From Achromobacter dolens (GTDB lineage Bacteria > Pseudomonadota > Gammaproteobacteria > Burkholderiales > Burkholderiaceae_B), in the NCBI RefSeq assembly GCF_902859745.1, contig NZ_CADIJW010000001.1, positions 434,001 to 498,000 of the forward strand: a stretch of DNA of 64,000 nt, read 5' to 3'. How positions within the stretch are numbered: position 1 is the first letter of the stretch; each line of letters starts with the position of its first letter. A program made the translations under genes and the position numbers. Under the pieces are notes generated by a model. It was given only the letters and a program-made list of their open reading frames with translations, made no database searches and was not told where the DNA came from. Of the stretch, positions 1-64,000 are shown piece by piece.

Positions 1-1
1 G

Positions 2-805
2 CCGGCGCGGGCGGGATTCGAAGCGGCGTTTGCCCATTCGGGCAAGCGCCGCGCGAGCCGGATGCTGTTCGCGATCGGTGCGGCGTTGCTCGTGGCCGCG
101 GCGGGCGGGATGACACTGCGGGTGTATCCCGCGTCCTATCTGATGGCGGATGTGCGCAGCGTGACCGGCGAGTGGCGCGTCGAGCTGCTGGAGGACGGTT
201 CGCGCGTCACCCTGGCCGGTGACAGCGCGGTAAACCTGCGATTCGACCGCCAGCGCCGGGAGCTGGAATTGGTGCAGGGACAGGCGCTGATCGAGGTGGC
301 GAAGGATGCGCTGCGTCCCTTCGTGGTGCGCACGCGCGAGGCGCGGCTGGTCGCGCTGGGTACGCGCTTCGCAGTGGATCGGCATGACGGCGTGACGAAG
401 CTGGCAATGATCGAATCGCGCGTGCGGGTGGAGGCGGCCGGCACGCCACCGACGCAAGCGCTGGTGGTGCGGGCCGGGCAGCGCGTGGCGGTTACGGCGC
501 AGGGCGTCGGGCCGATTGCGGCGGTCGATCCCGGCCAGGTGGAGGACGCCTGGAGATTCCATCAGTTGGCGGCGCGGGACCAGCCGCTGGCGGACGTGCT
601 GGAGGAGCTGAATCGGCACCGGTCCGGCCGCATTTTCTATGACGAGGCCGCCTTGGCGGGGATCCGCATGACGGTGGTGTTGCCACTGGACGATACCGGC
701 CGGGCGTTGCGATTGCTGGCCGAGAGCGTACCCGGCCTGACGCTGCGGTTCGCCTCGTCCTATTTCGTGTGGGTGGGGAGGACCGGTGGCGAAGCCGCCC
801 GCTAG
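2..805 (+). CDS. FecR-family anti-sigma factor / sigma regulator (5' truncated by window edge)
   Basis: The reading frame is open from the first bases of the window, so the N-terminal cytoplasmic anti-sigma segment lies outside. What remains begins with a basic stretch and a hydrophobic segment (MLFAIGAALLVAAAGG), the expected single inner-membrane span. A FecR domain follows (VTGEWRVELLEDGSRVTLAGDS through LVALGTRFAVD), then a C-terminal STN-like signalling region. FecR proteins receive a signal from an outer-membrane TonB receptor and control an ECF sigma factor. The receptor directly downstream has the matching STN extension, so the two should form a cell-surface signalling pair with an ECF sigma gene expected just upstream. 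The family call is firm; the true start is not visible. Confidence 0.88.
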   Translation, partial: PARAGFEAAFAHSGKRRASRMLFAIGAALLVAAAGGMTLRVYPASYLMADVRSVTGEWRVELLEDGSRVTLAGDSAVNLRFDRQRRELELVQGQALIEVAKDALRPFVVRTREARLVALGTRFAVDRHDGVTKLAMIESRVRVEAAGTPPTQALVVRAGQRVAVTAQGVGPIAAVDPGQVEDAWRFHQLAARDQPLADVLEELNRHRSGRIFYDEAALAGIRMTVVLPLDDTGRALRLLAESVPGLTLRFASSYFVWVGRTGGEAAR

Positions 806-879
806 TCCGGGAAGATTCCCTGCGATGGGTGGTTCGTGTTTTGGAGTCCGGCGCGTCATGTCTTCTGAATGGCGATGAT

Positions 880-903
880 CCGGGACGTATCGATAGGTCC
901 CGG
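880..903 (+). other. stem-loop in the leader of the TonB receptor gene
   Basis: CCGGGAC (880-886) and GTCCCGG (897-903) form a perfect 7 bp stem with a 10-base loop, 24 bases before the receptor start codon. It may affect mRNA stability or translation. No U-run follows, so it is not a terminator. Confidence 0.35.
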
Positions 904-926
904 CGCCCGAGCTGAGGACCACGATC

Positions 927-3860
927 ATGCACAAGCTCCACCCGGCAGGCCCGCGCCGCCGTTTCCGATTTTCACCGCCGCCCCAACCCCGCGGCCTGCC
1001 CCCCGCTGCCCGCCTGGTGCTGGCCGGGTTGGGCGCGTCGATCGCGCTGATTGCCCAGGCGCAGCGCGTCGACAGGCAATACGACATTCCCGCCGGCTCG
1101 CTGGCGGACGTCTTGAGCCGTTATGCGCAACAGTCCGACATCGCGTTGTCGCTGATTGCCGAACAGGTGGCCGGTCGCGAGAGTCCGGGGCTGCATGGCC
1201 GCTACGCGCTGGAAGAAGGCTTCGCGGCGCTGTTGCGCGGTAGCGGCCTGCAGGCCCGGCGCAGCGCATCCGGCTATGTGCTGGTGGTGTCGCCGGGAGC
1301 CGTGACCCTGGCGCCGGTCGAGATCGAGGGCGATGCGGTGGCCGGGAAAGAGGTCTATGCCGCGCCACGTTCATCCGTGTATCTGTCCAGCCGGGACCTC
1401 GACCGTTTCGGCCGGGTGTCGGTCGGTGATCTGCTGGCCGGCATACCGGGGGTGCAGGTTGGCGACAGCCGCAACGGCGGCGCGCTGGACGTCAACATCC
1501 GCGGCATCCAGGGGCAGAGCCGGGTGGCGGTGCGGGTCGATGGCTCCGAGCAGGCGCTGGACGTGTACCGCGGATACGGAGGCACGGCCCAGCGCAGCTA
1601 TATCGACCCGGACCTGATCAGCGACGTGACCGTCAACAAAGGTCCCTCCGTGACGTCCGGCGCCATCGGCGGTTCGGTGGAAATGCGCACGCTGGGCGTG
1701 CGGGACATCCTCACGGAAGGCAGCCGGGTCGGCCTGCGCCTGAAGGGCGAGTTATGGAACAACGGCGTGGCGCCGCCACATCGTGGCGTCAATCCGCCAT
1801 CGTCCTCCACAGGGGAGCCCTCGGCGAATGATCTGAGTGCCGTTCCGCACGATAGCCATGGCAGCCTGTTCGGGTCGCGCGCGGAATCGGGCAGCCTGGC
1901 GTTTGCCTATGCCAACGACCGCCTCGACTTCGTGGCGGCCTACGCGCACCGCAACCAGGGCAACTACTTCTCGGGCAAGAAGGGGCGGGAGCGTTATCGC
2001 ATGTATTACCCGGGTGGTCGCTACGAGAGGAACAGCGTGGCCAAGTCCTACAACCCTGGCGAGGAAGTGTTGAATTCGTCGGCCGAAACCGAGTCGACGC
2101 TGTTGAAACTGACGCTGCGACCCGCCGAAGGCCACGCATTGGAACTGGGCTATCGCCGCTACGCCGGCAAAATCGGCGAAATCATGCCGTCGGACATCAT
2201 CCGGTCCGGCACGGCGGGCATCACGCAGTATCCGCTGGGGGAAATCGGTATCGACACCTATACGGCGCGCTATCAGTTCCAGCCGGCGGACAATCCGCTG
2301 CTGGACCTGGGCGTGAACCTGTGGATGACGGATGCCAAGACCAGCCAATTGACCTCGGTGTGGGCGCCGGCGTCTCAGGCCTACGTGACGGATCGCCGAT
2401 GGACCCGGCAGGCCGACCGCCGCATTGGCGGCGATCTGTCCAATACCTCGCGGTGGCGCACGGCGCGCGGCGATGTCAGCCTCAACCTGGGCGGCTCATT
2501 CCAGGTCGAGGATCTCCGGCCGCAGCGCAGCGTGGTGACGACGCAGCAGGACATCGACGGCAACCGCGTGCTGCGCGATGCCTCGCGCCGGGAGTTCAGC
2601 CTGAATGGCAAGCTGGAATACCGGCCGGTGGCGTCGCTGACGTTGTGGGGCGGCGGCCGCTACAGCCATTTTGACGTCAGGGACCGCGGCGTGTATTCCA
2701 CCGCCATCCGCGAATCGCGCTCCTATCGCCCCATCATGGTGAAAAAGCCGGGTGAGTGGTGGTGGCCGGGCAACTTCGGTTACCAGACGTGGTGGCCGGA
2801 CGAGCAAGGCCTGTACACGGACGCCACCGACCCGCGCCTGCATAACGGCATCGTCTTCCAGGACAGCAACCGCCCCGAGGTCGGCGTGCCGTACGACGAC
2901 TTCGGGGCGGGCTCGACCCGCGTCTATGACGAGGATGTGAAAGAGGTCGTCACCGGCTATGCGCATGCCCCCAGGCTGCGCAGCCGCGGCGGCGGCTTCG
3001 CCCCATCGGTGGGCCTGAACCTGGAACTGGTGCCGGACACTTTCGTCTATGCCTCGTACACCCAGGGGCTGCGGTTGCCATCGCTGTTCGAGACCAGCCT
3101 TGGCACGATGAGCCTGTCACCGGGCAGGGGGCTCAAGCCAGAGCGTTCCAATAGTTGGGAATTCGGCGCCAGCACGGTGCGTGGCAACCTGTTGGCCGAT
3201 GGCGACACGGTCGCCGCCAAGGTGGTCTATTTCAACAACAACATCAAGAACTACATCGTGCGCTACTACGACTATGACGGGGTGGAGGAGCTGACCGAAA
3301 AGGCATTGCAGATGCGGAACACCGACCGCTACAAGACCAGCGGATTGGAATTCCAGTCGCGCTATGACGCCGGGCGGGTGTTCGCCGATCTGGCGGCCAC
3401 GTATTACCTGAAGACCGAGACCTGCGACGCCGCCTTCGCGCAGCACTTGCGTGACAACCCCAGCGCTATGCGGCATACGGAAAACACGCCGACGTGCACC
3501 CCTGGCAGTTTCATGGGTTCGTATACCAACGCTCAGAATCCGCCCAGGCTGGCCTTGAGCCTGACCGCCGGCCTGCGCTTCTTCAATGAAGCGCTGACGC
3601 TGGGCGGGCGCATGGCCTACACCTCGGGCCCCACGGTCAAGGCCGACCAGCCGTGGCAGGAAACACCGACGACGAAACAGCTCGTGTACCACCCCGTGAC
3701 CCTGTTCGACCTGTTCATGACCTACCAGCTGCGCGAACGGGTGATGGTGAGCCTCTCGGTGCAGAACCTGACGAACCGTTATTACCTGGATCCGCTGGCG
3801 CAGAGTTTCATGCCGGCGCCGGGCCGGACGGTACGGATCGGCATGCAGACGCGTTTCTGA
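927..3860 (+). CDS. TonB-dependent outer-membrane receptor with STN signalling domain, heme/hemoglobin-receptor type
   Basis: A 977-residue outer-membrane receptor. An N-terminal signal segment with an arginine-rich start and hydrophobic core is followed by an STN domain (about residues 48-120, beginning YDIPAGSLADVLSRYAQQSD). The plug then has VNIRGIQGQSRVAVRVDGSEQ and DLISDVTVNKGPS, and the barrel ends in aromatic F (VRIGMQTRF), typical of receptors inserted by the BAM machinery. The plug wording resembles HasR/hemin and transferrin-type receptors, so heme or a heme protein is the likely ligand, but this is family inference. The start is chosen for the preceding CTGAGGA-like ribosome-binding site. 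The STN domain and the FecR gene upstream indicate autoregulation through an ECF sigma factor. No heme ABC transporter lies next to it. Confidence 0.85.
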   Translation: MHKLHPAGPRRRFRFSPPPQPRGLPPAARLVLAGLGASIALIAQAQRVDRQYDIPAGSLADVLSRYAQQSDIALSLIAEQVAGRESPGLHGRYALEEGFAALLRGSGLQARRSASGYVLVVSPGAVTLAPVEIEGDAVAGKEVYAAPRSSVYLSSRDLDRFGRVSVGDLLAGIPGVQVGDSRNGGALDVNIRGIQGQSRVAVRVDGSEQALDVYRGYGGTAQRSYIDPDLISDVTVNKGPSVTSGAIGGSVEMRTLGVRDILTEGSRVGLRLKGELWNNGVAPPHRGVNPPSSSTGEPSANDLSAVPHDSHGSLFGSRAESGSLAFAYANDRLDFVAAYAHRNQGNYFSGKKGRERYRMYYPGGRYERNSVAKSYNPGEEVLNSSAETESTLLKLTLRPAEGHALELGYRRYAGKIGEIMPSDIIRSGTAGITQYPLGEIGIDTYTARYQFQPADNPLLDLGVNLWMTDAKTSQLTSVWAPASQAYVTDRRWTRQADRRIGGDLSNTSRWRTARGDVSLNLGGSFQVEDLRPQRSVVTTQQDIDGNRVLRDASRREFSLNGKLEYRPVASLTLWGGGRYSHFDVRDRGVYSTAIRESRSYRPIMVKKPGEWWWPGNFGYQTWWPDEQGLYTDATDPRLHNGIVFQDSNRPEVGVPYDDFGAGSTRVYDEDVKEVVTGYAHAPRLRSRGGGFAPSVGLNLELVPDTFVYASYTQGLRLPSLFETSLGTMSLSPGRGLKPERSNSWEFGASTVRGNLLADGDTVAAKVVYFNNNIKNYIVRYYDYDGVEELTEKALQMRNTDRYKTSGLEFQSRYDAGRVFADLAATYYLKTETCDAAFAQHLRDNPSAMRHTENTPTCTPGSFMGSYTNAQNPPRLALSLTAGLRFFNEALTLGGRMAYTSGPTVKADQPWQETPTTKQLVYHPVTLFDLFMTYQLRERVMVSLSVQNLTNRYYLDPLAQSFMPAPGRTVRIGMQTRF

Positions 3861-3916
3861 GCGCGCGGCGTCCGGGGACGGGCAGTCCGCACGCGAGGCC
3901 TGCCCGCGCCGGCATC

Positions 3917-3930
3917 TATACCAAGGTATA
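3917..3930. promoter_or_regulatory. 14-bp palindromic operator upstream of the mgtA leader
   Basis: TATACCAAGGTATA has 6 bp arms around AA. The same site, as its reverse complement, lies at 7871-7884 in front of the sensor kinase gene. A possible -10 box (TACACT, 3966-3971) follows 36 bases downstream, placing the palindrome near -55, a position usual for activators. The neighbouring LuxR/FixJ-type response regulator is the obvious candidate to bind it. Confidence 0.6.
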
Positions 3931-4002
3931 CGCCCCATGATCTGTTCGGAACGCCGTCCCGGACCTACACTGCCGCCTGTTGCAACCCTATAGGAGCCCG
4001 CC

Positions 4003-4050
4003 GTGGAAGACGACGGAAGTACCAGAACCCACGGCGCACGCCGGGTCTAG
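4003..4050 (+). CDS. putative 15-residue leader peptide of the mgtA transcript (MgtL-like in design)
   Basis: A short frame starts with GTG, six bases after a good ribosome-binding site (TAGGAG, 3991-3996), and encodes V(M)EDDGSTRTHGARRV. The start is acidic (E-D-D directly after the initiator) and the end is basic. In enterobacteria the MgtL leader (acidic/proline start, basic end) senses low magnesium because such N-termini destabilise translating ribosomes. This peptide shares the design but not the sequence. Its last codons and stop lie inside a hairpin that ends in a run of seven T (see 4023-4067). Coding status is inferred from the ribosome-binding site, position and composition; no homology can be claimed. 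Confidence 0.5.
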   Translation: MEDDGSTRTHGARRV

Positions 4051-4067
4051 CGGGTCTGCATTTTTTT
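4023..4067 (+). terminator. candidate attenuator/intrinsic terminator in the mgtA leader
   Basis: CAGAACCC (4023-4030) can pair with GGGTCTG (4052-4058), with one bulged A, just before T7 at 4061-4067. The same 5' strand can instead pair with GGGTCT at 4043-4048, a direct repeat of the 3' arm lying nine bases upstream and covering the last codons and stop of the leader peptide. Two mutually exclusive stems coupled to a translated leader is the usual plan of an attenuator. Which state terminates cannot be decided by eye. Confidence 0.5.
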
Positions 4068-4167
4068 GTCAGCCGCCACGCCCGTCCGGATCGATCCGGA
4101 GCCGCGACGGCTTGCATGCGCCATCCGAACCCCTGCGGGCGGAATCGCCCGTTTCCAGGAGACGCGC

Positions 4168-4509
4168 ATGCTGTTCCATACCCTTTCCCCCAATCCCGTG
4201 CGCCGCGCGGCCCCCGCGCCGGCCTTCATCAACCTGACGTTCTACGGCAGCCCCGCGGTGCTGGCCCTGATCCGCAAGCGCCTCTACGAGGAACTGCGGC
4301 AGCGGTCGGAAACCGTGGCAGACGTGCGTTACTCGACCGACGGCGAACAGGCCTGCACCGCCATCAGCCTGCGCAGCGACAGCGGCAATCCCTGGCCCGT
4401 GATTACCTGGCTCAGCGACCTGTGCCGCGAGCTTGGCGTGCATACGCTGCGTGTCGGCGTGGCGCCAGCGCCGCGCGCGCAGGCGCCGGCCGTTCCCGTC
4501 CCGCATTGA
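4168..4509 (+). CDS. small ACT-like-fold protein, cotranscribed with mgtA
   Basis: A 113-residue soluble protein with no signal peptide or membrane segment. The start is set by AGGAGA seven bases before the ATG. Residues about 20-100 (FINLTFYGSPAVLALIRKRL, then VRYSTDG, ACTAISLRS, WPVITWLSDLCRELGVHTLRVGV) suggest a beta-alpha-beta-beta-alpha-beta pattern. This resembles a free-standing ACT-like domain such as the C-terminal domain of MgtC-type proteins. It lies between the magnesium-leader element and mgtA in the same direction, so a regulatory or accessory role in magnesium homeostasis is plausible. That role is inference from position and predicted fold; I do not recognise a named family. 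Confidence 0.7.
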   Translation: MLFHTLSPNPVRRAAPAPAFINLTFYGSPAVLALIRKRLYEELRQRSETVADVRYSTDGEQACTAISLRSDSGNPWPVITWLSDLCRELGVHTLRVGVAPAPRAQAPAVPVPH

Positions 4510-4572
4510 TTCCGCCTTACCCGATTCTCAATTTCCACCAAGCCCGCGCGGGCCGTGGACGGGGGACGCTCG

Positions 4573-4618
4573 CGCCGTGAAAACGGCGGGCTCCCACCGG
4601 CGGTGCGCGGGTGGGAGC
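4573..4618 (+). promoter_or_regulatory. tandem stem-loops covering the mgtA ribosome-binding site
   Basis: The first hairpin is CGCCGT-GAAA-ACGGCG (4573-4588), 6 bp closed by a GNRA tetraloop. The second is GCTCCCACC (4590-4598) pairing perfectly with GGTGGGAGC (4610-4618), 9 bp around an 11-base loop. The mgtA Shine-Dalgarno (GGGAG, 4613-4617) lies in the 3' arm, so folding would hide it. This is a plausible second level of control. Confidence 0.55.
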
Positions 4619-4625
4619 AGCGAAC

Positions 4626-7397
4626 ATGAAGCAAGTCCAAGAAGCCTCGTTGCCGGCCCCGCGCGGGCCTCGCAGCGAGAAGACCCCCGCGGCCGGCGCC
4701 GCGTCGGGCAAGAACCGCACGATGCCGGTGGCGCGACATGCCGGCCTGTCGGTGCACGAAAGCCTGCAGACGCTGCAGACGCAACGCGCCGGGCTGAGCG
4801 ACGCCGAGGTTGCCGCGCGTCGCGCCGTCGACGGCCTGAACGAGGTCGCGCACGACAAGCCCGCGCCGGCCTGGCTGCAGTTGCTGCGGGCGTTCCGCAA
4901 CCCCTTCGTGCTGGTGCTGCTGGGCCTGGCGGCGGTCTCGTACCTCACCGATATCCAGTTCGCCGCGCCCGCCGACCGCGACTGGACCGGCATCGTCATT
5001 ATGCTGACCATGGTGACGGTCAGCGGCCTGCTGCGCTTCATCCAGGAGTACCGCTCGGGCCGCGCCGCGGAGAAGCTTAAGTCCATGGTGCGCAGCACCG
5101 CCACGGTGGTCCGCCGCGACAGCCAGTCCAGCGAGCCGGTGCGCCGCGAACTGCCGATGAACGAACTGGTGCCTGGCGACATCGTCGAACTGCAGGCCGG
5201 CGACATGATCCCGGCCGATATCCGCCTGCTGCAGTCGCGCGACCTGTTCATCAGCCAGGCCATCCTGACGGGCGAAGCGCTGCCGGTCGAGAAGTACGAC
5301 ACGCTGGGCAATGTCAGCGCCAAGCGCGCCGAGGCGCAGGCGGGCGAGAACGCCGAGTTGCTGGACCTGGCCAACATCTGCTTCATGGGCACCAATGTGG
5401 TCAGCGGCACCGCCACCGCGGTGGTGGTGGGGACCGGGCCGAATACGTATTTCGGCTCGCTGGCCAAGAACGTGGTGTCGACCAAGCGCGTCGAGACCAG
5501 CTTCGACCGCGGCGTCAACAGCGTGTCGTGGCTGCTCATCAAGTTCATGCTGGTGATGGTGCCAATCGTGTTCGTCATCAACGGCGTCACCAAGGGCGAC
5601 TGGGTCACCGCGCTGACTTTCGCGCTGGCGGTGGCGGTGGGGCTGACGCCTGAAATGCTGCCGATGATCGTCTCGGCCAACCTGGCCAAGGGCGCGGTGG
5701 CGATGGCGCGGCGCAAGGTGGTGGTCAAGCGGCTCAACTCGGTGCAGAACTTCGGCGCGATGGACGTGCTGTGCACCGACAAGACCGGCACGCTGACGCA
5801 GGACCGCATCATCCTGGAGCATCACTTCAACGTTGACGGCGACGTCGACGACCAGGTGCTGCGCCTGGGGTGGCTGAACAGCGCCAACCAGAGCGGCCAG
5901 CGCAACCTGATGGACCGCGCCATCCTGGCCCGGGCGCGGGAGCTGCGCGGCTGGGACCGCAGCGCGCATCACGAGAAGGTCGACGAGATCCCGTTCGACT
6001 TCGTGCGCCGGCGTCTGTCGGTGGTGGTGCGCAGCGTCGACGGCGGCCTGGAGATGATCACCAAGGGCGCGGTCGAGGAAATGCTGGCGGTCAGCACGGG
6101 CGTGATGATCGACGGGCAGGAACGTCCGTTGGACGCGGCCATGCGCAAGCGCCTGCTGCGTAGCGCCGAGGCCTACAACCGCGATGGCTTCCGGGTGCTG
6201 GTGGTGGCCTCGCGCCGCCTGGAGGACAGCGGCCGCACGCAGTTCCAGGCCAGCGACGAAAGCGGGTTGGTGGTGCGCGGCTTCCTGACGTTCCTGGATC
6301 CGCCCAAGGATTCGGCGCAGGCCGCGATCCGTGCGCTCAACGACTACGGCGTGGCGGTGAAGGTGCTGACCGGCGACAACCCCATCGTGGCGGCCAAGGT
6401 CTGCCGCGACGTGGGCCTGGATCTGGGTGACGACGACGCGCGGGTGCTGCTGGGCGCCGACATCGAGCAGATGGATGACGTGACGCTGTGCCGCCGCGCC
6501 GAAACCGCGGTGCTGTTCGCCAAGCTGACGCCGCTGCAGAAGTCGCGCGTGGTCAAGGCGCTGCAGGCCAACGGTCACACCGTGGGCTTCCTGGGCGATG
6601 GCATCAACGATGCCCCCGCGCTGCGCGACGCCGACGTCGGCATCTCGGTGGACAGCGGCGCCGACATCGCCAAGGAAACCGCCGATATCGTGCTGCTGGA
6701 AAAGGATCTGATGGTGCTGGAGCAAGGCGTCATCAAGGGGCGCGAGACCTTCGGCAACATCCTCAAGTACCTGAACATGACCGCCAGCTCGAACTTCGGC
6801 AACGTGTTCTCGGTGCTGGTGGCGTCGGCGTGGCTGCCGTGGGAGCCGATGCTGTCGCTGCAACTGCTGATCCAGAACCTGGTGTACGACATCTCGCAAC
6901 TGACGCTGCCGTGGGACCGCATGGACGATGAGTTCCTGAAGAAGCCGCGCAAGTGGGAAGCGGGCAACATCCAGCGCTTCATGCTGTGGCTGGGGCCCAC
7001 CTCGTCGGTGTTCGATATCACCACCTATTTCCTGATGTGGACGGTGTTCGGCGCCGGCGCGGTCTATGCCCTGCATGGCGGCGACGGCGGCCAGACCATC
7101 ATGAATTCGGGCTGGTTCATCGAGGGCCTGGTGTCGCAGACCTTCGTGGTGCACATGCTGCGCACCCGCAAGATCCCGTTCCTGCAGAGCACGGCGTCGC
7201 TGCCGGTGCTGTTGTCGACCACCGCCGCGATCGCGCTGGCATGTTGGCTGCCCTTCTCGCCGATCGCCGAGTCCATCGGATTCGTGTCGCTGCCGCCCAT
7301 CTACTTCGGCTGGCTGGCGCTCACCATCCTGGGCTACATCGCGCTGACGCAGCAGGTCAAGACCCTCTACATCCGCCGCTACGGCCGGTGGTACTGA
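4626..7397 (+). CDS. mgtA: magnesium-importing P-type ATPase MgtA/MgtB
   Basis: A 923-residue P3B-type ATPase that imports magnesium across the inner membrane at the cost of ATP. It has the actuator motif TGE (ILTGEALPVEK, about residue 215) and the phosphorylation motif CTDKTGTLTQD with the aspartate at about residue 385. It also has the nucleotide-binding region (FDFVRRRLSVVV) and the hinge GDGINDAPALRDADVGISVDSGADIAKE around 657. Ten membrane spans are expected, with the last cluster in the C-terminal quarter. The ATG at 4626 is preferred over the GTG at 4611 because the latter lies within the ribosome-binding site GTGGGAG. Leader peptide, attenuator-like hairpin, ribosome-binding-site hairpin and upstream palindrome suggest tight control. 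A small membrane-protein gene follows at once. Confidence 0.95.
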   Translation: MKQVQEASLPAPRGPRSEKTPAAGAASGKNRTMPVARHAGLSVHESLQTLQTQRAGLSDAEVAARRAVDGLNEVAHDKPAPAWLQLLRAFRNPFVLVLLGLAAVSYLTDIQFAAPADRDWTGIVIMLTMVTVSGLLRFIQEYRSGRAAEKLKSMVRSTATVVRRDSQSSEPVRRELPMNELVPGDIVELQAGDMIPADIRLLQSRDLFISQAILTGEALPVEKYDTLGNVSAKRAEAQAGENAELLDLANICFMGTNVVSGTATAVVVGTGPNTYFGSLAKNVVSTKRVETSFDRGVNSVSWLLIKFMLVMVPIVFVINGVTKGDWVTALTFALAVAVGLTPEMLPMIVSANLAKGAVAMARRKVVVKRLNSVQNFGAMDVLCTDKTGTLTQDRIILEHHFNVDGDVDDQVLRLGWLNSANQSGQRNLMDRAILARARELRGWDRSAHHEKVDEIPFDFVRRRLSVVVRSVDGGLEMITKGAVEEMLAVSTGVMIDGQERPLDAAMRKRLLRSAEAYNRDGFRVLVVASRRLEDSGRTQFQASDESGLVVRGFLTFLDPPKDSAQAAIRALNDYGVAVKVLTGDNPIVAAKVCRDVGLDLGDDDARVLLGADIEQMDDVTLCRRAETAVLFAKLTPLQKSRVVKALQANGHTVGFLGDGINDAPALRDADVGISVDSGADIAKETADIVLLEKDLMVLEQGVIKGRETFGNILKYLNMTASSNFGNVFSVLVASAWLPWEPMLSLQLLIQNLVYDISQLTLPWDRMDDEFLKKPRKWEAGNIQRFMLWLGPTSSVFDITTYFLMWTVFGAGAVYALHGGDGGQTIMNSGWFIEGLVSQTFVVHMLRTRKIPFLQSTASLPVLLSTTAAIALACWLPFSPIAESIGFVSLPPIYFGWLALTILGYIALTQQVKTLYIRRYGRWY

Positions 7398-7415
7398 CAT
7401 GCCGGGAGAGACGAC

Positions 7416-7610
7416 ATGGAAAAGGCTTTCGAGGAAATGCGCAAATTCTCGCGTGACATGCACGCCTACGAGATCGAACGGGCCGCCTTCCGTCAGGCGG
7501 GGCAGGCGCCGGACTTGCCGGATGGCCCGCTGATCCCGCTGCGGCTGCTGGTGCCGATGCTGCTGGCGTGGACATTGGGCGTGGGCGGGATCCTGTGTTT
7601 CCTGCCCTGA
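7416..7610 (+). CDS. small single-span membrane protein downstream of mgtA
   Basis: A 64-residue protein starts 18 bases after the mgtA stop with a good ribosome-binding site (GGGAGAG). The first 40 residues are charged and soluble (MEKAFEEMRKFSRDMHAYEIERAAFRQ and so on). The last 20 (LRLLVPMLLAWTLGVGGILCF) are one hydrophobic span. In enterobacteria, small membrane peptides (MgtR, MgtS) adjust MgtA/MgtB amounts; this protein has the right place and shape for a comparable job but no sequence resemblance I can cite. It is probably cotranscribed with mgtA. Confidence 0.75.
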   Translation: MEKAFEEMRKFSRDMHAYEIERAAFRQAGQAPDLPDGPLIPLRLLVPMLLAWTLGVGGILCFLP

Positions 7611-7621
7611 AGGGAGGGAGG

Positions 7622-7646
7622 ATCGGGCGGCCGGGCGCCGCCCGAT
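7622..7646. terminator. perfect inverted repeat between convergent small genes
   Basis: ATCGGGCGGC (7622-7631) and GCCGCCCGAT (7637-7646) form a 10 bp stem with a five-base loop between the end of the mgtA operon and the end of the minus-strand small gene. It lacks a long U-run, so it may be a weak or bidirectional terminator. Confidence 0.55.
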
Positions 7647-7650
7647 TGTC

Positions 7651-7752
7651 TCAGGCGACGCGGTGCAGCGCCTGGATCACGCCGAGCGCGATCCAGATGC
7701 CGACGAGCACGGCGCCGCGGACGATCCAGAGGGCTTTGATGGACGGTTTCAT
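7651..7752 (-). CDS. 33-residue putative membrane peptide
   Basis: A minus-strand frame encodes MKPSIKALWIVRGAVLVGIW followed by IALGVIQALHRVA. This is a basic N-terminus, one hydrophobic span and a short basic tail, the usual shape of bacterial small membrane proteins. It faces the mgtA operon across the hairpin at 7622-7646. No clear Shine-Dalgarno is seen before the ATG, so the coding call rests on amino-acid pattern and position. It could also be chance in this GC-rich DNA. Confidence 0.4.
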   Translation of the reverse strand: MKPSIKALWIVRGAVLVGIWIALGVIQALHRVA

Positions 7753-7870
7753 GGGGAGGCTGCCAGTAGGCGTTGGCGGGGCGGCGCGGCCGAAGGACGC
7801 GCCCGGGAGGGATCCGAAAATTATAGGAACCGGCCCCCGCGCGGGCGAGCCGCCATTGGGATGGCGGACC

Positions 7871-7884
7871 TATACCTTGGTATA
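7871..7884. promoter_or_regulatory. 14-bp palindromic operator upstream of the sensor kinase gene
   Basis: TATACCTTGGTATA is the reverse complement of the site at 3917-3930. A possible -10 box (TACAAT, 7926-7931) follows 42 bases later, so spacing to the promoter is similar at both places. Sharing this site implies common control of the mgtA transcript and the two-component operon. Confidence 0.6.
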
Positions 7885-7996
7885 TGCCGGCTTTCCGAAA
7901 GTGCGCCACGGCCCGCGCCTGTCTCTACAATGGCAGCTCGCGGCGCGGGGCCATCGGGGCCCGGCGCCGGCGTCCATTCAACGGGGTGGCAGCGCC

Positions 7997-9076
7997 ATGT
8001 TCCTCAAGCAGGCCAGGTATCTGAAGCAGCGTCCCCGCGCGGGCGTTGCGCTGCTGGTGGCGCTGATGGCGATAGTGTTCCTGGCGGACACCTTCACCCG
8101 CCTGGAAATCGCCGTGGCCGTGTTCTACGTGGCGGTGATCCTGGCGGCGCTGAGCTTTCTGCCGAGACAGGGCGTCACCCTTGTCGCGGTGGCGTGCGCG
8201 GCGCTGACGCTGCTCAGCCTGTACCTCACGCCAAATGGCGGCGCACTGCGCGAACTCGGGCTGATCAACGCGCTCATCAGCATTGCCGCCATTGGCGTGA
8301 CTACCTACCTGGCGCTCAAGCGGGCGGCGGCCGAGGACGCGGCATTCGAGGCGCGCACGCAACTGGCGCGCATGGCGCGCATTCACAGCCTGGGCGAGCT
8401 GACCGCGTCCATTGCCCACGAGATCAACCAGCCGCTGGCGGCCATCGCCACCAGCGGCAGCGCCTGCCAGCGCTGGCTGGAGCACGATCCGCCCAACATC
8501 GAAAGAGCCTTGCGCGCGCTGCAGCGCATGACCGGCGACGTGCATCGCGCCAGCGAAGTGGTGGCGCGCATCCGCCGCGACGCGCGCAATGCCGCGCCGC
8601 AACGCGAGCGGCTGGACCTGGCCGACGTCATCGGCGAGGTGCTGGAGCTGGCCGGCGGCGAGCTGGCGCGCAACGAAGTGGTGGTGTCCACCCGCATCCA
8701 GGAGCGCGTGCCGGCGGTGCTGGGCGATCGCGTCCAGCTTGGGCAGGTGCTGGTCAACCTGGTGCTCAACGCCATCGAGGCCATGCAGCAGACCCCGGCG
8801 GGCGCCCGCCAGTTGACGCTACGCCTGTCGTGCCAGGAGGCGGGGCAGGTGCAGTGTTCGCTGACGGACTCCGGCCCGGGCCTGACGCCGCAGGCGCGCG
8901 AACGCCTGTTCGACACCTTCTGGAGCACCAAGCCCGAAGGCACCGGCCTGGGGCTGACCATCAGTCGCGGCATCATCGAAAGCCATGGCGGCCGGTTGTG
9001 GGCCGAACCCGCCGCGCGCGAGGGCGCGGTGTTCTGTTTCATGCTGCCAGCGGCGGCCGAGGATGAATCTTCATGA
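7997..9076 (+). CDS. membrane sensor histidine kinase, FixL/DctB-like transmitter
   Basis: A 359-residue inner-membrane kinase. About four hydrophobic segments occupy residues 15-115 with short loops and no large periplasmic domain. The transmitter follows: H-box LGELTASIAHEINQPLAAI, N-box LGQVLVNLVLNAIEAM, and G-box GTGLGLTISRGIIESHGG. The ATG at 7997 is preceded by GGGGTGG; the frame is open further upstream but crosses the promoter. It overlaps the response-regulator gene by four bases (ATGA), so the two form an operon. The signal is unknown. Membrane-embedded sensing and the promoter palindrome shared with mgtA suggest a magnesium or envelope-related cue, which is inference. Confidence 0.88.
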   Translation: MFLKQARYLKQRPRAGVALLVALMAIVFLADTFTRLEIAVAVFYVAVILAALSFLPRQGVTLVAVACAALTLLSLYLTPNGGALRELGLINALISIAAIGVTTYLALKRAAAEDAAFEARTQLARMARIHSLGELTASIAHEINQPLAAIATSGSACQRWLEHDPPNIERALRALQRMTGDVHRASEVVARIRRDARNAAPQRERLDLADVIGEVLELAGGELARNEVVVSTRIQERVPAVLGDRVQLGQVLVNLVLNAIEAMQQTPAGARQLTLRLSCQEAGQVQCSLTDSGPGLTPQARERLFDTFWSTKPEGTGLGLTISRGIIESHGGRLWAEPAAREGAVFCFMLPAAAEDESS

Positions 9077-9696
9077 TCGCAAGCACGCGGCCCGAGCCCG
9101 CCACCATCCACATCGTCGATGACGACGCCTCGCTGCGCGAGTCGCTGGAGGACCTGATGCATTCGGTCGGACTGCCCGTGCGCGGCTATGGGTCGGCACG
9201 GGAGTTCCTGGACGCCGATCCGGGCACCGGCCCAGCCTGCCTGGTGCTGGACGTGCGCCTGCCGGGGCAGAGCGGCATGGACCTGCTGCGCAGCCTGCAG
9301 CAGGCGCGGCGGCGCATGCCCGTGGTGATGATCACCGGCCACGGCGACATTCCCATGTCGGTCGCGGCGATGAAGCTGGGCGCGGTGGATTTCCTGACCA
9401 AGCCGTTTCGCGACCAGGACCTGCTGGACACCATCCACGCGGCGGTCGAGAAGGATCGCGCGCAACTGGCAAGCGCATCGGGTTCTGATGAGGTCCAGGC
9501 CCGCTGGGACACTTTGACCGAGGGCGAGAAGGCGGTGATGGAGCGGGTGGTGCGAGGCATGCTGAACAAGCAGATCGCGGCCGAACTCAATGTCAGCGAG
9601 ATCACGGTCAAGGTGCGGCGCGGGCGCGTCATGCGCAAGATGCAGGTGCGCACGCTGGCGGACCTGGTACGCGCGGGCGGGCAACTGGGCGGTTAG
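9073..9696 (+). CDS. FixJ/LuxR-type response regulator
   Basis: A 207-residue regulator. The receiver has the acidic pocket VDDDASLRES, phosphoacceptor LVLDVRLPGQSGMDLL, and MITGHGDIPMSVAAMKLGAVDFLTKPF as in FixJ/TtrR proteins. After a linker comes a LuxR-type helix-turn-helix (LTEGEKAVMERVVRGMLNKQ, IAAELNVSEITVKVRRGRVM). Proteins of this class bind short palindromes as dimers and usually activate transcription. The operon promoter and the mgtA promoter share one 14 bp palindrome, making this protein the likely binder at both. Translation is coupled to the kinase gene. Confidence 0.92.
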   Translation: MIASTRPEPATIHIVDDDASLRESLEDLMHSVGLPVRGYGSAREFLDADPGTGPACLVLDVRLPGQSGMDLLRSLQQARRRMPVVMITGHGDIPMSVAAMKLGAVDFLTKPFRDQDLLDTIHAAVEKDRAQLASASGSDEVQARWDTLTEGEKAVMERVVRGMLNKQIAAELNVSEITVKVRRGRVMRKMQVRTLADLVRAGGQLGG

Positions 9697-9798
9697 CGCT
9701 CATTGGGCTGGCGCTCGTCGAGGCGCAATGCCTGGAGACGAAGGGCTCGCCCCGTCATCGGCAGGCGCCATGCGCCGCGAGCGGGCGGCCGGCCCGCT

Positions 9799-10881
9799 TC
9801 AGTCCGGCTTGCCCGGCGGCTGGGCCGCGGCGCGCCACAGGTCGAGGAAGTGGCGCTTTTTGAGCGGATCCAGGTACACCAGCAAGCCCACGCCCAGCGC
9901 CACCGGCCGCACGCCCGCCGCCGGCACCACCGAGGCGCCGACCGGCCGCATGCCGGACTGGCGCGCGAGCATGTCCTGGCCGCGCGGCGACAGCAGGTAG
10001 TCGAGAAAGCGCGCGCCCAGGTCGGCGCGCGGCGCCTGCCGTGGAATGATGGCCGAGCGCGACAGCATCAGGGTGTAGTCCTGCGGGTAGATGATGGCCA
10101 GCGGCGCGCCCTGGTCGATGCGGTGGCGGGTATAGGATTCCAGCAGGTTGTAGGCCAGCGTGATCTCGCCGCGTTCGAGCTTGTCGAGCGCGTGCTCGGT
10201 CGATTCGTGCACGCTGACGCCGTTGCGGCCGAAGGCGGCCAGCAGCGCGCCGGCCAGGCTGTCCAGGCGCGCGTCCTGGGTGGCGGCCAGGTAGCCGATG
10301 CCGCTGCCTTCGACGTCGTAGGTCGAGATCCGGCCGGCCAGCGGCTGGTCGGGCGCCTGCAGCAGCGCCAGCAGCTCGCGGCGGGTGCGGGGCGCACGCG
10401 CGGCGTCGAGCGTGCGGGTGTCGTAGACCATCACGATGGGGTCGGTGCCGATACTGAAGACCTCGTCGCGCCAATTGGCCCAGGCGGGCAGGGCGCGGGT
10501 GTCCGGCGACACGTGCGGCTGCGCATGGCCGTCGTTGACCAGCTTGGTCTGCAGGTCCATGGCGCTGCTGATGACCAGGTCGGGGCCGGCCTTCTCGCCC
10601 GGCGCCTGCGCGGCGCGGGCGGCCACTTCGGCATACAGCGCCTGGGTCGACAGTTCCGTGTATTCCAGGCGCACGCCAGGATTGAGCTGGCTGAAGTCCT
10701 CCAGCACGCCGCGAAACACCCTCACGCTGTTGGAGGCGTGCAGCACCAGCACGTGCTTGCTGTCGGCCGGACCCAGCGTCAGGCCGTCGGCGCTGGTCTC
10801 GGCGGCGGGGCTGGCGCTGGCCAGGAGCAGGGCGGCGCCGGCCGCGGCCAGGCGCGCGAGCAGGGGAAATCTAGGCGTCAT
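9799..10881 (-). CDS. periplasmic solute-binding protein (ABC family 1, Fe3+/phosphoglycerate-type), linked to a two-component system
   Basis: A 360-residue protein with a signal peptide (LLARLAAAGAALLLASASPAAE) and a two-lobe binding fold (VLVLHASNSVRVFRGVLEDF; DLVISSAMDLQTKLVNDG; TDPIVMVYDTRTL; VEGSGIGYLAATQDA). The start is the ATG at 10881, which overlaps the end of the kinase gene by 11 bases. No permease or ATPase gene is adjacent. The arrangement regulator-kinase-binding protein recalls PgtABC and other systems in which a binding protein presents the ligand to the sensor. Its ligand is unknown. The divergent citrate transporter suggests a tricarboxylate or similar organic acid, which is inference. 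Confidence 0.85.
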   Translation of the reverse strand: MTPRFPLLARLAAAGAALLLASASPAAETSADGLTLGPADSKHVLVLHASNSVRVFRGVLEDFSQLNPGVRLEYTELSTQALYAEVAARAAQAPGEKAGPDLVISSAMDLQTKLVNDGHAQPHVSPDTRALPAWANWRDEVFSIGTDPIVMVYDTRTLDAARAPRTRRELLALLQAPDQPLAGRISTYDVEGSGIGYLAATQDARLDSLAGALLAAFGRNGVSVHESTEHALDKLERGEITLAYNLLESYTRHRIDQGAPLAIIYPQDYTLMLSRSAIIPRQAPRADLGARFLDYLLSPRGQDMLARQSGMRPVGASVVPAAGVRPVALGVGLLVYLDPLKKRHFLDLWRAAAQPPGKPD

Positions 10882-12277
10882 GAACGTTGGCGGGCAGGTA
10901 GACGACGGCTTCGAGGCCGCCGCCGGGGCGATTGCTGAGACTGAGCCGGCCCTGGTGGATATCGACCACGCGCTTGACGATGGACAGTCCCAGGCCGGCG
11001 CCGGGCGTGCGTGGATTGGGGCCGCGCGAGAAACGCTCGAAGGCGCTTTGCGCCAGCGCGGGCGGGATGCCGGGCCCCTGGTCGGCCACGGTGATGCGCC
11101 AGCCGGCGTCGTCGCGTTCGAGCCGCACGTCGATGTGGCCGTCCGCCGAGGCGCCATGGCGCAGGGCGTTGTCGACCAGGTTCTTGAAGGCCTCGCGCAG
11201 CATCAGGCTGTCGCCCGCGATGCAAGGCGGCGCGTTCTCCTGCGCGGCGGGCAGGCGCAGCCGCACGTCGGGCTGCGGGTCGGCCTGCGGCACGGTGTCG
11301 TAGACGGCCTGCGAAAGCAGCTCGGCCAGGTCCACGGGACCGAACTTGCGCACGTTGCTGCGGTGGATGACGCTGGCGTCGCTGAGCAACTGGTTCACCA
11401 GCCGCGACAGCTTTTCGGCGTTGCGCAGCACCGCCAGCAGGCTGCGGCGCTGTTCGGCCGGGTCTTCCTCGTCCAGCGCCACTTCCATCTGCGCGTGCAG
11501 CGCGGCCAGCGGCGTGCGCAACTGGTGCGCGGCCTCGGCGATGAACAGGCGCAGGGTGTCGAGGTTCTCGGACAGCCGCGCCATGAAGCCGTCGAGCGAA
11601 TGCACCAGCTCGTCCAGTTCCTCGGGCACCGGCGCGGCGATCGGATGCAGGTCGGCGGCGCTGCGCGCGGCCAGCTCGCGTTCGATGCGCTGGATCGGCG
11701 ACAGCGAGCGCCGCAGGCCCCAGTAGGCCAGCGCCAGCGCCGCGGCGGTAAAGCCGATCAGCGCCAGCGTGCCCTGCCACAGGATGCGCTCGGCCAGCGC
11801 ATTGCGCGCCTCGCGCGTCTGCGCCACCTGGATCAGCGCGGTCTCGGTGGCGCGCGGACCGGCGATCTTGCGCTCCATCCACGCCACCCGCACGGCCTGG
11901 CCCTGGTAGTCGGCGGTGAACAGTTGCGGCGCGGCGCCGGCGTCGGCGCCGTGAGCGGGTGGAGCGGACAGGTCGGCGTAGCCGGAGATCAGCGCGCCGT
12001 CGGCCGCCGCCACGCGATAGAACACGCGGTCGCGCGGCGCCTGCTCCAGCAGCGCCAGGGCGGCGTAGGGCATGTCCATCTGCCACTCGCCCTGCACCAG
12101 TTGCAGGCTGTCGGCCATCGACAGCGCCGAGGCGCGCAGCAGTTGGTCATAGGTGGTGTCGGCGTTCTGCTGCGCATAGCCGCGCACCAGCAGGTAGAGC
12201 GCGCCCAGTCCCACGACGAACAGTCCCAGCAGCATCGCCAGCAGGCGCCGGCGTACGGAAATACGGCGGGACTGCAC
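10871..12277 (-). CDS. sensor histidine kinase, TctE-like with 2CSK-type N-terminal region
   Basis: A 468-residue kinase. A first membrane span (LLAMLLGLFVVGLGALYLLV) is followed by a periplasmic domain of about 130 residues of the type found in TctE. A second span (LALIGFTAAALALAYWGL), a HAMP-like linker, the H-box EAAHQLRTPLAALHAQMEVAL, the N-box REAFKNLVDNALRHG and the G-boxes DQGPGIPPA and GAGLGLSIVKRVVDIHQG complete it. GTG at 12277, with AAGGGA eight bases upstream, is preferred over ATG 12313, which lies inside the regulator gene. It is translated between the response-regulator gene and the binding-protein gene in one operon. TctE relatives sense tricarboxylates. Confidence 0.88.
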   Translation of the reverse strand: MQSRRISVRRRLLAMLLGLFVVGLGALYLLVRGYAQQNADTTYDQLLRASALSMADSLQLVQGEWQMDMPYAALALLEQAPRDRVFYRVAAADGALISGYADLSAPPAHGADAGAAPQLFTADYQGQAVRVAWMERKIAGPRATETALIQVAQTREARNALAERILWQGTLALIGFTAAALALAYWGLRRSLSPIQRIERELAARSAADLHPIAAPVPEELDELVHSLDGFMARLSENLDTLRLFIAEAAHQLRTPLAALHAQMEVALDEEDPAEQRRSLLAVLRNAEKLSRLVNQLLSDASVIHRSNVRKFGPVDLAELLSQAVYDTVPQADPQPDVRLRLPAAQENAPPCIAGDSLMLREAFKNLVDNALRHGASADGHIDVRLERDDAGWRITVADQGPGIPPALAQSAFERFSRGPNPRTPGAGLGLSIVKRVVDIHQGRLSLSNRPGGGLEAVVYLPANVHDA

Positions 12278-12281
12278 CGTT

Positions 12282-12980
12282 TCAGTCCCTTGGCGCCGCG
12301 GTGGCGTCGGCATCCCCGGCCGCCGTCAGCAGATAACCCGTGCCGCGTTGCGTCTCGATGCGCAGCGGCGAGCCTTCCAGCTTCTTGCGCAGCCGCGCGA
12401 TGTAGACCTCGATGGCATTGGGCGCCGCGTCGTCATCGAACGCGAACAGCTTGTTGGCGATCTCGGCCTTGCTGACCGCGCGGTTCATACCGGCCAACAG
12501 AATCTCGAGCAGGCTGTACTCGCGCTTGGGCAGATCGATGCGCTGCCCCGCCAGGCTGACCTGCCGCGCCGCGCTGTCGATCACCAGTTCGCCAAACCGC
12601 AGCACCCCCGCCGCCTGCACGCTGGGCCGCCGCAGCAGGGCCCGGCAGCGCGCCTCCAGCTCGCGAAAGTCGAACGGCTTGGCCAGGTAATCATCGGCCC
12701 CCGTATCCAGCGCATGCACCCGATCCTCGATATCGATGCGCGCCGTCAACGCCAGCACCGGCGTCTTGCTGCCCCGATCCCGCAGCCGATGCAGGATCTC
12801 GAACCCCGACATGCGCGGCAATCCGATATCCAGGATCACCAGGTCAAAGGTCTCGTACTGCAACACCCCATCCGCGTTCAACCCATCATTCTGGCAATCA
12901 ACGGCATGCCCAAGACGACGCAGCCGACGCACAAGCGCGTCGGCCAGGTCCTCATCATCTTCGATCACCAGAATCCGCAT
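12282..12980 (-). CDS. OmpR-family response regulator, TctD-like
   Basis: A 232-residue regulator starting MRILVIEDDEDLADALVRRL. The receiver has phosphoacceptor DLVILDIGLPRMSGFEIL and switch lysine DDYLAKPFDFRELEARCRALLRR. A winged-helix C-terminal domain follows (LPKREYSLLEILLAGMNRAVSKAEI, EVYIARLRKKLE, RGTGYLL). Upstream in-frame starts would add only a short unconserved tail. The gene is first in a three-gene operon and diverges from the citrate transporter gene, its most likely target. TctD-type proteins activate tricarboxylate transport genes. Confidence 0.9.
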   Translation of the reverse strand: MRILVIEDDEDLADALVRRLRRLGHAVDCQNDGLNADGVLQYETFDLVILDIGLPRMSGFEILHRLRDRGSKTPVLALTARIDIEDRVHALDTGADDYLAKPFDFRELEARCRALLRRPSVQAAGVLRFGELVIDSAARQVSLAGQRIDLPKREYSLLEILLAGMNRAVSKAEIANKLFAFDDDAAPNAIEVYIARLRKKLEGSPLRIETQRGTGYLLTAAGDADATAAPRD

Positions 12981-13114
12981 GCGCGAGATTGTCGCATAGC
13001 GTCCCACGCCACCCTCACCACGCATCCGTCCCCCTGTAACCCCCTGTTAAGGCTGGCATTTCCCTCCACCCACGCGCAGCGGACACCTCACGCCATCCCC
13101 CACCGCGTAAGCCG

Positions 13115-13138
13115 TTTGGGCCGCCCGCGCGGCCCAAA
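13115..13138. other. 10-bp hairpin beside repeat copy 1
   Basis: TTTGGGCCGC (13115-13124) pairs with GCGGCCCAAA (13129-13138) over a CCGC loop. It lies in the divergent promoter region, so termination is not its obvious role. A hairpin with the same GGCCGC-N4-GCGGCC core stands at 24533-24568, beside repeat copy 2. Confidence 0.5.
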
Positions 13139-13206
13139 AAGGCGGGCCCCGCAAACCGCTCCCATGCCGCCGAGGTTCAGCAAAGCACCAAACCAAGATT
13201 CCGGTA

Positions 13207-13367
13207 GTCCGGGGCGGGCGGGTGTCGCGGGGCGCGCCGTCAGATGCGCCCGACGGAATCCGAAGGAGTCGCCGTAGGCGAGGACGAGGATGAGGAAGGG
13301 GCAGTCCGGAGCGAACGCTCCGGACCGCAATCGCAGGCGCGCCCCGCGACACCCGCCCGCCCCGGAC
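13207..13367 (+). repeat. repeat copy 1: conserved core between perfect 32-bp self-complementary arms
   Basis: Left arm 13207-13238 is the exact reverse complement of right arm 13336-13367. The 97-base core carries AGATGCGCCCGA near its left end and the 22-base palindrome GTCCGGAGCG-AA-CGCTCCGGAC at 13304-13325, followed by CGCAATCG. The core matches copies 2 and 3 closely, while the arms differ from theirs apart from the outer GTCCGGGGCGG shared with copy 3. The element fills the divergent region between the two-component operon and the citrate transporter gene. The rest of 12981-13510 holds the hairpin at 13115-13138 and presumably both promoters. Confidence 0.85.
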
Positions 13368-13510
13368 GGCCTACATCTCCTTTGTCACCCACTCCCCACC
13401 CGACCCCGGCCCCCCCAAAAACGACAGGTTCCAGACAGCTTTTCTTCCTAGTCTTCCGCCCCAGCGCCCCACCGGCGTGCAAATAACAACGAGCCCGGAG
13501 ATACCCCCTC

Positions 13511-14851
13511 ATGCTTTTGACCCTGCTTGGCTTCGGCATGGTGATCACGTTCATGACGCTGATCATGACCAAGCGCCTCTCGCCCCTGGTGGCGCTCATC
13601 CTCGTCCCCATCCTCTTCGCCCTGCTCGGCGGCTTCGGCGCCGGCATCGACAAGATGATGCTCGATGGCATCCGCAAGATCGCGCCCACCGGCGTCATGC
13701 TGATGTTCGCCATCCTCTACTTCGGCGTGATGATCGACGCCGGCCTGTTCGACCCCATCGTCGGCCGCATCCTGCGCGCGGTGAAGGGCGATCCGCTCAA
13801 GATCGTGGTCGGCACCACCGTGCTGGCGCTGGTCATCTCGCTGGACGGCGACGGCTCCACCACCTACATGATCGTGGTGGCCTCGATGCTGCCGCTGTAC
13901 CGCCGCCTGAAGATGAACGCGCTGTCCATGACCTGTCTGGCGATGCTGGCCAGCGGCGTCATGAACCTGACGCCATGGGGCGGGCCGACCGCGCGCGCCG
14001 CCAGCGCGCTGCACGTGGACGCCGGCGACATCTTCGTGCCGCTGGTGCCGGTGATGGGCGTGGCCATCGTCGCGATCCTGTTGCTGGCCTTCTTCCTGGG
14101 CCTGCGCGAACGCCGCCGCCTGGGGGTGCTGTCGCTGCCCGACGGCGCCTCGCTGCACGCCGGCTACGACGAGGACGGCCCCAAGAACCTGCCCGAGATC
14201 GAGGTCGACCACGACCTGCGCCGTCCCAAGCTGCTGTGGGTCAACGCCGGCCTGACGCTGGCGCTGATGGTGAGCCTGGTGATGGGCGTGCTGCCGCTGC
14301 CGGTGCTCTTCATGATCGCCTTCGCGATCGCGCTGATCATCAACTACCCGAACCTGGCCGAGCAGCGCCGCCGCGTGGCGCAGCATGCCGGCAACGTGCT
14401 GTCGGTGGTGTCGCTGATCTTCGCGGCGGGCATCTTCACCGGCATCCTGTCGGGCACGGGCATGGTGGAAGCCATGTCGCGCAGCCTGCTGGCGGTGATC
14501 CCCGATGCGCTCGGACCGTACCTGGCCGGCATCACCGCGCTGGTCAGCCTGCCGTTCACCTTCTTCATGTCGAACGACGCTTTTTATTTCGGTGTGCTGC
14601 CGATCCTGAGCGAAGCCGCGCAAGGCTATGGCATCACGCCGGTGGAAATGGCGCGCGCCTCGCTGATCGGCCAGCCGGTGCATCTGCTCAGCCCGCTGGT
14701 GCCGTCGACCTACCTGCTGGTGGGCCTGGCGGGCGTCGAGTTTGGCGACCACCAGCGCTATTCGCTCAAGTGGGCCACGATGGTCTGCCTGGTGATGCTG
14801 GCGGCCGCGCTGGCGTTCGGCCTGTTCCCCCTGGTCGGCTCCGTCGCCTGA
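13511..14851 (+). CDS. CitMHS-family divalent metal-citrate transporter
   Basis: A 446-residue inner-membrane transporter with about twelve hydrophobic segments. It has the LDGDGSTTYMI and NLTPWGGPTARAASALHV segments typical of CitMHS/ion-transporter proteins, which take up citrate complexed with Mg2+ or Ca2+ by proton symport. The start is preceded by CGGAG. A reductase gene follows 39 bases downstream in the same direction. The divergent TctDE-like system is the expected regulator. Since the substrate may be magnesium citrate, this gene may connect functionally to the magnesium locus 4 kb away, but no shared operator was seen. Confidence 0.9.
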   Translation: MLLTLLGFGMVITFMTLIMTKRLSPLVALILVPILFALLGGFGAGIDKMMLDGIRKIAPTGVMLMFAILYFGVMIDAGLFDPIVGRILRAVKGDPLKIVVGTTVLALVISLDGDGSTTYMIVVASMLPLYRRLKMNALSMTCLAMLASGVMNLTPWGGPTARAASALHVDAGDIFVPLVPVMGVAIVAILLLAFFLGLRERRRLGVLSLPDGASLHAGYDEDGPKNLPEIEVDHDLRRPKLLWVNAGLTLALMVSLVMGVLPLPVLFMIAFAIALIINYPNLAEQRRRVAQHAGNVLSVVSLIFAAGIFTGILSGTGMVEAMSRSLLAVIPDALGPYLAGITALVSLPFTFFMSNDAFYFGVLPILSEAAQGYGITPVEMARASLIGQPVHLLSPLVPSTYLLVGLAGVEFGDHQRYSLKWATMVCLVMLAAALAFGLFPLVGSVA

Positions 14852-14890
14852 CGGCCGCGCTTTTCCACGTTTCTTGAAAGGAGCACGTTC

Positions 14891-15631
14891 ATGGCTTTGC
14901 GCATTGCTTACGTCACCAGCGGGATGGGCCACACGGGCACCGCGATCTGCCAGGCGCTGCACCGCGCCGGTCACCGCGTCATCGCCGGCTGCGGGCCGCG
15001 CTCGTCGCGCAAGGATCACTGGCTGAAGGAACAGAAGTCGCTGGGCTACGACTTCATCGCCTCGGAAGGCGACGCCACCGACTGGGCTTCGACCGAGGCG
15101 GCCTTCGCCAAGGTGCGGCGCGAGGTCGGGGAGATCGACGTGCTGGTCAACAACGCCGGCGCCATGCTCGACATGCGCTTTCGCCAGATGAGCCACGCCG
15201 ACTGGTCGGCCGTGCTGCGCAGCAACCTGGACACGCTGTTCAACAGCACCAAGCAGGTGGTCGACGGTATGGCCGAGCGCGGCTGGGGCCGCATCATCAA
15301 CATCGGCTCGGTCGCCGCCGAGAAGGGCCAGATCGGCCAGATCAACTACGCCACCGCGAAGGGCGCCGTCATCGGCTTCACCCGCTCGCTGGCGCAGGAA
15401 GTGGCGGCGCGCGGCGTCACCGTCAACCTGGTGTCGCCGGGCTTCATCGCCGACGACACCGTCAAGGCCTTCCCGCCGGCGCTGCTGGACCGCATCATCG
15501 AAAGCGTGCCGGTGGGCCGCCTGGGCACCGCCAAGGACCTGGCCGGGCTGTGCGCCTGGCTGGCTTCTGACGAGGCGGCGTTCGTGACGGGCGCGAACTA
15601 TGCGATCAATGGCGGCGTGTATATGAGTTGA
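14891..15631 (+). CDS. short-chain dehydrogenase, acetoacetyl-CoA reductase (PhaB)-like, with altered nucleotide-binding motif
   Basis: A 246-residue protein that lines up with PhaB over its whole length (RIAYVT, AGCGPRSSRK, GYDFIASEGDATDW, DVLVNNAG, GMAERGWGRIINIGSV, GQINYATAKGA, NGGVYMS). Catalytic S, Y and K are present. The glycine-rich cofactor motif, normally TGGMGGIG, reads TSGMGHTG, so two of the three conserved glycines are replaced. The gene has a strong ribosome-binding site (AAAGGAG) and follows the citrate transporter. No phaA or phaC is nearby. It may use a different cofactor or substrate, or have lost activity. Confidence 0.85.
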   Translation: MALRIAYVTSGMGHTGTAICQALHRAGHRVIAGCGPRSSRKDHWLKEQKSLGYDFIASEGDATDWASTEAAFAKVRREVGEIDVLVNNAGAMLDMRFRQMSHADWSAVLRSNLDTLFNSTKQVVDGMAERGWGRIINIGSVAAEKGQIGQINYATAKGAVIGFTRSLAQEVAARGVTVNLVSPGFIADDTVKAFPPALLDRIIESVPVGRLGTAKDLAGLCAWLASDEAAFVTGANYAINGGVYMS

Positions 15632-15696
15632 GGGGGCTTGGCGAGTTTGCTGTCGGTGGCGTCGTCCGGACCTAAGGCAATCGGTGATCACTGTGG

Positions 15697-15727
15697 GGAA
15701 TGGCCCGCCTGAAGGGCCATTCCTTTT
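15697..15727. terminator. intrinsic terminator between convergent genes
   Basis: GGAATGGCCC (15697-15706) and GGGCCATTCC (15714-15723) form a 10 bp stem with a seven-base loop, followed by TTTT-rich sequence after the reductase gene. It can also serve the antitoxin gene on the other strand. Confidence 0.75.
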
Positions 15728-15733
15728 CCCGAG

Positions 15734-16093
15734 CTACACGTCGAGCTGGTCGAACTGGATGCCGAGGGCTGCCGCGATGCGCTCACGCGTGCTCTTTCGA
15801 GGATTGGCATCGGGGGCTTCCATCGCCGCGTAGCTGGGTTGACGTATGCCCAGCCGGGTGGCCATGTCGATCTGGGTGATCTCCAGGTACTCGCGCCACG
15901 CGCGTACGATGCTCCAGCCATTTCCGCTCATCAACGCAACGACCTCATGGGGAATCGAGCCATCCGCGGGCACCCGCGCAGGGCGCCGGGTCTGGCGCGA
16001 TTTCTTGCCGGTCAACGCCAGGTATTCCGCGTAGGGAAGGACGACGAACGCAGGCTTGCCGTCGGACTCGAGAATAGTGGGGTGCAGGCGCAT
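15734..16093 (-). CDS. antitoxin with Xre-type helix-turn-helix
   Basis: A 119-residue protein. The N-terminal part (ESDGKPAFVVLPYAEYLALTGKK) resembles the Phd/RelB-like start of antitoxins. The C-terminal part (YLEITQIDMATRLGIRQPSY, AAMEAPDANPRKSTRERIAAALGI) is an Xre-type DNA-binding domain. It follows the toxin gene by 19 bases on the same strand. In such pairs the antitoxin blocks the toxin and represses the shared promoter. Confidence 0.85.
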   Translation of the reverse strand: MRLHPTILESDGKPAFVVLPYAEYLALTGKKSRQTRRPARVPADGSIPHEVVALMSGNGWSIVRAWREYLEITQIDMATRLGIRQPSYAAMEAPDANPRKSTRERIAAALGIQFDQLDV

Positions 16094-16112
16094 GGAGGTT
16101 CCACGGTTGGTA

Positions 16113-16367
16113 TCAATAGGTATTGTCGTCGCGTCGCTTCACTTCCTGAACGTCAATGATGCGAACGGCGGTTGCGACATCAAACAGGACGCGGTACGCG
16201 CCGATCCGCAGACGGAAGCCATATTGGTGTTGGCTGAGTGCCTTGATGTTGTGCATGGCCGGGAAGGCTTCCAGTTTGGCGACTTCTCCAAGGATGCGTC
16301 GTTGATCGCTGACGGGGAGTTTCAACAATTGCCTGACGGCCTTCTTTGCCCAGTTGATGACGTACAC
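16113..16367 (-). CDS. RelE/ParE-superfamily toxin
   Basis: An 84-residue basic protein (starting VYVINWAKKAVRQLLKLP; then IKALSQHQYGFRLRIGAYRVLFDV and ending RIIDVQEVKRRDDNTY) with the RelE fold pattern. RelE-type toxins cleave mRNA at the ribosome. The frame is open further upstream, but GTG 16367 is chosen because the fold starts there and a possible -10 box (TATACT) lies just before it. It is first in the operon, ahead of the antitoxin, the HigBA-like order. I cannot tell RelE from HigB by eye. Confidence 0.82.
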   Translation of the reverse strand: MYVINWAKKAVRQLLKLPVSDQRRILGEVAKLEAFPAMHNIKALSQHQYGFRLRIGAYRVLFDVATAVRIIDVQEVKRRDDNTY

Positions 16368-16552
16368 AATGCGGAGCCTGGCCAGTATATAGCTTAATCT
16401 ATATAGGTTTACGCCCTGCCAAAGCAAAAGAAGCAAGAACCTGAGACTTTCTAAGGTTCCTGCCCACACGTATCAAGCTTGTTGCGTGTTTCTAGGACAA
16501 TCGACTGATTCTTCGCCGAGCGTCTGCGGCGCGAGAATGTCCACGGCGGCGC

Positions 16553-17317
16553 TCACCCCCGATTGACCGACACCCCGCCATCCACCAGCAATGCCGTGCC
16601 GGTGGTGAAGCTGGACGCGTCCGAGGCCAGGTACAGGGCCGAGCGCGCGATCTCGGCCGGCGTGGCCAGGCGCTTGAGCGCGTGCAGGCCTTCGATGTAG
16701 CGGCGCGCCTCGGGCGAGTCCATCGAGGCGCGGCCCATCGATGTGTCGGTGCCACCGGGCAGCAGGGCGTTGGCGCGGATGCCCTGGGCGCCGTATTCCA
16801 CGGCGATGGCCTGGACCAGGCCGATCAGGCCGGCCTTGCTGGCGGCATAGGCGCCCATGCCCGGAAATCCCGCGGTATGGCCGACGAACGTGGACGTGAA
16901 GACCAGCGAGCCGCCGCCGCGCCGCAACAAGGCCGGGATCTGGTGGCGCGCGCCGAGGAAGGCGCTGCCCAGGTTGGTGTCCAGGATGGTGCGCCACTGC
17001 GCCGGCGTAACCTGGTGCAGCGGCATGGCGTCGCCGGTCATGCCGGCATTGTTGAAGGCGATGTCCAGGCCGCCGTAGTGGGATTCGGCGGCGGCGACGG
17101 CCGCTTCGGCCACCGCCTCGTCGCGCACGTCGCCGGCCAGCGCCACGGCGCGGCCGCCGTCGGCCTCGAGCAGCGCGGCCAGTTCCTCCAGTTCGGTGCG
17201 GCGCCGCGCCACCAGCACCAGGCTGGCGCCCTCGCGGGCGAACAGCTTTGCCGCTTCGTAGCCGATGCCCGAGCTGGCGCCGGTGATGATGGCGACTTTG
17301 CCGGTCAGTTGTTGCAT
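16553..17317 (-). CDS. SDR-family NAD(P)-dependent oxidoreductase
   Basis: A 254-residue classical short-chain dehydrogenase. It has the cofactor motif ITGASSGIGYEAA, FNNAG, catalytic S in VFTSTFVGHTAG, YAASKAG with Y and K, and GTALLVDGGVSVNRG at the C-terminus. The ATG at 17317 is preceded by AAGGA; longer in-frame extensions run into the divergent apaH promoter. It stands alone between the toxin-antitoxin pair and apaH. The substrate is unknown. Confidence 0.9.
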   Translation of the reverse strand: MQQLTGKVAIITGASSGIGYEAAKLFAREGASLVLVARRRTELEELAALLEADGGRAVALAGDVRDEAVAEAAVAAAESHYGGLDIAFNNAGMTGDAMPLHQVTPAQWRTILDTNLGSAFLGARHQIPALLRRGGGSLVFTSTFVGHTAGFPGMGAYAASKAGLIGLVQAIAVEYGAQGIRANALLPGGTDTSMGRASMDSPEARRYIEGLHALKRLATPAEIARSALYLASDASSFTTGTALLVDGGVSVNRG

Positions 17318-17473
17318 GGTGAATCCTTGTAGATAAGTAACCTGGCGACGATAGGCAAGCCGCGGCGCGTCGGCTATCCGGATCTTGCGATGGGCCCGGG
17401 CGCGGCAATTGCTGACATCGTCCCGACGTCCGCGCATGCCTGCGCGTGGCGCTGTGCAGAAGGACTGAACGCC

Positions 17474-18307
17474 ATGGAATCGATCTGGGTGATCGGCGAT
17501 GTGCATGGTTGTCGCGACTCCCTGGATGCCTTGCTGGCACGTCCCGAGATCGCCGATGACCCGCGTTGCCGGTTCTGGTTCGTGGGTGACCTGGTCAACC
17601 GCGGGCCGGCCTCGGCCGCGACGTTACGACGGGTCAAGGCGCTGGGCGAACGCGCCTCCGTCGTGCTGGGCAATCATGACCTGCGGGCATTGGCGGTCGC
17701 TGCGGGCTGCCTGCGGCCGGGCCGCCGCGATACGCTGGACGAGTTGCTGCGAGCGCGTGACGCCACGTCGCTATTGGACTGGCTGCGCCGGCAGCCGTTG
17801 CTGCACGCTGAAGCCGGCCACCTGCTGGTGCACGCGGGCGTCTACGCACACTGGGATCCCGCCACGGCGATGGCGCGCGCGCGTGAGGTCGAGGCGTTGC
17901 TGCGCCACCCGCGATGGCGCCAGCACCTGCCGCGGATCCGTGGGCCGTCGACGCTGTCCTGGCGCGACACAATGTCGGGCGCGGATAGGCTGAGGTTCAT
18001 TGTCCGGGCGTTTACCCAGATGCGGCTCTGCCGCCCCGACGGCACATTGGCGCCGCACGCCAAGGCCGCGCCGGGACGCTGGCCATCCGGCGTGCTGCCC
18101 TGGTTCGACGTCCCGGGGCGGCGGGCGGGCGCAGCTCCCGTCCTTTTCGGACACTGGGCAACGCTGGGACTGCTGGTGCGGTCGGACGTGGTGTGCCTGG
18201 ACACCGGGTGCGTATCGGGCGGCGTATTGACAGCCCTGCGCCTGGCTGACCGCAAGTTGCTTCAGGTGGGGCGCGAGGCGTTGCGGCCCGTGCCAGCCCG
18301 AGCGTGA
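17474..18307 (+). CDS. apaH: bis(5'-nucleosyl)-tetraphosphatase, symmetrical
   Basis: A 277-residue metallophosphatase that splits diadenosine tetraphosphate into two ADP. It shows the metal-binding signature IGDVHGCRDSLDALL, FVGDLVNRGP, VVLGNHDLRALAVA, LLVHAGVYAHWDP and FGHWATLGL, with the usual ApaH length. The ATG is placed by AGAAGGA 10 bases upstream. The last 46 bases overlap the 3' end of the convergent response-regulator gene. Confidence 0.93.
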   Translation: MESIWVIGDVHGCRDSLDALLARPEIADDPRCRFWFVGDLVNRGPASAATLRRVKALGERASVVLGNHDLRALAVAAGCLRPGRRDTLDELLRARDATSLLDWLRRQPLLHAEAGHLLVHAGVYAHWDPATAMARAREVEALLRHPRWRQHLPRIRGPSTLSWRDTMSGADRLRFIVRAFTQMRLCRPDGTLAPHAKAAPGRWPSGVLPWFDVPGRRAGAAPVLFGHWATLGLLVRSDVVCLDTGCVSGGVLTALRLADRKLLQVGREALRPVPARA

Positions 18308-18762
18308 TCGGCGCAGCGATTCAGATAGTCCAGCAACTCGGCGGGATCGGCAGGCTTGGTGAAATAGCGGTCGAAGCCGGCGATGCGCCCGCGTTCGAGG
18401 TCTTGCGGGCCGCCGTAGCCGCTGAGCGCGGCGATCACCAGGCCCGCGGCCCAGGGTTCGCGCCGCAGCCGTTGGCAGAGGGTGTAGCCGTCCAGTTCCG
18501 GCATGCTGATGTCGAGCAAAACGATATCCGGCCGGTGCGCCTGCGCCAGGGCGAGGGCCGTGCGTCCTTCGAACGCGGTATGGACCTGGTGGTGGTCGAG
18601 CCTGAGGATTTCCGCCAGGGTTTCGACGGCGTCCTGGTTGTCGTCTGCGAGCAGGATGGTCAAAGGCCGCGGGGGTGTCGGCGGGCCATTTTGTCCGGTC
18701 GCGGGCTGCGGGTTGTGCGATAGGGTGCCGGCCGTATCCTGTCTGGGCGTGCGGATTGTCAC
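18262..18762 (-). CDS. stand-alone CheY-like response regulator
   Basis: A 166-residue protein. About 38 proline-rich N-terminal residues are followed by one receiver domain (TILLADDNQDAVETLAEIL, DIVLLDISMPELDGYTLCQ, ALSGYGG, YFTKPADPAELLDYL) and a short basic tail with no output domain. The GTG at 18762 is chosen because AGGAGG stands nine bases upstream. Such receivers often come from hybrid-kinase systems, but no kinase is adjacent. Its 3' end overlaps apaH on the opposite strand. Confidence 0.85.
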   Translation of the reverse strand: MTIRTPRQDTAGTLSHNPQPATGQNGPPTPPRPLTILLADDNQDAVETLAEILRLDHHQVHTAFEGRTALALAQAHRPDIVLLDISMPELDGYTLCQRLRREPWAAGLVIAALSGYGGPQDLERGRIAGFDRYFTKPADPAELLDYLNRCADHARAGTGRNASRPT

Positions 18763-19098
18763 GGATGGAGTCCTCCTCAACCTGTTTGCTGGCAGCTTAG
18801 TTGCTGTGGTCGGACGGATGCTTCACTTTTGTTTCACTAAATTTCATCCTATGCCGTCATTCCGGGGGACGGTGAGAGGCCCGCAAACCAGTGCGTTTGT
18901 ACCCGCCCGCGGCAGAACGCGGCGTCACTCACGGATGTTTGGGCGCGCCGACCCCGGCAGGGTAATGGACACTTACATTTTCGGCGCCGCCAGGTGTTCG
19001 GGTGCTTGCGCCGCGACGCGGCTCGCAATCGGGCACGGCATTTGCTAAACGCTGCCACGGCTCCCGCTCCGGCGAGCCGCCCGACTGAGGTTCATACC
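18763..19098. other. intergenic region between response regulator and galU
   Basis: This 336-base divergent region must hold both promoters. AT-rich stretches around 18820-18850 are the likely promoter of the regulator gene. I see no RNA gene, palindrome or conserved frame in it. Confidence 0.5.
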
Positions 19099-19932
19099 AT
19101 GCTTCCCATACGCAAAGCGGTTTTCCCCGTTGCTGGCCTCGGCACGCGCTTTCTGCCCGCGACCAAGGCCATGCCCAAAGAAATGCTGCCCATCGTCGAC
19201 CGGCCGCTCATCCAGTATGCCGTCGAGGAGGCGGTGGCCGCCGGCATTACGGAGCTGATCTTCGTGACTGGCCGCAACAAGCGCGCCATCGAAGATCATT
19301 TCGACCGCGTGCCGGAACTGGAGCGCGACCTTGAACAGAAGAACAAGGCCGTGCTGCTTGATAGCGTGCGCAATGTCATTCCGGAGACCGTGAAGTGCGT
19401 CTATACCCGCCAGCCCGCCGCCCTGGGGCTGGGCCACGCCGTGCTGTGCGCCGCCTCGATCGTGGGCAATGAGCCGTTCGCGGTATTGCTGGCGGACGAC
19501 ATGATCGACGCGGAAACGCCCGTCATCGGCGAGATGATGAAGGTGGCGCGGGAGTTCGACGGCAGCGTGATCGCGGTGCAGAAGGTGCCGCCTGCCAACA
19601 CCGATCAGTATGGGATCGTCTCCGGCACGCAGGCCTCGTACGGAGTGCTGCGCCTGACCGGCATCGTGGAGAAGCCGCGCCCCGAGGACGCGCCGACCGA
19701 TCTGGGCGTGGTGGGACGCTACATCCTCGATCCCGCCATCTTCCCGGCGCTGCAGGCGACCCAGCCGGGAGTCGGCGGCGAGATCCAACTGACCGACGCC
19801 ATCTCGGCCCTGCTCGATGGGGGCCGCGTGTTCGGCTACCAGTACGACGGTCAACGCTACGACTGCGGCAGCAAGGAAGGCTTCTACCGCGCCACCATGG
19901 AGATGGGCCGGAAGTATCACGGCCTGGGGTGA
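19099..19932 (+). CDS. galU: UTP-glucose-1-phosphate uridylyltransferase
   Basis: A 277-residue enzyme making UDP-glucose for lipopolysaccharide, capsule and trehalose synthesis. It has the nucleotidyltransferase signature [69 protein letters not shown] and [10 protein letters not shown]. The length is normal. The ATG follows TGAGG; the longer in-frame extension upstream has no GalU similarity. Confidence 0.96.
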
Positions 19933-20074
19933 GCGGCCGGGGCGTGGGCTTGTGGCTCCGTTTTCTACCCCGAAGAGGATCGCGCCGCCTGCAGGGCGGC
20001 ACGCGGACTCATGCACGCCGGCTCCCTGTCCCGCCGTGGCGGCGAGGGATGCGCGGCGCGCGGGCCCGGAGGTT

Positions 20075-20383
20075 TCAGCGGTCCTGTGGCGGGATGCCGC
20101 GCAGCGCCTGCCGCAGCGCGGCGTGAGCGGCCAGGTCGGCCGGCCGGTGTTTGCGCTCGGCCGCCGCCGGATACCTGCCCAGGAAATTGCCATTGCGCCG
20201 GTCCGTGGCCGGCCGCACCGGCCGTGGCGCGAAGCCGCCGCCGCAATTCGGGCAGACGTTGCCCAGCACCTCGTCGGCACAGCGCGCGCAGAAGGTGCAT
20301 TCAAAGCTGCAGATGCGGGCCTCGGTCGAGGCCGGCGGCAGGTCGACGTCGCAGTGTTCACAACTAGGGCGCAATTCGAGCAT
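20075..20383 (-). CDS. DUF1272 zinc-ribbon-like protein
   Basis: A 102-residue protein whose first 60 residues are cysteine-rich: [40 protein letters not shown]. This is the DUF1272 pattern with paired CxxC zinc ligands. The C-terminal part is basic and poorly conserved. The ATG has GGAGGAGA just upstream. Function is unknown for the family; zinc binding is inferred from the cysteines. Confidence 0.88.
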
Positions 20384-20546
20384 GAAAGTCTCCTCCGGGC
20401 GGACTAGTGGCCAGCATACGCGGACAGCGGGTGGGCGCCCACGCCGCCTCCGGACAGGTAACGGGCGGAAACGGCCATGTCCGGGAGGCGTCTGCTGCCC
20501 GGCGGGCGCCTGTACACTCGGGCATCTCCACTTTGCGGAATCCGCC

Positions 20547-21458
20547 ATGGCAGGCAGCAGCTTCTTCGCACTGTTCGACGACATCGCCACCATCCTGGAC
20601 GACGTCTCCGTCATGACCAAGGTGGCGGCCAAGAAAACCGCCGGGGTGCTGGGCGACGACCTGGCGCTGAATGCGCAGCAGGTCTCGGGCGTGCCGGTCA
20701 ATCGCGAACTGCCGGTGGTGTGGGCGGTGGCCAAGGGCTCGCTCATCAACAAGCTCATCCTGGTGCCGTCGGCGCTGGTGATCAGCGCCTTCGCGCCCTG
20801 GGCCGTGACGCCGCTGCTGATGGCCGGCGGCCTGTTCCTGTGTTTCGAGGGTGTCGAGAAGCTGGCCCACAAGTTCCTGCCGCACGGCGACTCCGCCGAG
20901 GGCAACCATGCCGCCCGCGCCGAGGCGCTGCAGAACGCGACGGTGGACATGGTGGCGTTCGAGCGCGACAAGATCAAGGGCGCGGTGCGCACCGACTTCA
21001 TCCTGTCGGCGGAGATCATCGCCATCACCCTGGGGGCGGTGGCCGGCGCCGATCTGCTGCGTCAGACGGTGGTGCTGGCCGGCATCGCCCTGGTCATGAC
21101 GGTGGGGGTCTACGGCCTGGTGGCAGGCATCGTCAAGCTCGACGACCTGGGCCTGTACCTGAGCGCCCGCCGCGCCGCGCTGGCCGCCTGGTTCGGCAAG
21201 CGCATCGTGGCGGCCGCGCCCTACCTGATGAAGACCTTGTCGGTGGTGGGCACCGCCGCCATGTTCATGGTCGGCGGCGGCATCCTGACGCACGGCATCG
21301 CGCCGCTGGGCGCGGCCATCGAACACGTCGCGGCGGCCAGCGGCGGCGGCCTGCTGCCGCCCTTGGTGTCGACCCTGCTCAGCGCTTTGTTCGGCATCGT
21401 TGCCGGGGCGGTGACGCTGGGCGTGGTCGCTGGCGTCAAGCGCCTGCTGGGCAAATAG
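20547..21458 (+). CDS. DUF808 (YedI-like) inner-membrane protein
   Basis: A 303-residue membrane protein beginning [20 protein letters not shown], the DUF808 signature, with [20 protein letters not shown] and about six hydrophobic segments. The C-terminal glycine-rich spans ([32 protein letters not shown]) are typical. The start fits the family N-terminus. The biochemical role of the family is unknown. It lies alone, divergent from the DUF1272 gene. Confidence 0.9.
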
Positions 21459-21529
21459 CGGCGCCGTGGTCCCGCGTTGAAGGCGCGCGGGCAGCCCGCC
21501 GTGCCGCCGCCGCATGCGCCGGCGCCCGA

Positions 21530-23686
21530 TCAATACGCCAGCGACGCCTGCAGGTACACCGTGCGCGGCATGCCCACGTACTTGCCCGCGTTGTTGTCGG
21601 TGGAGCGCGTGAAGTAGCGCTTGTCGAACAGGTTCTTCACCCCCAGCGCGAGGTTCAGGTTGTGCATCTGCTTGCCGAAGTCGTAGGCGGCGCGAACGTG
21701 CACCGTGCCGTAGCCCGGAATGTCGCCGTAGGCGCCGTTGGCGCTTTCCTCGGTCTGGTAGCGGGCGCCGGGGTCGGGCGCGCCGGGCGACCGCTGCTTG
21801 GACTGCAGGAAGGTGTCGACGTTGAAGGTCCACTGATTGCGCGTGTAGCGCGCGCCCACCGAGGCCACGTTGCGCGAATAGAAGGGCAGGTCGCGGCCCT
21901 CGAACACGCCGGCCTTGTAGGTGGCCTGGGTGTAGGTATAGGTGCCGTACAACGACAGGCCCGACAGCGCCGCCGACAGTTCGCCCAGGTCGTACGACAG
22001 CCCGGTCTCCAGCCCGCGGTGGCGGGTGGCGCCCAGGTTGGTCCAGGCGTCCGAACCGCCATTGGTGCCGCCGCGCAATTGCAGTTCGTCGTCGAAGTCG
22101 ATGTTGAACAGCGTCAGCTCGCCCTTCCAGCCGCCGCTATTGAAATGCGTGCCCACTTCATAGGTGGTGGCCTTTTCCGGATGCAGGCCGTTGGTGGTCG
22201 AGGCGATCTGGAAGTACTGCAGCGGGCCGAATGACTGGCCGGCGTTGGCGAACACGCTCCATTGCTCGCTGACGTGGTAGACCACCGACAGCGACGGCAG
22301 GGGTTCTTCGGACTTGATGCTGGTATGGGTCCTGGCCGCGGGATTGGACTTGTCGTTCAGGAACGAGTCGATGAATTCATAGCGCAGGCCCGGCGTGATG
22401 GTCCAGTTGCCCACGTTGATGGTGTCATCGATGTAGACCGCATGCGCCGTGGTGCCGCCGGTGCGGTACTGGTACTGCGGATTGGGTGCGTTGGGCGCGT
22501 CGAAGCCGCTGTCCGGCACGTAGAACGCGGTGCGCGAGGCGCGTTCGTCGCTGGCTTCTTTCAGGTAACGGTAGCCCACGCTGATCTCCTGTGTCACGTC
22601 GGCGCCGCGGAACAGGCGCGAATAGCGCGGCTCGATCGCGAAGGTGTGATAGTTGCGCGGGTTGAACGTCAGGCGGCGCTTGCCGGCGTTGGCGCCGGTG
22701 CCCTCCGTCTCGATACTGCTGCCGCGGAAGCTGTCGGTGTAGTAGGTGAGCAGCTCGAACTTGTTGATGCCGTCATCGTGGTTGTAGCGGAACGAGGCGT
22801 CGGTGCGGCGGCCGGTGAAGTTGTCGTAAGGCCGGGTGGACTGGAACGGGTCCTCGGAATACTGCCGGGCGGTCAGCCCGCCCGGCATGCCGGCGCGGCC
22901 TTCATAGTGATGCAGCGCGGCCGACACGCTGTCGTCGGCGCCGATGCGATAGGTGCCCTTGAGCATCACGTCATCGATGTCCACGCGGTCGTTGCTCTCG
23001 CGAAAGCCGTTGCCGTGCGTGCCGGAATAAAGCAGTGCGCCGCCCAGGCCGCGTTCGTTGGTGCCGCCGATGAATGCGCTGGGCGAGGTCTTCACGCCGC
23101 CGTGGCTGTACATGTCGGTCTCGACCGTGGCGTCGGCGGTGAAGTCCCGCGGAATCGCGCGCGTCACGAAGTTGATGATGCCGCCCACGTTCTGCGGGCC
23201 ATAGCGCACCGAGCCAGCGCCGCGCACCACGTCCACCGCCGACAGGTTGCCCAGCGACACCGGCGCCATCGACAACTGCGGCTGGCCATAGGGCGCCACC
23301 GCCAGCGGAATGCCGTCCATCAGAATGGTCGAGCGTGGCGACAGGCGCGAAGTCAGCCCGCGCACGCCCACGTTCAGCGACACATCGCTGCCGCCTGTGC
23401 CATTGCTTTCCTGCACCTGCACGCCCGGCACGCGGCGCAACACATCGCGCACGTTGGTCGCGCCGGTGTCCTGGAACGACGAACGCTCGATGATCGTGCG
23501 CGCGCCGCCATGTTCAAGCACCTTCTCTTCATTCGGGTTTTCCAGCCAGTCGCCCACGACGCTGATCGCGCCCAGGGTGTTGTCGGCGGGCGTGGCGTCT
23601 GCCGCGGTCTGCGCCTGGCTGTGGGCGGCCAGCGTCAGCATGGCCAGCGCGAGCGTCAGGCGTCGCGGGGGAAAAGGAATCGGCAT
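21530..23686 (-). CDS. TonB-dependent siderophore-type receptor (FecA-like barrel, no STN domain)
   Basis: A 718-residue receptor. A signal peptide (LALAMLTLAAHSQAQ) is followed directly by a plug with TNVRDVLRRVPGVQVQESNG, NVGVRGLTSRLSPRSTILMD, GIPLAVAPYGQPQLS and AVDVVRGAGSVRYGPQNVGG. The barrel ends VYLQASLAY. The plug resembles FecA-like ferric-chelate receptors but has no STN extension, so it does not signal through FecR. Its promoter carries the palindrome ATTGGCGCCAAT (23834-23845) shared with four promoters of the neighbouring AsnC-ABC transporter cluster, so it is probably the outer-membrane gate of that system. The transported compound is unknown. Confidence 0.9.
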   Translation of the reverse strand: MPIPFPPRRLTLALAMLTLAAHSQAQTAADATPADNTLGAISVVGDWLENPNEEKVLEHGGARTIIERSSFQDTGATNVRDVLRRVPGVQVQESNGTGGSDVSLNVGVRGLTSRLSPRSTILMDGIPLAVAPYGQPQLSMAPVSLGNLSAVDVVRGAGSVRYGPQNVGGIINFVTRAIPRDFTADATVETDMYSHGGVKTSPSAFIGGTNERGLGGALLYSGTHGNGFRESNDRVDIDDVMLKGTYRIGADDSVSAALHHYEGRAGMPGGLTARQYSEDPFQSTRPYDNFTGRRTDASFRYNHDDGINKFELLTYYTDSFRGSSIETEGTGANAGKRRLTFNPRNYHTFAIEPRYSRLFRGADVTQEISVGYRYLKEASDERASRTAFYVPDSGFDAPNAPNPQYQYRTGGTTAHAVYIDDTINVGNWTITPGLRYEFIDSFLNDKSNPAARTHTSIKSEEPLPSLSVVYHVSEQWSVFANAGQSFGPLQYFQIASTTNGLHPEKATTYEVGTHFNSGGWKGELTLFNIDFDDELQLRGGTNGGSDAWTNLGATRHRGLETGLSYDLGELSAALSGLSLYGTYTYTQATYKAGVFEGRDLPFYSRNVASVGARYTRNQWTFNVDTFLQSKQRSPGAPDPGARYQTEESANGAYGDIPGYGTVHVRAAYDFGKQMHNLNLALGVKNLFDKRYFTRSTDNNAGKYVGMPRTVYLQASLAY

Positions 23687-23833
23687 TGGGAGTCCAGGAA
23701 GCGGGGGAGGGCGCGCGTCATTAATACGAGCGTCAATCACATTGAGAATCTTTACTGGTTCGGCGCGGACCACTACCAGGGGCGCGCACGAGCCGAGTCG
23801 GACCTTGCCCGACCGGCCCGAAATATAGCAAAA

Positions 23834-23845
23834 ATTGGCGCCAAT
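23834..23845 (-). promoter_or_regulatory. AsnC-type operator, site A (TonB receptor promoter)
   Basis: ATTGGCGCCAAT, perfect 12 bp palindrome. Read on the minus strand, a possible -10 (TATATT) follows about nine bases later, so the site overlaps the -35 region of the receptor gene. Confidence 0.65.
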
Positions 23846-23949
23846 CCAAACGCGGTAAATTGGGGTCGTGGCAAAAACACGCCACCGCCCGCCAGGACCG
23901 TGCGCCCGATGGCGCGCGCCGGCATCGCGTCGAATCCGTATAAGATGTG

Positions 23950-23965
23950 AAATTGGCGCCAATTT
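23950..23965 (+). promoter_or_regulatory. AsnC-type operator, site B (autoregulation)
   Basis: AAATTGGCGCCAATTT, perfect 16 bp palindrome ending 15 bases before the asnC start. A possible -10 (TATAAG, 23939-23944) lies just upstream, so a bound protein would cover the transcription start, pointing to autorepression. Confidence 0.68.
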
Positions 23966-23980
23966 TTAGCGGGAACAATC

Positions 23981-24406
23981 ATGGACACACTCGATCAGCA
24001 ATTGCTGGGTCTGTTGCGCGCCGACGCTCGCGCAACCGTCGCGACCCTGGCCAAGAAGCTCGACGTATCAAGGGGCACCATCAACAACCGCATCGCCCGC
24101 ATGGAAGACGAGGGCATCATCGTGGGCTACACCGTCCGGCTGCGCCCCGAATCCCAACCCGACCAGATCGGCGCCTGGATGAACATCGCCGTCGATGGCA
24201 ACGAAACCCGCCGCGTCGTCAGCATCCTCCTGGGCGACCCCGCCGTCGTCGCCCTGCACGACACCAACGGCCGCTGGGACCTGCTGGCCGAACTGCGCGT
24301 CGCCAACATCGAGGAAATGTCCCGCGTCCTGGATCGCGTCCGCCTCATCAAGGCCATCTCCGCCACGGAAACCAGCATCCACCTGAAAAGCTACAAGCTC
24401 GATTGA
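23981..24406 (+). CDS. AsnC/Lrp-family transcriptional regulator
   Basis: A 141-residue regulator. An N-terminal AsnC-type helix-turn-helix (LDQQLLGLLRADARATVATL, AKKLDVSRGTINNRIARMED) is followed by a RAM ligand-binding domain (VGYTVRL, AWMNIAVDG, VVALHDTNGRWDLLAELRVA, ISATETSIHL). AsnC/Lrp proteins bind amino acids or related molecules and act as dimers to octamers. The gene sits between the TonB receptor and the hydrolase-ABC operon, and palindromes with the same TTGGCGCCAA core stand before it and before four neighbouring units. It is the likely master regulator of 21530-34880. Confidence 0.93.
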   Translation: MDTLDQQLLGLLRADARATVATLAKKLDVSRGTINNRIARMEDEGIIVGYTVRLRPESQPDQIGAWMNIAVDGNETRRVVSILLGDPAVVALHDTNGRWDLLAELRVANIEEMSRVLDRVRLIKAISATETSIHLKSYKLD

Positions 24407-24532
24407 GCCCTGCCGCCCATCTTTGCGACCGTCCCTCCCAGAGCGCAAAATCGCCGCTCTTGTCTCTGCCCTTCCTGTTGACGACGCCTACGTCATCTCC
24501 GCAAACCCGGACGTCGACGCCGCACCGCTGAA

Positions 24533-24568
24533 CGCCCAAAAAGGCCGCCCGCGCGGCCGCCTTGGGCG
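24533..24568 (+). terminator. nested hairpin downstream of the AsnC gene
   Basis: CGCCCAA (24533-24539) pairs with TTGGGCG (24562-24568), and inside it GGCCGC (24543-24548) pairs with GCGGCC (24553-24558). It lies 127 bases after the stop and lacks a U-run, so termination is only likely. The inner stem matches the hairpin next to repeat copy 1. Confidence 0.45.
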
Positions 24569-24658
24569 ACCCCGCAAGATCTTCCTACTCCACACAACAT
24601 CGCCACGAAGCCCAAGCACGTGACACATCCCGGCGGCGTCTCGAAACGCGCTGACGCA

Positions 24659-24816
24659 GCGGGGTGGCCGGGCCGGGCGGAGGGCGGGGCGTGTAGATGC
24701 GCCCAAGGGAAACCGTAGGGAGCCGAAGGCGTACGAGGTTGACGCAGGGGCAGTCCGGAGCGAACGCTCCGGACCGCAATCGTAGCCCCGCCCTCCGCCC
24801 GGCCCGGCCACCCCGC
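24659..24816 (+). repeat. repeat copy 2: conserved core between perfect 32-bp self-complementary arms
   Basis: Left arm 24659-24690 is the exact reverse complement of right arm 24785-24816. The 94-base core begins GTGTAGATGCGCCCAAGGGA and contains the palindrome at 24753-24774 followed by CGCAATCG. The arm sequence is unlike those of copies 1 and 3. It lies between the AsnC gene and the hydrolase gene, upstream of operator site C. The remainder of 24407-25004 has only the nested hairpin, site C and a C-rich stretch. Confidence 0.85.
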
Positions 24817-24923
24817 GTCAAAAGAACCACAGCCCTAGCCGCCCGACCCATCCCCCCGGGGCAAGGTCAAGAACCACCCGTTAGGGATTCCCCCCGCTTG
24901 CCCCCACCCACACCTGGTTCCTA

Positions 24924-24939
24924 AAATTGGCGCCAATTT
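24924..24939 (+). promoter_or_regulatory. AsnC-type operator, site C (hydrolase-ABC operon)
   Basis: AAATTGGCGCCAATTT, perfect 16 bp palindrome identical to site B, 65 bases before the hydrolase start. A possible -10 (TAAAAT, 24922-24927) overlaps its left half, which suggests repression. Confidence 0.67.
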
Positions 24940-25004
24940 AGTCAACCATACCCGCCCGCAACACCCCCCCCCCCGGCACACCCCGCCCGGGAATCGAGGA
25001 AACC

Positions 25005-25868
25005 ATGCAGTCCACCGCAGCACCCGCCCTGGCCCCCGACGCCGCCCGCGCCCGCGCCATCTACGACCTCGGCCACAGCACCGTCTTCGCCTCGCGCATC
25101 GACCCGCGCTTCTCGTACTGCATGTACGTCCCCCCGCACATCGACCAGGCCAAACACCCCATGGAGCTGGTCGTCATCATGCACGGCACCGGCCGCGCCT
25201 TCGTCGAATACCGCGACGCCTTCGCCGAATTCGCCCGCTGGAACGACTGCATCGTGCTGTGCCCGCTGTTCCCCGTCAGCCCGCTCGGCGACGGCAACCG
25301 CGACGGCTTCAAGCAACTGATCGAAGGCGACATCCGCTACGACCACATCCTGCAAGGCATGGTCGCCGAAGTCGGCGAGAAATTCGGCCGTGACTTCAGC
25401 CGCTTCGCCCTGTTCGGCTATTCCGGCGGCGGCCAGTTCGTCAACCGCTACACCCTGCTGCACCCCGAAACCCTGTGGGCCACCTCGATCGGCGCGCCCG
25501 GCTCGGTCACGCTGCTCGACCCCACCCAGGACTGGTGGGTCGGCGTGCGCGGCGCCGAGGCCCGCTTCGGCAAGGCCGTCGACATCGAGGCCCTGCGCCA
25601 GGTCGCGGTGCACATGATCGTCGGCAAGGCGGACCTGGAGACCTGGGAAATCACCCACCGCGAAGGCGGCAAGTTCTTCATGCCCGGGGCCAACTCCGCC
25701 GGCGCCACGCGCCCCGAGCGCCTGGAATCGCTGCGCCGCTCTTTCGAGGCGGCTGGCGTCAAGGCCGTGCTGGACGTGGTCGACAACGTGCCCCACGACG
25801 GCCTGAAGTGCGTCGGCCAGGTGCAGGACTTCCTGGCCGCCGAACTGCGCAAGCTGCGCAATGAATAA
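25005..25868 (+). CDS. alpha/beta-hydrolase, cytoplasmic esterase-like
   Basis: A 287-residue protein with the serine-hydrolase nucleophile elbow GYSGGG (FALFGYSGGGQFVNRYTLLH). An upstream VVIMHGTGRA gives the oxyanion-hole strand, and the late HDG of NVPHDGLKC is a likely catalytic histidine. No signal peptide is seen, so it acts in the cytoplasm. It is the first gene after operator site C, has GAGGAAA before the ATG, and is followed 58 bases later by ABC permease genes. Its probable task is to cleave an ester or amide of the imported compound, as siderophore esterases do; this is inferred from context. Confidence 0.85.
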   Translation: MQSTAAPALAPDAARARAIYDLGHSTVFASRIDPRFSYCMYVPPHIDQAKHPMELVVIMHGTGRAFVEYRDAFAEFARWNDCIVLCPLFPVSPLGDGNRDGFKQLIEGDIRYDHILQGMVAEVGEKFGRDFSRFALFGYSGGGQFVNRYTLLHPETLWATSIGAPGSVTLLDPTQDWWVGVRGAEARFGKAVDIEALRQVAVHMIVGKADLETWEITHREGGKFFMPGANSAGATRPERLESLRRSFEAAGVKAVLDVVDNVPHDGLKCVGQVQDFLAAELRKLRNE

Positions 25869-25926
25869 CGTCGACAACCCGATCGGCGGGCGCGCGAGCG
25901 CCTGCCTGCCGCGATAGGAGAGGGCC

Positions 25927-26871
25927 ATGCTGCGTTTCGCGCTATCCCGTATCGTCATGGCCATTCCCACACTGCTGATCGTGGCGGTGGCGGTGTTCGT
26001 CATGATCCGCCTGATTCCGGGCGACCCCGCGCAATTGCTGCTGGGCGACCTTGCCACGCCGGCGGCCCTGGCCGACCTGCGCGCGCGGCTGGGCCTGGAC
26101 CAGACCTGGCCGACCCAGTTCGGCATCTGGTTCGGCAACATGCTGCACGGCGACCTGGGTTCGTCCATCAACACCGGCCAGCCCGTGCTGCCGCTGGTGT
26201 GGGACCGTTTCCTGATCAGCGGCCGCGTGGTGCTGGTGGCCGTGCTGTTCGCCGCCCTGGTGGCCGTGCCCGCCGGCATGATCGCGGCGTGGAAGCAGAA
26301 CAAGGCGCCCGACCTGATCCTGGTCGGCACCGCCACGCTGCTGGTGTCCATTCCCACCTTCTGGCTCGGCCTGCTGCTGCTGATCTTCTTCGGCTTGAAG
26401 CTGCAATGGCTGCCGGTGGTGGGCTACGTGTCGATCGGCGAAGACTGGAAGGCCGGCCTGCTGTACCTGGCCATGCCGATCCTGACGCTGTTCCTGCACG
26501 AGATCGGCGTGCTGATGCGCATGGCGCGCGCCAGCACGCTGGAAGTGCTGCGCCTGGACTACATCACCCACGCCCGCGCCAAGGGCCTGTCGGAATCCGC
26601 GGTGCTGATGCGCCACGCCTTCCGCAACGCCTTCGGTCCCACCTGGACCCTGATCGGCCTGGTGCTGGGCAACCTGCTCGGCGGCATCGCCGTGGTCGAA
26701 ACCGTGTTCACCATTCCCGGCCTGGGCCGGCTGCTGGTGGATTCGATCTTCGCCCGCGACTATCCCGTGATCCAGGGCTGCCTGCTGTTCGTCGGCGTGA
26801 TCTACGTGATCGTCAACCTGCTGATCGACCTCTGCTATCCCATCTTCGACCCGAGAGTGACCGCCGAATGA
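25927..26871 (+). CDS. ABC transporter permease, DppB/OppB-like
   Basis: A 314-residue inner-membrane permease of the dipeptide/oligopeptide/nickel family. The N-terminal part is MLRFALSRIVMAIPTLLIVA with FVMIRLIPGDPAQLLLG. The EAA loop is YITHARAKGLSESAVLMRHAFRNA, and GIAVVETVFTIPGLGRLLVDSI is the family C-terminal signature. About six spans are expected. It overlaps the DppC-like gene by four bases. Together with the DppC-like and fused ATPase proteins it forms the inner-membrane importer of the AsnC-controlled system. Confidence 0.95.
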   Translation: MLRFALSRIVMAIPTLLIVAVAVFVMIRLIPGDPAQLLLGDLATPAALADLRARLGLDQTWPTQFGIWFGNMLHGDLGSSINTGQPVLPLVWDRFLISGRVVLVAVLFAALVAVPAGMIAAWKQNKAPDLILVGTATLLVSIPTFWLGLLLLIFFGLKLQWLPVVGYVSIGEDWKAGLLYLAMPILTLFLHEIGVLMRMARASTLEVLRLDYITHARAKGLSESAVLMRHAFRNAFGPTWTLIGLVLGNLLGGIAVVETVFTIPGLGRLLVDSIFARDYPVIQGCLLFVGVIYVIVNLLIDLCYPIFDPRVTAE

Positions 26872-27685
26872 AAAAGCGAATTGCAGCTAACGCGCTGATA
26901 GGCGGCGTGATCGTGGCGGCGATGCTCGTCGCGGCCATCATGGGCGCCTTCTGGACGCCGCACGACCCGCTCAAGATCAACTTCGTGGCGCGGCTCAAGC
27001 CGCCCGGCGGCGACTTCCTGCTGGGCACCGACGAGTTCGGCCGCGATGAACTGTCGCGCCTGCTCGCCGGCGCGTCCAGCAGCGTCTGGATCAGCCTGCT
27101 GACGGTGGGCTTCGCCATCATCGCCGGCACCATTGTCGGCACCCTGACCGGTTTCGTGCGCGGCTGGACCGACCGCATCATCATGGCCTTCAACAACGCC
27201 CTGCTTGCCTTTCCCGGCCTGCTGCTGGCGCTGGGCCTGCTGGCCGTGGTCGGCGCCAACAAGTACGGCATCATCCTGGCGCTGGGCCTGGCCTATACGC
27301 CGTCGGTGACGCGCATCGTGCGCGGCACGGTGCTGTCGCTGCGCGAGAAGGAGTTCATCGAATCCTCGCGCGTGCTGGGCAACTCCGAGCTCTACACCAT
27401 GGTGCGCCACGTGCTGCCCAACTGCGTCGCGCCGTTGACGGTGCTGGCGACCTCGATGTTCGGCTGGGTGATCCTGGCGGAAAGCGCGCTGTCGTTCCTG
27501 GGCCTGGGCGTGCCGCCGCCGGCGCCCACCTGGGGCAACATGCTGGCCGCCGCCCGGCCGTTCATGGCGCAGGCCTCCTATCTTTCCATTCTTCCGGGCC
27601 TGGCCATCGCGCTCGCGCTGCTCGGGATCAACCTGCTGGGCGACGCGGTGCGTGACCGTCTCGATCCCCGCATGAGGGGCGTGCA

Positions 27686-27689
<4 letters not shown>
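26868..27689 (+). CDS. ABC transporter permease, DppC/OppC-like
   Basis: A 273-residue permease partner. One N-terminal span is followed by FLLGTDEFGRDELSRLLAGA, the DppC signature. The EAA-type loop is FIESSRVLGNSELYTMVRHVLPN, then LAESALSFLGLGVPPPAPTWGNML. The start ATG overlaps the DppB-like stop (ATGA) and the end overlaps the ATPase start in the same way, so translation is coupled. Confidence 0.95.
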
Positions 27690-29341
<1,652 letters not shown>

Positions 29342-29385
29342 GGGGACGGGTCCGCGCCGGGCGGAAGTTCCGTTGCGGCGCGGAC

Positions 29386-29395
29386 TTATGCATAA
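29386..29395. promoter_or_regulatory. short palindrome before the GntR gene
   Basis: TTATGCATAA is a perfect 10 bp palindrome 36 bases before the GntR start, overlapping a possible -10 (TAAAAT). It could be the regulator's own operator, but the site is short and evidence is positional only. Confidence 0.35.
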
Positions 29396-29431
29396 AATAC
29401 GCGGTTTGGATTTGATTCACGGGAGTGGTCC

Positions 29432-30052
29432 ATGCCGAAAGCGGCGGCGACACAGCCGGGCCTGGTTGACCGTATTGCCCTGGATATTCAGTCGGGGGTA
29501 TACGGCCCTGGCGCGTGGCTGAAACAGATCGATCTGCAGGAACGCTACGGCGCCAAGCGCCTGGACGTGCGGCGGGCGCTCGATCAATTGACCGCCAAGC
29601 GGCTGATCGCCCACATCCCGAACCGGGGCTATCACGTTTATACGATGGACCCCGATCAGCACCTGCAGATCCGCGACATCCGCGTGCTGCTGGAAACCGG
29701 CGCGGCGGCCGACCTGATGCCCAACGTCACGGCGGCCAAGGTGCGCGCCCTGCGCGCGCTGGCCGAGCGGTTTTCCAAGCTGTTGCAGGACGGCACCCTG
29801 CTGGAGCAGTACGAGGTCAACCTGGCGTTTCACGCCGGGATGTACGACATGTGCTCCAACCGCGAATTGGCGGCGCTGATCCAGGAAACCCGGGCGCGCG
29901 GCCCGGCGGCCCCCGCCAAGGAATGGGTGACGCGTTCGCGCATCGAGATCTCGGCGCGGGAGCACTTCGACATGGTAGAGGCGCTGGAAGCGCGCGACGT
30001 CAAGCGCCTGCAGAAGATCATCGCCCAGCACGTCGGGCAGGACATTTCCTGA
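29432..30052 (+). CDS. GntR-family transcriptional regulator, FadR/FCD type
   Basis: A 206-residue regulator. A winged helix-turn-helix (LVDRIALDIQSGVYGPGAWL, ERYGAKRLDVRRALDQLTAK, IPNRGYHVY) is followed by a helical FCD domain (IRDIRVLLETGAAADLM; FHAGMYDMC; EHFDMVEALEARDVKRLQKIIAQHV). The conserved EHFDMVEAL and FHAGMYDMC segments carry the usual metal/ligand residues. It lies 90 bases after the ABC operon and has its own promoter region, so it adds a second layer of control to the uptake cluster. The ligand is unknown. Confidence 0.9.
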   Translation: MPKAAATQPGLVDRIALDIQSGVYGPGAWLKQIDLQERYGAKRLDVRRALDQLTAKRLIAHIPNRGYHVYTMDPDQHLQIRDIRVLLETGAAADLMPNVTAAKVRALRALAERFSKLLQDGTLLEQYEVNLAFHAGMYDMCSNRELAALIQETRARGPAAPAKEWVTRSRIEISAREHFDMVEALEARDVKRLQKIIAQHVGQDIS

Positions 30053-30081
30053 CCCCCCGTGGGCGCGATGGCCCGGTTTTC

Positions 30082-30112
30082 GCGGCGGCCTTCCTGAAAA
30101 GGAGGCCGCCGC
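30082..30112 (+). terminator. strong hairpin after the GntR gene
   Basis: GCGGCGGCC (30082-30090) and GGCCGCCGC (30104-30112) are perfect arms, extended by CCT/AGG pairs around GAAA. It lies 30 bases after the GntR stop. No T-run follows, so efficiency is uncertain. Confidence 0.55.
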
Positions 30113-30187
30113 GGTCATTTCGGGGCCGTCTTCAGGGATACCCCGGATACCGCCCCAGCCGCAAGTCTTCATAATGGGCAGCTATTT

Positions 30188-30197
30188 TTGGCGCCAA
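30188..30197 (+). promoter_or_regulatory. AsnC-type operator, site D (binding-protein gene 1)
   Basis: TTGGCGCCAA, followed immediately by a possible -10 box TATAGT (30198-30203), 45 bases before the start of the binding-protein gene. Lying in the -35/-10 spacer, it should act in repression. Confidence 0.63.
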
Positions 30198-30242
30198 TAT
30201 AGTTATGAATCCGGCGCCGCATGCCCCCGGGGGATTTCCACA

Positions 30243-31802
30243 ATGCACCACCTTCCTGTTTCCCAAGCGCTCGCGCTCAGCCTGGCCCTGGCCGCCGCGG
30301 GCGCGGCCCATGCCGCCACCCTGACCATCGCCCAGCCGGCCGACATCCGCTCGACCAATCCGGGCGTCAACCGCGACAACACCACCGACGGCGTGGTGCT
30401 GAACATGGTTGAGGGCCTGGTGGGTTACCGGGAGAACGGCACGGTGGCGCCGCTGCTGGCCAAGTCGGTCGACCTGTCCGAAGACGGCCTGACCTATACC
30501 TTCAAGCTGCGCGACGGCGTCAAGTTCCACAATGGCGCCACGCTGACCTCGGCCGACGTGCTCTGGAGCTGGCAGCGCTACATGGATCCGAAGACGGACT
30601 GGCGCTGCCGCAGCGACTTCGACGGCCGCAACGGCCTGAAGGTCACGGACGTGACCGCGCCGGACGCGCAGACGGTCGTCATCAAGATCGACCGCAAGTC
30701 GGCGGTGTTTCTCGATTCGCTGGCGCGCACCGACTGCGGCATGACGGCGATCCTGAGCAAGGATTCGGTCAACGCCGATGGCTCGTGGAAGCAGCCGGTC
30801 GGCACCGGCCCGTACCAGTTCAAGGAATGGAAGCGCGGCGAGTACGTGCTGCTGACCGCGTTCAAGGACTACGTGTCGCCCGGCGCCGGCGACAAGCCGG
30901 ACGGTTACGTCGGCGCCAAGCGTCCGCTGGCCGACGAGGTCCGCTTCCTGGTGGTGCCGGACCCGTCGACCGCCAAGGCCGGCCTGGTGTCGGGCGCGAT
31001 CGACGCGAGCCAGATCACCATTACCGACGTGGCCGAGCTGAAGAACAATGCGGCGGTGTCGGTGATGAGCCCGCACGACGCCACCAAGCACACGCTGCTG
31101 TTCCAGACGCAGGATCCGGTGCTAAAGAACGTCAAGCTGCGCCAGGCGATCGCGGCGGCGCTGGATATTCCGCAGGTGGTGGCGGCGGCTTCCGAAGGGC
31201 TGGGGCAGTTGAACAATTCGGCGGTGTACGCGGGGTCGGCCTACTACCAGGAAGCCGAGAAGCGCACCTACAAATACGATCCGGCGCGCGCGCAGCAGTT
31301 GCTCAAGGAAGCGGGCTACAAGGGCGAGCCGATCGTGATCTACGCCAACAAGCGCGCGCATGTGCCAAGCTACCAGGTGGCGGTGATCGCGCAGGCGATG
31401 ATGCAGGCGGTGGGCATCAATGCCAAGATCGAGGTGCTGGAATGGGCCACGCAGTTGGACCGCTACAACACGGGCAAGTACCAGATCAGTTCGTTCACGT
31501 TCTCGTCGCGGATCGATCCGGCGCTGAGTTTCGAGCAGTTCGCGGGCGACAAGAGCAAGCAGCCGCGCAAGGTCTGGGATGATCCCGAGGCGCAGAAGCT
31601 GATCGACGAGAGCTTCCTGGAGTCGGATCCGGCGAAGCGGCAGAAGCTGTTTGACCAACTGCATGCGTTAATGCTGGAGCAGACGCCTTTGTTGGTGCTT
31701 TATAACGGGGCGGATGCTTGGGCGACCAACAAGCGGGTGCAGGGGTTTTCGGTCTGGGAGGGGAAGCCGCGGGCCTGGGAGACTAAGATCGTTGGCAAGT
31801 AA
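30243..31802 (+). CDS. periplasmic solute-binding protein, family 5 (DppA/OppA type), paralogue 1
   Basis: A 519-residue binding protein with signal peptide (ALALSLALAAAGAAHA). Family 5 motifs are LSEDGLTYTFKLRDGVKFHNGATLTSADVLWSWQRY, PVGTGPYQFKEWKRGEYVLL, LRQAIAAALD and RAQQLLKEAGYKG. GGGGGA before the ATG sets the start. It is closely related to the binding protein at 32105-33667 (shared DIRST-PGVNRD, FKLR-GVKFHNGA-LTSADVLW, YKGxxI). It probably feeds the DppBC-like transporter encoded upstream, and its promoter has operator site D. The ligand cannot be told from sequence. Confidence 0.94.
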   Translation: MHHLPVSQALALSLALAAAGAAHAATLTIAQPADIRSTNPGVNRDNTTDGVVLNMVEGLVGYRENGTVAPLLAKSVDLSEDGLTYTFKLRDGVKFHNGATLTSADVLWSWQRYMDPKTDWRCRSDFDGRNGLKVTDVTAPDAQTVVIKIDRKSAVFLDSLARTDCGMTAILSKDSVNADGSWKQPVGTGPYQFKEWKRGEYVLLTAFKDYVSPGAGDKPDGYVGAKRPLADEVRFLVVPDPSTAKAGLVSGAIDASQITITDVAELKNNAAVSVMSPHDATKHTLLFQTQDPVLKNVKLRQAIAAALDIPQVVAAASEGLGQLNNSAVYAGSAYYQEAEKRTYKYDPARAQQLLKEAGYKGEPIVIYANKRAHVPSYQVAVIAQAMMQAVGINAKIEVLEWATQLDRYNTGKYQISSFTFSSRIDPALSFEQFAGDKSKQPRKVWDDPEAQKLIDESFLESDPAKRQKLFDQLHALMLEQTPLLVLYNGADAWATNKRVQGFSVWEGKPRAWETKIVGK

Positions 31803-31835
31803 GTCGCTTTTTTCGGGCGGTCTCTTTTTGGGGCC

Positions 31836-32001
31836 GTCCGGGGCGGCGTTGGCCTGGCGTGCGCGGGGCTACGATTGCGGTCCGGAGCGTTCGCTCCGGA
31901 CTTCCCCTTCGTCATCTTCGTCACAGCCTGCGGCTGTTCCTTCAGATTCCCTCGGGCGCATCTACACGCCCCGCGCACGCCAGGCCAACGCCGCCCCGGA
32001 C
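31836..32001 (-). repeat. repeat copy 3 (inverted): conserved core between perfect 34-bp self-complementary arms
   Basis: Arm 31836-31869 is the exact reverse complement of arm 31968-32001. The 98-base core, read on the minus strand, begins GTGTAGATGCGCCCGAGGGA and has the palindrome at 31880-31901 followed by CGCAATCG, like copies 1 and 2. The element lies between the ends of two convergent paralogous binding-protein genes. The rest of 31803-32104 has a T-run at 32034-32041 and the hairpin at 32059-32089. Confidence 0.85.
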
Positions 32002-32058
32002 TCCACCGTTGAAGCTTGACGGTTGCCGGCGCGGTTTTTTTCTATCATGTGCTGCAAT

Positions 32059-32089
32059 GCAAAGAGGCCGCTTTTCGCGGCCTCTTTGC
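32059..32089. terminator. 13-bp hairpin at the end of the convergent binding-protein genes
   Basis: GCAAAGAGGCCGC (32059-32071) pairs perfectly with GCGGCCTCTTTGC (32077-32089) over a five-base loop, 15 bases from the stop of the minus-strand gene. Strong stem, U-tract weak; likely terminator for either strand. Confidence 0.7.
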
Positions 32090-32104
32090 TTGGCGTTGCG
32101 CGGG

Positions 32105-33667
32105 TTACTTCGCCACGCGCTCCACTTCCCAGGCGCGCGGCTTCTTGACGGCCCAGGGGGTGTAGCCCTGGATGTCGCTGCGGAAGGCGCCGATGTCCAG
32201 GCCGTTGTAGAGCGGGATGCTGGGGACGTCGGCCAGGAACAGCTTGTGCAATTGGTCGAAGGAGGCCTGGCGCTTGGCGTGGTCGGTGTCGACCGAGGCG
32301 GCGTCCAGGAGCTTCTGGGCGTCGGGATTGTCCCAGACCTTGCGCGGCTGCTTGGCCTTGTCGCCGGTGACCATTTCGTAGTTCAGCGCCGCGTCCAGGC
32401 GGGCGGAGTACGGGAAGGTCATCATCTGGTAGGTGCCGGCGTTGTAGCGGTCGAGCTGGGTGGCCCATTCGGACACGGACAGCTTGGCGTTGATGCCGAC
32501 GGCCTGCAGCATGGCCTGGATGATGACGGCGGAGTTGTACGACTGCGGGTAGCGCTTGGTGGTGATGAGCTCGATCTCCTGGCCCTTGTAGCCGGCTTCC
32601 TTGAGCAGCTTCTGGGCCAGCGCCGGGTCGTATTTCCAGCCTTCCTTCTGGGTGGCGTCGTGGTAAGGCGAGACCAGCGGGACGATGGAGTTGTTGGGCT
32701 TGGCCAGGCCTTCGGTGACGGCGGCGGCCAACTGGTCGTAGTCGATGGCGTGGGCCAGGGCCTGGCGCAGCTTGGGATTGGACAGCAGCGGGTCCCTGGT
32801 CTGCAGCAGCAGCGCGGTCATGCTCATGACCGGCGCGTAGGCGACCTTGACGTTGGGGGTGCCTTGCAGCACCGGCACGTCATTGTTGGAGACGTCCTCG
32901 ATGATGTCGATGTTGCCGCGTTGCAGGGCGGCCTTGGCGGTGGAGTCGTCGGGCACGATGACGAAGCGCACTTCATCGACCAGGGGGCGCTTGGAGCCGG
33001 TGTAGCCGTCGCGCTTGCCGTCGCGGTTGGCGTAGTCGGCGAACCGGGTCAGGCGCACATATTCCCCACGCTTCCATTCGGCGAAGACGAAGGGGCCGGT
33101 GCCGATGGGCTTGTCCCAGGTGCCGTCGGCCTTGACCGAGGCTTTCTGCAGGATGCCGGTGCCGCCACAGTCGGCGCGCGCCAGCGAGGCCAGGAACAGG
33201 CTGCTGGGTTTTTCCAGGTGGTAGACCACGGTCTGGGCGTCGGGCGCCTCGACGCCGGTGACCTTGACGGTGTCGCGGCCATCGAATTCGCTGGCGCAGC
33301 GCCAGCCGGCGTTGGCGGCGGTGTAGTGCTGCCAGGTCCAGAGCACGTCGGCCGAGGTCAGCGGCGCGCCGTTGTGGAACTTGACGCCCTGGCGCAGCTT
33401 GAAGGTGTAGGTCTTGCCGTCGGGGCTGATGTCGATGGATTCGGCCAGCAGGGGGCGCACTTCGGCATCCTCGCCGTAGGCCACCAGACCCTCGACGATG
33501 TGCAGCACCACCGCGTCGCTGTTGCTGTCGCGGTTCACGCCGGGCTCGGTCGAGCGGATGTCGGCGGTGAACGAGATGCGCAGCGGCGCGGGCGCCTGGG
33601 CCAGCGCGGAGCCTGCCAGCGCGCCCAGCGCCAGGGCAACCGCGGTATTCAGGAGTTTTGTTTTCAT
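32105..33667 (-). CDS. periplasmic solute-binding protein, family 5, paralogue 2
   Basis: A 520-residue binding protein with signal peptide (NTAVALALGALAGSALAQA). Family 5 motifs are SPDGKTYTFKLRQGVKFHNG, PIGTGPFVFAEWKRGEYVRL, LRQALAHAIDYDQL and LAQKLLKEAGYKGQE. It is a clear paralogue of the protein at 30243-31802. It follows the C45 hydrolase gene by 76 bases on the same strand, so both are probably transcribed from the promoter with operator site E. Two binding proteins for one permease pair suggests two related ligands. Confidence 0.94.
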   Translation of the reverse strand: MKTKLLNTAVALALGALAGSALAQAPAPLRISFTADIRSTEPGVNRDSNSDAVVLHIVEGLVAYGEDAEVRPLLAESIDISPDGKTYTFKLRQGVKFHNGAPLTSADVLWTWQHYTAANAGWRCASEFDGRDTVKVTGVEAPDAQTVVYHLEKPSSLFLASLARADCGGTGILQKASVKADGTWDKPIGTGPFVFAEWKRGEYVRLTRFADYANRDGKRDGYTGSKRPLVDEVRFVIVPDDSTAKAALQRGNIDIIEDVSNNDVPVLQGTPNVKVAYAPVMSMTALLLQTRDPLLSNPKLRQALAHAIDYDQLAAAVTEGLAKPNNSIVPLVSPYHDATQKEGWKYDPALAQKLLKEAGYKGQEIELITTKRYPQSYNSAVIIQAMLQAVGINAKLSVSEWATQLDRYNAGTYQMMTFPYSARLDAALNYEMVTGDKAKQPRKVWDNPDAQKLLDAASVDTDHAKRQASFDQLHKLFLADVPSIPLYNGLDIGAFRSDIQGYTPWAVKKPRAWEVERVAK

Positions 33668-33743
33668 CGATGCGTTTCCAGGGGTTGCGAGGGCGGCCCG
33701 GGGGGATCCGGCCGCCACCGGCGGTCAGTGGACCGGGAAAGCT

Positions 33744-34880
33744 TCAGGCCGCGGCCAGCAGCTCGGGATCGGCGTCCAGGCTGTAGCGGGTAAACGTGCG
33801 GTTCAGCGCCGGCAGCGGCGCCACTTCCATGAGGCCGGCGGCCGGCTCCATGACGACCATGGCGACGGTGGCCGACAGATTGTCGTGGCTGCCGGGGCGC
33901 GGCGGGCGGCAGACCGAGTAGGGCGTGCCGAAGTCGTCGAACAGCGCGCGCTTGAGGTCTTCGCGCGTCAGCTTGTCCTTCTCGTTCAGCAGGCGGCGCA
34001 CGCGCCAGTCGCGGTAGGCGCTCTCCGGGGTGCTGGCGCGGCCGGTGTCGCGCAGCTTGCCCAGGGCGACTTCGCTGACCCAATGGTTGGCGTGCACGAT
34101 CAGGTCATCGGCGCCCGGGTAGATCGGGAAGGCTTCATCGGTGGTGCACTCGTAGTCCACGCCGAAACCCGCGGCCATACCGATCATGATGTTGTTCGAG
34201 CACGACTTCTGGGTGGTGCTGACGGCCTTGATGGCCAGCGCGAAGTGCTCCTGCTCCAGCACCTTGCGGCGGATCAGCGACAGCGGCACGCCCAACTGGC
34301 GGAAGTCGCGGTCGGATTCCAGGTAGTTGGCGGTGATCGACACGCCGGCGCTGTTCAGGCCGCTGCGGGCCAGTCCGCCGGCCTCGACGAAGGTCAGAAT
34401 GTCCGGGCCGTTGTCGTTGCGCACGCGCAGCACGATGGCGGTCTCGGCGCATTCGGCGCGCCAGTCCCAGTTCTGCCCATGGATCAGGCGGCCGTTGGCC
34501 GAGCGGGTCGGCAGGATCAGGGCGCCGGTGCAGCCGTCGCCCGGTTCGAGTTCGGCGGCTTTCTTCTTTTCGGCGCGGGCCTTGGCGATGACTTCGGTGC
34601 GGGCGTTGACCATCACGATGTCTTCGAAGGGCACGTTGGCGCCGGCGGCGATGCCGCGCATTTCCTCGAGGTAGTGCGGCGCGAAGTTCTCGATCTCGCG
34701 GGCGAAGCTTTCGATGAGGCGGGTGCGCGCCATGGCGTCATAACCCAGATCGACCAGCGTCTGGCCGTACATGGCGGCGCTCTTGCGCACGCGGTCGGCG
34801 GCCTGCTGGCCATAGGCGCGGCCGCGAGCCTCGGGGGTACCGGAGACCGATACGAAGGGGAATTGGGTGATCTGGGTCAT
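33744..34880 (-). CDS. C45-type autoproteolytic acyltransferase/amidohydrolase (isopenicillin N acyltransferase-like)
   Basis: A 378-residue N-terminal-nucleophile hydrolase of the acyl-CoA:6-aminopenicillanate acyltransferase family. The GDGCTGALI motif (about residue 115) supplies the cysteine that becomes the new N-terminus after self-cleavage. IHGQNWDWR, GLNSAGVSITANYL and the late GSHDNLSATVAMVVMEPAAG are family landmarks. ATG 34880 is used; further upstream the frame offers only a weak TTG start. No signal peptide is seen, so the enzyme is cytoplasmic. In the context of peptide-type importers and the hydrolase at 25005 it probably cleaves an amide bond of an imported compound. Confidence 0.88.
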   Translation of the reverse strand: MTQITQFPFVSVSGTPEARGRAYGQQAADRVRKSAAMYGQTLVDLGYDAMARTRLIESFAREIENFAPHYLEEMRGIAAGANVPFEDIVMVNARTEVIAKARAEKKKAAELEPGDGCTGALILPTRSANGRLIHGQNWDWRAECAETAIVLRVRNDNGPDILTFVEAGGLARSGLNSAGVSITANYLESDRDFRQLGVPLSLIRRKVLEQEHFALAIKAVSTTQKSCSNNIMIGMAAGFGVDYECTTDEAFPIYPGADDLIVHANHWVSEVALGKLRDTGRASTPESAYRDWRVRRLLNEKDKLTREDLKRALFDDFGTPYSVCRPPRPGSHDNLSATVAMVVMEPAAGLMEVAPLPALNRTFTRYSLDADPELLAAA

Positions 34881-34949
34881 GGACGGATAGCGGCGCGCGG
34901 CGCCGTGAGGTCGGGGAAGGGGAGAATGTTGCAAAAATATTAGCTTATT

Positions 34950-34959
34950 TTGGCGCCAA
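34950..34959 (-). promoter_or_regulatory. AsnC-type operator, site E (C45 hydrolase promoter)
   Basis: TTGGCGCCAA, 70 bases before the C45 start read on the minus strand, with an AT-rich possible -10 (TAATAT) about nine bases downstream of it. Same core as sites A-D. Confidence 0.63.
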
Positions 34960-35083
34960 TATTACCGAGGGTTTGCCCGAGGATGAAGCGCTGGCACGAC
35001 GTGAGCGCAGACCGCCGCCCCATTGCCGGGGTGCCACCCGCCGGGCGGGCGGACAGGCGTGTCGGCAGGGGCGCGCGGCATCG

Positions 35084-35854
35084 TCAGGGGCGCGCCGCGT
35101 GTTCGCGCGCCAGATCGCCGCAGCGCGCAAAACCGGCGCCGGCGGCGCGCAGATGGTCGAGCAGCCGCTCGACCATCTGCAGCCGCGCGGCGCGTCCCAC
35201 GCCGTTGTCGGCGCGCGGGTGCAGCGTCAGGCAGGCGTAGCCCTCGGCGGCCAGCAGGGCTTCGCCCTGTTCGGCCAGGTGCGCATAGGCGCGGTCCTGG
35301 GTGACGCGGCGGCTGAAATGGCTGGCGTCACACAGGCCTTCGCTCCAGGGCAGTTCAACCATGCCCGGCGCGCCGTCGGCGTCCAGCGCGTAGGGCGCGT
35401 CGTCGTCGATGGCGCTGCTGTCATAGCGGTAGCCCAGCTCGCGCAGCAGTGGCAGGGTGCGCGGGCTGAAGCCGCCGCCGGTCCAGCGAAAGCCCTGCGG
35501 CGCCTGGCCGGTCAGCGCCGCCAGGCGGTCGCGGCCGCGTTGCAGCACCTCGGCCTCGCGCTCGCCCAGCGTGGCCAGGTCTTCGAAGGCGTTGCCCTGC
35601 GAGGCGGCCTCATGACCGTCGCGCAGGCTCTGGTCCAGCAGGTCGCGGCAGCGTTCGGCCTCGAAGGCCGGCCAGAACAGGGTGGCGCGGATCTGCTGGC
35701 GCCGCAGCATGTCCAGCACCCGCGCCAGGCCGCCGCCATAGGTGTAGCGGCCGTGACCGTCGCGGCCGTGCAGCTCGTGTTCCGGGCGGGCGGCGGCTTC
35801 GGGGCCGATCCCCTGCACGTTGAGGGTGACCAGTACGGTCTTGGTGGCCATCAT
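35084..35854 (-). CDS. polysaccharide-deacetylase-fold protein lacking the metal ligands (likely pseudoenzyme)
   Basis: A 256-residue NodB-fold protein that aligns with its neighbour at 35851-36741 along its length (RATLFWPAFE, GHEAASQGNAFE, LPLLRELGYRYDSSAI, LTLHPRADNG). Where the neighbour has the metal-binding VDG, this protein has VQG. Where the neighbour has HGYLHE, it has QGNAFE. Thus the aspartate and both histidines of the metal site are gone, while the late LTLHP histidine remains. Its start overlaps the stop of the neighbour gene. It may be a non-catalytic partner or binding protein; loss of function is the alternative. Confidence 0.82.
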   Translation of the reverse strand: MMATKTVLVTLNVQGIGPEAAARPEHELHGRDGHGRYTYGGGLARVLDMLRRQQIRATLFWPAFEAERCRDLLDQSLRDGHEAASQGNAFEDLATLGEREAEVLQRGRDRLAALTGQAPQGFRWTGGGFSPRTLPLLRELGYRYDSSAIDDDAPYALDADGAPGMVELPWSEGLCDASHFSRRVTQDRAYAHLAEQGEALLAAEGYACLTLHPRADNGVGRAARLQMVERLLDHLRAAGAGFARCGDLAREHAARP

Positions 35855-36741
35855 GCGGTTCTCCAGGCGTCGGGGCGGGCCAGGCAGTGGCGGGCCAGCG
35901 CATCCAGCGTCATGCAGTGCACGTCCGGCTGGGCGCCGACGTAGGCCAGGAAGCGGTCCATGGCGGCGGCGCGGGCCGGCGTGCCGGAGCCGCCGGCGGC
36001 CTTCGGGTGCACCGTCAGGTGGATGTAGCCCTCGGCCTGGCGCAGCGCTTCGAATTCCTCGATCCAGTTGTCGCAGGCCTCGGCGGCCAGGCTGTGGCCG
36101 GTGAAATAGAACGGATAGTCATCCAGCGACACCGTGTTGTTCGGCAGCATGACGAAGTCATCGTTGCCGCCGGCCGGCAGGTAAGGGCGGTCGCGGTCCT
36201 TTTCGCTGGCGTCGTAGCGGTAGCCGAGCCGCCGCAGCGTGGGCAGGGTGCGGTGGCTCTTGCGGCCCGACGGCGAACACCAGCCCACCGGCGTCACGCC
36301 CAGCCGCTGCTGGATCAGGCTGTGGGTCTTCTCCAGCAGCGCGGGTTCGTCCTCGCCCAGGTCCCAGGCTTCGTGCAGGTAGCCGTGGGCGGCGATCTCA
36401 TGGCCGGCGGCCAGGATGGCGCGGAAGGTGTCCGGGTAATGCTCGACGTCGTAGCCGCAGGCGAAGAAGGTCGCCGGCATGGCGTGGCGCGCCAGGATCT
36501 CCAGGTGGCGCGCCACGCCGCGGCGGATGGCGTAGCGGCCGGCGGTATGGATGCCCCCGCCGGGGAACTGCTTGCGGCCGACCTCGACGGCGGGGCCGTC
36601 GACGTGCACGGTCACGCACACCACGGCCCGCACCGGCGGGGCCGATGGCGCGCGCCGGCGCTCGGCGCGCAGTTCATGGTCGAGCGCCAGCCAGGGATTG
36701 GCGTCGGCGTCCAGCGGGACGCCACAGGGAATGGCTTGCAT
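35851..36741 (-). CDS. polysaccharide deacetylase-family protein (PuuE/NodB-like)
   Basis: A 296-residue metal-dependent deacetylase-fold protein with VTVHVDGPAVE (motif 1 of the PuuE-like branch), ATFFACGYDVEHYPD, GHEIAAHGYLHE (HxxxH motif 2), GWCSPSGRKS, LPTLRRLGYRYDAS and a late LTVHPKA histidine. No signal peptide is seen, so a cytoplasmic substrate is likely. PuuE-like members act on small amides such as allantoin rather than on cell wall. It starts on the stop of the Bug gene (TGATG) and overlaps the next deacetylase gene by four bases. Confidence 0.87.
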   Translation of the reverse strand: MQAIPCGVPLDADANPWLALDHELRAERRRAPSAPPVRAVVCVTVHVDGPAVEVGRKQFPGGGIHTAGRYAIRRGVARHLEILARHAMPATFFACGYDVEHYPDTFRAILAAGHEIAAHGYLHEAWDLGEDEPALLEKTHSLIQQRLGVTPVGWCSPSGRKSHRTLPTLRRLGYRYDASEKDRDRPYLPAGGNDDFVMLPNNTVSLDDYPFYFTGHSLAAEACDNWIEEFEALRQAEGYIHLTVHPKAAGGSGTPARAAAMDRFLAYVGAQPDVHCMTLDALARHCLARPDAWRTA

Positions 36742-37754
36742 CAGGTGGCCTTGATATTGGCGTTCTTGATCAGGGTGCGCCATTTCTCGCTTTCGGTGGC
36801 GACGAAACGGCGCAGTGCTTCCGGGGTGCCGCCGTGCAGTTCCAGCCCGTTCTGCGTAAGCTGGGCCAGGGCGGGTTGCTTGAGCGCGCTCTGCACCGCG
36901 CCGTTGAGCGTATGGACGATGGCCGGCGGCGTGCCGGCGGGCACGAACACGCCGTTCCAGCCGATCGCCTGATAACCCGGATAGCCGGACTCGGCCACCG
37001 TCGGCACGTCGGGCAGGGCGGGCGAGCGAGCGGCGGACGTCACCGCCAGCGGCCGCGATTTGCCGCCCTGGATGAACTGCTGCTGGTTGATCACCACGTC
37101 CATCAGCACCGGGAACTGGCCGCCCAGGAAATCGTTGACCGCCGCCGCCGCGCCCTTGTAGGGCACGCCGGGCAGGTCGAGGCCGGCCGTGGCCTTGAGC
37201 AGTTCCATGGCCAGGTGCGCCGAGCTGCCGTTCTGCGTGATGCCGTAGAAGTACTTGCCGGGGTTGGCCTTGATGAGGGCGACGAACTCCTGCAGGGTCC
37301 TGGCCGGGAACGACGGGTGCACCACCAGCACGTTGTTGTAGTAGCAGACCATCGAGACCGGCTCGAAGTCCTTGATGGGGTCGTAGGCGATGTTCTCGTA
37401 CAGGCTCTGGTTCACGGTGTGGGTGCCGGTGGAGCCGAGCGCGACGGTGTAGCCGTCGGGCGCCGAACGCGCCGCCTGCTGGGTGCCGATGATGCCGGCC
37501 GCGCCGCCCTTGTTGATCACCACCACGCTCTGCTTGAGCGCTTCGCCGATGCCCTGGGCCAGCGGCCGCGCCACCAGGTCGGTGCCGCCGCCCGCCGGGA
37601 ACGGCACGATGAACTGGATCGGGTGTTCCGACGGGTAGCCGGCCGCGCGGGCCGCGCCGGGACGGGCGAGCGCGGCGCCCGCCAACGAGGCGGCCGACGC
37701 CGCCATGAATTGCCGGCGGCTGATGCCGCCGGGCCTGCTGCTGGACTGCTTCAT
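36741..37754 (-). CDS. Bug/TctC-family periplasmic binding protein
   Basis: A 337-residue binding protein. The N-terminus has a twin-arginine-like export signal (SRRQFMAASAASLAGAALA). The fold markers are FIVPFPAGGGTDLVARPLAQ, VVVINKGGAAGIIGTQQAARSAPDGYT and VPYKGAAAAVNDFLGGQ, with PDVPTVAESGYPGYQAIGWN. Bug proteins are greatly expanded in Bordetella and Achromobacter and bind small carboxylates or amides. It is the first gene of an operon with two deacetylase-like genes and diverges from an IclR regulator. No TctAB membrane genes are nearby. Confidence 0.94.
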   Translation of the reverse strand: MKQSSSRPGGISRRQFMAASAASLAGAALARPGAARAAGYPSEHPIQFIVPFPAGGGTDLVARPLAQGIGEALKQSVVVINKGGAAGIIGTQQAARSAPDGYTVALGSTGTHTVNQSLYENIAYDPIKDFEPVSMVCYYNNVLVVHPSFPARTLQEFVALIKANPGKYFYGITQNGSSAHLAMELLKATAGLDLPGVPYKGAAAAVNDFLGGQFPVLMDVVINQQQFIQGGKSRPLAVTSAARSPALPDVPTVAESGYPGYQAIGWNGVFVPAGTPPAIVHTLNGAVQSALKQPALAQLTQNGLELHGGTPEALRRFVATESEKWRTLIKNANIKAT

Positions 37755-37830
37755 GCGATTTCCCCTTGGATGTGCATGCCGGGCGAGGCGGGCCGCGGAC
37801 TTTTTTCTGTCTGCTGGTCTGCTGCTTAAG

Positions 37831-37886
37831 TATCATTATTCGATAAAAAACAATCTTAACCAATTAGTTTTTATCTATAAATGATA
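37831..37886. promoter_or_regulatory. long imperfect inverted repeat between Bug operon and IclR gene
   Basis: The arm at 37831-37851 (TATCATTATTCGATAAAAAAC) and the reverse complement of 37867-37886 (TATCATTTATAGATAAAAAC) match at most positions, with 15 bases between. The stretch is strikingly AT-rich in a GC-rich genome and lies in the divergent promoter region, so it is the likely IclR operator. Confidence 0.58.
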
Positions 37887-38004
37887 AAAATAACGAAGCT
37901 GATAGTATGAGTAGAAGTGCCGCGCTTGGGCTGATAGCCGTGGGTTATGGCGCTGCGGGGCTCCGGGATCCCTGTGATACGCTGCGCCGATTCCGCCTCG
38001 CCCG

Positions 38005-38790
38005 ATGTCCGCCGATTCCATGTCCACCCTGAAGCGCGCCCTCGCGATCCTCGACCTCTTCAGCCTGGCCACGCCGGTGCTGACGGCCGAAGAGATCATC
38101 TCCAAGCTGTCCTACTCGGCGCCGACCGGCTATCGCTACATCCGCGACCTGTCGGACCTGGGCTACCTGCTGCGCATGACGGGCGGCGGCTACAAGCTGG
38201 GACCGCGCATCATCGAGCTGGACCATCTCATCATCGACGGCGATCCGGTGCTGGGCGTGGCCCGTCCGATCATGCGAGAGGTCGTGGACCAGGTCGGCGG
38301 CGACGTGCTGCTCAGCGTCATCCACGGCCTGCGGATCCTCAACATCCACCACGAGCGCGGTCCCGACGCGCTCGGCATCCCGCACGGCCGCGGCCGCGCC
38401 CACCCGCTGTTCCGCGGCGCCACCGCCAAGACCATCCTCGCGTTCCTGCCGCGCAAGGACCAGCGCAAACTCTACGAAGGGCATGCCGCCGACGTCGAGG
38501 CCGCGGGCCTGGGCGCGACGCAGGCCGAGTTCATCCGCCACCTGGACGAGATCCGGGTGCGGGGGGCGTATCTGGGGGTGGGCGAGATTTCGCCGGAACG
38601 CGCCGGCATCGCGGTGCCGGTGTTCCAGGAAGACCGGCGCATCTTCGGCGCGCTGACCGTGACCTTCCTGGCGACCCGGCTCAACACCATCGCGCAGGAC
38701 AAGACCACGGCGCTGCTGCAGGCGGCGGCGCGGCGCATCGAGTCCCTGGCGCTGGCGTCCCGCATCAAGGAACAGGCCCCCGCGCCGTAG
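38005..38790 (+). CDS. IclR-family transcriptional regulator
   Basis: A 261-residue regulator. A winged helix-turn-helix (LKRALAILDLFSLATPVLTA, SKLSYSAPTGYRYIRDLSDL, GYKLGPRI) is followed by the IclR effector domain (DVLLSVIHGLRILNIHHERG; LFRGATAKTILAFLPR; IAVPVFQEDRRIFGALTV). It diverges from the Bug-deacetylase operon, its probable target, across an AT-rich inverted repeat. The effector is unknown. Confidence 0.92.
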   Translation: MSADSMSTLKRALAILDLFSLATPVLTAEEIISKLSYSAPTGYRYIRDLSDLGYLLRMTGGGYKLGPRIIELDHLIIDGDPVLGVARPIMREVVDQVGGDVLLSVIHGLRILNIHHERGPDALGIPHGRGRAHPLFRGATAKTILAFLPRKDQRKLYEGHAADVEAAGLGATQAEFIRHLDEIRVRGAYLGVGEISPERAGIAVPVFQEDRRIFGALTVTFLATRLNTIAQDKTTALLQAAARRIESLALASRIKEQAPAP

Positions 38791-38835
38791 GCGCCGGGGG
38801 CCTGTGGGCGCCGCGCGGGCAGCGCGGCGTAGCGG

Positions 38836-40383
<1,548 letters not shown>

Positions 40384-40385
40384 CG

Positions 40386-43300
40386 TCAGGCTCCTCGTTC
40401 TACGTTGTCGCCGGCGTGGGCGCCGGGCGGCACGCCTTCGGGCTCCTCGCGCTCGTCGTGGCGCACGCGGAACCAGGCCGCGTACAGCGCGGGCAAAAAG
40501 AACAGCGTCAGCACCGTGGCGCTGGTGATGCCGCCCATCAAGGCCGTGGCCATGGGGCCGAAGAAGTTGCTGCGCAGCAGCGGGATCAGCGCCAGCACCG
40601 CGGCCGCCGCCGTCAGCGTGATGGGGCGGAAGCGCCGCACCGTGGCGCCGACGATGGCGTCCACGCGCTTGTGCCCGGCGCTGATGTCCTGCTCGATCTG
40701 GTCGACCAGGATTACCGAGTTGCGCATGATGATGCCGAACATCGCGATCACGCCCAGCATGGCGACAAAGCCGAACGGCTTGCCGAACAGCAGCAGCGCG
40801 GCCACCACGCCGATCAGGCCGAGCGGCGCGGTCAGCACCACCATCAGCACGCGGGCGAAGCTCTGCAACTGCACCATCAGCAGCGTCAGCACCGCCACGA
40901 TCATGATGGGCATCTGCGCGTTGATGGACGACTGGCCCTTGGCGCTTTCCTCGACCGGGCCGCCGACCTCGATGCGGTAGCCCACCGGCAGTTCGGCGCG
41001 CAGCGCGTCCAGCTTCTTGTCGATGGCGTGGGTCACGTCGATGCCCTGCGCGCCGGCCTTGACGTCGGCCTGCACGGTGATGGTGGGCTGGCGGTCGCGT
41101 TCCCAGATCACGCCGTATTCCAGGCCGTAGCGCACCTGGCCCAGGCTGCCCAGCGGCACCGGGCCGTTGGGCGTGGGCATGGCCAGCGTGGCCAGGCGGC
41201 CCGGATCGACGCGCTCGCTGTCGGGGGCGCGCAGGCTGACGTTGATCAGCTTGTCGCGTTCACGGTATTGCGTCACGGTGTAGCCCGACAGCGTCATCGC
41301 CAGGAAGCTGGAGATGTCGTTGGAGCTTACGCCGACCTCGCGCGCCTTCTGCTGGTCGATGTCAAAGCGCACCGAGCGCTCGGACGGTTCGTCCCAGTCG
41401 AACTGCACGTTGACCGAGCGGCTGTCGGCGCGCACTTCGGCGGCCACCTTCTCGGCCACCTGGCGCACCTCGGGGATCTTGTCGCCGCTCACGCGGAACT
41501 GCACCTGGAAGCCCACCGGCGGGCCATTTTCCAGCCGCGACAGGCGGCTGCGGATCGCCGGGAACTGCTCACGCAGCACCGGCTCCAGCCAGTGCGCCAG
41601 CTTCTCGCGGTCTTCCACCGAGTTGGCGGTGATGACGATCTGGGCGAAGTTGGGCGTGGCCAACTGTTGGTCCAGCGGCAGGTAGAAGCGCGGCGCGCCG
41701 GTGCCGACGAAGCTCACCGAATGGGCGATCTCGGGCCGGCCGTCCAGCACTTTTTCAAGCCGCTCGACCTGGCGCAGCGTGGCCGCGAACGAGGCGCCTT
41801 CCTGCAGCCGCACGTCCACCAGCAGCTCGGTGCGGTCCGAGCTGGGGAAGAATTGCTGCGGCACCAGGCCGAAGCCGGCCATCGACAGGATGAACACCAG
41901 CACCGTCGCCAGCAGTACGCGCCAGCGCCGGTCCACGCACCACGCCACCCAGCCGCGCAGGCGCTGGTAGAAGCGGGTGTTGTAGATGTCGTGCTCGTGG
42001 TCATCTGGCAGGTGCGCCTCGCGCTTGCGCTCGGGCAGCATGCGGTAGCCCAGCAGCGGGATCAGCACCACCGCGGCGAACCAAGAGGTGATCAGCGCGA
42101 TCGCCGACACCTGGAAGATCGAGCGGGTGTATTCGCCGGTGCTGGACTTGGCCAGCGCGATCGGCAGGAAGCCGGCCACCGTCACCAGCGTGCCGGTCAG
42201 CATCGGGAAAGCGGTGCTGGTGTAGGCGAAGGCGGCGGCGCGCGCGCGACTCCAGCCCTGTTCCAGTTTCACCGCCATCATCTCGACCGCGATGATGGCG
42301 TCGTCCACCAGCAGGCCCAGCGCCAGCACCAGCGTGCCCAGCGAGACCTTGTGCAGGCCGATGCCGAACATGTCCATGAACAGCGCGGTCACCGCCAGCA
42401 CCACCGGAATCGAGATCACCACCACCATGCCGGTGCGCAGCCCCAGCGACACCAGGCTCACGATCAGCACGATGGCCACGGCCTCGGCCACCGAGCGCAG
42501 GAATTCGTCCACCGAGAACGACACCGCCTTGGGCATGCTCGACACTTCGGTCAGCGTCAGGCCGGCCGGCAGGCGCGCTTTGAGCTCGCCGAACTTGGCC
42601 TCCAGGGCCTTGCCCAGGTGCACCACGTCCTGGCCCGGCTGCATGGTGATGCCGATGCCCAGCACCGGCTCGCCGCGCGTGCGCATCTGCTCGGCCGGGG
42701 GATCGTCGTAGCCGCGGTGGATGGTGGCGATGTCGCCCAGCCGGATCGACTTGCCGTTGACGCGGATCAGCGTCTCGGCCAGCGCGCGGGTGTCCTGGAA
42801 CTGGCCGCTCGGACGCACGAAGATACGGTCATCGGCGGTGGTCAGGGTGCCGGCGCTGGCCACCGCGTTCTGGCTGTTGATGGCCTCGGCGATCTGCTGC
42901 GGCGACACGCCCAGGCGCGTGAGCTGCGTGTTGCTGATCTCGATGTAGACGTGCTCGGGCTGCTCGCCGAAGTAATCGACCTTGGCCACGCCCGGCACGC
43001 GCAGCAGCACCGTGCGCAGATTGTCGGCGTAGTCGCGCAACTGCGCCGGCGAGAAACCGTCGCCGGCCAGGGTGTAGATGTTGGTGTAGACGTCGCCGAA
43101 CTCGTCATTGAAGAATGGCCCCTGCACGCCTTGCGGCAGGGTGGCGCCGATGTCGCCGACCTTCTTGCGCACCTGGTACCACTCGTTGGCCACCTCGCTG
43201 GCCGGGGCCGAGTCCTTCATGGTGAAGAAGATCAGCGATTCGCCCGGGCGCGAGTAGCTGCGCAGGAAGTCGGTGGACGGCGTTTCCTGCAGCTTCTTGG

Positions 43301-43559
43301 CGATGCGGTCGGTGACCTGTTCCTGCACCTGCTGCGAGGTGGCGCCGGGCCACAGGGTCTTGATGACCATCACGCGGAAGGTGAAGGGCGGGTCTTCCGA
43401 CTGCGCCAGGCGCGAATACGACAACACGCCGAACAGCGTCACCAGCGTGATCAGGAAGATCACCAGCGGCTGGTGCCGCAGGGCCCATGCCGACAGGTTG
43501 AACTTGCCTTCCTCGTGGCGGTGCGCGGCGTTCTGATTCTCGGGAACCGGCGCGCTCAT
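40386..43559 (-). CDS. RND multidrug efflux permease 1 (AcrB/TriC-like)
   Basis: A 1057-residue proton-driven efflux pump. It has twelve membrane spans in two halves and large periplasmic loops (LKKLQETPSTDFLRSYSRPG-type porter sequences). The essential paired aspartates lie in GLLVDDAIIAVEMM, and the C-terminal half has LGVIAMFGIIMRNSVILVDQ. The ATG at 43559 overlaps the adaptor stop; an upstream frame extension is rejected. It expels small hydrophobic molecules with the adaptor and lipoprotein of the same operon. Sequence branch and substrates cannot be named exactly; a TetR gene diverges from the operon. Confidence 0.93.
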   Translation of the reverse strand: MSAPVPENQNAAHRHEEGKFNLSAWALRHQPLVIFLITLVTLFGVLSYSRLAQSEDPPFTFRVMVIKTLWPGATSQQVQEQVTDRIAKKLQETPSTDFLRSYSRPGESLIFFTMKDSAPASEVANEWYQVRKKVGDIGATLPQGVQGPFFNDEFGDVYTNIYTLAGDGFSPAQLRDYADNLRTVLLRVPGVAKVDYFGEQPEHVYIEISNTQLTRLGVSPQQIAEAINSQNAVASAGTLTTADDRIFVRPSGQFQDTRALAETLIRVNGKSIRLGDIATIHRGYDDPPAEQMRTRGEPVLGIGITMQPGQDVVHLGKALEAKFGELKARLPAGLTLTEVSSMPKAVSFSVDEFLRSVAEAVAIVLIVSLVSLGLRTGMVVVISIPVVLAVTALFMDMFGIGLHKVSLGTLVLALGLLVDDAIIAVEMMAVKLEQGWSRARAAAFAYTSTAFPMLTGTLVTVAGFLPIALAKSSTGEYTRSIFQVSAIALITSWFAAVVLIPLLGYRMLPERKREAHLPDDHEHDIYNTRFYQRLRGWVAWCVDRRWRVLLATVLVFILSMAGFGLVPQQFFPSSDRTELLVDVRLQEGASFAATLRQVERLEKVLDGRPEIAHSVSFVGTGAPRFYLPLDQQLATPNFAQIVITANSVEDREKLAHWLEPVLREQFPAIRSRLSRLENGPPVGFQVQFRVSGDKIPEVRQVAEKVAAEVRADSRSVNVQFDWDEPSERSVRFDIDQQKAREVGVSSNDISSFLAMTLSGYTVTQYRERDKLINVSLRAPDSERVDPGRLATLAMPTPNGPVPLGSLGQVRYGLEYGVIWERDRQPTITVQADVKAGAQGIDVTHAIDKKLDALRAELPVGYRIEVGGPVEESAKGQSSINAQMPIMIVAVLTLLMVQLQSFARVLMVVLTAPLGLIGVVAALLLFGKPFGFVAMLGVIAMFGIIMRNSVILVDQIEQDISAGHKRVDAIVGATVRRFRPITLTAAAAVLALIPLLRSNFFGPMATALMGGITSATVLTLFFLPALYAAWFRVRHDEREEPEGVPPGAHAGDNVERGA

Positions 43560-44731
43560 GATGCGAAGTCCTCGGGGTGCAGCGGCGGCACCGCGCGGAC
43601 CTTTTCGCCGGCCGACACGGCGTGCACGCCTTGCCACACCACGCGCTCGCCGGCCTGCACGCCCTGCGACAGGGTGACGCTGCGCGCGTCATAGCGCAGC
43701 ACCTGCACGCGGCGCAGCTCCAGCGTGTCTTCCTGCGGCTTGACGATCCAGATGGCGGGCTCGGTGCCGTCATGGAACAGCGCCGTCGCCGGCACCGTGT
43801 AGGTGGTGGCGCCGTTGGCCTGGCGGTTGTCGAAGCTGATGTTGGCGGTCATGCCCAGCCGCACCTCGGGCGAGGGCGACTCCAGCGTCAGCTTGGCGCG
43901 ATAGGTGCGGCTCTGCGGATCGGCGGCCGGCGCGATCTCGCGCAGCACGGCGCTGAAGGTCTTGCCGGGCAGCGGCGCCAGGGTGACGGTGGCGCGCTGG
44001 CCGATGGCCAGCCCCGCCAGCACGCTTTCGGGCACGTCGCAGAGCGCGTCGACGTCGCCCGACCAGGCCAGGTTGTAGACCGCCTGGCCGGCCGCCACGT
44101 TCTGGCCGGTGTCGGCCTGTTCGGCGGTGATGACGCCGGCATGGTCGGCCACGAGAGTGGTGTAGTTGAGCTGGTCGGCCGACAGCGCGGCCTGTTGCGC
44201 CGCCTGATCGCGTTGCGCCAGCGCCGAGGCGTAGGCGTTGCGGGTCTGTTCGAGCTGGTTGGCGGCGATCAGGTTTTCGCGGGCCTGGGCGCGGTCGCGG
44301 TCCAGTTGCTGCTTGGCGTAGTCCAACTGGTGCTGGGCGGCCGACAACTGGGCGCGGGCGGCGGCGGCGTTCTTGGTGGCGTCGGCGGGATCGAGCCGGG
44401 CGACCACCTGGCCGGGCTTGACCGTGTCACCCAGGCGCACCTTGCGTTCGATGATCTTGCCGCCCACGCGGAATGACAGCGGCGTGCTGTAGCGCGCCTG
44501 CACCTCACCCGGCAGGGTCCAGGCTGGCAGCGCGGCGTCGGCCTTGGCCGGCATGGCCACCACCGGACGCGGCGGCGGCGCCTCGGCTTCCTTGCTGCCG
44601 CAGCCGGCCAGCGCCAGCGTCAGCGCCAGGGCGAGCTCCGGCCAGCGGCGGCGCGGGGAAAGGCGGGAAGACGCCGCGACGGCGGCGGGATTGCGCGCGG
44701 CGACGGGCGCGCAAGAACCTGAAGAATTCAC
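43556..44731 (-). CDS. RND periplasmic adaptor (membrane fusion) lipoprotein 1
   Basis: A 391-residue adaptor with a lipoprotein signal (LALALTLALAGCGSKEA). The lipoyl/barrel-sandwich halves are FRVGGKIIERKVRLGDTVKP and VADHAGVITAEQADTGQNVA, flanking a coiled-coil hairpin (AAARAQLSAAQHQLDYAKQQ). The GTG at 44731 is used because GAGGTG lies just before it; ATG-type starts further upstream would run into the TetR gene. It is the first gene of the operon. Confidence 0.9.
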   Translation of the reverse strand: MNSSGSCAPVAARNPAAVAASSRLSPRRRWPELALALTLALAGCGSKEAEAPPPRPVVAMPAKADAALPAWTLPGEVQARYSTPLSFRVGGKIIERKVRLGDTVKPGQVVARLDPADATKNAAAARAQLSAAQHQLDYAKQQLDRDRAQARENLIAANQLEQTRNAYASALAQRDQAAQQAALSADQLNYTTLVADHAGVITAEQADTGQNVAAGQAVYNLAWSGDVDALCDVPESVLAGLAIGQRATVTLAPLPGKTFSAVLREIAPAADPQSRTYRAKLTLESPSPEVRLGMTANISFDNRQANGATTYTVPATALFHDGTEPAIWIVKPQEDTLELRRVQVLRYDARSVTLSQGVQAGERVVWQGVHAVSAGEKVRAVPPLHPEDFAS

Positions 44732-44845
44732 GAAACACCTCGCGACGCGGGCAGGAGGAGGGGGGCGGGACGCGAGGCGGCAGGCCGTTCCAGGCCGGCG
44801 GGACACCCTGGCAATCCGATACGGGATGGATTCTAATGCGGCTAT

Positions 44846-44857
44846 GTATTCAAATAC
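44846..44857. promoter_or_regulatory. candidate TetR operator between adaptor and TetR genes
   Basis: GTATTCAAATAC is a perfect palindrome of 5 bp arms within an AT-rich stretch that also contains ATTCA-N10-TGAAT (44848-44867). It lies in the divergent promoter region 42 bases before the TetR start. Confidence 0.5.
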
Positions 44858-44898
44858 AAGTATGAATCTGAAATCGTTCCAGATGATAGAATCGGCGC

Positions 44899-45522
44899 AT
44901 GTCAAAAGTCCGCCTTACCCGAGAGCAAAGCCGTGACCAGACGCGCCAGCGTCTGCTCGATGCCGCGCAATCGATCTTCCTGACCAAGGGTTTCGTGGCG
45001 GCCAGCGTCGAGGACATCGCCGAGCTGGCCGGCTATACCCGCGGCGCTTTCTATTCCAATTTCGCCAGCAAGTCCGAACTGTTCCTGCAGTTGCTCAAGC
45101 GCGACCACGAAAACGTCATGGGCGACATGCGCGCCATCTTCGAGGCCGGCGAAACCCGCCAGCAGATGGAAGACAGCGTGCTGCACTACTACAGCAATCA
45201 TTTCCGCGACAACGAGTGCTTCCTGCTGTGGATGGAAGCCAAGCTGCAGGCCGCCCGCGACCCCGAGTTCCGGGTCGGCTTCATCGCCTGCATGGGCGAG
45301 CTGCGCGACGCCACCACCGAATACATCCGCCAGTTTTCCGAGCGCGTCGGCACGCCACTGCCGCTGCCGGCGCGTGAGCTGGCCATCGGCCTCTTGGCGC
45401 TGTCCGACGGCATGCAGTTCAGCTTCGCCTTCGACCCGCAGAACGTCAGCGCCGAGACCACCGAGTCGGTGCTGGAGGGATTCTTCCGCCGCGTGGTGTT
45501 CGGCGAACGCGACCCCGGCTAG
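44899..45522 (+). CDS. TetR-family repressor of the adjacent RND operon
   Basis: A 207-residue regulator. The N-terminal helix-turn-helix (TRQRLLDAAQSIFLTKGFVA, SVEDIAELAGYTRGAFYSNF) is typical of TetR. The C-terminal domain (RDNECFLLWMEAKLQAARDP) binds an unknown drug-like ligand. The gene diverges from the adaptor-pump-channel operon, so repression of that operon and of itself is expected. Confidence 0.92.
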   Translation: MSKVRLTREQSRDQTRQRLLDAAQSIFLTKGFVAASVEDIAELAGYTRGAFYSNFASKSELFLQLLKRDHENVMGDMRAIFEAGETRQQMEDSVLHYYSNHFRDNECFLLWMEAKLQAARDPEFRVGFIACMGELRDATTEYIRQFSERVGTPLPLPARELAIGLLALSDGMQFSFAFDPQNVSAETTESVLEGFFRRVVFGERDPG

Positions 45523-45642
45523 GGCCCCGCGGGCATTGTCACCGCCAGCGGCGGCATGATAGTAATAACGGCGGCGCGCCGGCTGGACTGAGGGGGCCAG
45601 CGCCGTTGCCTTGCGCATCCCTCGGGCGAAAGGAGCGGCAGC

Positions 45643-47613
45643 ATGTCTTCAGAAACCCGACCATCCACCATCAATCGCCCGGTCTTCTACACGGCGGCGC
45701 TGTTCACGCTGCTGCTGGTGGGCTTCGCCATCGCGACGCCCAGGACCGCGCAGAACCTGTTCGAATCGATCCAGGGCTGGATCCTGGGCAACGCCAGTTG
45801 GTTCTACATCCTGGTGGTCGCCATCATCCTGCTGTCGGTGGCGTTCCTGGCCATCAGCCGCTATGGCGACATCAAGCTGGGGCCCGACCACAGCGAGCCC
45901 GACTACCGCAACTTCACCTGGTTCGCCATGCTGTTCTCGGCGGGCATGGGTATCGGCCTGATGTTCTTCGGCGTGGCCGAGCCGGTCATGCACTTCATGT
46001 CGCCGCCGGTGGGCGAGGGCGCCACCGCGGCCGCCGCGCGCGAATCCATGAAGATCACCTTCTTCCACTGGGGCCTGCACGCCTGGGCAATCTACGCCGT
46101 GGTGGCGCTGACGCTGGCGTTCTTCAGCTTCCGCCACGGGCTGCCTCTGACGCTGCGGTCGGCGTTGTATCCGCTGATCGGCAACCGCATCCACGGCCCC
46201 ATCGGCCACGCGGTCGACATCTTCGCCATCATCGGCACGGTGCTGGGCGTGGCCACCTCGCTGGGGCTGGGCGTGGCGCAGATGAACAGCGGCCTGAACC
46301 ATCTGTTCGGCATTCCCGTGGGTGTAATGCCGCAGATCATCCTGATCGTCATCACCTGCGGGCTGGCCACGCTGTCGGTGGCCAGCGGCCTGGACAAGGG
46401 CATCCGCATCCTGTCCGAAGCCAACATGGTGCTGGCGGTGATCCTGCTGCTGTTCGTGCTGGTGGCCGGCCCCACCGTGTTCCTGCTGCAGACCTTCGTG
46501 CAGAACACCGGCGCCTACCTGTCGGACATCGTCAACAAGACCTTCAACCTGTATGCGTATGAGCCGACCGACTGGATCGGCGGCTGGACCCTGTTCTACT
46601 GGGGCTGGTGGATCGCCTGGTCGCCGTTCGTGGGCCTGTTCATCGCCCGCATCTCGCGCGGCCGCACCATCCGCGAATTCGTCAGCGGCGTGCTGCTCGT
46701 GCCGGCCGGGTTCACGCTGTTCTGGATGACCGTATTCGGCGACACCGCCATCCACTTCATCCTGGTCGACGGCATCAAGGGGTTCGCCGACACCGTCAAG
46801 GACGACAACTCCCTGGCGCTGTTCGCATTCTTCGAGCTGCTGCCCTGGAGCGGGGTGATATCGATCTTCGCGATCGCAATGGTGGCGGTGTTCTTCGTCA
46901 CCTCGGCCGACTCCGGCGCGCTGGTGGTGGACCTGCTGGCCTCGGGCGGCGCCGACCGCACGCCGGTGTGGCAGCGCATCTTCTGGTCGCTGTCGATGGG
47001 CGCGGTGGCCATCGCGCTGCTGCTGGCCGACGGCCTGACGGCGCTGCAGACGGCCACCATCGCCAGCGCGCTGCCGTTCTCGGTCATCCTGCTGCTGTCG
47101 CTGTGGGGGCTGTTCAAGGCGCTCAAGCTCGACGCCACCAAGCGCGGCATCCGCTACCAGTCGTTGACACTGTCGCGCCCGGCGCGCGGCGGCCAGTCCT
47201 GGGAGCGGCGGCTGCGCAACATGGTCATGATGCCGCGCCGCGCCCATGTGCTGCGCTTCATCGCGGACGTGGTGACCCCGGCCCTGGAAGACGTGGCCGA
47301 TGAACTGCGCAAGCAGGGCTACGCGGTGGCGGTCAAGGAAGGCGACAGCGAGGGCGGCGTGGTGCTGGAAGTGAACCACGGCGAACACCTGGACTTCTTC
47401 TATTCGGTGCAGCCGCAGGCCTTCGTGCGGCCCAGCCTGACGCCCGAGGAGGCCGCCGACGAAGAGGAGCGCAAGTACTTCCGCGCCGAGGTCCACCTGC
47501 GCGAGGGCGGGCAGGACTACGACATCATGGGCTGGAGCCGTGATGCCGTCATCGGCGACATCCTCGACCAGTACGAGCGCCACCGCCACTACCTGCATAT
47601 GGTGCGCACTTAG
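45643..47613 (+). CDS. betT: BCCT-family choline/betaine transporter (BetT-like)
   Basis: A 656-residue sodium- or proton-coupled transporter with twelve spans. It has the BCCT signature segments YGDIKLGPDHSEPDYRNFTW, MGIGLMFFGVAEPVMHF, FHWGLHAWAIYAVVALTLAFFSF and WTLFYWGWWIAWSPFVGLFIARISRGRTIRE. The long C-terminal cytoplasmic tail of about 130 residues is typical of osmotically regulated BetT. AAAGGAG precedes the ATG. A strong terminator follows. No betIBA genes are adjacent, so the choline versus betaine preference is not shown by context. Confidence 0.9.
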   Translation: MSSETRPSTINRPVFYTAALFTLLLVGFAIATPRTAQNLFESIQGWILGNASWFYILVVAIILLSVAFLAISRYGDIKLGPDHSEPDYRNFTWFAMLFSAGMGIGLMFFGVAEPVMHFMSPPVGEGATAAAARESMKITFFHWGLHAWAIYAVVALTLAFFSFRHGLPLTLRSALYPLIGNRIHGPIGHAVDIFAIIGTVLGVATSLGLGVAQMNSGLNHLFGIPVGVMPQIILIVITCGLATLSVASGLDKGIRILSEANMVLAVILLLFVLVAGPTVFLLQTFVQNTGAYLSDIVNKTFNLYAYEPTDWIGGWTLFYWGWWIAWSPFVGLFIARISRGRTIREFVSGVLLVPAGFTLFWMTVFGDTAIHFILVDGIKGFADTVKDDNSLALFAFFELLPWSGVISIFAIAMVAVFFVTSADSGALVVDLLASGGADRTPVWQRIFWSLSMGAVAIALLLADGLTALQTATIASALPFSVILLLSLWGLFKALKLDATKRGIRYQSLTLSRPARGGQSWERRLRNMVMMPRRAHVLRFIADVVTPALEDVADELRKQGYAVAVKEGDSEGGVVLEVNHGEHLDFFYSVQPQAFVRPSLTPEEAADEEERKYFRAEVHLREGGQDYDIMGWSRDAVIGDILDQYERHRHYLHMVRT

Positions 47614-47696
47614 GCTAGCGCCCGCCTGTCGCGCGGCGCCGATCCCTGGCGCCGGAAGCGCGCTACCCGCGTCCCGTCGCAACACGTTTCCCCGCA

Positions 47697-47725
47697 AACC
47701 GCCGGCTTTCGCCGGCGGTTTTTTC
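47697..47725 (+). terminator. intrinsic terminator after betT
   Basis: AACCGCCGGC-TTTC-GCCGGCGGTT followed by TTTTT; a 10 bp perfect stem with tetraloop and U-run. Confidence 0.93.
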
Positions 47726-47778
47726 TTGCCCGTTTGCGCCGATAGGTTTCCTCAATCCTCAACATTACTTTAGGTTTT

Positions 47779-47807
47779 TTGACTTCGTCTGATTTTTCTA
47801 GGATTAT
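47779..47807 (+). promoter_or_regulatory. sigma-70-like promoter of the second RND operon
   Basis: TTGACT (47779-47784) and GATTAT (47802-47807) are separated by 17 bases, 35 bases before the adaptor start, in an AT-rich stretch after the betT terminator. Confidence 0.6.
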
Positions 47808-47841
47808 CCAAGCCATTCCTTTGATAAATAGCGAGAGAATC

Positions 47842-48972
47842 ATGAAGGCGAAATCGGGTGCATGGGTCGCCGGGGTGCTGGCCCTGGCGGTGGTGGCGGG
47901 GGGCGGGCTGTACTGGAAATTCGGCGGCGCGCAGCACAAGGGCGGCTGGGCCATGGCGCCGGCGAAGGTGGCGGTGGCGCCCGTGTTGCAGGCCGACTTC
48001 CCGGCGGCGCTGTCGGGCATCGGCTCGATCGAGGCGACGCGGCAGGTGCTGGTGCCGGCCGAAGTCGATGGCAGGGTGGCGCAGATCCTGTTCACGCCCG
48101 GCGAGCGGGTACGCGCCGGGCAACTGCTGGTGCAACTGAACGACGCGCCCGAGCAGGGCGAACTGGCGCGCCTGCAGGCCCAGGCCAGGAACGCCCGGGC
48201 GTTGCTGGAGCGCACCCGCCGCCTGGTGCCGCTGCAGGCCGCGACCCGCGAACAACTGGACCAGGCCCAGGCCGACTACGACCAGGCCGCCGGCGAAATC
48301 AAGCGCATCCAGGCGCTGATCGAACAGAAGCGCGTCAAGGCGCCGTTCGACGGCGTGCTCGGCGTGCGCCGCGTCAATCTGGGCCAGTTCGCCCGCGCCG
48401 GCGATCCGCTGGTGTCGCTGACCGACGCGACCAGCGTCTACGCCAACATCACCCTGCCCGAACAGGCGCTGGGCGCGCTGCGCGCCGGCCAGCCGGTGAC
48501 CGTGACGGTCGACGCCCACGCCGGACGGGTCTTCGAAGGCACCGTCACCACCATCGAGCCGCAGGTCGACCCGGGCTCGCGTACCGTGCGCGTGCAGGCC
48601 ACGCTGGCCAATGCCGACGGCGCGCTGGCGGCGGGCATGTTCGCCCACGGCCAGGTGGTGCTGCCGCCGCGGCCCGGCGTGCTGACCGTGCCGGAAACCG
48701 CTGTCAGCTACAGCGCCTACGGCGACTCGGTCTATGTGGTGACGCCGCCCAAGGCCGGCGACGCATCGGCGCCGCCGACCGTGACCCAGGCCTACGTGCA
48801 GACCGCCGAGCGCGCCAGCGGCCGGGTGGTGGTGACCAAGGGCCTCAAGCCCGGCGACCGCGTGGTGACCTCGGGCCAGTTGCGCCTGCATAACGGCGCG
48901 CCGGTCGAGATCAGCGCCCAGGACACCGTGGCGCTGGACGCCGCGCCGCACTCCGTGGCGCAAGCCCGCTGA
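47842..48972 (+). CDS. RND periplasmic adaptor (membrane fusion) protein 2
   Basis: A 376-residue adaptor with an N-terminal signal/anchor (WVAGVLALAVVAGGGLYW) and no lipobox. The barrel-sandwich domain has VLVPAEVDGRVAQILFTPGE and VKAPFDGVLGVRRVNLGQFA. A helical hairpin (LERTRRLVPLQAATREQLDQ) and a beta-barrel domain ending LPPRPGVLTVPETAVSYS complete it. The ATG is preceded by GCGAGAGA; the frame extends upstream but overlaps the promoter. First gene of the operon with pump and channel. Confidence 0.92.
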   Translation: MKAKSGAWVAGVLALAVVAGGGLYWKFGGAQHKGGWAMAPAKVAVAPVLQADFPAALSGIGSIEATRQVLVPAEVDGRVAQILFTPGERVRAGQLLVQLNDAPEQGELARLQAQARNARALLERTRRLVPLQAATREQLDQAQADYDQAAGEIKRIQALIEQKRVKAPFDGVLGVRRVNLGQFARAGDPLVSLTDATSVYANITLPEQALGALRAGQPVTVTVDAHAGRVFEGTVTTIEPQVDPGSRTVRVQATLANADGALAAGMFAHGQVVLPPRPGVLTVPETAVSYSAYGDSVYVVTPPKAGDASAPPTVTQAYVQTAERASGRVVVTKGLKPGDRVVTSGQLRLHNGAPVEISAQDTVALDAAPHSVAQAR

Positions 48973-48988
48973 ACCCGCGGAGCCGATC

Positions 48989-51900
48989 ATGAAGTTTACC
49001 GATCTGTTCGTGCGCCGGCCGGTGCTGGCGCTGGTGGTCAGCACACTGCTGCTATTGATGGGGCTGCGCGCCCTGAGCGGCCTGCCGATCCGCCAGTACC
49101 CGCTGACCGAAAGCACCACCATCACCATCACCACGCAGTACCCGGGCGCCTCGCCCGACCTGATGCAGGGCTTCGTCACCCAACCCATCGCGCAATCCGT
49201 CGCCACGGTCGAAGGCATCGACTACCTGTCGTCGTCCTCGACCCAGGGCCGCAGCGTGATCACGGTGCGCATGAAGCTCAACGCCGAATCCAACAAGGCC
49301 ATGACCGAGGTCATGGCCAAGGTCAACGAAGTCAAATACCGCCTGCCGCAGGACGCCTACGACCCGGTGCTGGTCAAGTCCGCCGGCGAGGCGACGGCCG
49401 TGGCCTACGTGGGGTTCTCCAGCTCGACCATGTCGCTGCCGGCGCTGACCGACTACCTGTCGCGCGTGGTGCAGCCGCAACTGTCGTCGATCGACGGCGT
49501 GGCCAGCGTGGAACTGTACGGCGGCCAGAAGCTGGCGATGCGGGTCTGGCTCGATCCCGACCGGCTGGCCGCGCGCGGCATCTCGGCCGGCGAACTGGCC
49601 GAGGCCCTGCGCCAGAACAACGTGCAGGCGGCGCCCGGCCAGGCCAAGGGCCTGTATGTGGTGTCCAACATCAAGGTCAACACCGACCTGGTCAACGTGG
49701 CCGAATTCCGCGACATGGTGGTCAAGCGCGAGGGCGACGCCGTCGTGCGCCTGGGCGACGTGGCGACCGTGGAGCTGGGCGCGGCCTCGACCGACTCCAG
49801 CGGCCTGATGGATGGCGAGCCGGCCGTGTACTTCGGCCTGAACGCCACGCCGGTCGGCAACCCGCTGGTGATCGTCAAGCGCCTGAACGAGCTGCTGCCC
49901 AATATCAAGCAGAACCTGCCGCCGGGCACCAGCGTGCAGGTGCCGTTCGAGCTGGCGCGCTTCATCAGCGCCTCGATCGACGGCGTGGTGCACACGCTGA
50001 TGGAAGCCATCGTCATCGTGGTGGCGGTGATCTTCCTGTGCCTGGGCTCGCTGCGCGCGGTGCTGATCCCGGTGATCACCATTCCGCTGTCGATGCTCGG
50101 GGGCGCGGCCATCATGGCGCTGTTCGGCTTCAGCGTGAACCTGCTGACGCTGCTGGCCATGGTGCTGGCCATCGGCCTGGTGGTGGACGACGCCATCGTG
50201 GTGGTCGAGAACGTGCACCGCCATATCGAGGAAGGCAAGTCGCCGGTGCGCGCGGCGCTGATCGGCGCGCGCGAAGTGGCCGGCCCGGTCATCGCCATGA
50301 CCATCACGCTGGCGGCGGTGTACGCGCCGATCGGCCTGATGGGCGGCCTCACCGGTTCGCTGTTCAAGGAATTCGCCTTCACGCTGGCGGGGGCGGTGGT
50401 GGTGTCGGGCGTGATCGCGCTGACGCTGTCGCCGGTGATGAGTTCGTTCCTGCTCAACAGCCACGTGTCCGAGGGCTGGATGGCGCGCCGCGCCGAGCAC
50501 TTCTTCAATCGCCTGGGCCAGGCCTACGGCCGGCTGCTGGATGTGTCGCTGCATCACCGCTGGGTCACCGGCCTGCTGGCGGTGGCGGTGATGGCCAGCC
50601 TGCCGTTCCTGTACAACGCCGCCCAGCGCGAATTGGCGCCGGTCGAGGACCAGTCCACCGTGCTCACCGCGATCAAGTCGCCGCAGCACGCCAACATCGA
50701 CTACGTCGAGAAGTTCGGCAAGAAGTGGGACGACGTGATGGCGACGCTGCCCGAGCAGAAGGGCCGCTGGCTCATCAACGGCTCGGACGGCGTCTCCAAC
50801 AGCATCGGCGGCGTCGATTTCGTCGACTGGCACGAGCGCAAGCGCTCGGCTGACCAGATCCAGGCCGACATGCAGTCGATGGTCAACCAGATCGAGGGCA
50901 GCAACATCTTCGCCTTCCAGTTGCCGCCGCTGCCCGGCTCGACCGGCGGCCTGCCGGTGCAGATGGTCATCATGAGCGCGGCCGACTATCCGGTGGTGTA
51001 CGAGGCCATGGAGAACCTGAAGCAGGCGGCGCGCGCCAGCGGCCTCTTCATGGTGGTCGACAGCGACCTGGACTACAACAACCCGGTGGTGCAACTGAAG
51101 GTGGACCGCGCCAAGGCCAACAGCCTGGGCGTCACCATGAAGGCGGTGGGCGACACGCTGGCGGTGCTGGTGGGCGAGAACTACGTCAACCGCTTCGGCA
51201 TGGACGGCCGCTCGTACGACGTGATCCCGCAGAGCCTGCGCCAGCAGCGCATCTCGCCCGAATCGCTGGCGCGGTACTACGTCAAGAGCGCCAGCGGCGC
51301 GCAGGTGCCGCTGTCGAACTTCGTGTCGGTGTCGATGGGCGTCGAGCCCAACAAGTTGACCCAGTTCAACCAGCTCAACGCCGCCACCTTCCAGGCCATC
51401 CCGATGCCGGGCGTGACCATGGGCGATGCGGTGCAGTTCCTGACGCGCCAGGCGCAGCAGTTGCCGGCCGGCTTCAGCTACGACTGGCAGTCGGACGCGC
51501 GCCAGTTCAGCCAGGAAGGCTCGGCGCTGATGATCACCTTCATCTTCGCCATCATCGTCATCTACCTGGTGCTGGCGGCGCAGTACGAAAGCCTGCGCGA
51601 CCCGTTCATCATCCTGGTGAGCGTGCCGCTGTCGATCTGCGGCGCGCTGATCCCGCTGGCGCTGGGCATGGCGACCATCAACATCTACACCCAGATCGGG
51701 TTGGTGACGCTGATCGGGCTGATCAGCAAGCACGGCATCCTGATGGTGGAGTTCGCCAACGAGATGCAGGTCAGCCACGGCCTGGACCGGCGCAGCGCCA
51801 TGGAGCACGCCGCCCGCATCCGCCTGCGGCCGATCCTGATGACCACCGCCGCCATGGTGGTGGGCTTGATTCCGCTGCTGTTCGCCAGCGGCGCCGGCGC

Positions 51901-52108
51901 CCACAGCCGCTACAGCCTGGGGTTGGTGATCGTGGTCGGCATGCTGGTCGGCACGCTGTTCACGCTGTTCGTGCTGCCCACCGTCTACACCGTGCTGGCG
52001 CGCGACCACCGCGCCGCCAACGACACGCCGCGCGCCCGTGAACTGGCCCGGGCGCAGGCCGAGGACGGACTGCCGGCGGCAACGTCGCGCCCGGCCGAAT
52101 CGCATTGA
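48989..52108 (+). CDS. RND multidrug efflux permease 2 (HAE1 type)
   Basis: A 1039-residue inner-membrane pump. It has an N-terminal span (DLFVRRPVLALVVSTLLLLM), twelve predicted spans and the essential aspartates in GLVVDDAIVVVENVHRHIEE. The porter-domain signature QYPGASPDLMQGFVTQPIAQ and the C-terminal GLVTLIGLISKHGILMVEFA are RND hallmarks. It follows the adaptor by 16 bases and is followed by its channel gene 10 bases later, so the operon is complete. Substrates are unknown. Confidence 0.94.
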   Translation: MKFTDLFVRRPVLALVVSTLLLLMGLRALSGLPIRQYPLTESTTITITTQYPGASPDLMQGFVTQPIAQSVATVEGIDYLSSSSTQGRSVITVRMKLNAESNKAMTEVMAKVNEVKYRLPQDAYDPVLVKSAGEATAVAYVGFSSSTMSLPALTDYLSRVVQPQLSSIDGVASVELYGGQKLAMRVWLDPDRLAARGISAGELAEALRQNNVQAAPGQAKGLYVVSNIKVNTDLVNVAEFRDMVVKREGDAVVRLGDVATVELGAASTDSSGLMDGEPAVYFGLNATPVGNPLVIVKRLNELLPNIKQNLPPGTSVQVPFELARFISASIDGVVHTLMEAIVIVVAVIFLCLGSLRAVLIPVITIPLSMLGGAAIMALFGFSVNLLTLLAMVLAIGLVVDDAIVVVENVHRHIEEGKSPVRAALIGAREVAGPVIAMTITLAAVYAPIGLMGGLTGSLFKEFAFTLAGAVVVSGVIALTLSPVMSSFLLNSHVSEGWMARRAEHFFNRLGQAYGRLLDVSLHHRWVTGLLAVAVMASLPFLYNAAQRELAPVEDQSTVLTAIKSPQHANIDYVEKFGKKWDDVMATLPEQKGRWLINGSDGVSNSIGGVDFVDWHERKRSADQIQADMQSMVNQIEGSNIFAFQLPPLPGSTGGLPVQMVIMSAADYPVVYEAMENLKQAARASGLFMVVDSDLDYNNPVVQLKVDRAKANSLGVTMKAVGDTLAVLVGENYVNRFGMDGRSYDVIPQSLRQQRISPESLARYYVKSASGAQVPLSNFVSVSMGVEPNKLTQFNQLNAATFQAIPMPGVTMGDAVQFLTRQAQQLPAGFSYDWQSDARQFSQEGSALMITFIFAIIVIYLVLAAQYESLRDPFIILVSVPLSICGALIPLALGMATINIYTQIGLVTLIGLISKHGILMVEFANEMQVSHGLDRRSAMEHAARIRLRPILMTTAAMVVGLIPLLFASGAGAHSRYSLGLVIVVGMLVGTLFTLFVLPTVYTVLARDHRAANDTPRARELARAQAEDGLPAATSRPAESH

Positions 52109-52118
52109 GGAACCGATC

Positions 52119-53588
52119 ATGAAACATCCCGACCTGTCCAAACGCCTGCGTCGCGGCACCCTGGCGCTGCTGGCCGCGCTGGCCACCGCCGGCTGCGCCG
52201 TCGGTCCCGACTATCAGAAACCCCAGGCAGCGCCGGTGGCGCTGGCCAGTCCCGAGCAGGCGCTGTTCTCCACCGACCGGGTGCAGCAGGATTGGTGGAA
52301 GCAGTTGCAGGATCCGCAGTTGGACCGCCTGGTGGTCCTGGCGCTGCAACGCAACCACGACATCCGCATCGCCCAGGCCCGCCTGGCCGAGTCGCGCGCG
52401 GTGCTGGATGAGAAGGAACTCGACCAGTTCCCCACCGTGACGCTGGGCGGGCGCTTCGAGCGCAGCCTGTCGCAGGCCAATCCCGGCAACGCGGGCGAGC
52501 GCAACCTCGCCAAGAGCTACCGCGCCGGCTTTGACGCCGCCTGGGAGATCGACCTGTTCGGCCGCCTGCGCCGCGCGGCCGAGGGCGCGGCGGCGCGCAG
52601 CGAGGCCCAGGCCGCCGACCTGGCGCAGGCCCGCATCGTGGTGGTGGCCGAGGTGGCGCGCAACTACTTCGAGCTGCGCGGCGCCGAACAACGCCTGGCG
52701 GTGGCGCGCGCCAACCTGGACAGTCAGCGCGACAGCCTGCGCATCATCCAGGCCATGGTGTCGGCCGGCCGCGGCGACGAGGGCGACCTGGCCAGCGCGC
52801 GCGCCGAACTCGAAACCGTGCAGGCCAGCGTGCCGCCGCAGGAAACCGCGCGGCGCCTGGCGCTGTACCGCCTGGCGGTGCTGGCCGGGCTGAGGCCGGT
52901 GGAACTGGGCGAACTGGACGCGGCCACGCCGCAGCCGCCGCTGGCGGCGCGCCTGCCGATCGGCGACGTCGGCGCCTTGCTGTCGCGTCGTCCCGACATC
53001 CGGGCGGCCGAGCGCAACATGGCGGCGGCCAATGCCGACGTGGGCGTGGCCACCGCCGAGCTGTATCCGCGCATCGATCTGGGCGGATTCCTGGGCTTCG
53101 TGGCCCTGCGCGGCGCCGATTTCGGCAGCGCTTCCAGCCGCGCCTTCAGCGTGGCGTCCGGCGTCAACTGGCCGGCCTTCCACCTGCCTACCGCGCTGGC
53201 GCGCAAGCGCGCGGCGCAGGCGCGTTCGCTGGGCGAGGTGGCGCGCTACGAACAGACCGTGCTGCAGGCGGTCGAGGAACTGGAGGGCGCGCTGACGCAG
53301 TATGGCCAGACCCAGCAGCGGCTCGGCAATCTGGCGCAGGCGGCCGCCCACAGCGCCCGGGCGGCGGAACTGGCGCGCCTGCGCTACCGCGAAGGCGGCA
53401 CGCCGTACCTGACGGTGCTGGACGCGCAGCGCACGCAACTGCGGGCGCAGGACGCGGTGGCGCAGGCCGAAACGGCCTCCTACACCAGCCTGGTCGCGCT
53501 CTACAAGGCGCTGGGCGGCGGCTGGGAGGCGCCGTCGGAAACCGAGACCCCGCGAGCGCAGTCGCCCGCGCCCGCGCCGGCCGGCTGA
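52119..53588 (+). CDS. outer-membrane efflux lipoprotein 2, NodT/OprM type
   Basis: A 489-residue channel subunit with a lipobox (LLAALATAGCAVGPDY) and two OEP repeats (LAESRAVLDEKELDQFPTVT; ELEGALTQYGQTQQRLGNLA). The sequence DIRAAERNMAAANADVGVAT is the OprM-type hallmark. The C-terminus is extended by about 25 proline/alanine-rich residues. It completes the operon 47842-53588. Confidence 0.93.
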   Translation: MKHPDLSKRLRRGTLALLAALATAGCAVGPDYQKPQAAPVALASPEQALFSTDRVQQDWWKQLQDPQLDRLVVLALQRNHDIRIAQARLAESRAVLDEKELDQFPTVTLGGRFERSLSQANPGNAGERNLAKSYRAGFDAAWEIDLFGRLRRAAEGAAARSEAQAADLAQARIVVVAEVARNYFELRGAEQRLAVARANLDSQRDSLRIIQAMVSAGRGDEGDLASARAELETVQASVPPQETARRLALYRLAVLAGLRPVELGELDAATPQPPLAARLPIGDVGALLSRRPDIRAAERNMAAANADVGVATAELYPRIDLGGFLGFVALRGADFGSASSRAFSVASGVNWPAFHLPTALARKRAAQARSLGEVARYEQTVLQAVEELEGALTQYGQTQQRLGNLAQAAAHSARAAELARLRYREGGTPYLTVLDAQRTQLRAQDAVAQAETASYTSLVALYKALGGGWEAPSETETPRAQSPAPAPAG

Positions 53589-53641
53589 CTGACGGGCGCG
53601 GTTCGTGGCACCATAAGGGCTTGGCGCCCATCCGATCTTCC

Positions 53642-54304
53642 ATGTCCGACGACACTCTGTCCCATCCCATTTCCTGGCAACCGCACCAGCCGGCGGACCG
53701 CGTGCTCATGACGCTCAAGACGCGCGGCCCGCAGTCGGTCGCGGTCATCGCCAAGGCGCTCGACGTCACGGCCGAGGCGGTGCGCCAGCAGATGGCGCGG
53801 CTGCACGCGGATGGGCTGGTGGATTCCGAAAGCCGCAGCGCGGGGCGCGGCCGCCCCACGCAGATCTGGTTCCTGACCGATGCCGGCCAGCGCCGCTTCC
53901 CCGACACGCACGCCGACATGACGGTGCAGATGATCAACGCCGTGCGCCAGGTGTTCGGCGAGGAAGGCGTTGACAAGCTGATCGCGGTGCGCGAGGCCGC
54001 CATGCTGGCGAACTACCGGCAGGGGCTCGAGGGCGCGCAAGACCTGCAGCAACGGCTCGAATGCCTGGCGCGGGTGCGCTCGGCCGAGGGCTACATGGCC
54101 GAGATGCGCCGCGACGGCGACGACTTCCTGTTCATCGAAAACCACTGTCCGATCTGTGCGGCGGCCCAGGCCTGCATGGGCTTTTGCCGCAGCGAACTGG
54201 AATTGTTCCGGCAGGTGCTGGGGGATGAGGTGCGCGTCGAGCGAGAAGAGCACATCCTGCTGGGCGCGCGCCGCTGCGCCTACCGCGTCAGCGCGCGCGC
54301 CTGA
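53642..54304 (+). CDS. SufR-like transcriptional regulator with four C-terminal cysteines
   Basis: A 220-residue regulator. An N-terminal DeoR/ArsR-type helix-turn-helix (DRVLMTLKTRGPQSVAVIAK, ALDVTAEAVRQQMARLHADG, GRGRPTQIWFLTDAG) is followed by helices and a cysteine cluster CPICAAAQACMGFC (spacing C-2-C-5-C-3-C). SELELF follows it. In SufR-type proteins such cysteines hold an iron-sulphur cluster that reports oxidative or iron stress. The ATG at 53642 is used; a TTG at 53621 would add seven residues. It lies 53 bases after the second RND operon in the same direction and may control it. Confidence 0.8.
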   Translation: MSDDTLSHPISWQPHQPADRVLMTLKTRGPQSVAVIAKALDVTAEAVRQQMARLHADGLVDSESRSAGRGRPTQIWFLTDAGQRRFPDTHADMTVQMINAVRQVFGEEGVDKLIAVREAAMLANYRQGLEGAQDLQQRLECLARVRSAEGYMAEMRRDGDDFLFIENHCPICAAAQACMGFCRSELELFRQVLGDEVRVEREEHILLGARRCAYRVSARA

Positions 54305-54347
54305 TCGCCGCGGCCGCCGCACCCCGCGGCGTCAAGGCCGGGCCGCG

Positions 54348-55739
54348 TCAGGACGCCGGCGATGCGCCGTCGTCCCATCCCCCCAGCGCCTTGTACAGAT
54401 CCACCGCATTGACCAGCCGGCGCTGCTGCAGCCGGATGTACTCCTGCTCGGATTCGAACAGGCTGCGCTGGGCCTCCAGCATCTCCAGGTAGTTCGCCAC
54501 CCCGCGCGCATAGCGCCGCTCGGCCAGCCGCTGGCGTTCGCGGTCGGCGTCGCGCACCTTGCGCTGGGCCTCGATCTGGTCGCGTAGCGCGTCGCGCGCC
54601 GACAGGGCGTCGGCCACGTCGCGGAAAGCCGCCTGGATGCTGCCTTCGTACTGCGCCACCGCGATGTGCTTGCGGGTCTCGGCCAGCGACAGGTTGGCGC
54701 GGTTGCGTCCAGCGTTGAAGATTGGCAGCGTCAGCCGCGGCGCGAAGGTCCAGCCGCCGGTGCCGCCGCTGAACAGATCCGAAAAGCGGTCGGCGGTGGT
54801 GCCGATGTCGGTGGTGAGCTGCACCGAGGGGAAGAACGCCGCGCGCGCCGCGCCGATGTCGGCGTTGGCCGCGCGCAGCGCCTGCTCCGCCTGGCGCAGA
54901 TCGGGGCGGCGCGTCAGCAGTTCGGACGGCAGGCCGGCCGCCAGCGGCATCAGGCTCTGGCTCTCCAGTGGCGCCGGATCGACGCCGAGCGGCAGCGCGA
55001 AATCGCCCGCCAGCAGGCCCAGCGCGTGCCGCGCCAGGCTGGCTTCGCGGGTCAGCTCGGCGCGCGTGGCGCGCGAGCTCTCCACCAGCATCTGCGCGGT
55101 GCGCAGGCCGATGGCGGTCTCCAGCCCGGCGTCGTAGCGGCGCCGGGTCAGCTTGAGAGAGGTCTCGCGCAGCGCCAGCGTGTCGTCGGTCAGGCGCAGT
55201 TGCTCGGCCAGCGAGCGCTGGTTGAAGTAGGCCGTGGCCGTTTCCGCCACCAGCGCCAGCGTCGCGGCGCGGTGCGCCTCCTCGCTGGCCAGGTAGCGCG
55301 CCAGCGCGGCCTCCGACAGGCTCCGCACCCGGCCGAAGAAATCCAGTTCGAAGGCGGTGATGCCGACGGCGGCGCGATAACGGCTGGACACCGCCGTGCC
55401 GGACTGGCCCGGTTCGGTAAAGCGGCCGCGGCTGAATTCGCCGCTGGCGTCGATCGCCGGCAGGCGCTCGGACTGCTGCACGCCGTACAGCGCGCGCGCC
55501 TCCTCGATGCGCAATGCCGCCACCCGCAGGTCGCGGTTGTTGGCCAGCGCGGCCGTGATCCAGGCCTGCAGCGCGGGGTCGTTGAAATAGGCGCGCCAGT
55601 CCTGTGGCGCGGCGGCCTGGCCGGGCTGCGCCGGCGTGTCGTACCGCGCCGGCACCGGCGCCGCGGGGCGCTCATGGGTGGGCGCCAGCGAGCAGCCGGA
55701 CAGCGCCAGCGCCAGCAGGGTCATTGCCACGGGTTTCAT
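54348..55739 (-). CDS. oprZ: outer-membrane channel lipoprotein of the AxyXY pump
   Basis: A 463-residue OprM-family lipoprotein (MTLLALALSGCSLAPTHERP) with two OEP repeats and RRPDLRQAEQALRAANADIG. Its start overlaps the stop of the pump gene. It is the last gene of an adaptor-pump-channel operon with a divergent TetR gene, the layout of axyXY-oprZ in Achromobacter, the MexXY-like system behind intrinsic aminoglycoside resistance. The symbol is given because of this layout and the regulator match; without a database comparison it remains an assignment by context. Confidence 0.82.
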   Translation of the reverse strand: MKPVAMTLLALALSGCSLAPTHERPAAPVPARYDTPAQPGQAAAPQDWRAYFNDPALQAWITAALANNRDLRVAALRIEEARALYGVQQSERLPAIDASGEFSRGRFTEPGQSGTAVSSRYRAAVGITAFELDFFGRVRSLSEAALARYLASEEAHRAATLALVAETATAYFNQRSLAEQLRLTDDTLALRETSLKLTRRRYDAGLETAIGLRTAQMLVESSRATRAELTREASLARHALGLLAGDFALPLGVDPAPLESQSLMPLAAGLPSELLTRRPDLRQAEQALRAANADIGAARAAFFPSVQLTTDIGTTADRFSDLFSGGTGGWTFAPRLTLPIFNAGRNRANLSLAETRKHIAVAQYEGSIQAAFRDVADALSARDALRDQIEAQRKVRDADRERQRLAERRYARGVANYLEMLEAQRSLFESEQEYIRLQQRRLVNAVDLYKALGGWDDGASPAS

Positions 55740-58700
55740 GGCGTCGTCTCCAGCGGTTCGCGGCCCTCGGGGCGCGCGGGGCGGGCGCGCATGCCGACCA
55801 TGCGCCCCACGATGAGAAAGAACAGCGGCACCAGGAACACCGCCAGCACGGTCGCGGTGATGATCCCGCCCAGCACGCCGGTGCCGATGGCGGCCTGCGC
55901 GCCCGAGGCGGCGCCGCTGGCCAGCGCCAGCGGCAGCACGCCCACGCCGAAGGCCAGCGAGGTCATCACGATCGGCCGCAGCCGCAGCCGCGCCGCTTCC
56001 AGCGTGGCGGACAGGATGCCCTGGCCGTCGCGCACCAGGTCCTTGGCCACTTCCACGATCAGGATCGCGTTCTTGGCCGACAGGCCGATGGTGGCGATCA
56101 GGCCGACCTTGAAGTAGATGTCGTTGGGCATGCCGCGCACGGTCACCCCCAGCAGCGCGCCGATCACGCCCAGCGGCACCACCAGGATCACCGCCAGCGG
56201 GATCGACCAGCTTTCGTACAGGGCCGCCAGCGCCAGGAACACGATCAGCACCGACAGCGCGAACAGCACCGGCGCCTGGTTGCCGGACAGCCGCTCTTCG
56301 TATGACTGGCCCGACCAGTCGAAGCCGATGCCGCGCGGCAGCTCGGCCGCCAGCGCCTCCATGGCGCGCATGGCCTCGCCGCTGCTGTGGCCCGGCGCCG
56401 CCGAGCCGTTGATGGTGAACGACGGGAAACCGTTGTAGCGGTTCAGTTGCGGCGGCCCCATCGACCACTTCAGCGTGGCGAACGCCGACAGCGGCACCAT
56501 CTGGCCCTGCAGGTTGCGCACGTGCAGGCGCGAGATGTCGTCCACATCCACGCGACGCTTGCCGTCGGCCTGCACGGTCACGCGCCGCACCTGGCCGTTG
56601 AGCATGAAGTCGCCGATGTAGTCCGAGCCATACATCACCGCCAGCGCGGTGTTGATCTCGTCGATCGGCACGCCCATGGCCTGCGCCTTGTCGCGGTCGA
56701 CGCGCAACTGCAGTTGCGGCGCCTCTTCCTGGCCGGCGAACACCACGTCCGTCAGCGCCGGATGCTCGGCCGCCGCCGCCAGCAGTTTCTGCCGCGCCTG
56801 CGTCAAGGCCTCATAGCCCAGGCCGCCGCGGTCCTGCAGCCGGAAGTCGAAACCCGAGGTCGATCCCAGGTCCGGCAGCGGCGGCGAGTTGAGCGCGAAC
56901 ACCATCAGGTTCTTGCGGTCGGCAAAGGCCTCGTTGATGCGCTTGACCACCGCATCGACGTGCAGCGAGGCATCGCGCCGCTCCTTCCAGTCCTTGAGCG
57001 TGACGAAGAACATGGCCGAGTTCGGGCCGCTGCCGTACTGGCTGAAACCGTTGACCGAATACACGTACTGCACCGGCTCGTGCTCCATCATGTAGCGCTC
57101 GACGTCCTTGACCACGGCCATGGTCTCGGCCTGCGGCGAGCCTTGCGGCAGGATCACCATGGCCATGAAGCTGCCCTGGTCCTCGTCGGGCAGGAACGAC
57201 GACGGCAGCCGCGCGAACAGCAGCGCCGCCACGCCGATCACCAGCGCGTAGGCCAGCCCGAAGCGCGCCGGCCGTGCCAGCACGTCGGCCACGCGCGCCG
57301 TATAGCGCGTGGTCAGGCGCGCGAAGGCGCGGTTGAACCAGCCGAAGAAGCCGCGCTTTTCGTGGTGGCCGGCCGGGATCGGTTTCAACAGGCTGGCGCA
57401 CAGCGCCGGCGTCAGCGACAGCGCCAGGAAGGCCGAGAAGGCGATCGACACCGCCAGCGTCACGGCGAACTGGCGGTAGATGTTGCCCACCGCGCCGTCG
57501 AAGAAAGCCATCGGCACGAACACCGACACCAGCACGACGGTGATGCCGACGATGGCGCCGCTGATCTGGCCCATCGCCTTGACCGTGGCGTCATGCGGCG
57601 ACAGGCCTTCCTCGGCCATGATGCGCTCGACGTTCTCGACCACCACGATGGCGTCGTCCACCAGGATGCCGATGGCCAGCACCATGCCGAACATCGTCAG
57701 CACGTTGATCGAATAGCCCAGCCCCAGCATCACCCCCAGCGTGCCCAGCAGCGCCACCGGCACCACCAGCGTCGGGATCAGCGTGGCGCGCAGGTTCTGC
57801 ATGAACAGGTACATCACGCAGAACACCAGCGCCACCGCCTCCAGCAGCGTCATCAGCACCTTCTTGATCGATATCTCCACGAAGGTGGAAGTCTCGTACG
57901 GAATGTCCCAGCTCACGCCCGGCGGGAAATATTGCGCCAGCTCGCGCATGGTCTCGCGGATGCGGCGGGTGGTCTCGACCGCGTTCGAGCCGGGCGCCAG
58001 CTTGATGCCCAGGCCGGTGCCCGTCATGCCGTTGACGCGCGACAGGTACATGTAGTCGGTGCCGCCCAGTTCCACCCGCGCCACGTCCTTCAGGCGCAGG
58101 GTCGCGCCGTCCGGCAGCGCCCGCAGCGGGATGTTGGCGAACTGCTCGGGCGTGTGCAGCGATTCGCCCGCCACGATGCTGGCGTTCAACGGCGCATCCT
58201 TGGGCACGGCCTGGTTGCCGAGCTCGCCGATGGTGACGCGCGCATTGTGGCTGCGCAGGGCCGAGACGATGTCGCCCGGCGTCAGCGACAGGGCGGTGAG
58301 CTTGGCCGGATCCGGCCAGATGCGCATCGCCGCTTCCGCGCCGAACGACTGCACCTTGCCCACGCCCTCGACCCGCCGCAGCGCCTGCAGCACGTTGGAG
58401 GCCGCCAGTTCACCCAGTTGCATGTCATCGAGGCTGCCGTCGGACTTCAACGACACCACCAGTTGGATGTTGTCCGCCGCCTTTTCCACCCGCACGCCGT
58501 CGCGCCGCACGGATTCCGGCAGGCGCGGCTCGACCGCCTTCAGGCGGTTCTGCACTTCCACCGCCGCGATGTCGGGGTTGGTGCCCTGCTTGAAGGTCAG
58601 GTTGATGCTGGCCCAGCCGGTCGAGTCGCTGCTGGACGAGGTGTACATCAGCCCCGGCGCGCCGTTCATCTCGCGTTCGATGATGGCGGTGACGGCTTCC

Positions 58701-58873
58701 TCGACCACCTTGGCCGAGGCGCCGGGATAGCTGGCGCCGATGTTGACGACGGGCGGAGCGATGTCCGGATACTGCGCCACCGGCAGCGCACGGATCGACA
58801 ACAGGCCGATCAGCGCGATCAGCAGCGAGATCACCCACGCGAAGACGGGGCGATCGATAAAGAAACGCGCCAT
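55736..58873 (-). CDS. axyY: RND multidrug efflux permease AxyY (MexY-like)
   Basis: A 1045-residue pump, the same length as MexY, starting MARFFIDRPVFAWVISLLIA with IRALPVAQYPDIAPP. The porter-domain segments YPGASAKVVEEAVTAIIERE and MNGAPGLMYTSSSSDSTGWA are typical HAE1. The proton-relay aspartates are in GILVDDAIVVVENV. GLSAKNAILIVEVAKDLV and VLGGIITATVLAVFLVPLFF complete the C-terminal half. It lies between axyX (6 bases upstream) and oprZ (overlapping). It expels aminoglycosides, macrolides and other drugs in Achromobacter. Confidence 0.86.
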   Translation of the reverse strand: MARFFIDRPVFAWVISLLIALIGLLSIRALPVAQYPDIAPPVVNIGASYPGASAKVVEEAVTAIIEREMNGAPGLMYTSSSSDSTGWASINLTFKQGTNPDIAAVEVQNRLKAVEPRLPESVRRDGVRVEKAADNIQLVVSLKSDGSLDDMQLGELAASNVLQALRRVEGVGKVQSFGAEAAMRIWPDPAKLTALSLTPGDIVSALRSHNARVTIGELGNQAVPKDAPLNASIVAGESLHTPEQFANIPLRALPDGATLRLKDVARVELGGTDYMYLSRVNGMTGTGLGIKLAPGSNAVETTRRIRETMRELAQYFPPGVSWDIPYETSTFVEISIKKVLMTLLEAVALVFCVMYLFMQNLRATLIPTLVVPVALLGTLGVMLGLGYSINVLTMFGMVLAIGILVDDAIVVVENVERIMAEEGLSPHDATVKAMGQISGAIVGITVVLVSVFVPMAFFDGAVGNIYRQFAVTLAVSIAFSAFLALSLTPALCASLLKPIPAGHHEKRGFFGWFNRAFARLTTRYTARVADVLARPARFGLAYALVIGVAALLFARLPSSFLPDEDQGSFMAMVILPQGSPQAETMAVVKDVERYMMEHEPVQYVYSVNGFSQYGSGPNSAMFFVTLKDWKERRDASLHVDAVVKRINEAFADRKNLMVFALNSPPLPDLGSTSGFDFRLQDRGGLGYEALTQARQKLLAAAAEHPALTDVVFAGQEEAPQLQLRVDRDKAQAMGVPIDEINTALAVMYGSDYIGDFMLNGQVRRVTVQADGKRRVDVDDISRLHVRNLQGQMVPLSAFATLKWSMGPPQLNRYNGFPSFTINGSAAPGHSSGEAMRAMEALAAELPRGIGFDWSGQSYEERLSGNQAPVLFALSVLIVFLALAALYESWSIPLAVILVVPLGVIGALLGVTVRGMPNDIYFKVGLIATIGLSAKNAILIVEVAKDLVRDGQGILSATLEAARLRLRPIVMTSLAFGVGVLPLALASGAASGAQAAIGTGVLGGIITATVLAVFLVPLFFLIVGRMVGMRARPARPEGREPLETTP

Positions 58874-58879
58874 GGCGGT

Positions 58880-60055
58880 TTACCTTTTTTCGTTATTTCC
58901 CGCGGTCGCCGCGGGCGCGCTCGGCGCGGCCCGCTCGACCGGTTTGATTTTCTGGCCGGGGGCCAACTGCGCGGCGTTTTCCACCACCACGCGCTCGCCG
59001 CCTTTCAGCCCCTCTGTGACGACCCAGTTCGGGCCCAGCAGCCGGTGCGCGGCCACCGGCACGCTGCGCAGCTCGCCGTCGTCGCCGGCCACCAGCAGGT
59101 GCGCGGCATCGGCGTTGCGCAGCAGGGCGTTGCGCGGCACCAGGAAAGTGTCGCGGTTGACCGCCTGCTCCAGCCGCACCCGCACGTACATGCCCGGCAG
59201 CAGTTCGCGCCCCGGGTTGTCGAACAGCGCGCGCATGGTCACGTTGTCGGTGCCGGGATCGACCGCCAGGTCGGCGAACGACAACGTGCCGCCCTGGCCG
59301 TACTCGGAGCCGTCCGGCAGCAGCAGGCGCACCCGCATCTTGTCGGGCGCGACGCCTTGCAGGGCGCCGGCGCGGATCTGCTTCTGCAACTGCATGACTT
59401 CGGCGGCGGGCTGCGAGAAATTGACGTAGATCGGGTCGAGCTGCTGCACCACCGTCAGCGGCGTGGCCTGGCCTTCGCCCACCAGCGCGCCCTCGGTGAC
59501 CAGGGCGCGGCGCGCGCGGCCATCGATCGGGGAGGTGACCCGGGCGTATTCCAGCCGCAGCCTGGCGCTTTGCAGGTTGGCCTTGGCCAGGGCCACCTCG
59601 GCGCGGGCCTGGCGCTCCTCGGCCACGCTCTCGGCGTGGTCGCGTTCGCTGATGGCGCGGTCCGACACCAGGTCGGCATAGCGGCGCAGCTTGTCGGCGG
59701 CGGCGGACAGGTTGGCCTGGGCGCGCGCGAGCGAGGCCGCCTCGGAATCGTAGGCGGCCTGCAGCGGCGCCGGATCGATCTGAAAGAGCGGCGTGCCGCG
59801 CGTCACTTCCTGGCCTTCTTCATACAGGCGGCGGGTGACGATGCCGGCCACGCGGGCGCGGACCTCGGCCTCGCGGTAGGGCTCCAACCGGCCGGGCAGC
59901 TCGCTGGCGACGGCGGTGGGCGTGGCCCTGGCCACGATGACGCCGACTTCGGCGGGGGCCTTGGCGGCTTCGGGCGTTTCCTGCTTCGAGCATGCGGAAA
60001 CAAGAACCAGTACGGAGGCGAATGCGAGCGTTCTGAGGGGAACTCGGTGCGTCAT
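58880..60055 (-). CDS. axyX: RND periplasmic adaptor lipoprotein AxyX
   Basis: A 391-residue adaptor with lipobox (LAFASVLVLVSACSKQE), barrel-sandwich halves (YREAEVRARVAGIVTRRLYE; ARVTSPIDGRARRALVTEGA) and the coiled-coil hairpin between them. GMYVRVRLEQAVNRDTFLVP belongs to the membrane-proximal domain. It is first in the operon, with a 230-base divergent region to the TetR repressor that contains two inverted repeats. Confidence 0.86.
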   Translation of the reverse strand: MTHRVPLRTLAFASVLVLVSACSKQETPEAAKAPAEVGVIVARATPTAVASELPGRLEPYREAEVRARVAGIVTRRLYEEGQEVTRGTPLFQIDPAPLQAAYDSEAASLARAQANLSAAADKLRRYADLVSDRAISERDHAESVAEERQARAEVALAKANLQSARLRLEYARVTSPIDGRARRALVTEGALVGEGQATPLTVVQQLDPIYVNFSQPAAEVMQLQKQIRAGALQGVAPDKMRVRLLLPDGSEYGQGGTLSFADLAVDPGTDNVTMRALFDNPGRELLPGMYVRVRLEQAVNRDTFLVPRNALLRNADAAHLLVAGDDGELRSVPVAAHRLLGPNWVVTEGLKGGERVVVENAAQLAPGQKIKPVERAAPSAPAATAGNNEKR

Positions 60056-60138
60056 TTCTAAAAATTATTGTGAGGCGCCCGTTGCGGGCGAGAGCGGGAG
60101 AATCGCGGGTTTTCCCTGTGGGGTCCGCAGTCTATCAT

Positions 60139-60160
60139 TTAATCCGTCATGCTTGATTAA
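60139..60160. promoter_or_regulatory. inverted repeat 1 in the axyX-axyZ intergenic region
   Basis: TTAATC (60139-60144) and GATTAA (60155-60160), 10 bases apart, in the AT-rich part of the divergent region. A plausible AxyZ operator. Confidence 0.5.
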
Positions 60161-60173
60161 TTGTTTTGTTCGA

Positions 60174-60197
60174 AAGTATGCTGGCGGCTGCATACTT
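60174..60197. promoter_or_regulatory. inverted repeat 2 in the axyX-axyZ intergenic region
   Basis: AAGTATGC (60174-60181) and GCATACTT (60190-60197), perfect 8 bp arms with an eight-base spacer. The size and position suit a TetR operator, and it lies closer to the axyZ start than repeat 1. Confidence 0.55.
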
Positions 60198-60286
60198 CTT
60201 TACAGTGCGCAGACGGCGGCCCCCGCAAGGCGGGCCGCCGTTTTCATGTCCCCCCTTCAACCCTTTTTCCACAAGGAGATCCCTGT

Positions 60287-60925
60287 ATGGCCCGCAAGAC
60301 GAAAGAAGAATCCCAACGCACCCGCGACCGCATCCTGGACGCCGCCGAACACGTGTTCCTGTCCAAGGGCGTGGCCAGCACCACCATGAGCGATATCGCC
60401 GATTTCGCGGGCGTGTCCCGGGGCGCCGTCTACGGCCATTACAAGAACAAGATCGATGTCTGCATCGCCATGTGCGACCGGGCCCTGGGAGAAGCGGTGT
60501 CGCTGACCCGCGTGTCGACCGACGGCGAGGCGCTGGAAGCGCTCTACGCGTCGATGCGCCAGTACGTGCAGATCTACGCCGAGGAAGGCTCGGTTCAGCG
60601 CGTGCTGGAAATCCTCTACCTGAAATGCGAGCGCAGCGACGAGAACGCGCCCCTCCTGCGCCGTCGCGACCTGTGGGAACGCCACGCCCTGCGCACGTCC
60701 GAGAAACTGCTGCGCGCCGCCGTCAGCCGCGAAGACCTGCCGCCCGCCCTGGACGTGCGCCTGTCCAATGTCTACCTGCATTCCCTGATCGAAGGCGTGT
60801 TCGGCACTATCTGCTGGTCCGATCGCCTCAAGGGCGATATCTGGCCGCGCGTCGAGCGCATGCTCCGCGCCGCCATCGATACGCTGCGGCTGTCGCCGCA
60901 ACTGCGGTTGCCGCAGGCCGCCTGA
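60287..60925 (+). CDS. axyZ: TetR-family repressor AxyZ
   Basis: A 212-residue AcrR/TtgR-like repressor: DRILDAAEHVFLSKGVASTT, MSDIADFAGVSRGAVYGHYK, then a large helical ligand domain. The start is placed by AAGGAGAT seven bases before the ATG. Residue 29 is valine (in LSKGVAS). In Achromobacter the V29G change in AxyZ is a known route to AxyXY-OprZ overproduction, so this copy carries the unmutated residue. It diverges from axyXY-oprZ. The gene ends in the first unit of a 15-base tandem repeat. Confidence 0.86.
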   Translation: MARKTKEESQRTRDRILDAAEHVFLSKGVASTTMSDIADFAGVSRGAVYGHYKNKIDVCIAMCDRALGEAVSLTRVSTDGEALEALYASMRQYVQIYAEEGSVQRVLEILYLKCERSDENAPLLRRRDLWERHALRTSEKLLRAAVSREDLPPALDVRLSNVYLHSLIEGVFGTICWSDRLKGDIWPRVERMLRAAIDTLRLSPQLRLPQAA

Positions 60926-60957
60926 TCGCAGGCCGCCTGATCGCAGGCCGCCTGATC
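60913..60957 (+). repeat. three tandem copies of a 15-base unit across the axyZ stop codon
   Basis: GCAGGCCGCCTGATC occurs at 60913-60927, 60928-60942 and 60943-60957 without change. The first copy contains the axyZ stop (TGA). Loss or gain of units keeps the reading frame and the stop. Confidence 0.9.
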
Positions 60958-60970
60958 CTACAATCGGGGC

Positions 60971-61867
60971 ATGACCCTCAAGCAACTCGAAGCCTTCTAT
61001 TGGGCCGCCACCTGCGCCAGTTTCGCCGTGGCGGCCGAGCGGCTGCACCTGTCGGTGTCATCGCTGTCCAAGCGCATCGTCGAGCTCGAGGACGCGCTGG
61101 GCCGGCCGTTGTTCGACCGCAGCGGCCACAAGGCGGTCCTGACCGACGCCGGCCAGCGGCTGCTGCCGCAAGCGCGCGAACTGCTGGCGGCGGCCGACGG
61201 CATCCGCGCTTCGCTGGCCGAAGCCCCGGGACTGCGCGGCCGTTGCCGTTTCGGCGTGGGCGAACTGACCGCGCTGACCTGGCTGCCGCGCCTGATCGGC
61301 GTGGTCCGCGCCGCCTATCCCGACCTGGTGCTGGAGCCCTATGTGGATATCGGCCAGGTGCTGGAGCAGCGGGTAGCCGACGGCGAACTGGATTTCGCCG
61401 TCATCGCCGGGCGTTCCTCGCGCCCCAACATCGCATCCGCGCCGATCGGGGAGGCTGCGTTCGCCTGGGCCGCGGCGCCTGCCGCGCTGGCGGGCGCGAC
61501 CCGCATGTCGCCCGGCCTGCTGGCCCGGCTGCCGCTGGTGACCCTGCCGGCGGGCGCGGGCACCACCCGCATCGTGGACGATTGGCTGGCCGGACGCGAC
61601 GTGGCCGGCGAGCGGCTCTGCTGCAACAACTGGGGCGCCATCGCCGGCCTGCTGATCGAGGGCACCGGGGTGGGACTGCTGCCCAGCCATTGGGCGCGGG
61701 CGTTGCAGGACGAGGGCAGCCTGCGGGTGCTCGATTGCGATCCGGCGCCAGCGGCATTGCCGTATTCCTTTCAGTATCGCCGCGACGACACCCGGCCGCT
61801 GGTGGGCAAACTGCGGGAATCCGTGCTGGCGGCGGTCGACTTCTCGGCGCCTTGCCGCCTGCCTTGA
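60971..61867 (+). CDS. LysR-family transcriptional regulator
   Basis: A 298-residue regulator with a helix-turn-helix (LKQLEAFYWAATCASFAVAA, ERLHLSVSSLSKRIVELEDA) and a two-lobe effector domain (RFGVGELTALTWLPRLIGVV; GELDFAVIAGRSS; GLLIEGTGVGLLPSHWA). It starts 13 bases after the tandem repeat. The family 5 binding-protein and gamma-glutamyltransferase genes downstream in the same direction may be its targets. Confidence 0.92.
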   Translation: MTLKQLEAFYWAATCASFAVAAERLHLSVSSLSKRIVELEDALGRPLFDRSGHKAVLTDAGQRLLPQARELLAAADGIRASLAEAPGLRGRCRFGVGELTALTWLPRLIGVVRAAYPDLVLEPYVDIGQVLEQRVADGELDFAVIAGRSSRPNIASAPIGEAAFAWAAAPAALAGATRMSPGLLARLPLVTLPAGAGTTRIVDDWLAGRDVAGERLCCNNWGAIAGLLIEGTGVGLLPSHWARALQDEGSLRVLDCDPAPAALPYSFQYRRDDTRPLVGKLRESVLAAVDFSAPCRLP

Positions 61868-62116
61868 GACCGCGGGGCCGGCGGCGGCGCGCGGGCGACC
61901 TGTCCGCAAGGCGGTCGCCGCGGGCGCGTTTGGACGGCTGACTGCCCGCGCTCTATACAATCGTGGCGCGCCTGGCGCAGAATCCAAACAAGAACGTGCG
62001 CAACGGGGGGATGGGCCCGGCGATGCAGCACGGCTCGGGGTCTGTTCCCTCACCGCCGGGCGGCGCGCCGTCCGGCGCGGGGGGAAGCAGGCCGCCTGAA
62101 TCGACGGAGATCATTC

Positions 62117-63619
62117 ATGCGTAAACTCTGCCTCGCCATGGCCATGGCGGGAATGCTGGCCAGCGGGCTGGCCCAAGCCCAGTCGACCCTGCGGGTCGGC
62201 CTGCAGGACGACCCGGACGTGCTCGATCCGACCCGCGCCCGCACCTTTGTCGGCCGCATCGTGTTTGCCTCGCTGTGCGACAAGCTGGTCGACATCACGC
62301 CGGACCTGAAGTTCGTGCCGCAGTTGGCGCAGTCCTGGAGCACCAGCCCGGACAACAAGACGCTGACCTTCAAGCTGCGCACCGATGCCGTGTTCCATGA
62401 CGGCACGCCGATCGACGCCGCCGCGGTCAAGGCCAACCTGGATCGCGCCCGCACGCTGCCCGACAGCAACCGCAAGAGCGAGCTGGCCACCGTGGCCAGC
62501 GTCGACGCGCCCGACGCCAGCACCGTGGTGCTGCACCTGTCCGAGCCCGACGCCTCGCTGTTGTCGCAGTTGTCCGACCGCGCCGGCATGATGATCTCGC
62601 CCGCCTCGTTCGACAAGGATCCCGGCGGCAAGCCGGTGTGCTCGGGCCCGTACCAGTTCAAGGAACGGGTGCAGAACGACCGCATCGTGCTGGAGAAATT
62701 TCCCAAGTATTGGGACGCCGCCAATTACCACTTCGACCGAGTGGTGTTCACGCCGATCCCCGACAACACCGTGCGCCTGAACAATCTGCGCGCCGGCGAC
62801 CTCGACATCATCGAGCGCGTGGCGCCCAGCGACGTCAAGGCGGTCAAGGACGACGCCAATCTGCGCCTGGCCCCGGTCACCGGCCTGGGCTTCCAGTCGA
62901 TCTCGGTCAACCTGGGCAACGGCGCCCGCGCCAACAACCCGCTGGCCAAGGACAAGCGGGTGCGCCAGGCGCTCGACCTGGCCATCGACCGCGACGTGCT
63001 CAACCAGGTCATCGGCGAAGGCCAGTACCAGCCGGCCTACCAGCCGTTCCCGCCGGCCAGCTTCGCCTACAACAAGTCGTTCGAGCACGCCGGCCGCGAT
63101 CCCAGGAAGGCCCAGGCCCTGCTCAAGGAAGCGGGCTTCGACCGCGTCAAGTTCGAGATCACCTTCGGCAACAACACCACCATGCAGCAGGTGTTCGAGC
63201 TGGTGCAGGCCATGGGCGCCGAGGCCGGCTTCGACATTACCCTGCGTCCGGTGGAGTTCGCCTCGCTGCAATCGTCGCTGGCCCGCGGTGACTTCGAAGT
63301 CGGGCAGAGCGGCTGGTCCGGCCGCGTCGATCCCAGCGGCAACATCCACCAGTACCTGAGCTGCAAGGGCAACCTGAACGACGGCAAGTTCTGCGATCCC
63401 CAGGCCGACAAGCTGCTCAACGAGGCCCGCGCCGAGCCGGACACGGCCAAGCGCCGCGCCCTGTACGATCAGGTGCTGTCGGTGATGCAGGACCAGCGTC
63501 CCATCGTCTACCTGTTCTACCTGCCGTGGACCTTCGGCACGCAGAAGAAGCTGGAAGGCTTCGTGCCGTATCCCGATGGCCTGATCCGCCTGAAGGGCGT
63601 CACCCTGGCCGGGAAGTAG
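62117..63619 (+). CDS. periplasmic solute-binding protein, family 5 (dipeptide/glutathione type)
   Basis: A 500-residue binding protein with signal peptide (LAMAMAGMLASGLAQA). Family 5 motifs are TLTFKLRTDAVFHDGTPIDA, PVCSGPYQFKERVQNDRIVL, VRQALDLAIDRDVL and KAQALLKEAGFDRVKFEITF. It is more distant from the two binding proteins at 30-33 kb than they are from each other. A terminator and a gamma-glutamyltransferase gene follow, which suggests glutathione or gamma-glutamyl peptides as ligand, as with GsiB; this is inference. A possible -10 (TATACAAT, near 61952) lies in the 249-base region upstream. Confidence 0.93.
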   Translation: MRKLCLAMAMAGMLASGLAQAQSTLRVGLQDDPDVLDPTRARTFVGRIVFASLCDKLVDITPDLKFVPQLAQSWSTSPDNKTLTFKLRTDAVFHDGTPIDAAAVKANLDRARTLPDSNRKSELATVASVDAPDASTVVLHLSEPDASLLSQLSDRAGMMISPASFDKDPGGKPVCSGPYQFKERVQNDRIVLEKFPKYWDAANYHFDRVVFTPIPDNTVRLNNLRAGDLDIIERVAPSDVKAVKDDANLRLAPVTGLGFQSISVNLGNGARANNPLAKDKRVRQALDLAIDRDVLNQVIGEGQYQPAYQPFPPASFAYNKSFEHAGRDPRKAQALLKEAGFDRVKFEITFGNNTTMQQVFELVQAMGAEAGFDITLRPVEFASLQSSLARGDFEVGQSGWSGRVDPSGNIHQYLSCKGNLNDGKFCDPQADKLLNEARAEPDTAKRRALYDQVLSVMQDQRPIVYLFYLPWTFGTQKKLEGFVPYPDGLIRLKGVTLAGK

Positions 63620-63632
63620 CATCGAGCCAGAT

Positions 63633-63660
63633 ACGGGACCCGGTTGCGGGTCCCGTTTTT
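63633..63660 (+). terminator. intrinsic terminator after the family 5 binding-protein gene
   Basis: ACGGGACCCG-GTTG-CGGGTCCCGT followed by TTTT; a perfect 10 bp stem. It may only partly separate the binding-protein gene from the next gene. Confidence 0.9.
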
Positions 63661-63711
63661 ACTTGTCTCTCGCGGCCGCCGGCCTCGCGCCGTCCGCAAC
63701 AGGATCGCATC

Positions 63712-64000
63712 ATGATGTTTACGACTCGCCCGGAAATCCTCGGCACCTTTGGTGTCGTGACCTCCACCCATTGGCTGGCCAGCTCAGCCGGCATGTCGCT
63801 GCTGGAGCGCGGCGGCAACGCCTTCGACGCCTGTGTCGCCTCGGCCTTCGTGCTGCAGGTGGTCGAGCCCCACCTGGTCGGCCCGGCCGGCGAAGTGCCG
63901 GCGGTGTTCTATTCCGCCCGCACCGGCCGCCTCGAAGTGCTGTGCGGCCAGGGCACCACGCCCGCCGCCGCCACGCTCGAGCGCTACCGCGCCGAAGGCC
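63712..64000 (+). CDS. ggt: gamma-glutamyltransferase family protein (3' truncated by window edge)
   Basis: The frame is open to the end of the window. It begins MMFTTRPEILGTFGVVTSTH and continues LASSAGMSLLERGGNAFDAC, VASAFVLQVVEPHLVGPAGE. This is the conserved N-terminal part of the Ggt family (HxxASxxGMxxLxxGGNAxDA, then the substrate-pocket strand). AGGA lies before the ATG. There is no export signal, so it is probably a cytoplasmic member that breaks gamma-glutamyl bonds after uptake. The self-cleavage threonine lies beyond the window. Confidence 0.85.
   Translation, partial: MMFTTRPEILGTFGVVTSTHWLASSAGMSLLERGGNAFDACVASAFVLQVVEPHLVGPAGEVPAVFYSARTGRLEVLCGQGTTPAAATLERYRAEG

What the first reader, a model, noticed from the sequence alone, without database searches (positions are those of the whole stretch)
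13207..13367. Repeat family with a conserved core but copy-specific, perfectly complementary arms
Three elements (13207-13367, 24659-24816, 31836-32001 inverted) share a 94-98 base core with GTGTAGATGCGCCC-like start, an internal 22-base palindrome and CGCAATCG end. Each core is enclosed by arms of 32, 32 and 34 bp that are exact reverse complements within a copy. Between copies the arms are mostly different. A transposon or MITE would keep its ends and let the middle drift; here the middle is kept and the ends covary. This calls for a process that copies one arm into the other (hairpin-primed synthesis, gene conversion) or selection for a long stem in DNA or RNA. I know of no named element with this plan.
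Basis: partly seen in the sequence, partly recalled or inferred. Interest (0 to 1): 0.85.

Follow-up and report, generated by a model that had tools for sequence, protein, structure and literature searches.

The report
Repeat family with self-matching stems
Forty copies of an uncatalogued folded DNA/RNA element lie scattered through this Achromobacter genome, and each keeps a stem of about 33 base pairs almost perfectly paired although its sequence keeps changing, apparently because one arm is copied onto the other.

Summary
The window's genome (Achromobacter) holds 40 copies. Their 28-34 bp arms sum to 1282 Watson-Crick pairs, 7 G.U and 5 mismatches. Between copies arms are a median 59% alike, cores 82%. 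The arms are internal: the conserved unit starts about 165-200 nt before the core. At the window locus, 12 of 16 relatives chosen for alignment have an empty site where the window carries ~416 bp. A core search hits 36 of 37 genomes of the genus; a model hits 8 genomes in three other genera of the family. No Rfam match for copy 1.

In 28 ortholog pairs, 74 of 881 stem positions changed on both arms, 51 of them transversion-type; 21 changed on one side; 15 internal indels appear mirrored. G.U exceeds A.C 81:8 on one strand. I read this as a formerly mobile, structured intergenic element, selected as a folded strand (RNA more likely than ssDNA), with arms homogenised by replication template switching. 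Transcription, function and the mobilising enzyme are unproven, and long switch tracts are not shown.

The parts
13001..13416 (+). Stretch carrying copy 1, missing from 12 orthologous sites; its outer parts are C-rich and not shared with other copies
   Evidence: 16 relatives chosen for alignment: 12 empty, 4 filled; G020 lacks query 702-1117, HSP edges 1 bp apart
13074..13087 (+). 5' motif GCGCAGCG.. of the conserved unit
13103..13152 (+). Hairpin 1: GGCCGCCCGCGCGGCC (13119-13134) inside copy-specific outer arms, then GGCGGGCCCCGC
13207..13238 (+). 5' (left) arm of the 32-bp perfect stem, copy 1
13239..13335 (+). Conserved core of copy 1, a three-way junction in the predicted fold
13304..13325 (+). 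22-nt palindrome of the core, GTCCGGAGC-GAAC-GCTCCGGAC
13336..13367 (+). 3' (right) arm, copy 1
24543..24558 (+). Hairpin 1 core of copy 2
24659..24816 (+). Copy 2: 32-bp arms 24659-24690 and 24785-24816 around the core
   Evidence: L039
31836..32001 (-). Copy 3, inverted: 34-bp arms 31836-31869 and 31968-32001; between two predicted convergent ORFs; one of 4 copies of 40 without the standard hairpin 1
   Evidence: (L030)

Best explanation
This is an uncatalogued family of structured intergenic elements with a conserved unit of about 300-340 bp, which spread in Achromobacter and related genera and is now largely inherited in place. Inferred: the folded + strand is what is selected, more likely as RNA (a 3'-UTR or read-through transcript) than as single-stranded DNA. 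Inferred, well supported: the arms stay paired because replication template switching copies one arm onto the other, so that a mutation in an arm is mirrored or erased; leftover G.U pairs are tolerated. Inferred, weak: the job is a barrier or 3'-end structure between convergent genes, limiting antisense read-through or 3'-5' decay.
For: 40 copies: arms 1282 WC / 7 GU / 5 mismatch. 159 of 172 copies of the genus set scored: 92 perfect; 4908 WC, 81 GU, 8 AC, 35 other; no copy is counted twice. 28 ortholog pairs: 74 double changes (51 transversion-, 23 transition-type), 21 single, 15 internal indels; doubles 8.4% per position against 14.7-15.1% divergence in linker and tail. Window locus, read from the alignment: G002 and window arms differ by two mirrored substitutions and a mirrored 1-bp indel, and both stems are perfect. 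Pair asymmetry G-C over C-G 1.94 and T-A over A-T 2.99, in the direction that PMC8794818 (abstract, one Results section and Discussion read) predicts. Core: covariation score 0.112 against 0.034 shuffled, 0 of 500 as high. Seven genomes of other genera keep the plan (31 copies; 974 WC, 18 GU, 3 AC, 14 other). Gene gaps with an element are convergent in 60 of 102, without one in 40 of 311.
Against: No transcript data were available. G.U tolerance does not separate RNA from ssDNA, and a strand-biased C-to-T mutation process could also give more G.T than A.C. Double changes are not significantly clustered (13 adjacent against 10.2 expected, p 0.18), so switch tracts are not shown. The transition/transversion ratio of doubles (0.45) matches tail (0.57) and core (0.53) but not linker (1.17) or gene (1.11). 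Two of five covariation measures do not exceed the shuffles, and 19 of 28 core pairs never vary. Mirrored indels are inferred from left-arm alignments of equal-armed stems. G026 has the G002 left arm but nearly the window's right arm, possibly a recombinant. No mobilising enzyme was found. The spacer used as neutral yardstick lies in or beside the element.
Confidence: 0.6

Rival explanations
1. Selection alone: the stem is needed as RNA, and compensatory mutations fix one after the other through G.U states or together in large populations; no copying process is needed.
For: G.U exceeds A.C 81:8; core pairs covary; double changes are not clustered.
Against: 51 of 74 doubles are transversion-type and cannot pass through G.U; 15 internal indels keep the stem paired; doubles exceed singles 74 to 21 at over half the spacer divergence.
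Confidence: 0.2
2. The element works as single-stranded DNA: the + strand hairpin is the substrate of a recombinase, relaxase or ssDNA transposase, so selection acts on transfer and not on a transcript.
For: Stable DNA fold; insertion without visible duplication at the one junction aligned; solo copies lie 48:19 against the replication fork (loci shared between the three genomes).
Against: Y1 transposase (PF01797) found in 5 of 29 genomes and not in the window's; no associated enzyme identified; 115 of 156 copies fall into 39 groups with a shared 3' flank, so most look inherited in place.
Confidence: 0.15
3. Ordinary terminator or REP-like stem-loop repeats between convergent genes, where strong hairpins are favoured.
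For: Convergent-gap enrichment; stem-loop repeats near gene 3' ends are known, with Bor families in Bordetella (PMC1590033, PMC2267715, passages seen).
Against: A core of about 95 nt is recognisable across genera; the conserved unit is about 300-340 bp; one-strand G.U bias; near-constant stem length.
Confidence: 0.15
4. Gene conversion between copies: arms change when one copy is overwritten by another copy of the family.
For: Forty copies in this genome; some share identical left arms (L020/L037).
Against: L012/L147: six double arm changes while 94 of 95 core positions are identical; 147 distinct left arms among 159 copies.
Confidence: 0.1

Closest known systems
Hairpins maintained by template switching (rRNA, microRNA; PMC8794818, abstract and two sections read)
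   Same: Perfect stems kept by simultaneous both-arm changes; G-C and U-A excess on the 5' side
   Different: Here the stem is 28-34 bp and present in 40 separate copies of one genome with orthologs in other species, a large test set
Bordetella Bor repeats (Bor-1, Bor-2; PMC1590033, PMC2267715, passages seen)
   Same: Intergenic stem-loop repeats in a related genus (relation recalled); Bor-2 is a 167-bp model with 17 copies, close in size to the stem-loop here
   Different: The passages seen do not mention copy-specific mirrored arms; the sequences are not in the text, so identity could not be tested
REP/BIME elements mobilised by RAYT transposases (PMC3733652, passages seen)
   Same: Intergenic palindromes; GTAG at the stem foot of many copies; pairs in opposite orientation
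   Different: Much longer unit with a structured core; copy-specific arms; Y1 transposase in 5 of 29 genomes searched and not in the window's
Nematomorpha mitochondrial coding palindromes (PMC6649704, passages seen)
   Same: Perfect inverted repeats whose arms evolve in concert
   Different: Mitochondrial and coding; the passages seen describe no repeat family with a conserved core

Membership tests
MITE / terminal-inverted-repeat transposon | Terminal inverted repeats conserved between copies | tested here: not met
   Left-arm identity between copies median 0.59, core 0.82; arms are internal. In G106 the arms are alike
MITE / terminal-inverted-repeat transposon | Target-site duplication | tested here: inconclusive
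   None seen at the one locus aligned
REP/BIME with RAYT | Y1 tyrosine transposase in the genome | tested here: not met
   PF01797 absent from the window's genome; 5 of 29 genomes searched have it, four of them carriers
Retron | Reverse transcriptase beside inverted repeats enclosing msr-msd | tested here: not met
   PF00078 absent from carriers G001, G013, G018, G021, G030, G075, G139, G181. The window's genome has one match, about 8 kb from one copy on contig C48, not looked at further
Known Rfam RNA family | Covariance-model match | tested here: not met
   No match up to E 1 for window 12900-13700, both strands; copy 1 only
Structured RNA (or ssDNA) element | Covariation supporting a common fold on one strand | tested here: met
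   Score 0.112 against 0.034 shuffled, 0 of 500 as high; slid versions at most 0.022; but pairs with double changes (5 against 4.6) and further pair types (7 against 7.7) do not exceed the shuffles. GU:AC 81:8 in the arms
Structured RNA | Transcribed | not testable with these tools
   No expression data held
Stem maintained by template switching | Simultaneous both-arm changes, transversions and indels included | tested here: met
   74 doubles (51 transversion-type), 15 internal indels, 21 singles in 28 ortholog pairs
Stem maintained by template switching | Multi-base switch tracts | tested here: inconclusive
   Adjacent doubles 13 against 10.2 expected, p 0.18
Bor-2 repeat of Bordetella | Sequence match to the published family model | not testable with these tools
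   Family sequence not in the passages seen

The most novel reading that the evidence does not exclude
An undescribed class of mobile structured RNA or ssDNA element whose long stem is a freely rewritable part: its sequence hardly matters, its length and perfection are enforced, and both arms are rewritten together by replication template switching at near-neutral rate. The family would then be a natural, genome-wide recorder of template switching, with an unknown mobilising enzyme.
Probability: 0.3. Interest if true: 0.85.

Novelty: new variant of a known kind. Interest (0 to 1): 0.64.

Why it matters
How long perfect stems survive random mutation is an open question. PMC8794818 proposes template switching but says of stem maintenance that the strongest evidence is circumstantial, with short rRNA stems as the limit (Discussion read). 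Here one genome offers 40 stems of 28-34 bp, and its relatives offer orthologs at many levels of divergence, so the rate, spectrum and strand of both-arm changes can be measured directly. Copy 1 matches no Rfam family, and over half of the gene gaps with an element examined are convergent (60 of 102), so annotation of gene ends in this genus is probably incomplete.

Tried and rejected
MITE: arms neither terminal nor conserved between copies. REP/RAYT: no Y1 transposase in the window's genome. Retron: no reverse transcriptase match in eight carriers. Known RNA: no Rfam match for copy 1. Plasmid or phage element: no blastn match of copy 1 in 72,556 plasmid and 50,697 phage records. The 2.5-3.6 kb spacing of G106 pairs first looked like a complete autonomous element; the extra DNA includes a mutator-family insertion sequence. 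Clustering of double changes was tested and is not significant. Paper searches listed nothing that I recognised as this element; most papers were seen as listings only, and only open-licence papers are held. A search for Achromobacter transcriptomes listed nothing usable. One search asked for a cited paper that is not held.

Biases and dropped rows. Of 172 copies, 159 were scored for arms; 4 odd ones and 9 near ends or with N were dropped; a stricter recount gives 81 G.U and 7 A.C. Context used 139 of 172. One search used 119 of the 127 matches, leaving out the 8 weakest. One search used 31 of 34 matches. One search kept only pairs with left arms at least 72% alike, and one of its 68 pairs is within one locus (L122); one search needed 60% and lost none, but two pairs can come from one head-to-head locus. 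One search scored hairpin 1 in a fixed register that fails for bulged copies, so its totals are not used. R1 missed G065, which R2 finds, so distant copies are under-counted.

Full report
What was checked. The three elements of the window have arms of 32, 32 and 34 bp that are exact reverse complements within each copy. The genome holds 40 copies (42 rows, two of them the query's own arms). Their arms sum to 1282 Watson-Crick pairs, 7 G.U and 5 mismatches, with no gap. Between copies the left arms are a median 59% alike (48% when shuffled) and the cores 82%; within a copy the arms are 94-100% complementary.

Extent and structure. The arms are not the ends. Pairwise similarity between copies continues 5' of the stem for about 160 bp and then thins out; 3' of it there is almost none. 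A second hairpin around GGCCGCCCGCGCGGCC, with outer arms that again differ from copy to copy, begins 119-155 nt before the core in 36 of 40 copies, and a GCGCAGCG-like motif 165-201 nt before it in 21 of 40. With the tail this makes a unit of about 300-340 bp. In the predicted fold the core is a three-way junction. On the 40 copies 98.2% of cells pair, 55 cells are changed on both sides and the covariation score is 0.112 (0 of 500 shuffles as high for each), and sliding the partners removes the signal; but two other measures (pairs with double changes 5 against 4.6, further pair types 7 against 7.7) do not exceed the shuffles, and 19 of 28 pairs never vary. Two pairs carry most of the signal: C-G and G-C in 19 and 21 copies, U-A and A-U in 25 and 15. 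I read the G-A rich internal loops beside that helix as tandem sheared pairs, which is inference.

Distribution and mobility. A blastn search with the core hits 36 of 37 genomes of the genus and none of 24 genomes of other families. A covariance model hits 14 of 151 genomes of the family, 8 of them in three other genera. A second model hits 4 of 399 genomes across the order, all in the same family; both were scored with strict filters, and the second finds G065, which the first had missed. No match in the plasmid or phage collections. At the window locus I aligned 16 relatives chosen from the 42 genomes with a match: 12 have an empty site, with 1-67 bp between the same flanks by the edges of the matches, and 4 carry the element; the window insert is about 416 bp and no target duplication is visible. 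Two more loci show the same kind of gap but were not aligned base by base. Of 156 copies 115 fall into 39 groups that share a 3' flank. So the family moved in the past and is now largely inherited in place.

How the arms evolve. Of 159 stems scored in the genus set, 92 are perfect; together they hold 4908 Watson-Crick pairs, 81 G.U, 8 A.C and 35 other mismatches. In 31 copies from seven genomes of other genera the ratio is 18 to 3. Orthologous stems were then compared: 28 pairs, no copy used twice, mean flank identity 94.2%, 881 stem positions. 786 are unchanged; [quoted passage not shown] 21 changed on one side (10 G.U, 3 A.C, 8 other); 15 internal indels leave the stem paired. Doubles occur at 8.4% per position, against 14.7% and 15.1% divergence in linker and tail, 7.3% in the core and 5.5% in the downstream gene. 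Their transition/transversion ratio is 0.45, against 0.57 in the tail, 0.53 in the core, 1.17 in the linker and 1.11 in the gene. In a larger, non-independent set of 68 pairs the counts are 149 transversion-type and 86 transition-type doubles, 80 singles and 64 internal indels. An example in the window itself: G002 differs from the window's arms by two substitutions and a 1-bp insertion, each mirrored, and both stems are perfect (read).

Interpretation. Stepwise compensation through G.U yields transition-type doubles only, and selection against other mismatches makes transversion doubles and paired indels rare. Copying of one arm onto the other yields doubles near the neutral rate with the local mutation spectrum, which is closer to what is seen. 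Template switching at imperfect inverted repeats is a known mutation process (PMC7202029, start of abstract seen). PMC8794818 (abstract, Results section 'Causes and Consequences of CMs' and Discussion read) proposes that it maintains RNA hairpins and predicts an excess of G-C over C-G and of U-A over A-U. Here the ratios are 1.94 (bootstrap 1.83-2.06) and 2.99 (2.44-3.61). Against this reading, doubles are not significantly clustered, and G026 carries the G002 left arm with nearly the window's right arm, which may be a recombinant or a state caught half-way.

Place in the genome. 4 of 139 copies examined lie inside a predicted gene. Of 102 gene gaps with an element 60 are convergent, against 40 of 311 without one (odds ratio 9.7; crude gene prediction on the fetched loci, some of them orthologous). 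In three complete genomes 104 of the 119 copies used lie in the origin-proximal half, solo copies point against the fork 48 to 19, and all 26 close neighbours are head-to-head pairs (origin and terminus taken from dnaA and a dif-like site; loci are shared between the genomes). In the genus set 29 of 32 close neighbours within 2.5 kb are head-to-head. I infer a role at convergent gene ends, such as limiting antisense read-through or 3' decay, but nothing here tests it.

What it is not. Defining features of MITEs, REP/RAYT, retrons and Rfam families were tested and not met. The nearest published candidates that I found are the Bor repeats of Bordetella; Bor-2 is a 167-bp, 17-copy intergenic family (PMC2267715, passages), and identity could not be tested. 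I file the finding as a new variant of a known kind: a structured intergenic repeat family with an unusual, copy-specific stem whose arms evolve in concert.

Noticed in passing
L175, L176, L177, L178, L179 (G106): An insertion sequence of about 1382 bp, ~100% alike between loci, lies beside or between the elements in 5 of 6 loci fetched from G106, as if the element were its target; the ORF read in L175 matches a mutator-family transposase, PF00872.
   Followed up: partly
G027, G002, G018 complete genomes: Copies are concentrated near the replication origin (104 of 119 used in the origin-proximal half) and solo copies point against the fork 48 to 19.
   Followed up: partly
L009, L011, L021, L027 and others: Close neighbours are head-to-head in 29 of 32 cases, mostly 350-900 bp apart; several share a central hairpin GTGGTCGGCGCG..CGCGCCGACCAC.
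   Followed up: partly
13103-13152; L009-L044: The 5' hairpin also has copy-specific outer arms; where an A-tract abuts it, it would read as an intrinsic terminator for the convergent gene.
   Followed up: partly
G003: The one genome of 37 in the genus without a core match is small (4.9 Mb, 99% complete).
   Followed up: no
G015:C1:93605-98125; G024:C47:308780-313177; G019:C692:121456-125847: At the window locus these three genomes carry about 4.4-4.5 kb of other DNA between the same flanks.
   Followed up: no
30393-31802 and 32105-33538: The predicted ORFs flanking copy 3 are convergent and share stretches 73% alike over about 335 bp in inverted orientation, i.e. look like paralogs.
   Followed up: no
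C26, C38, C39, C59, C77, C85 of G000: Six copies lie within 900 bp of contig ends, as expected if long repeats broke the assembly.
   Followed up: no
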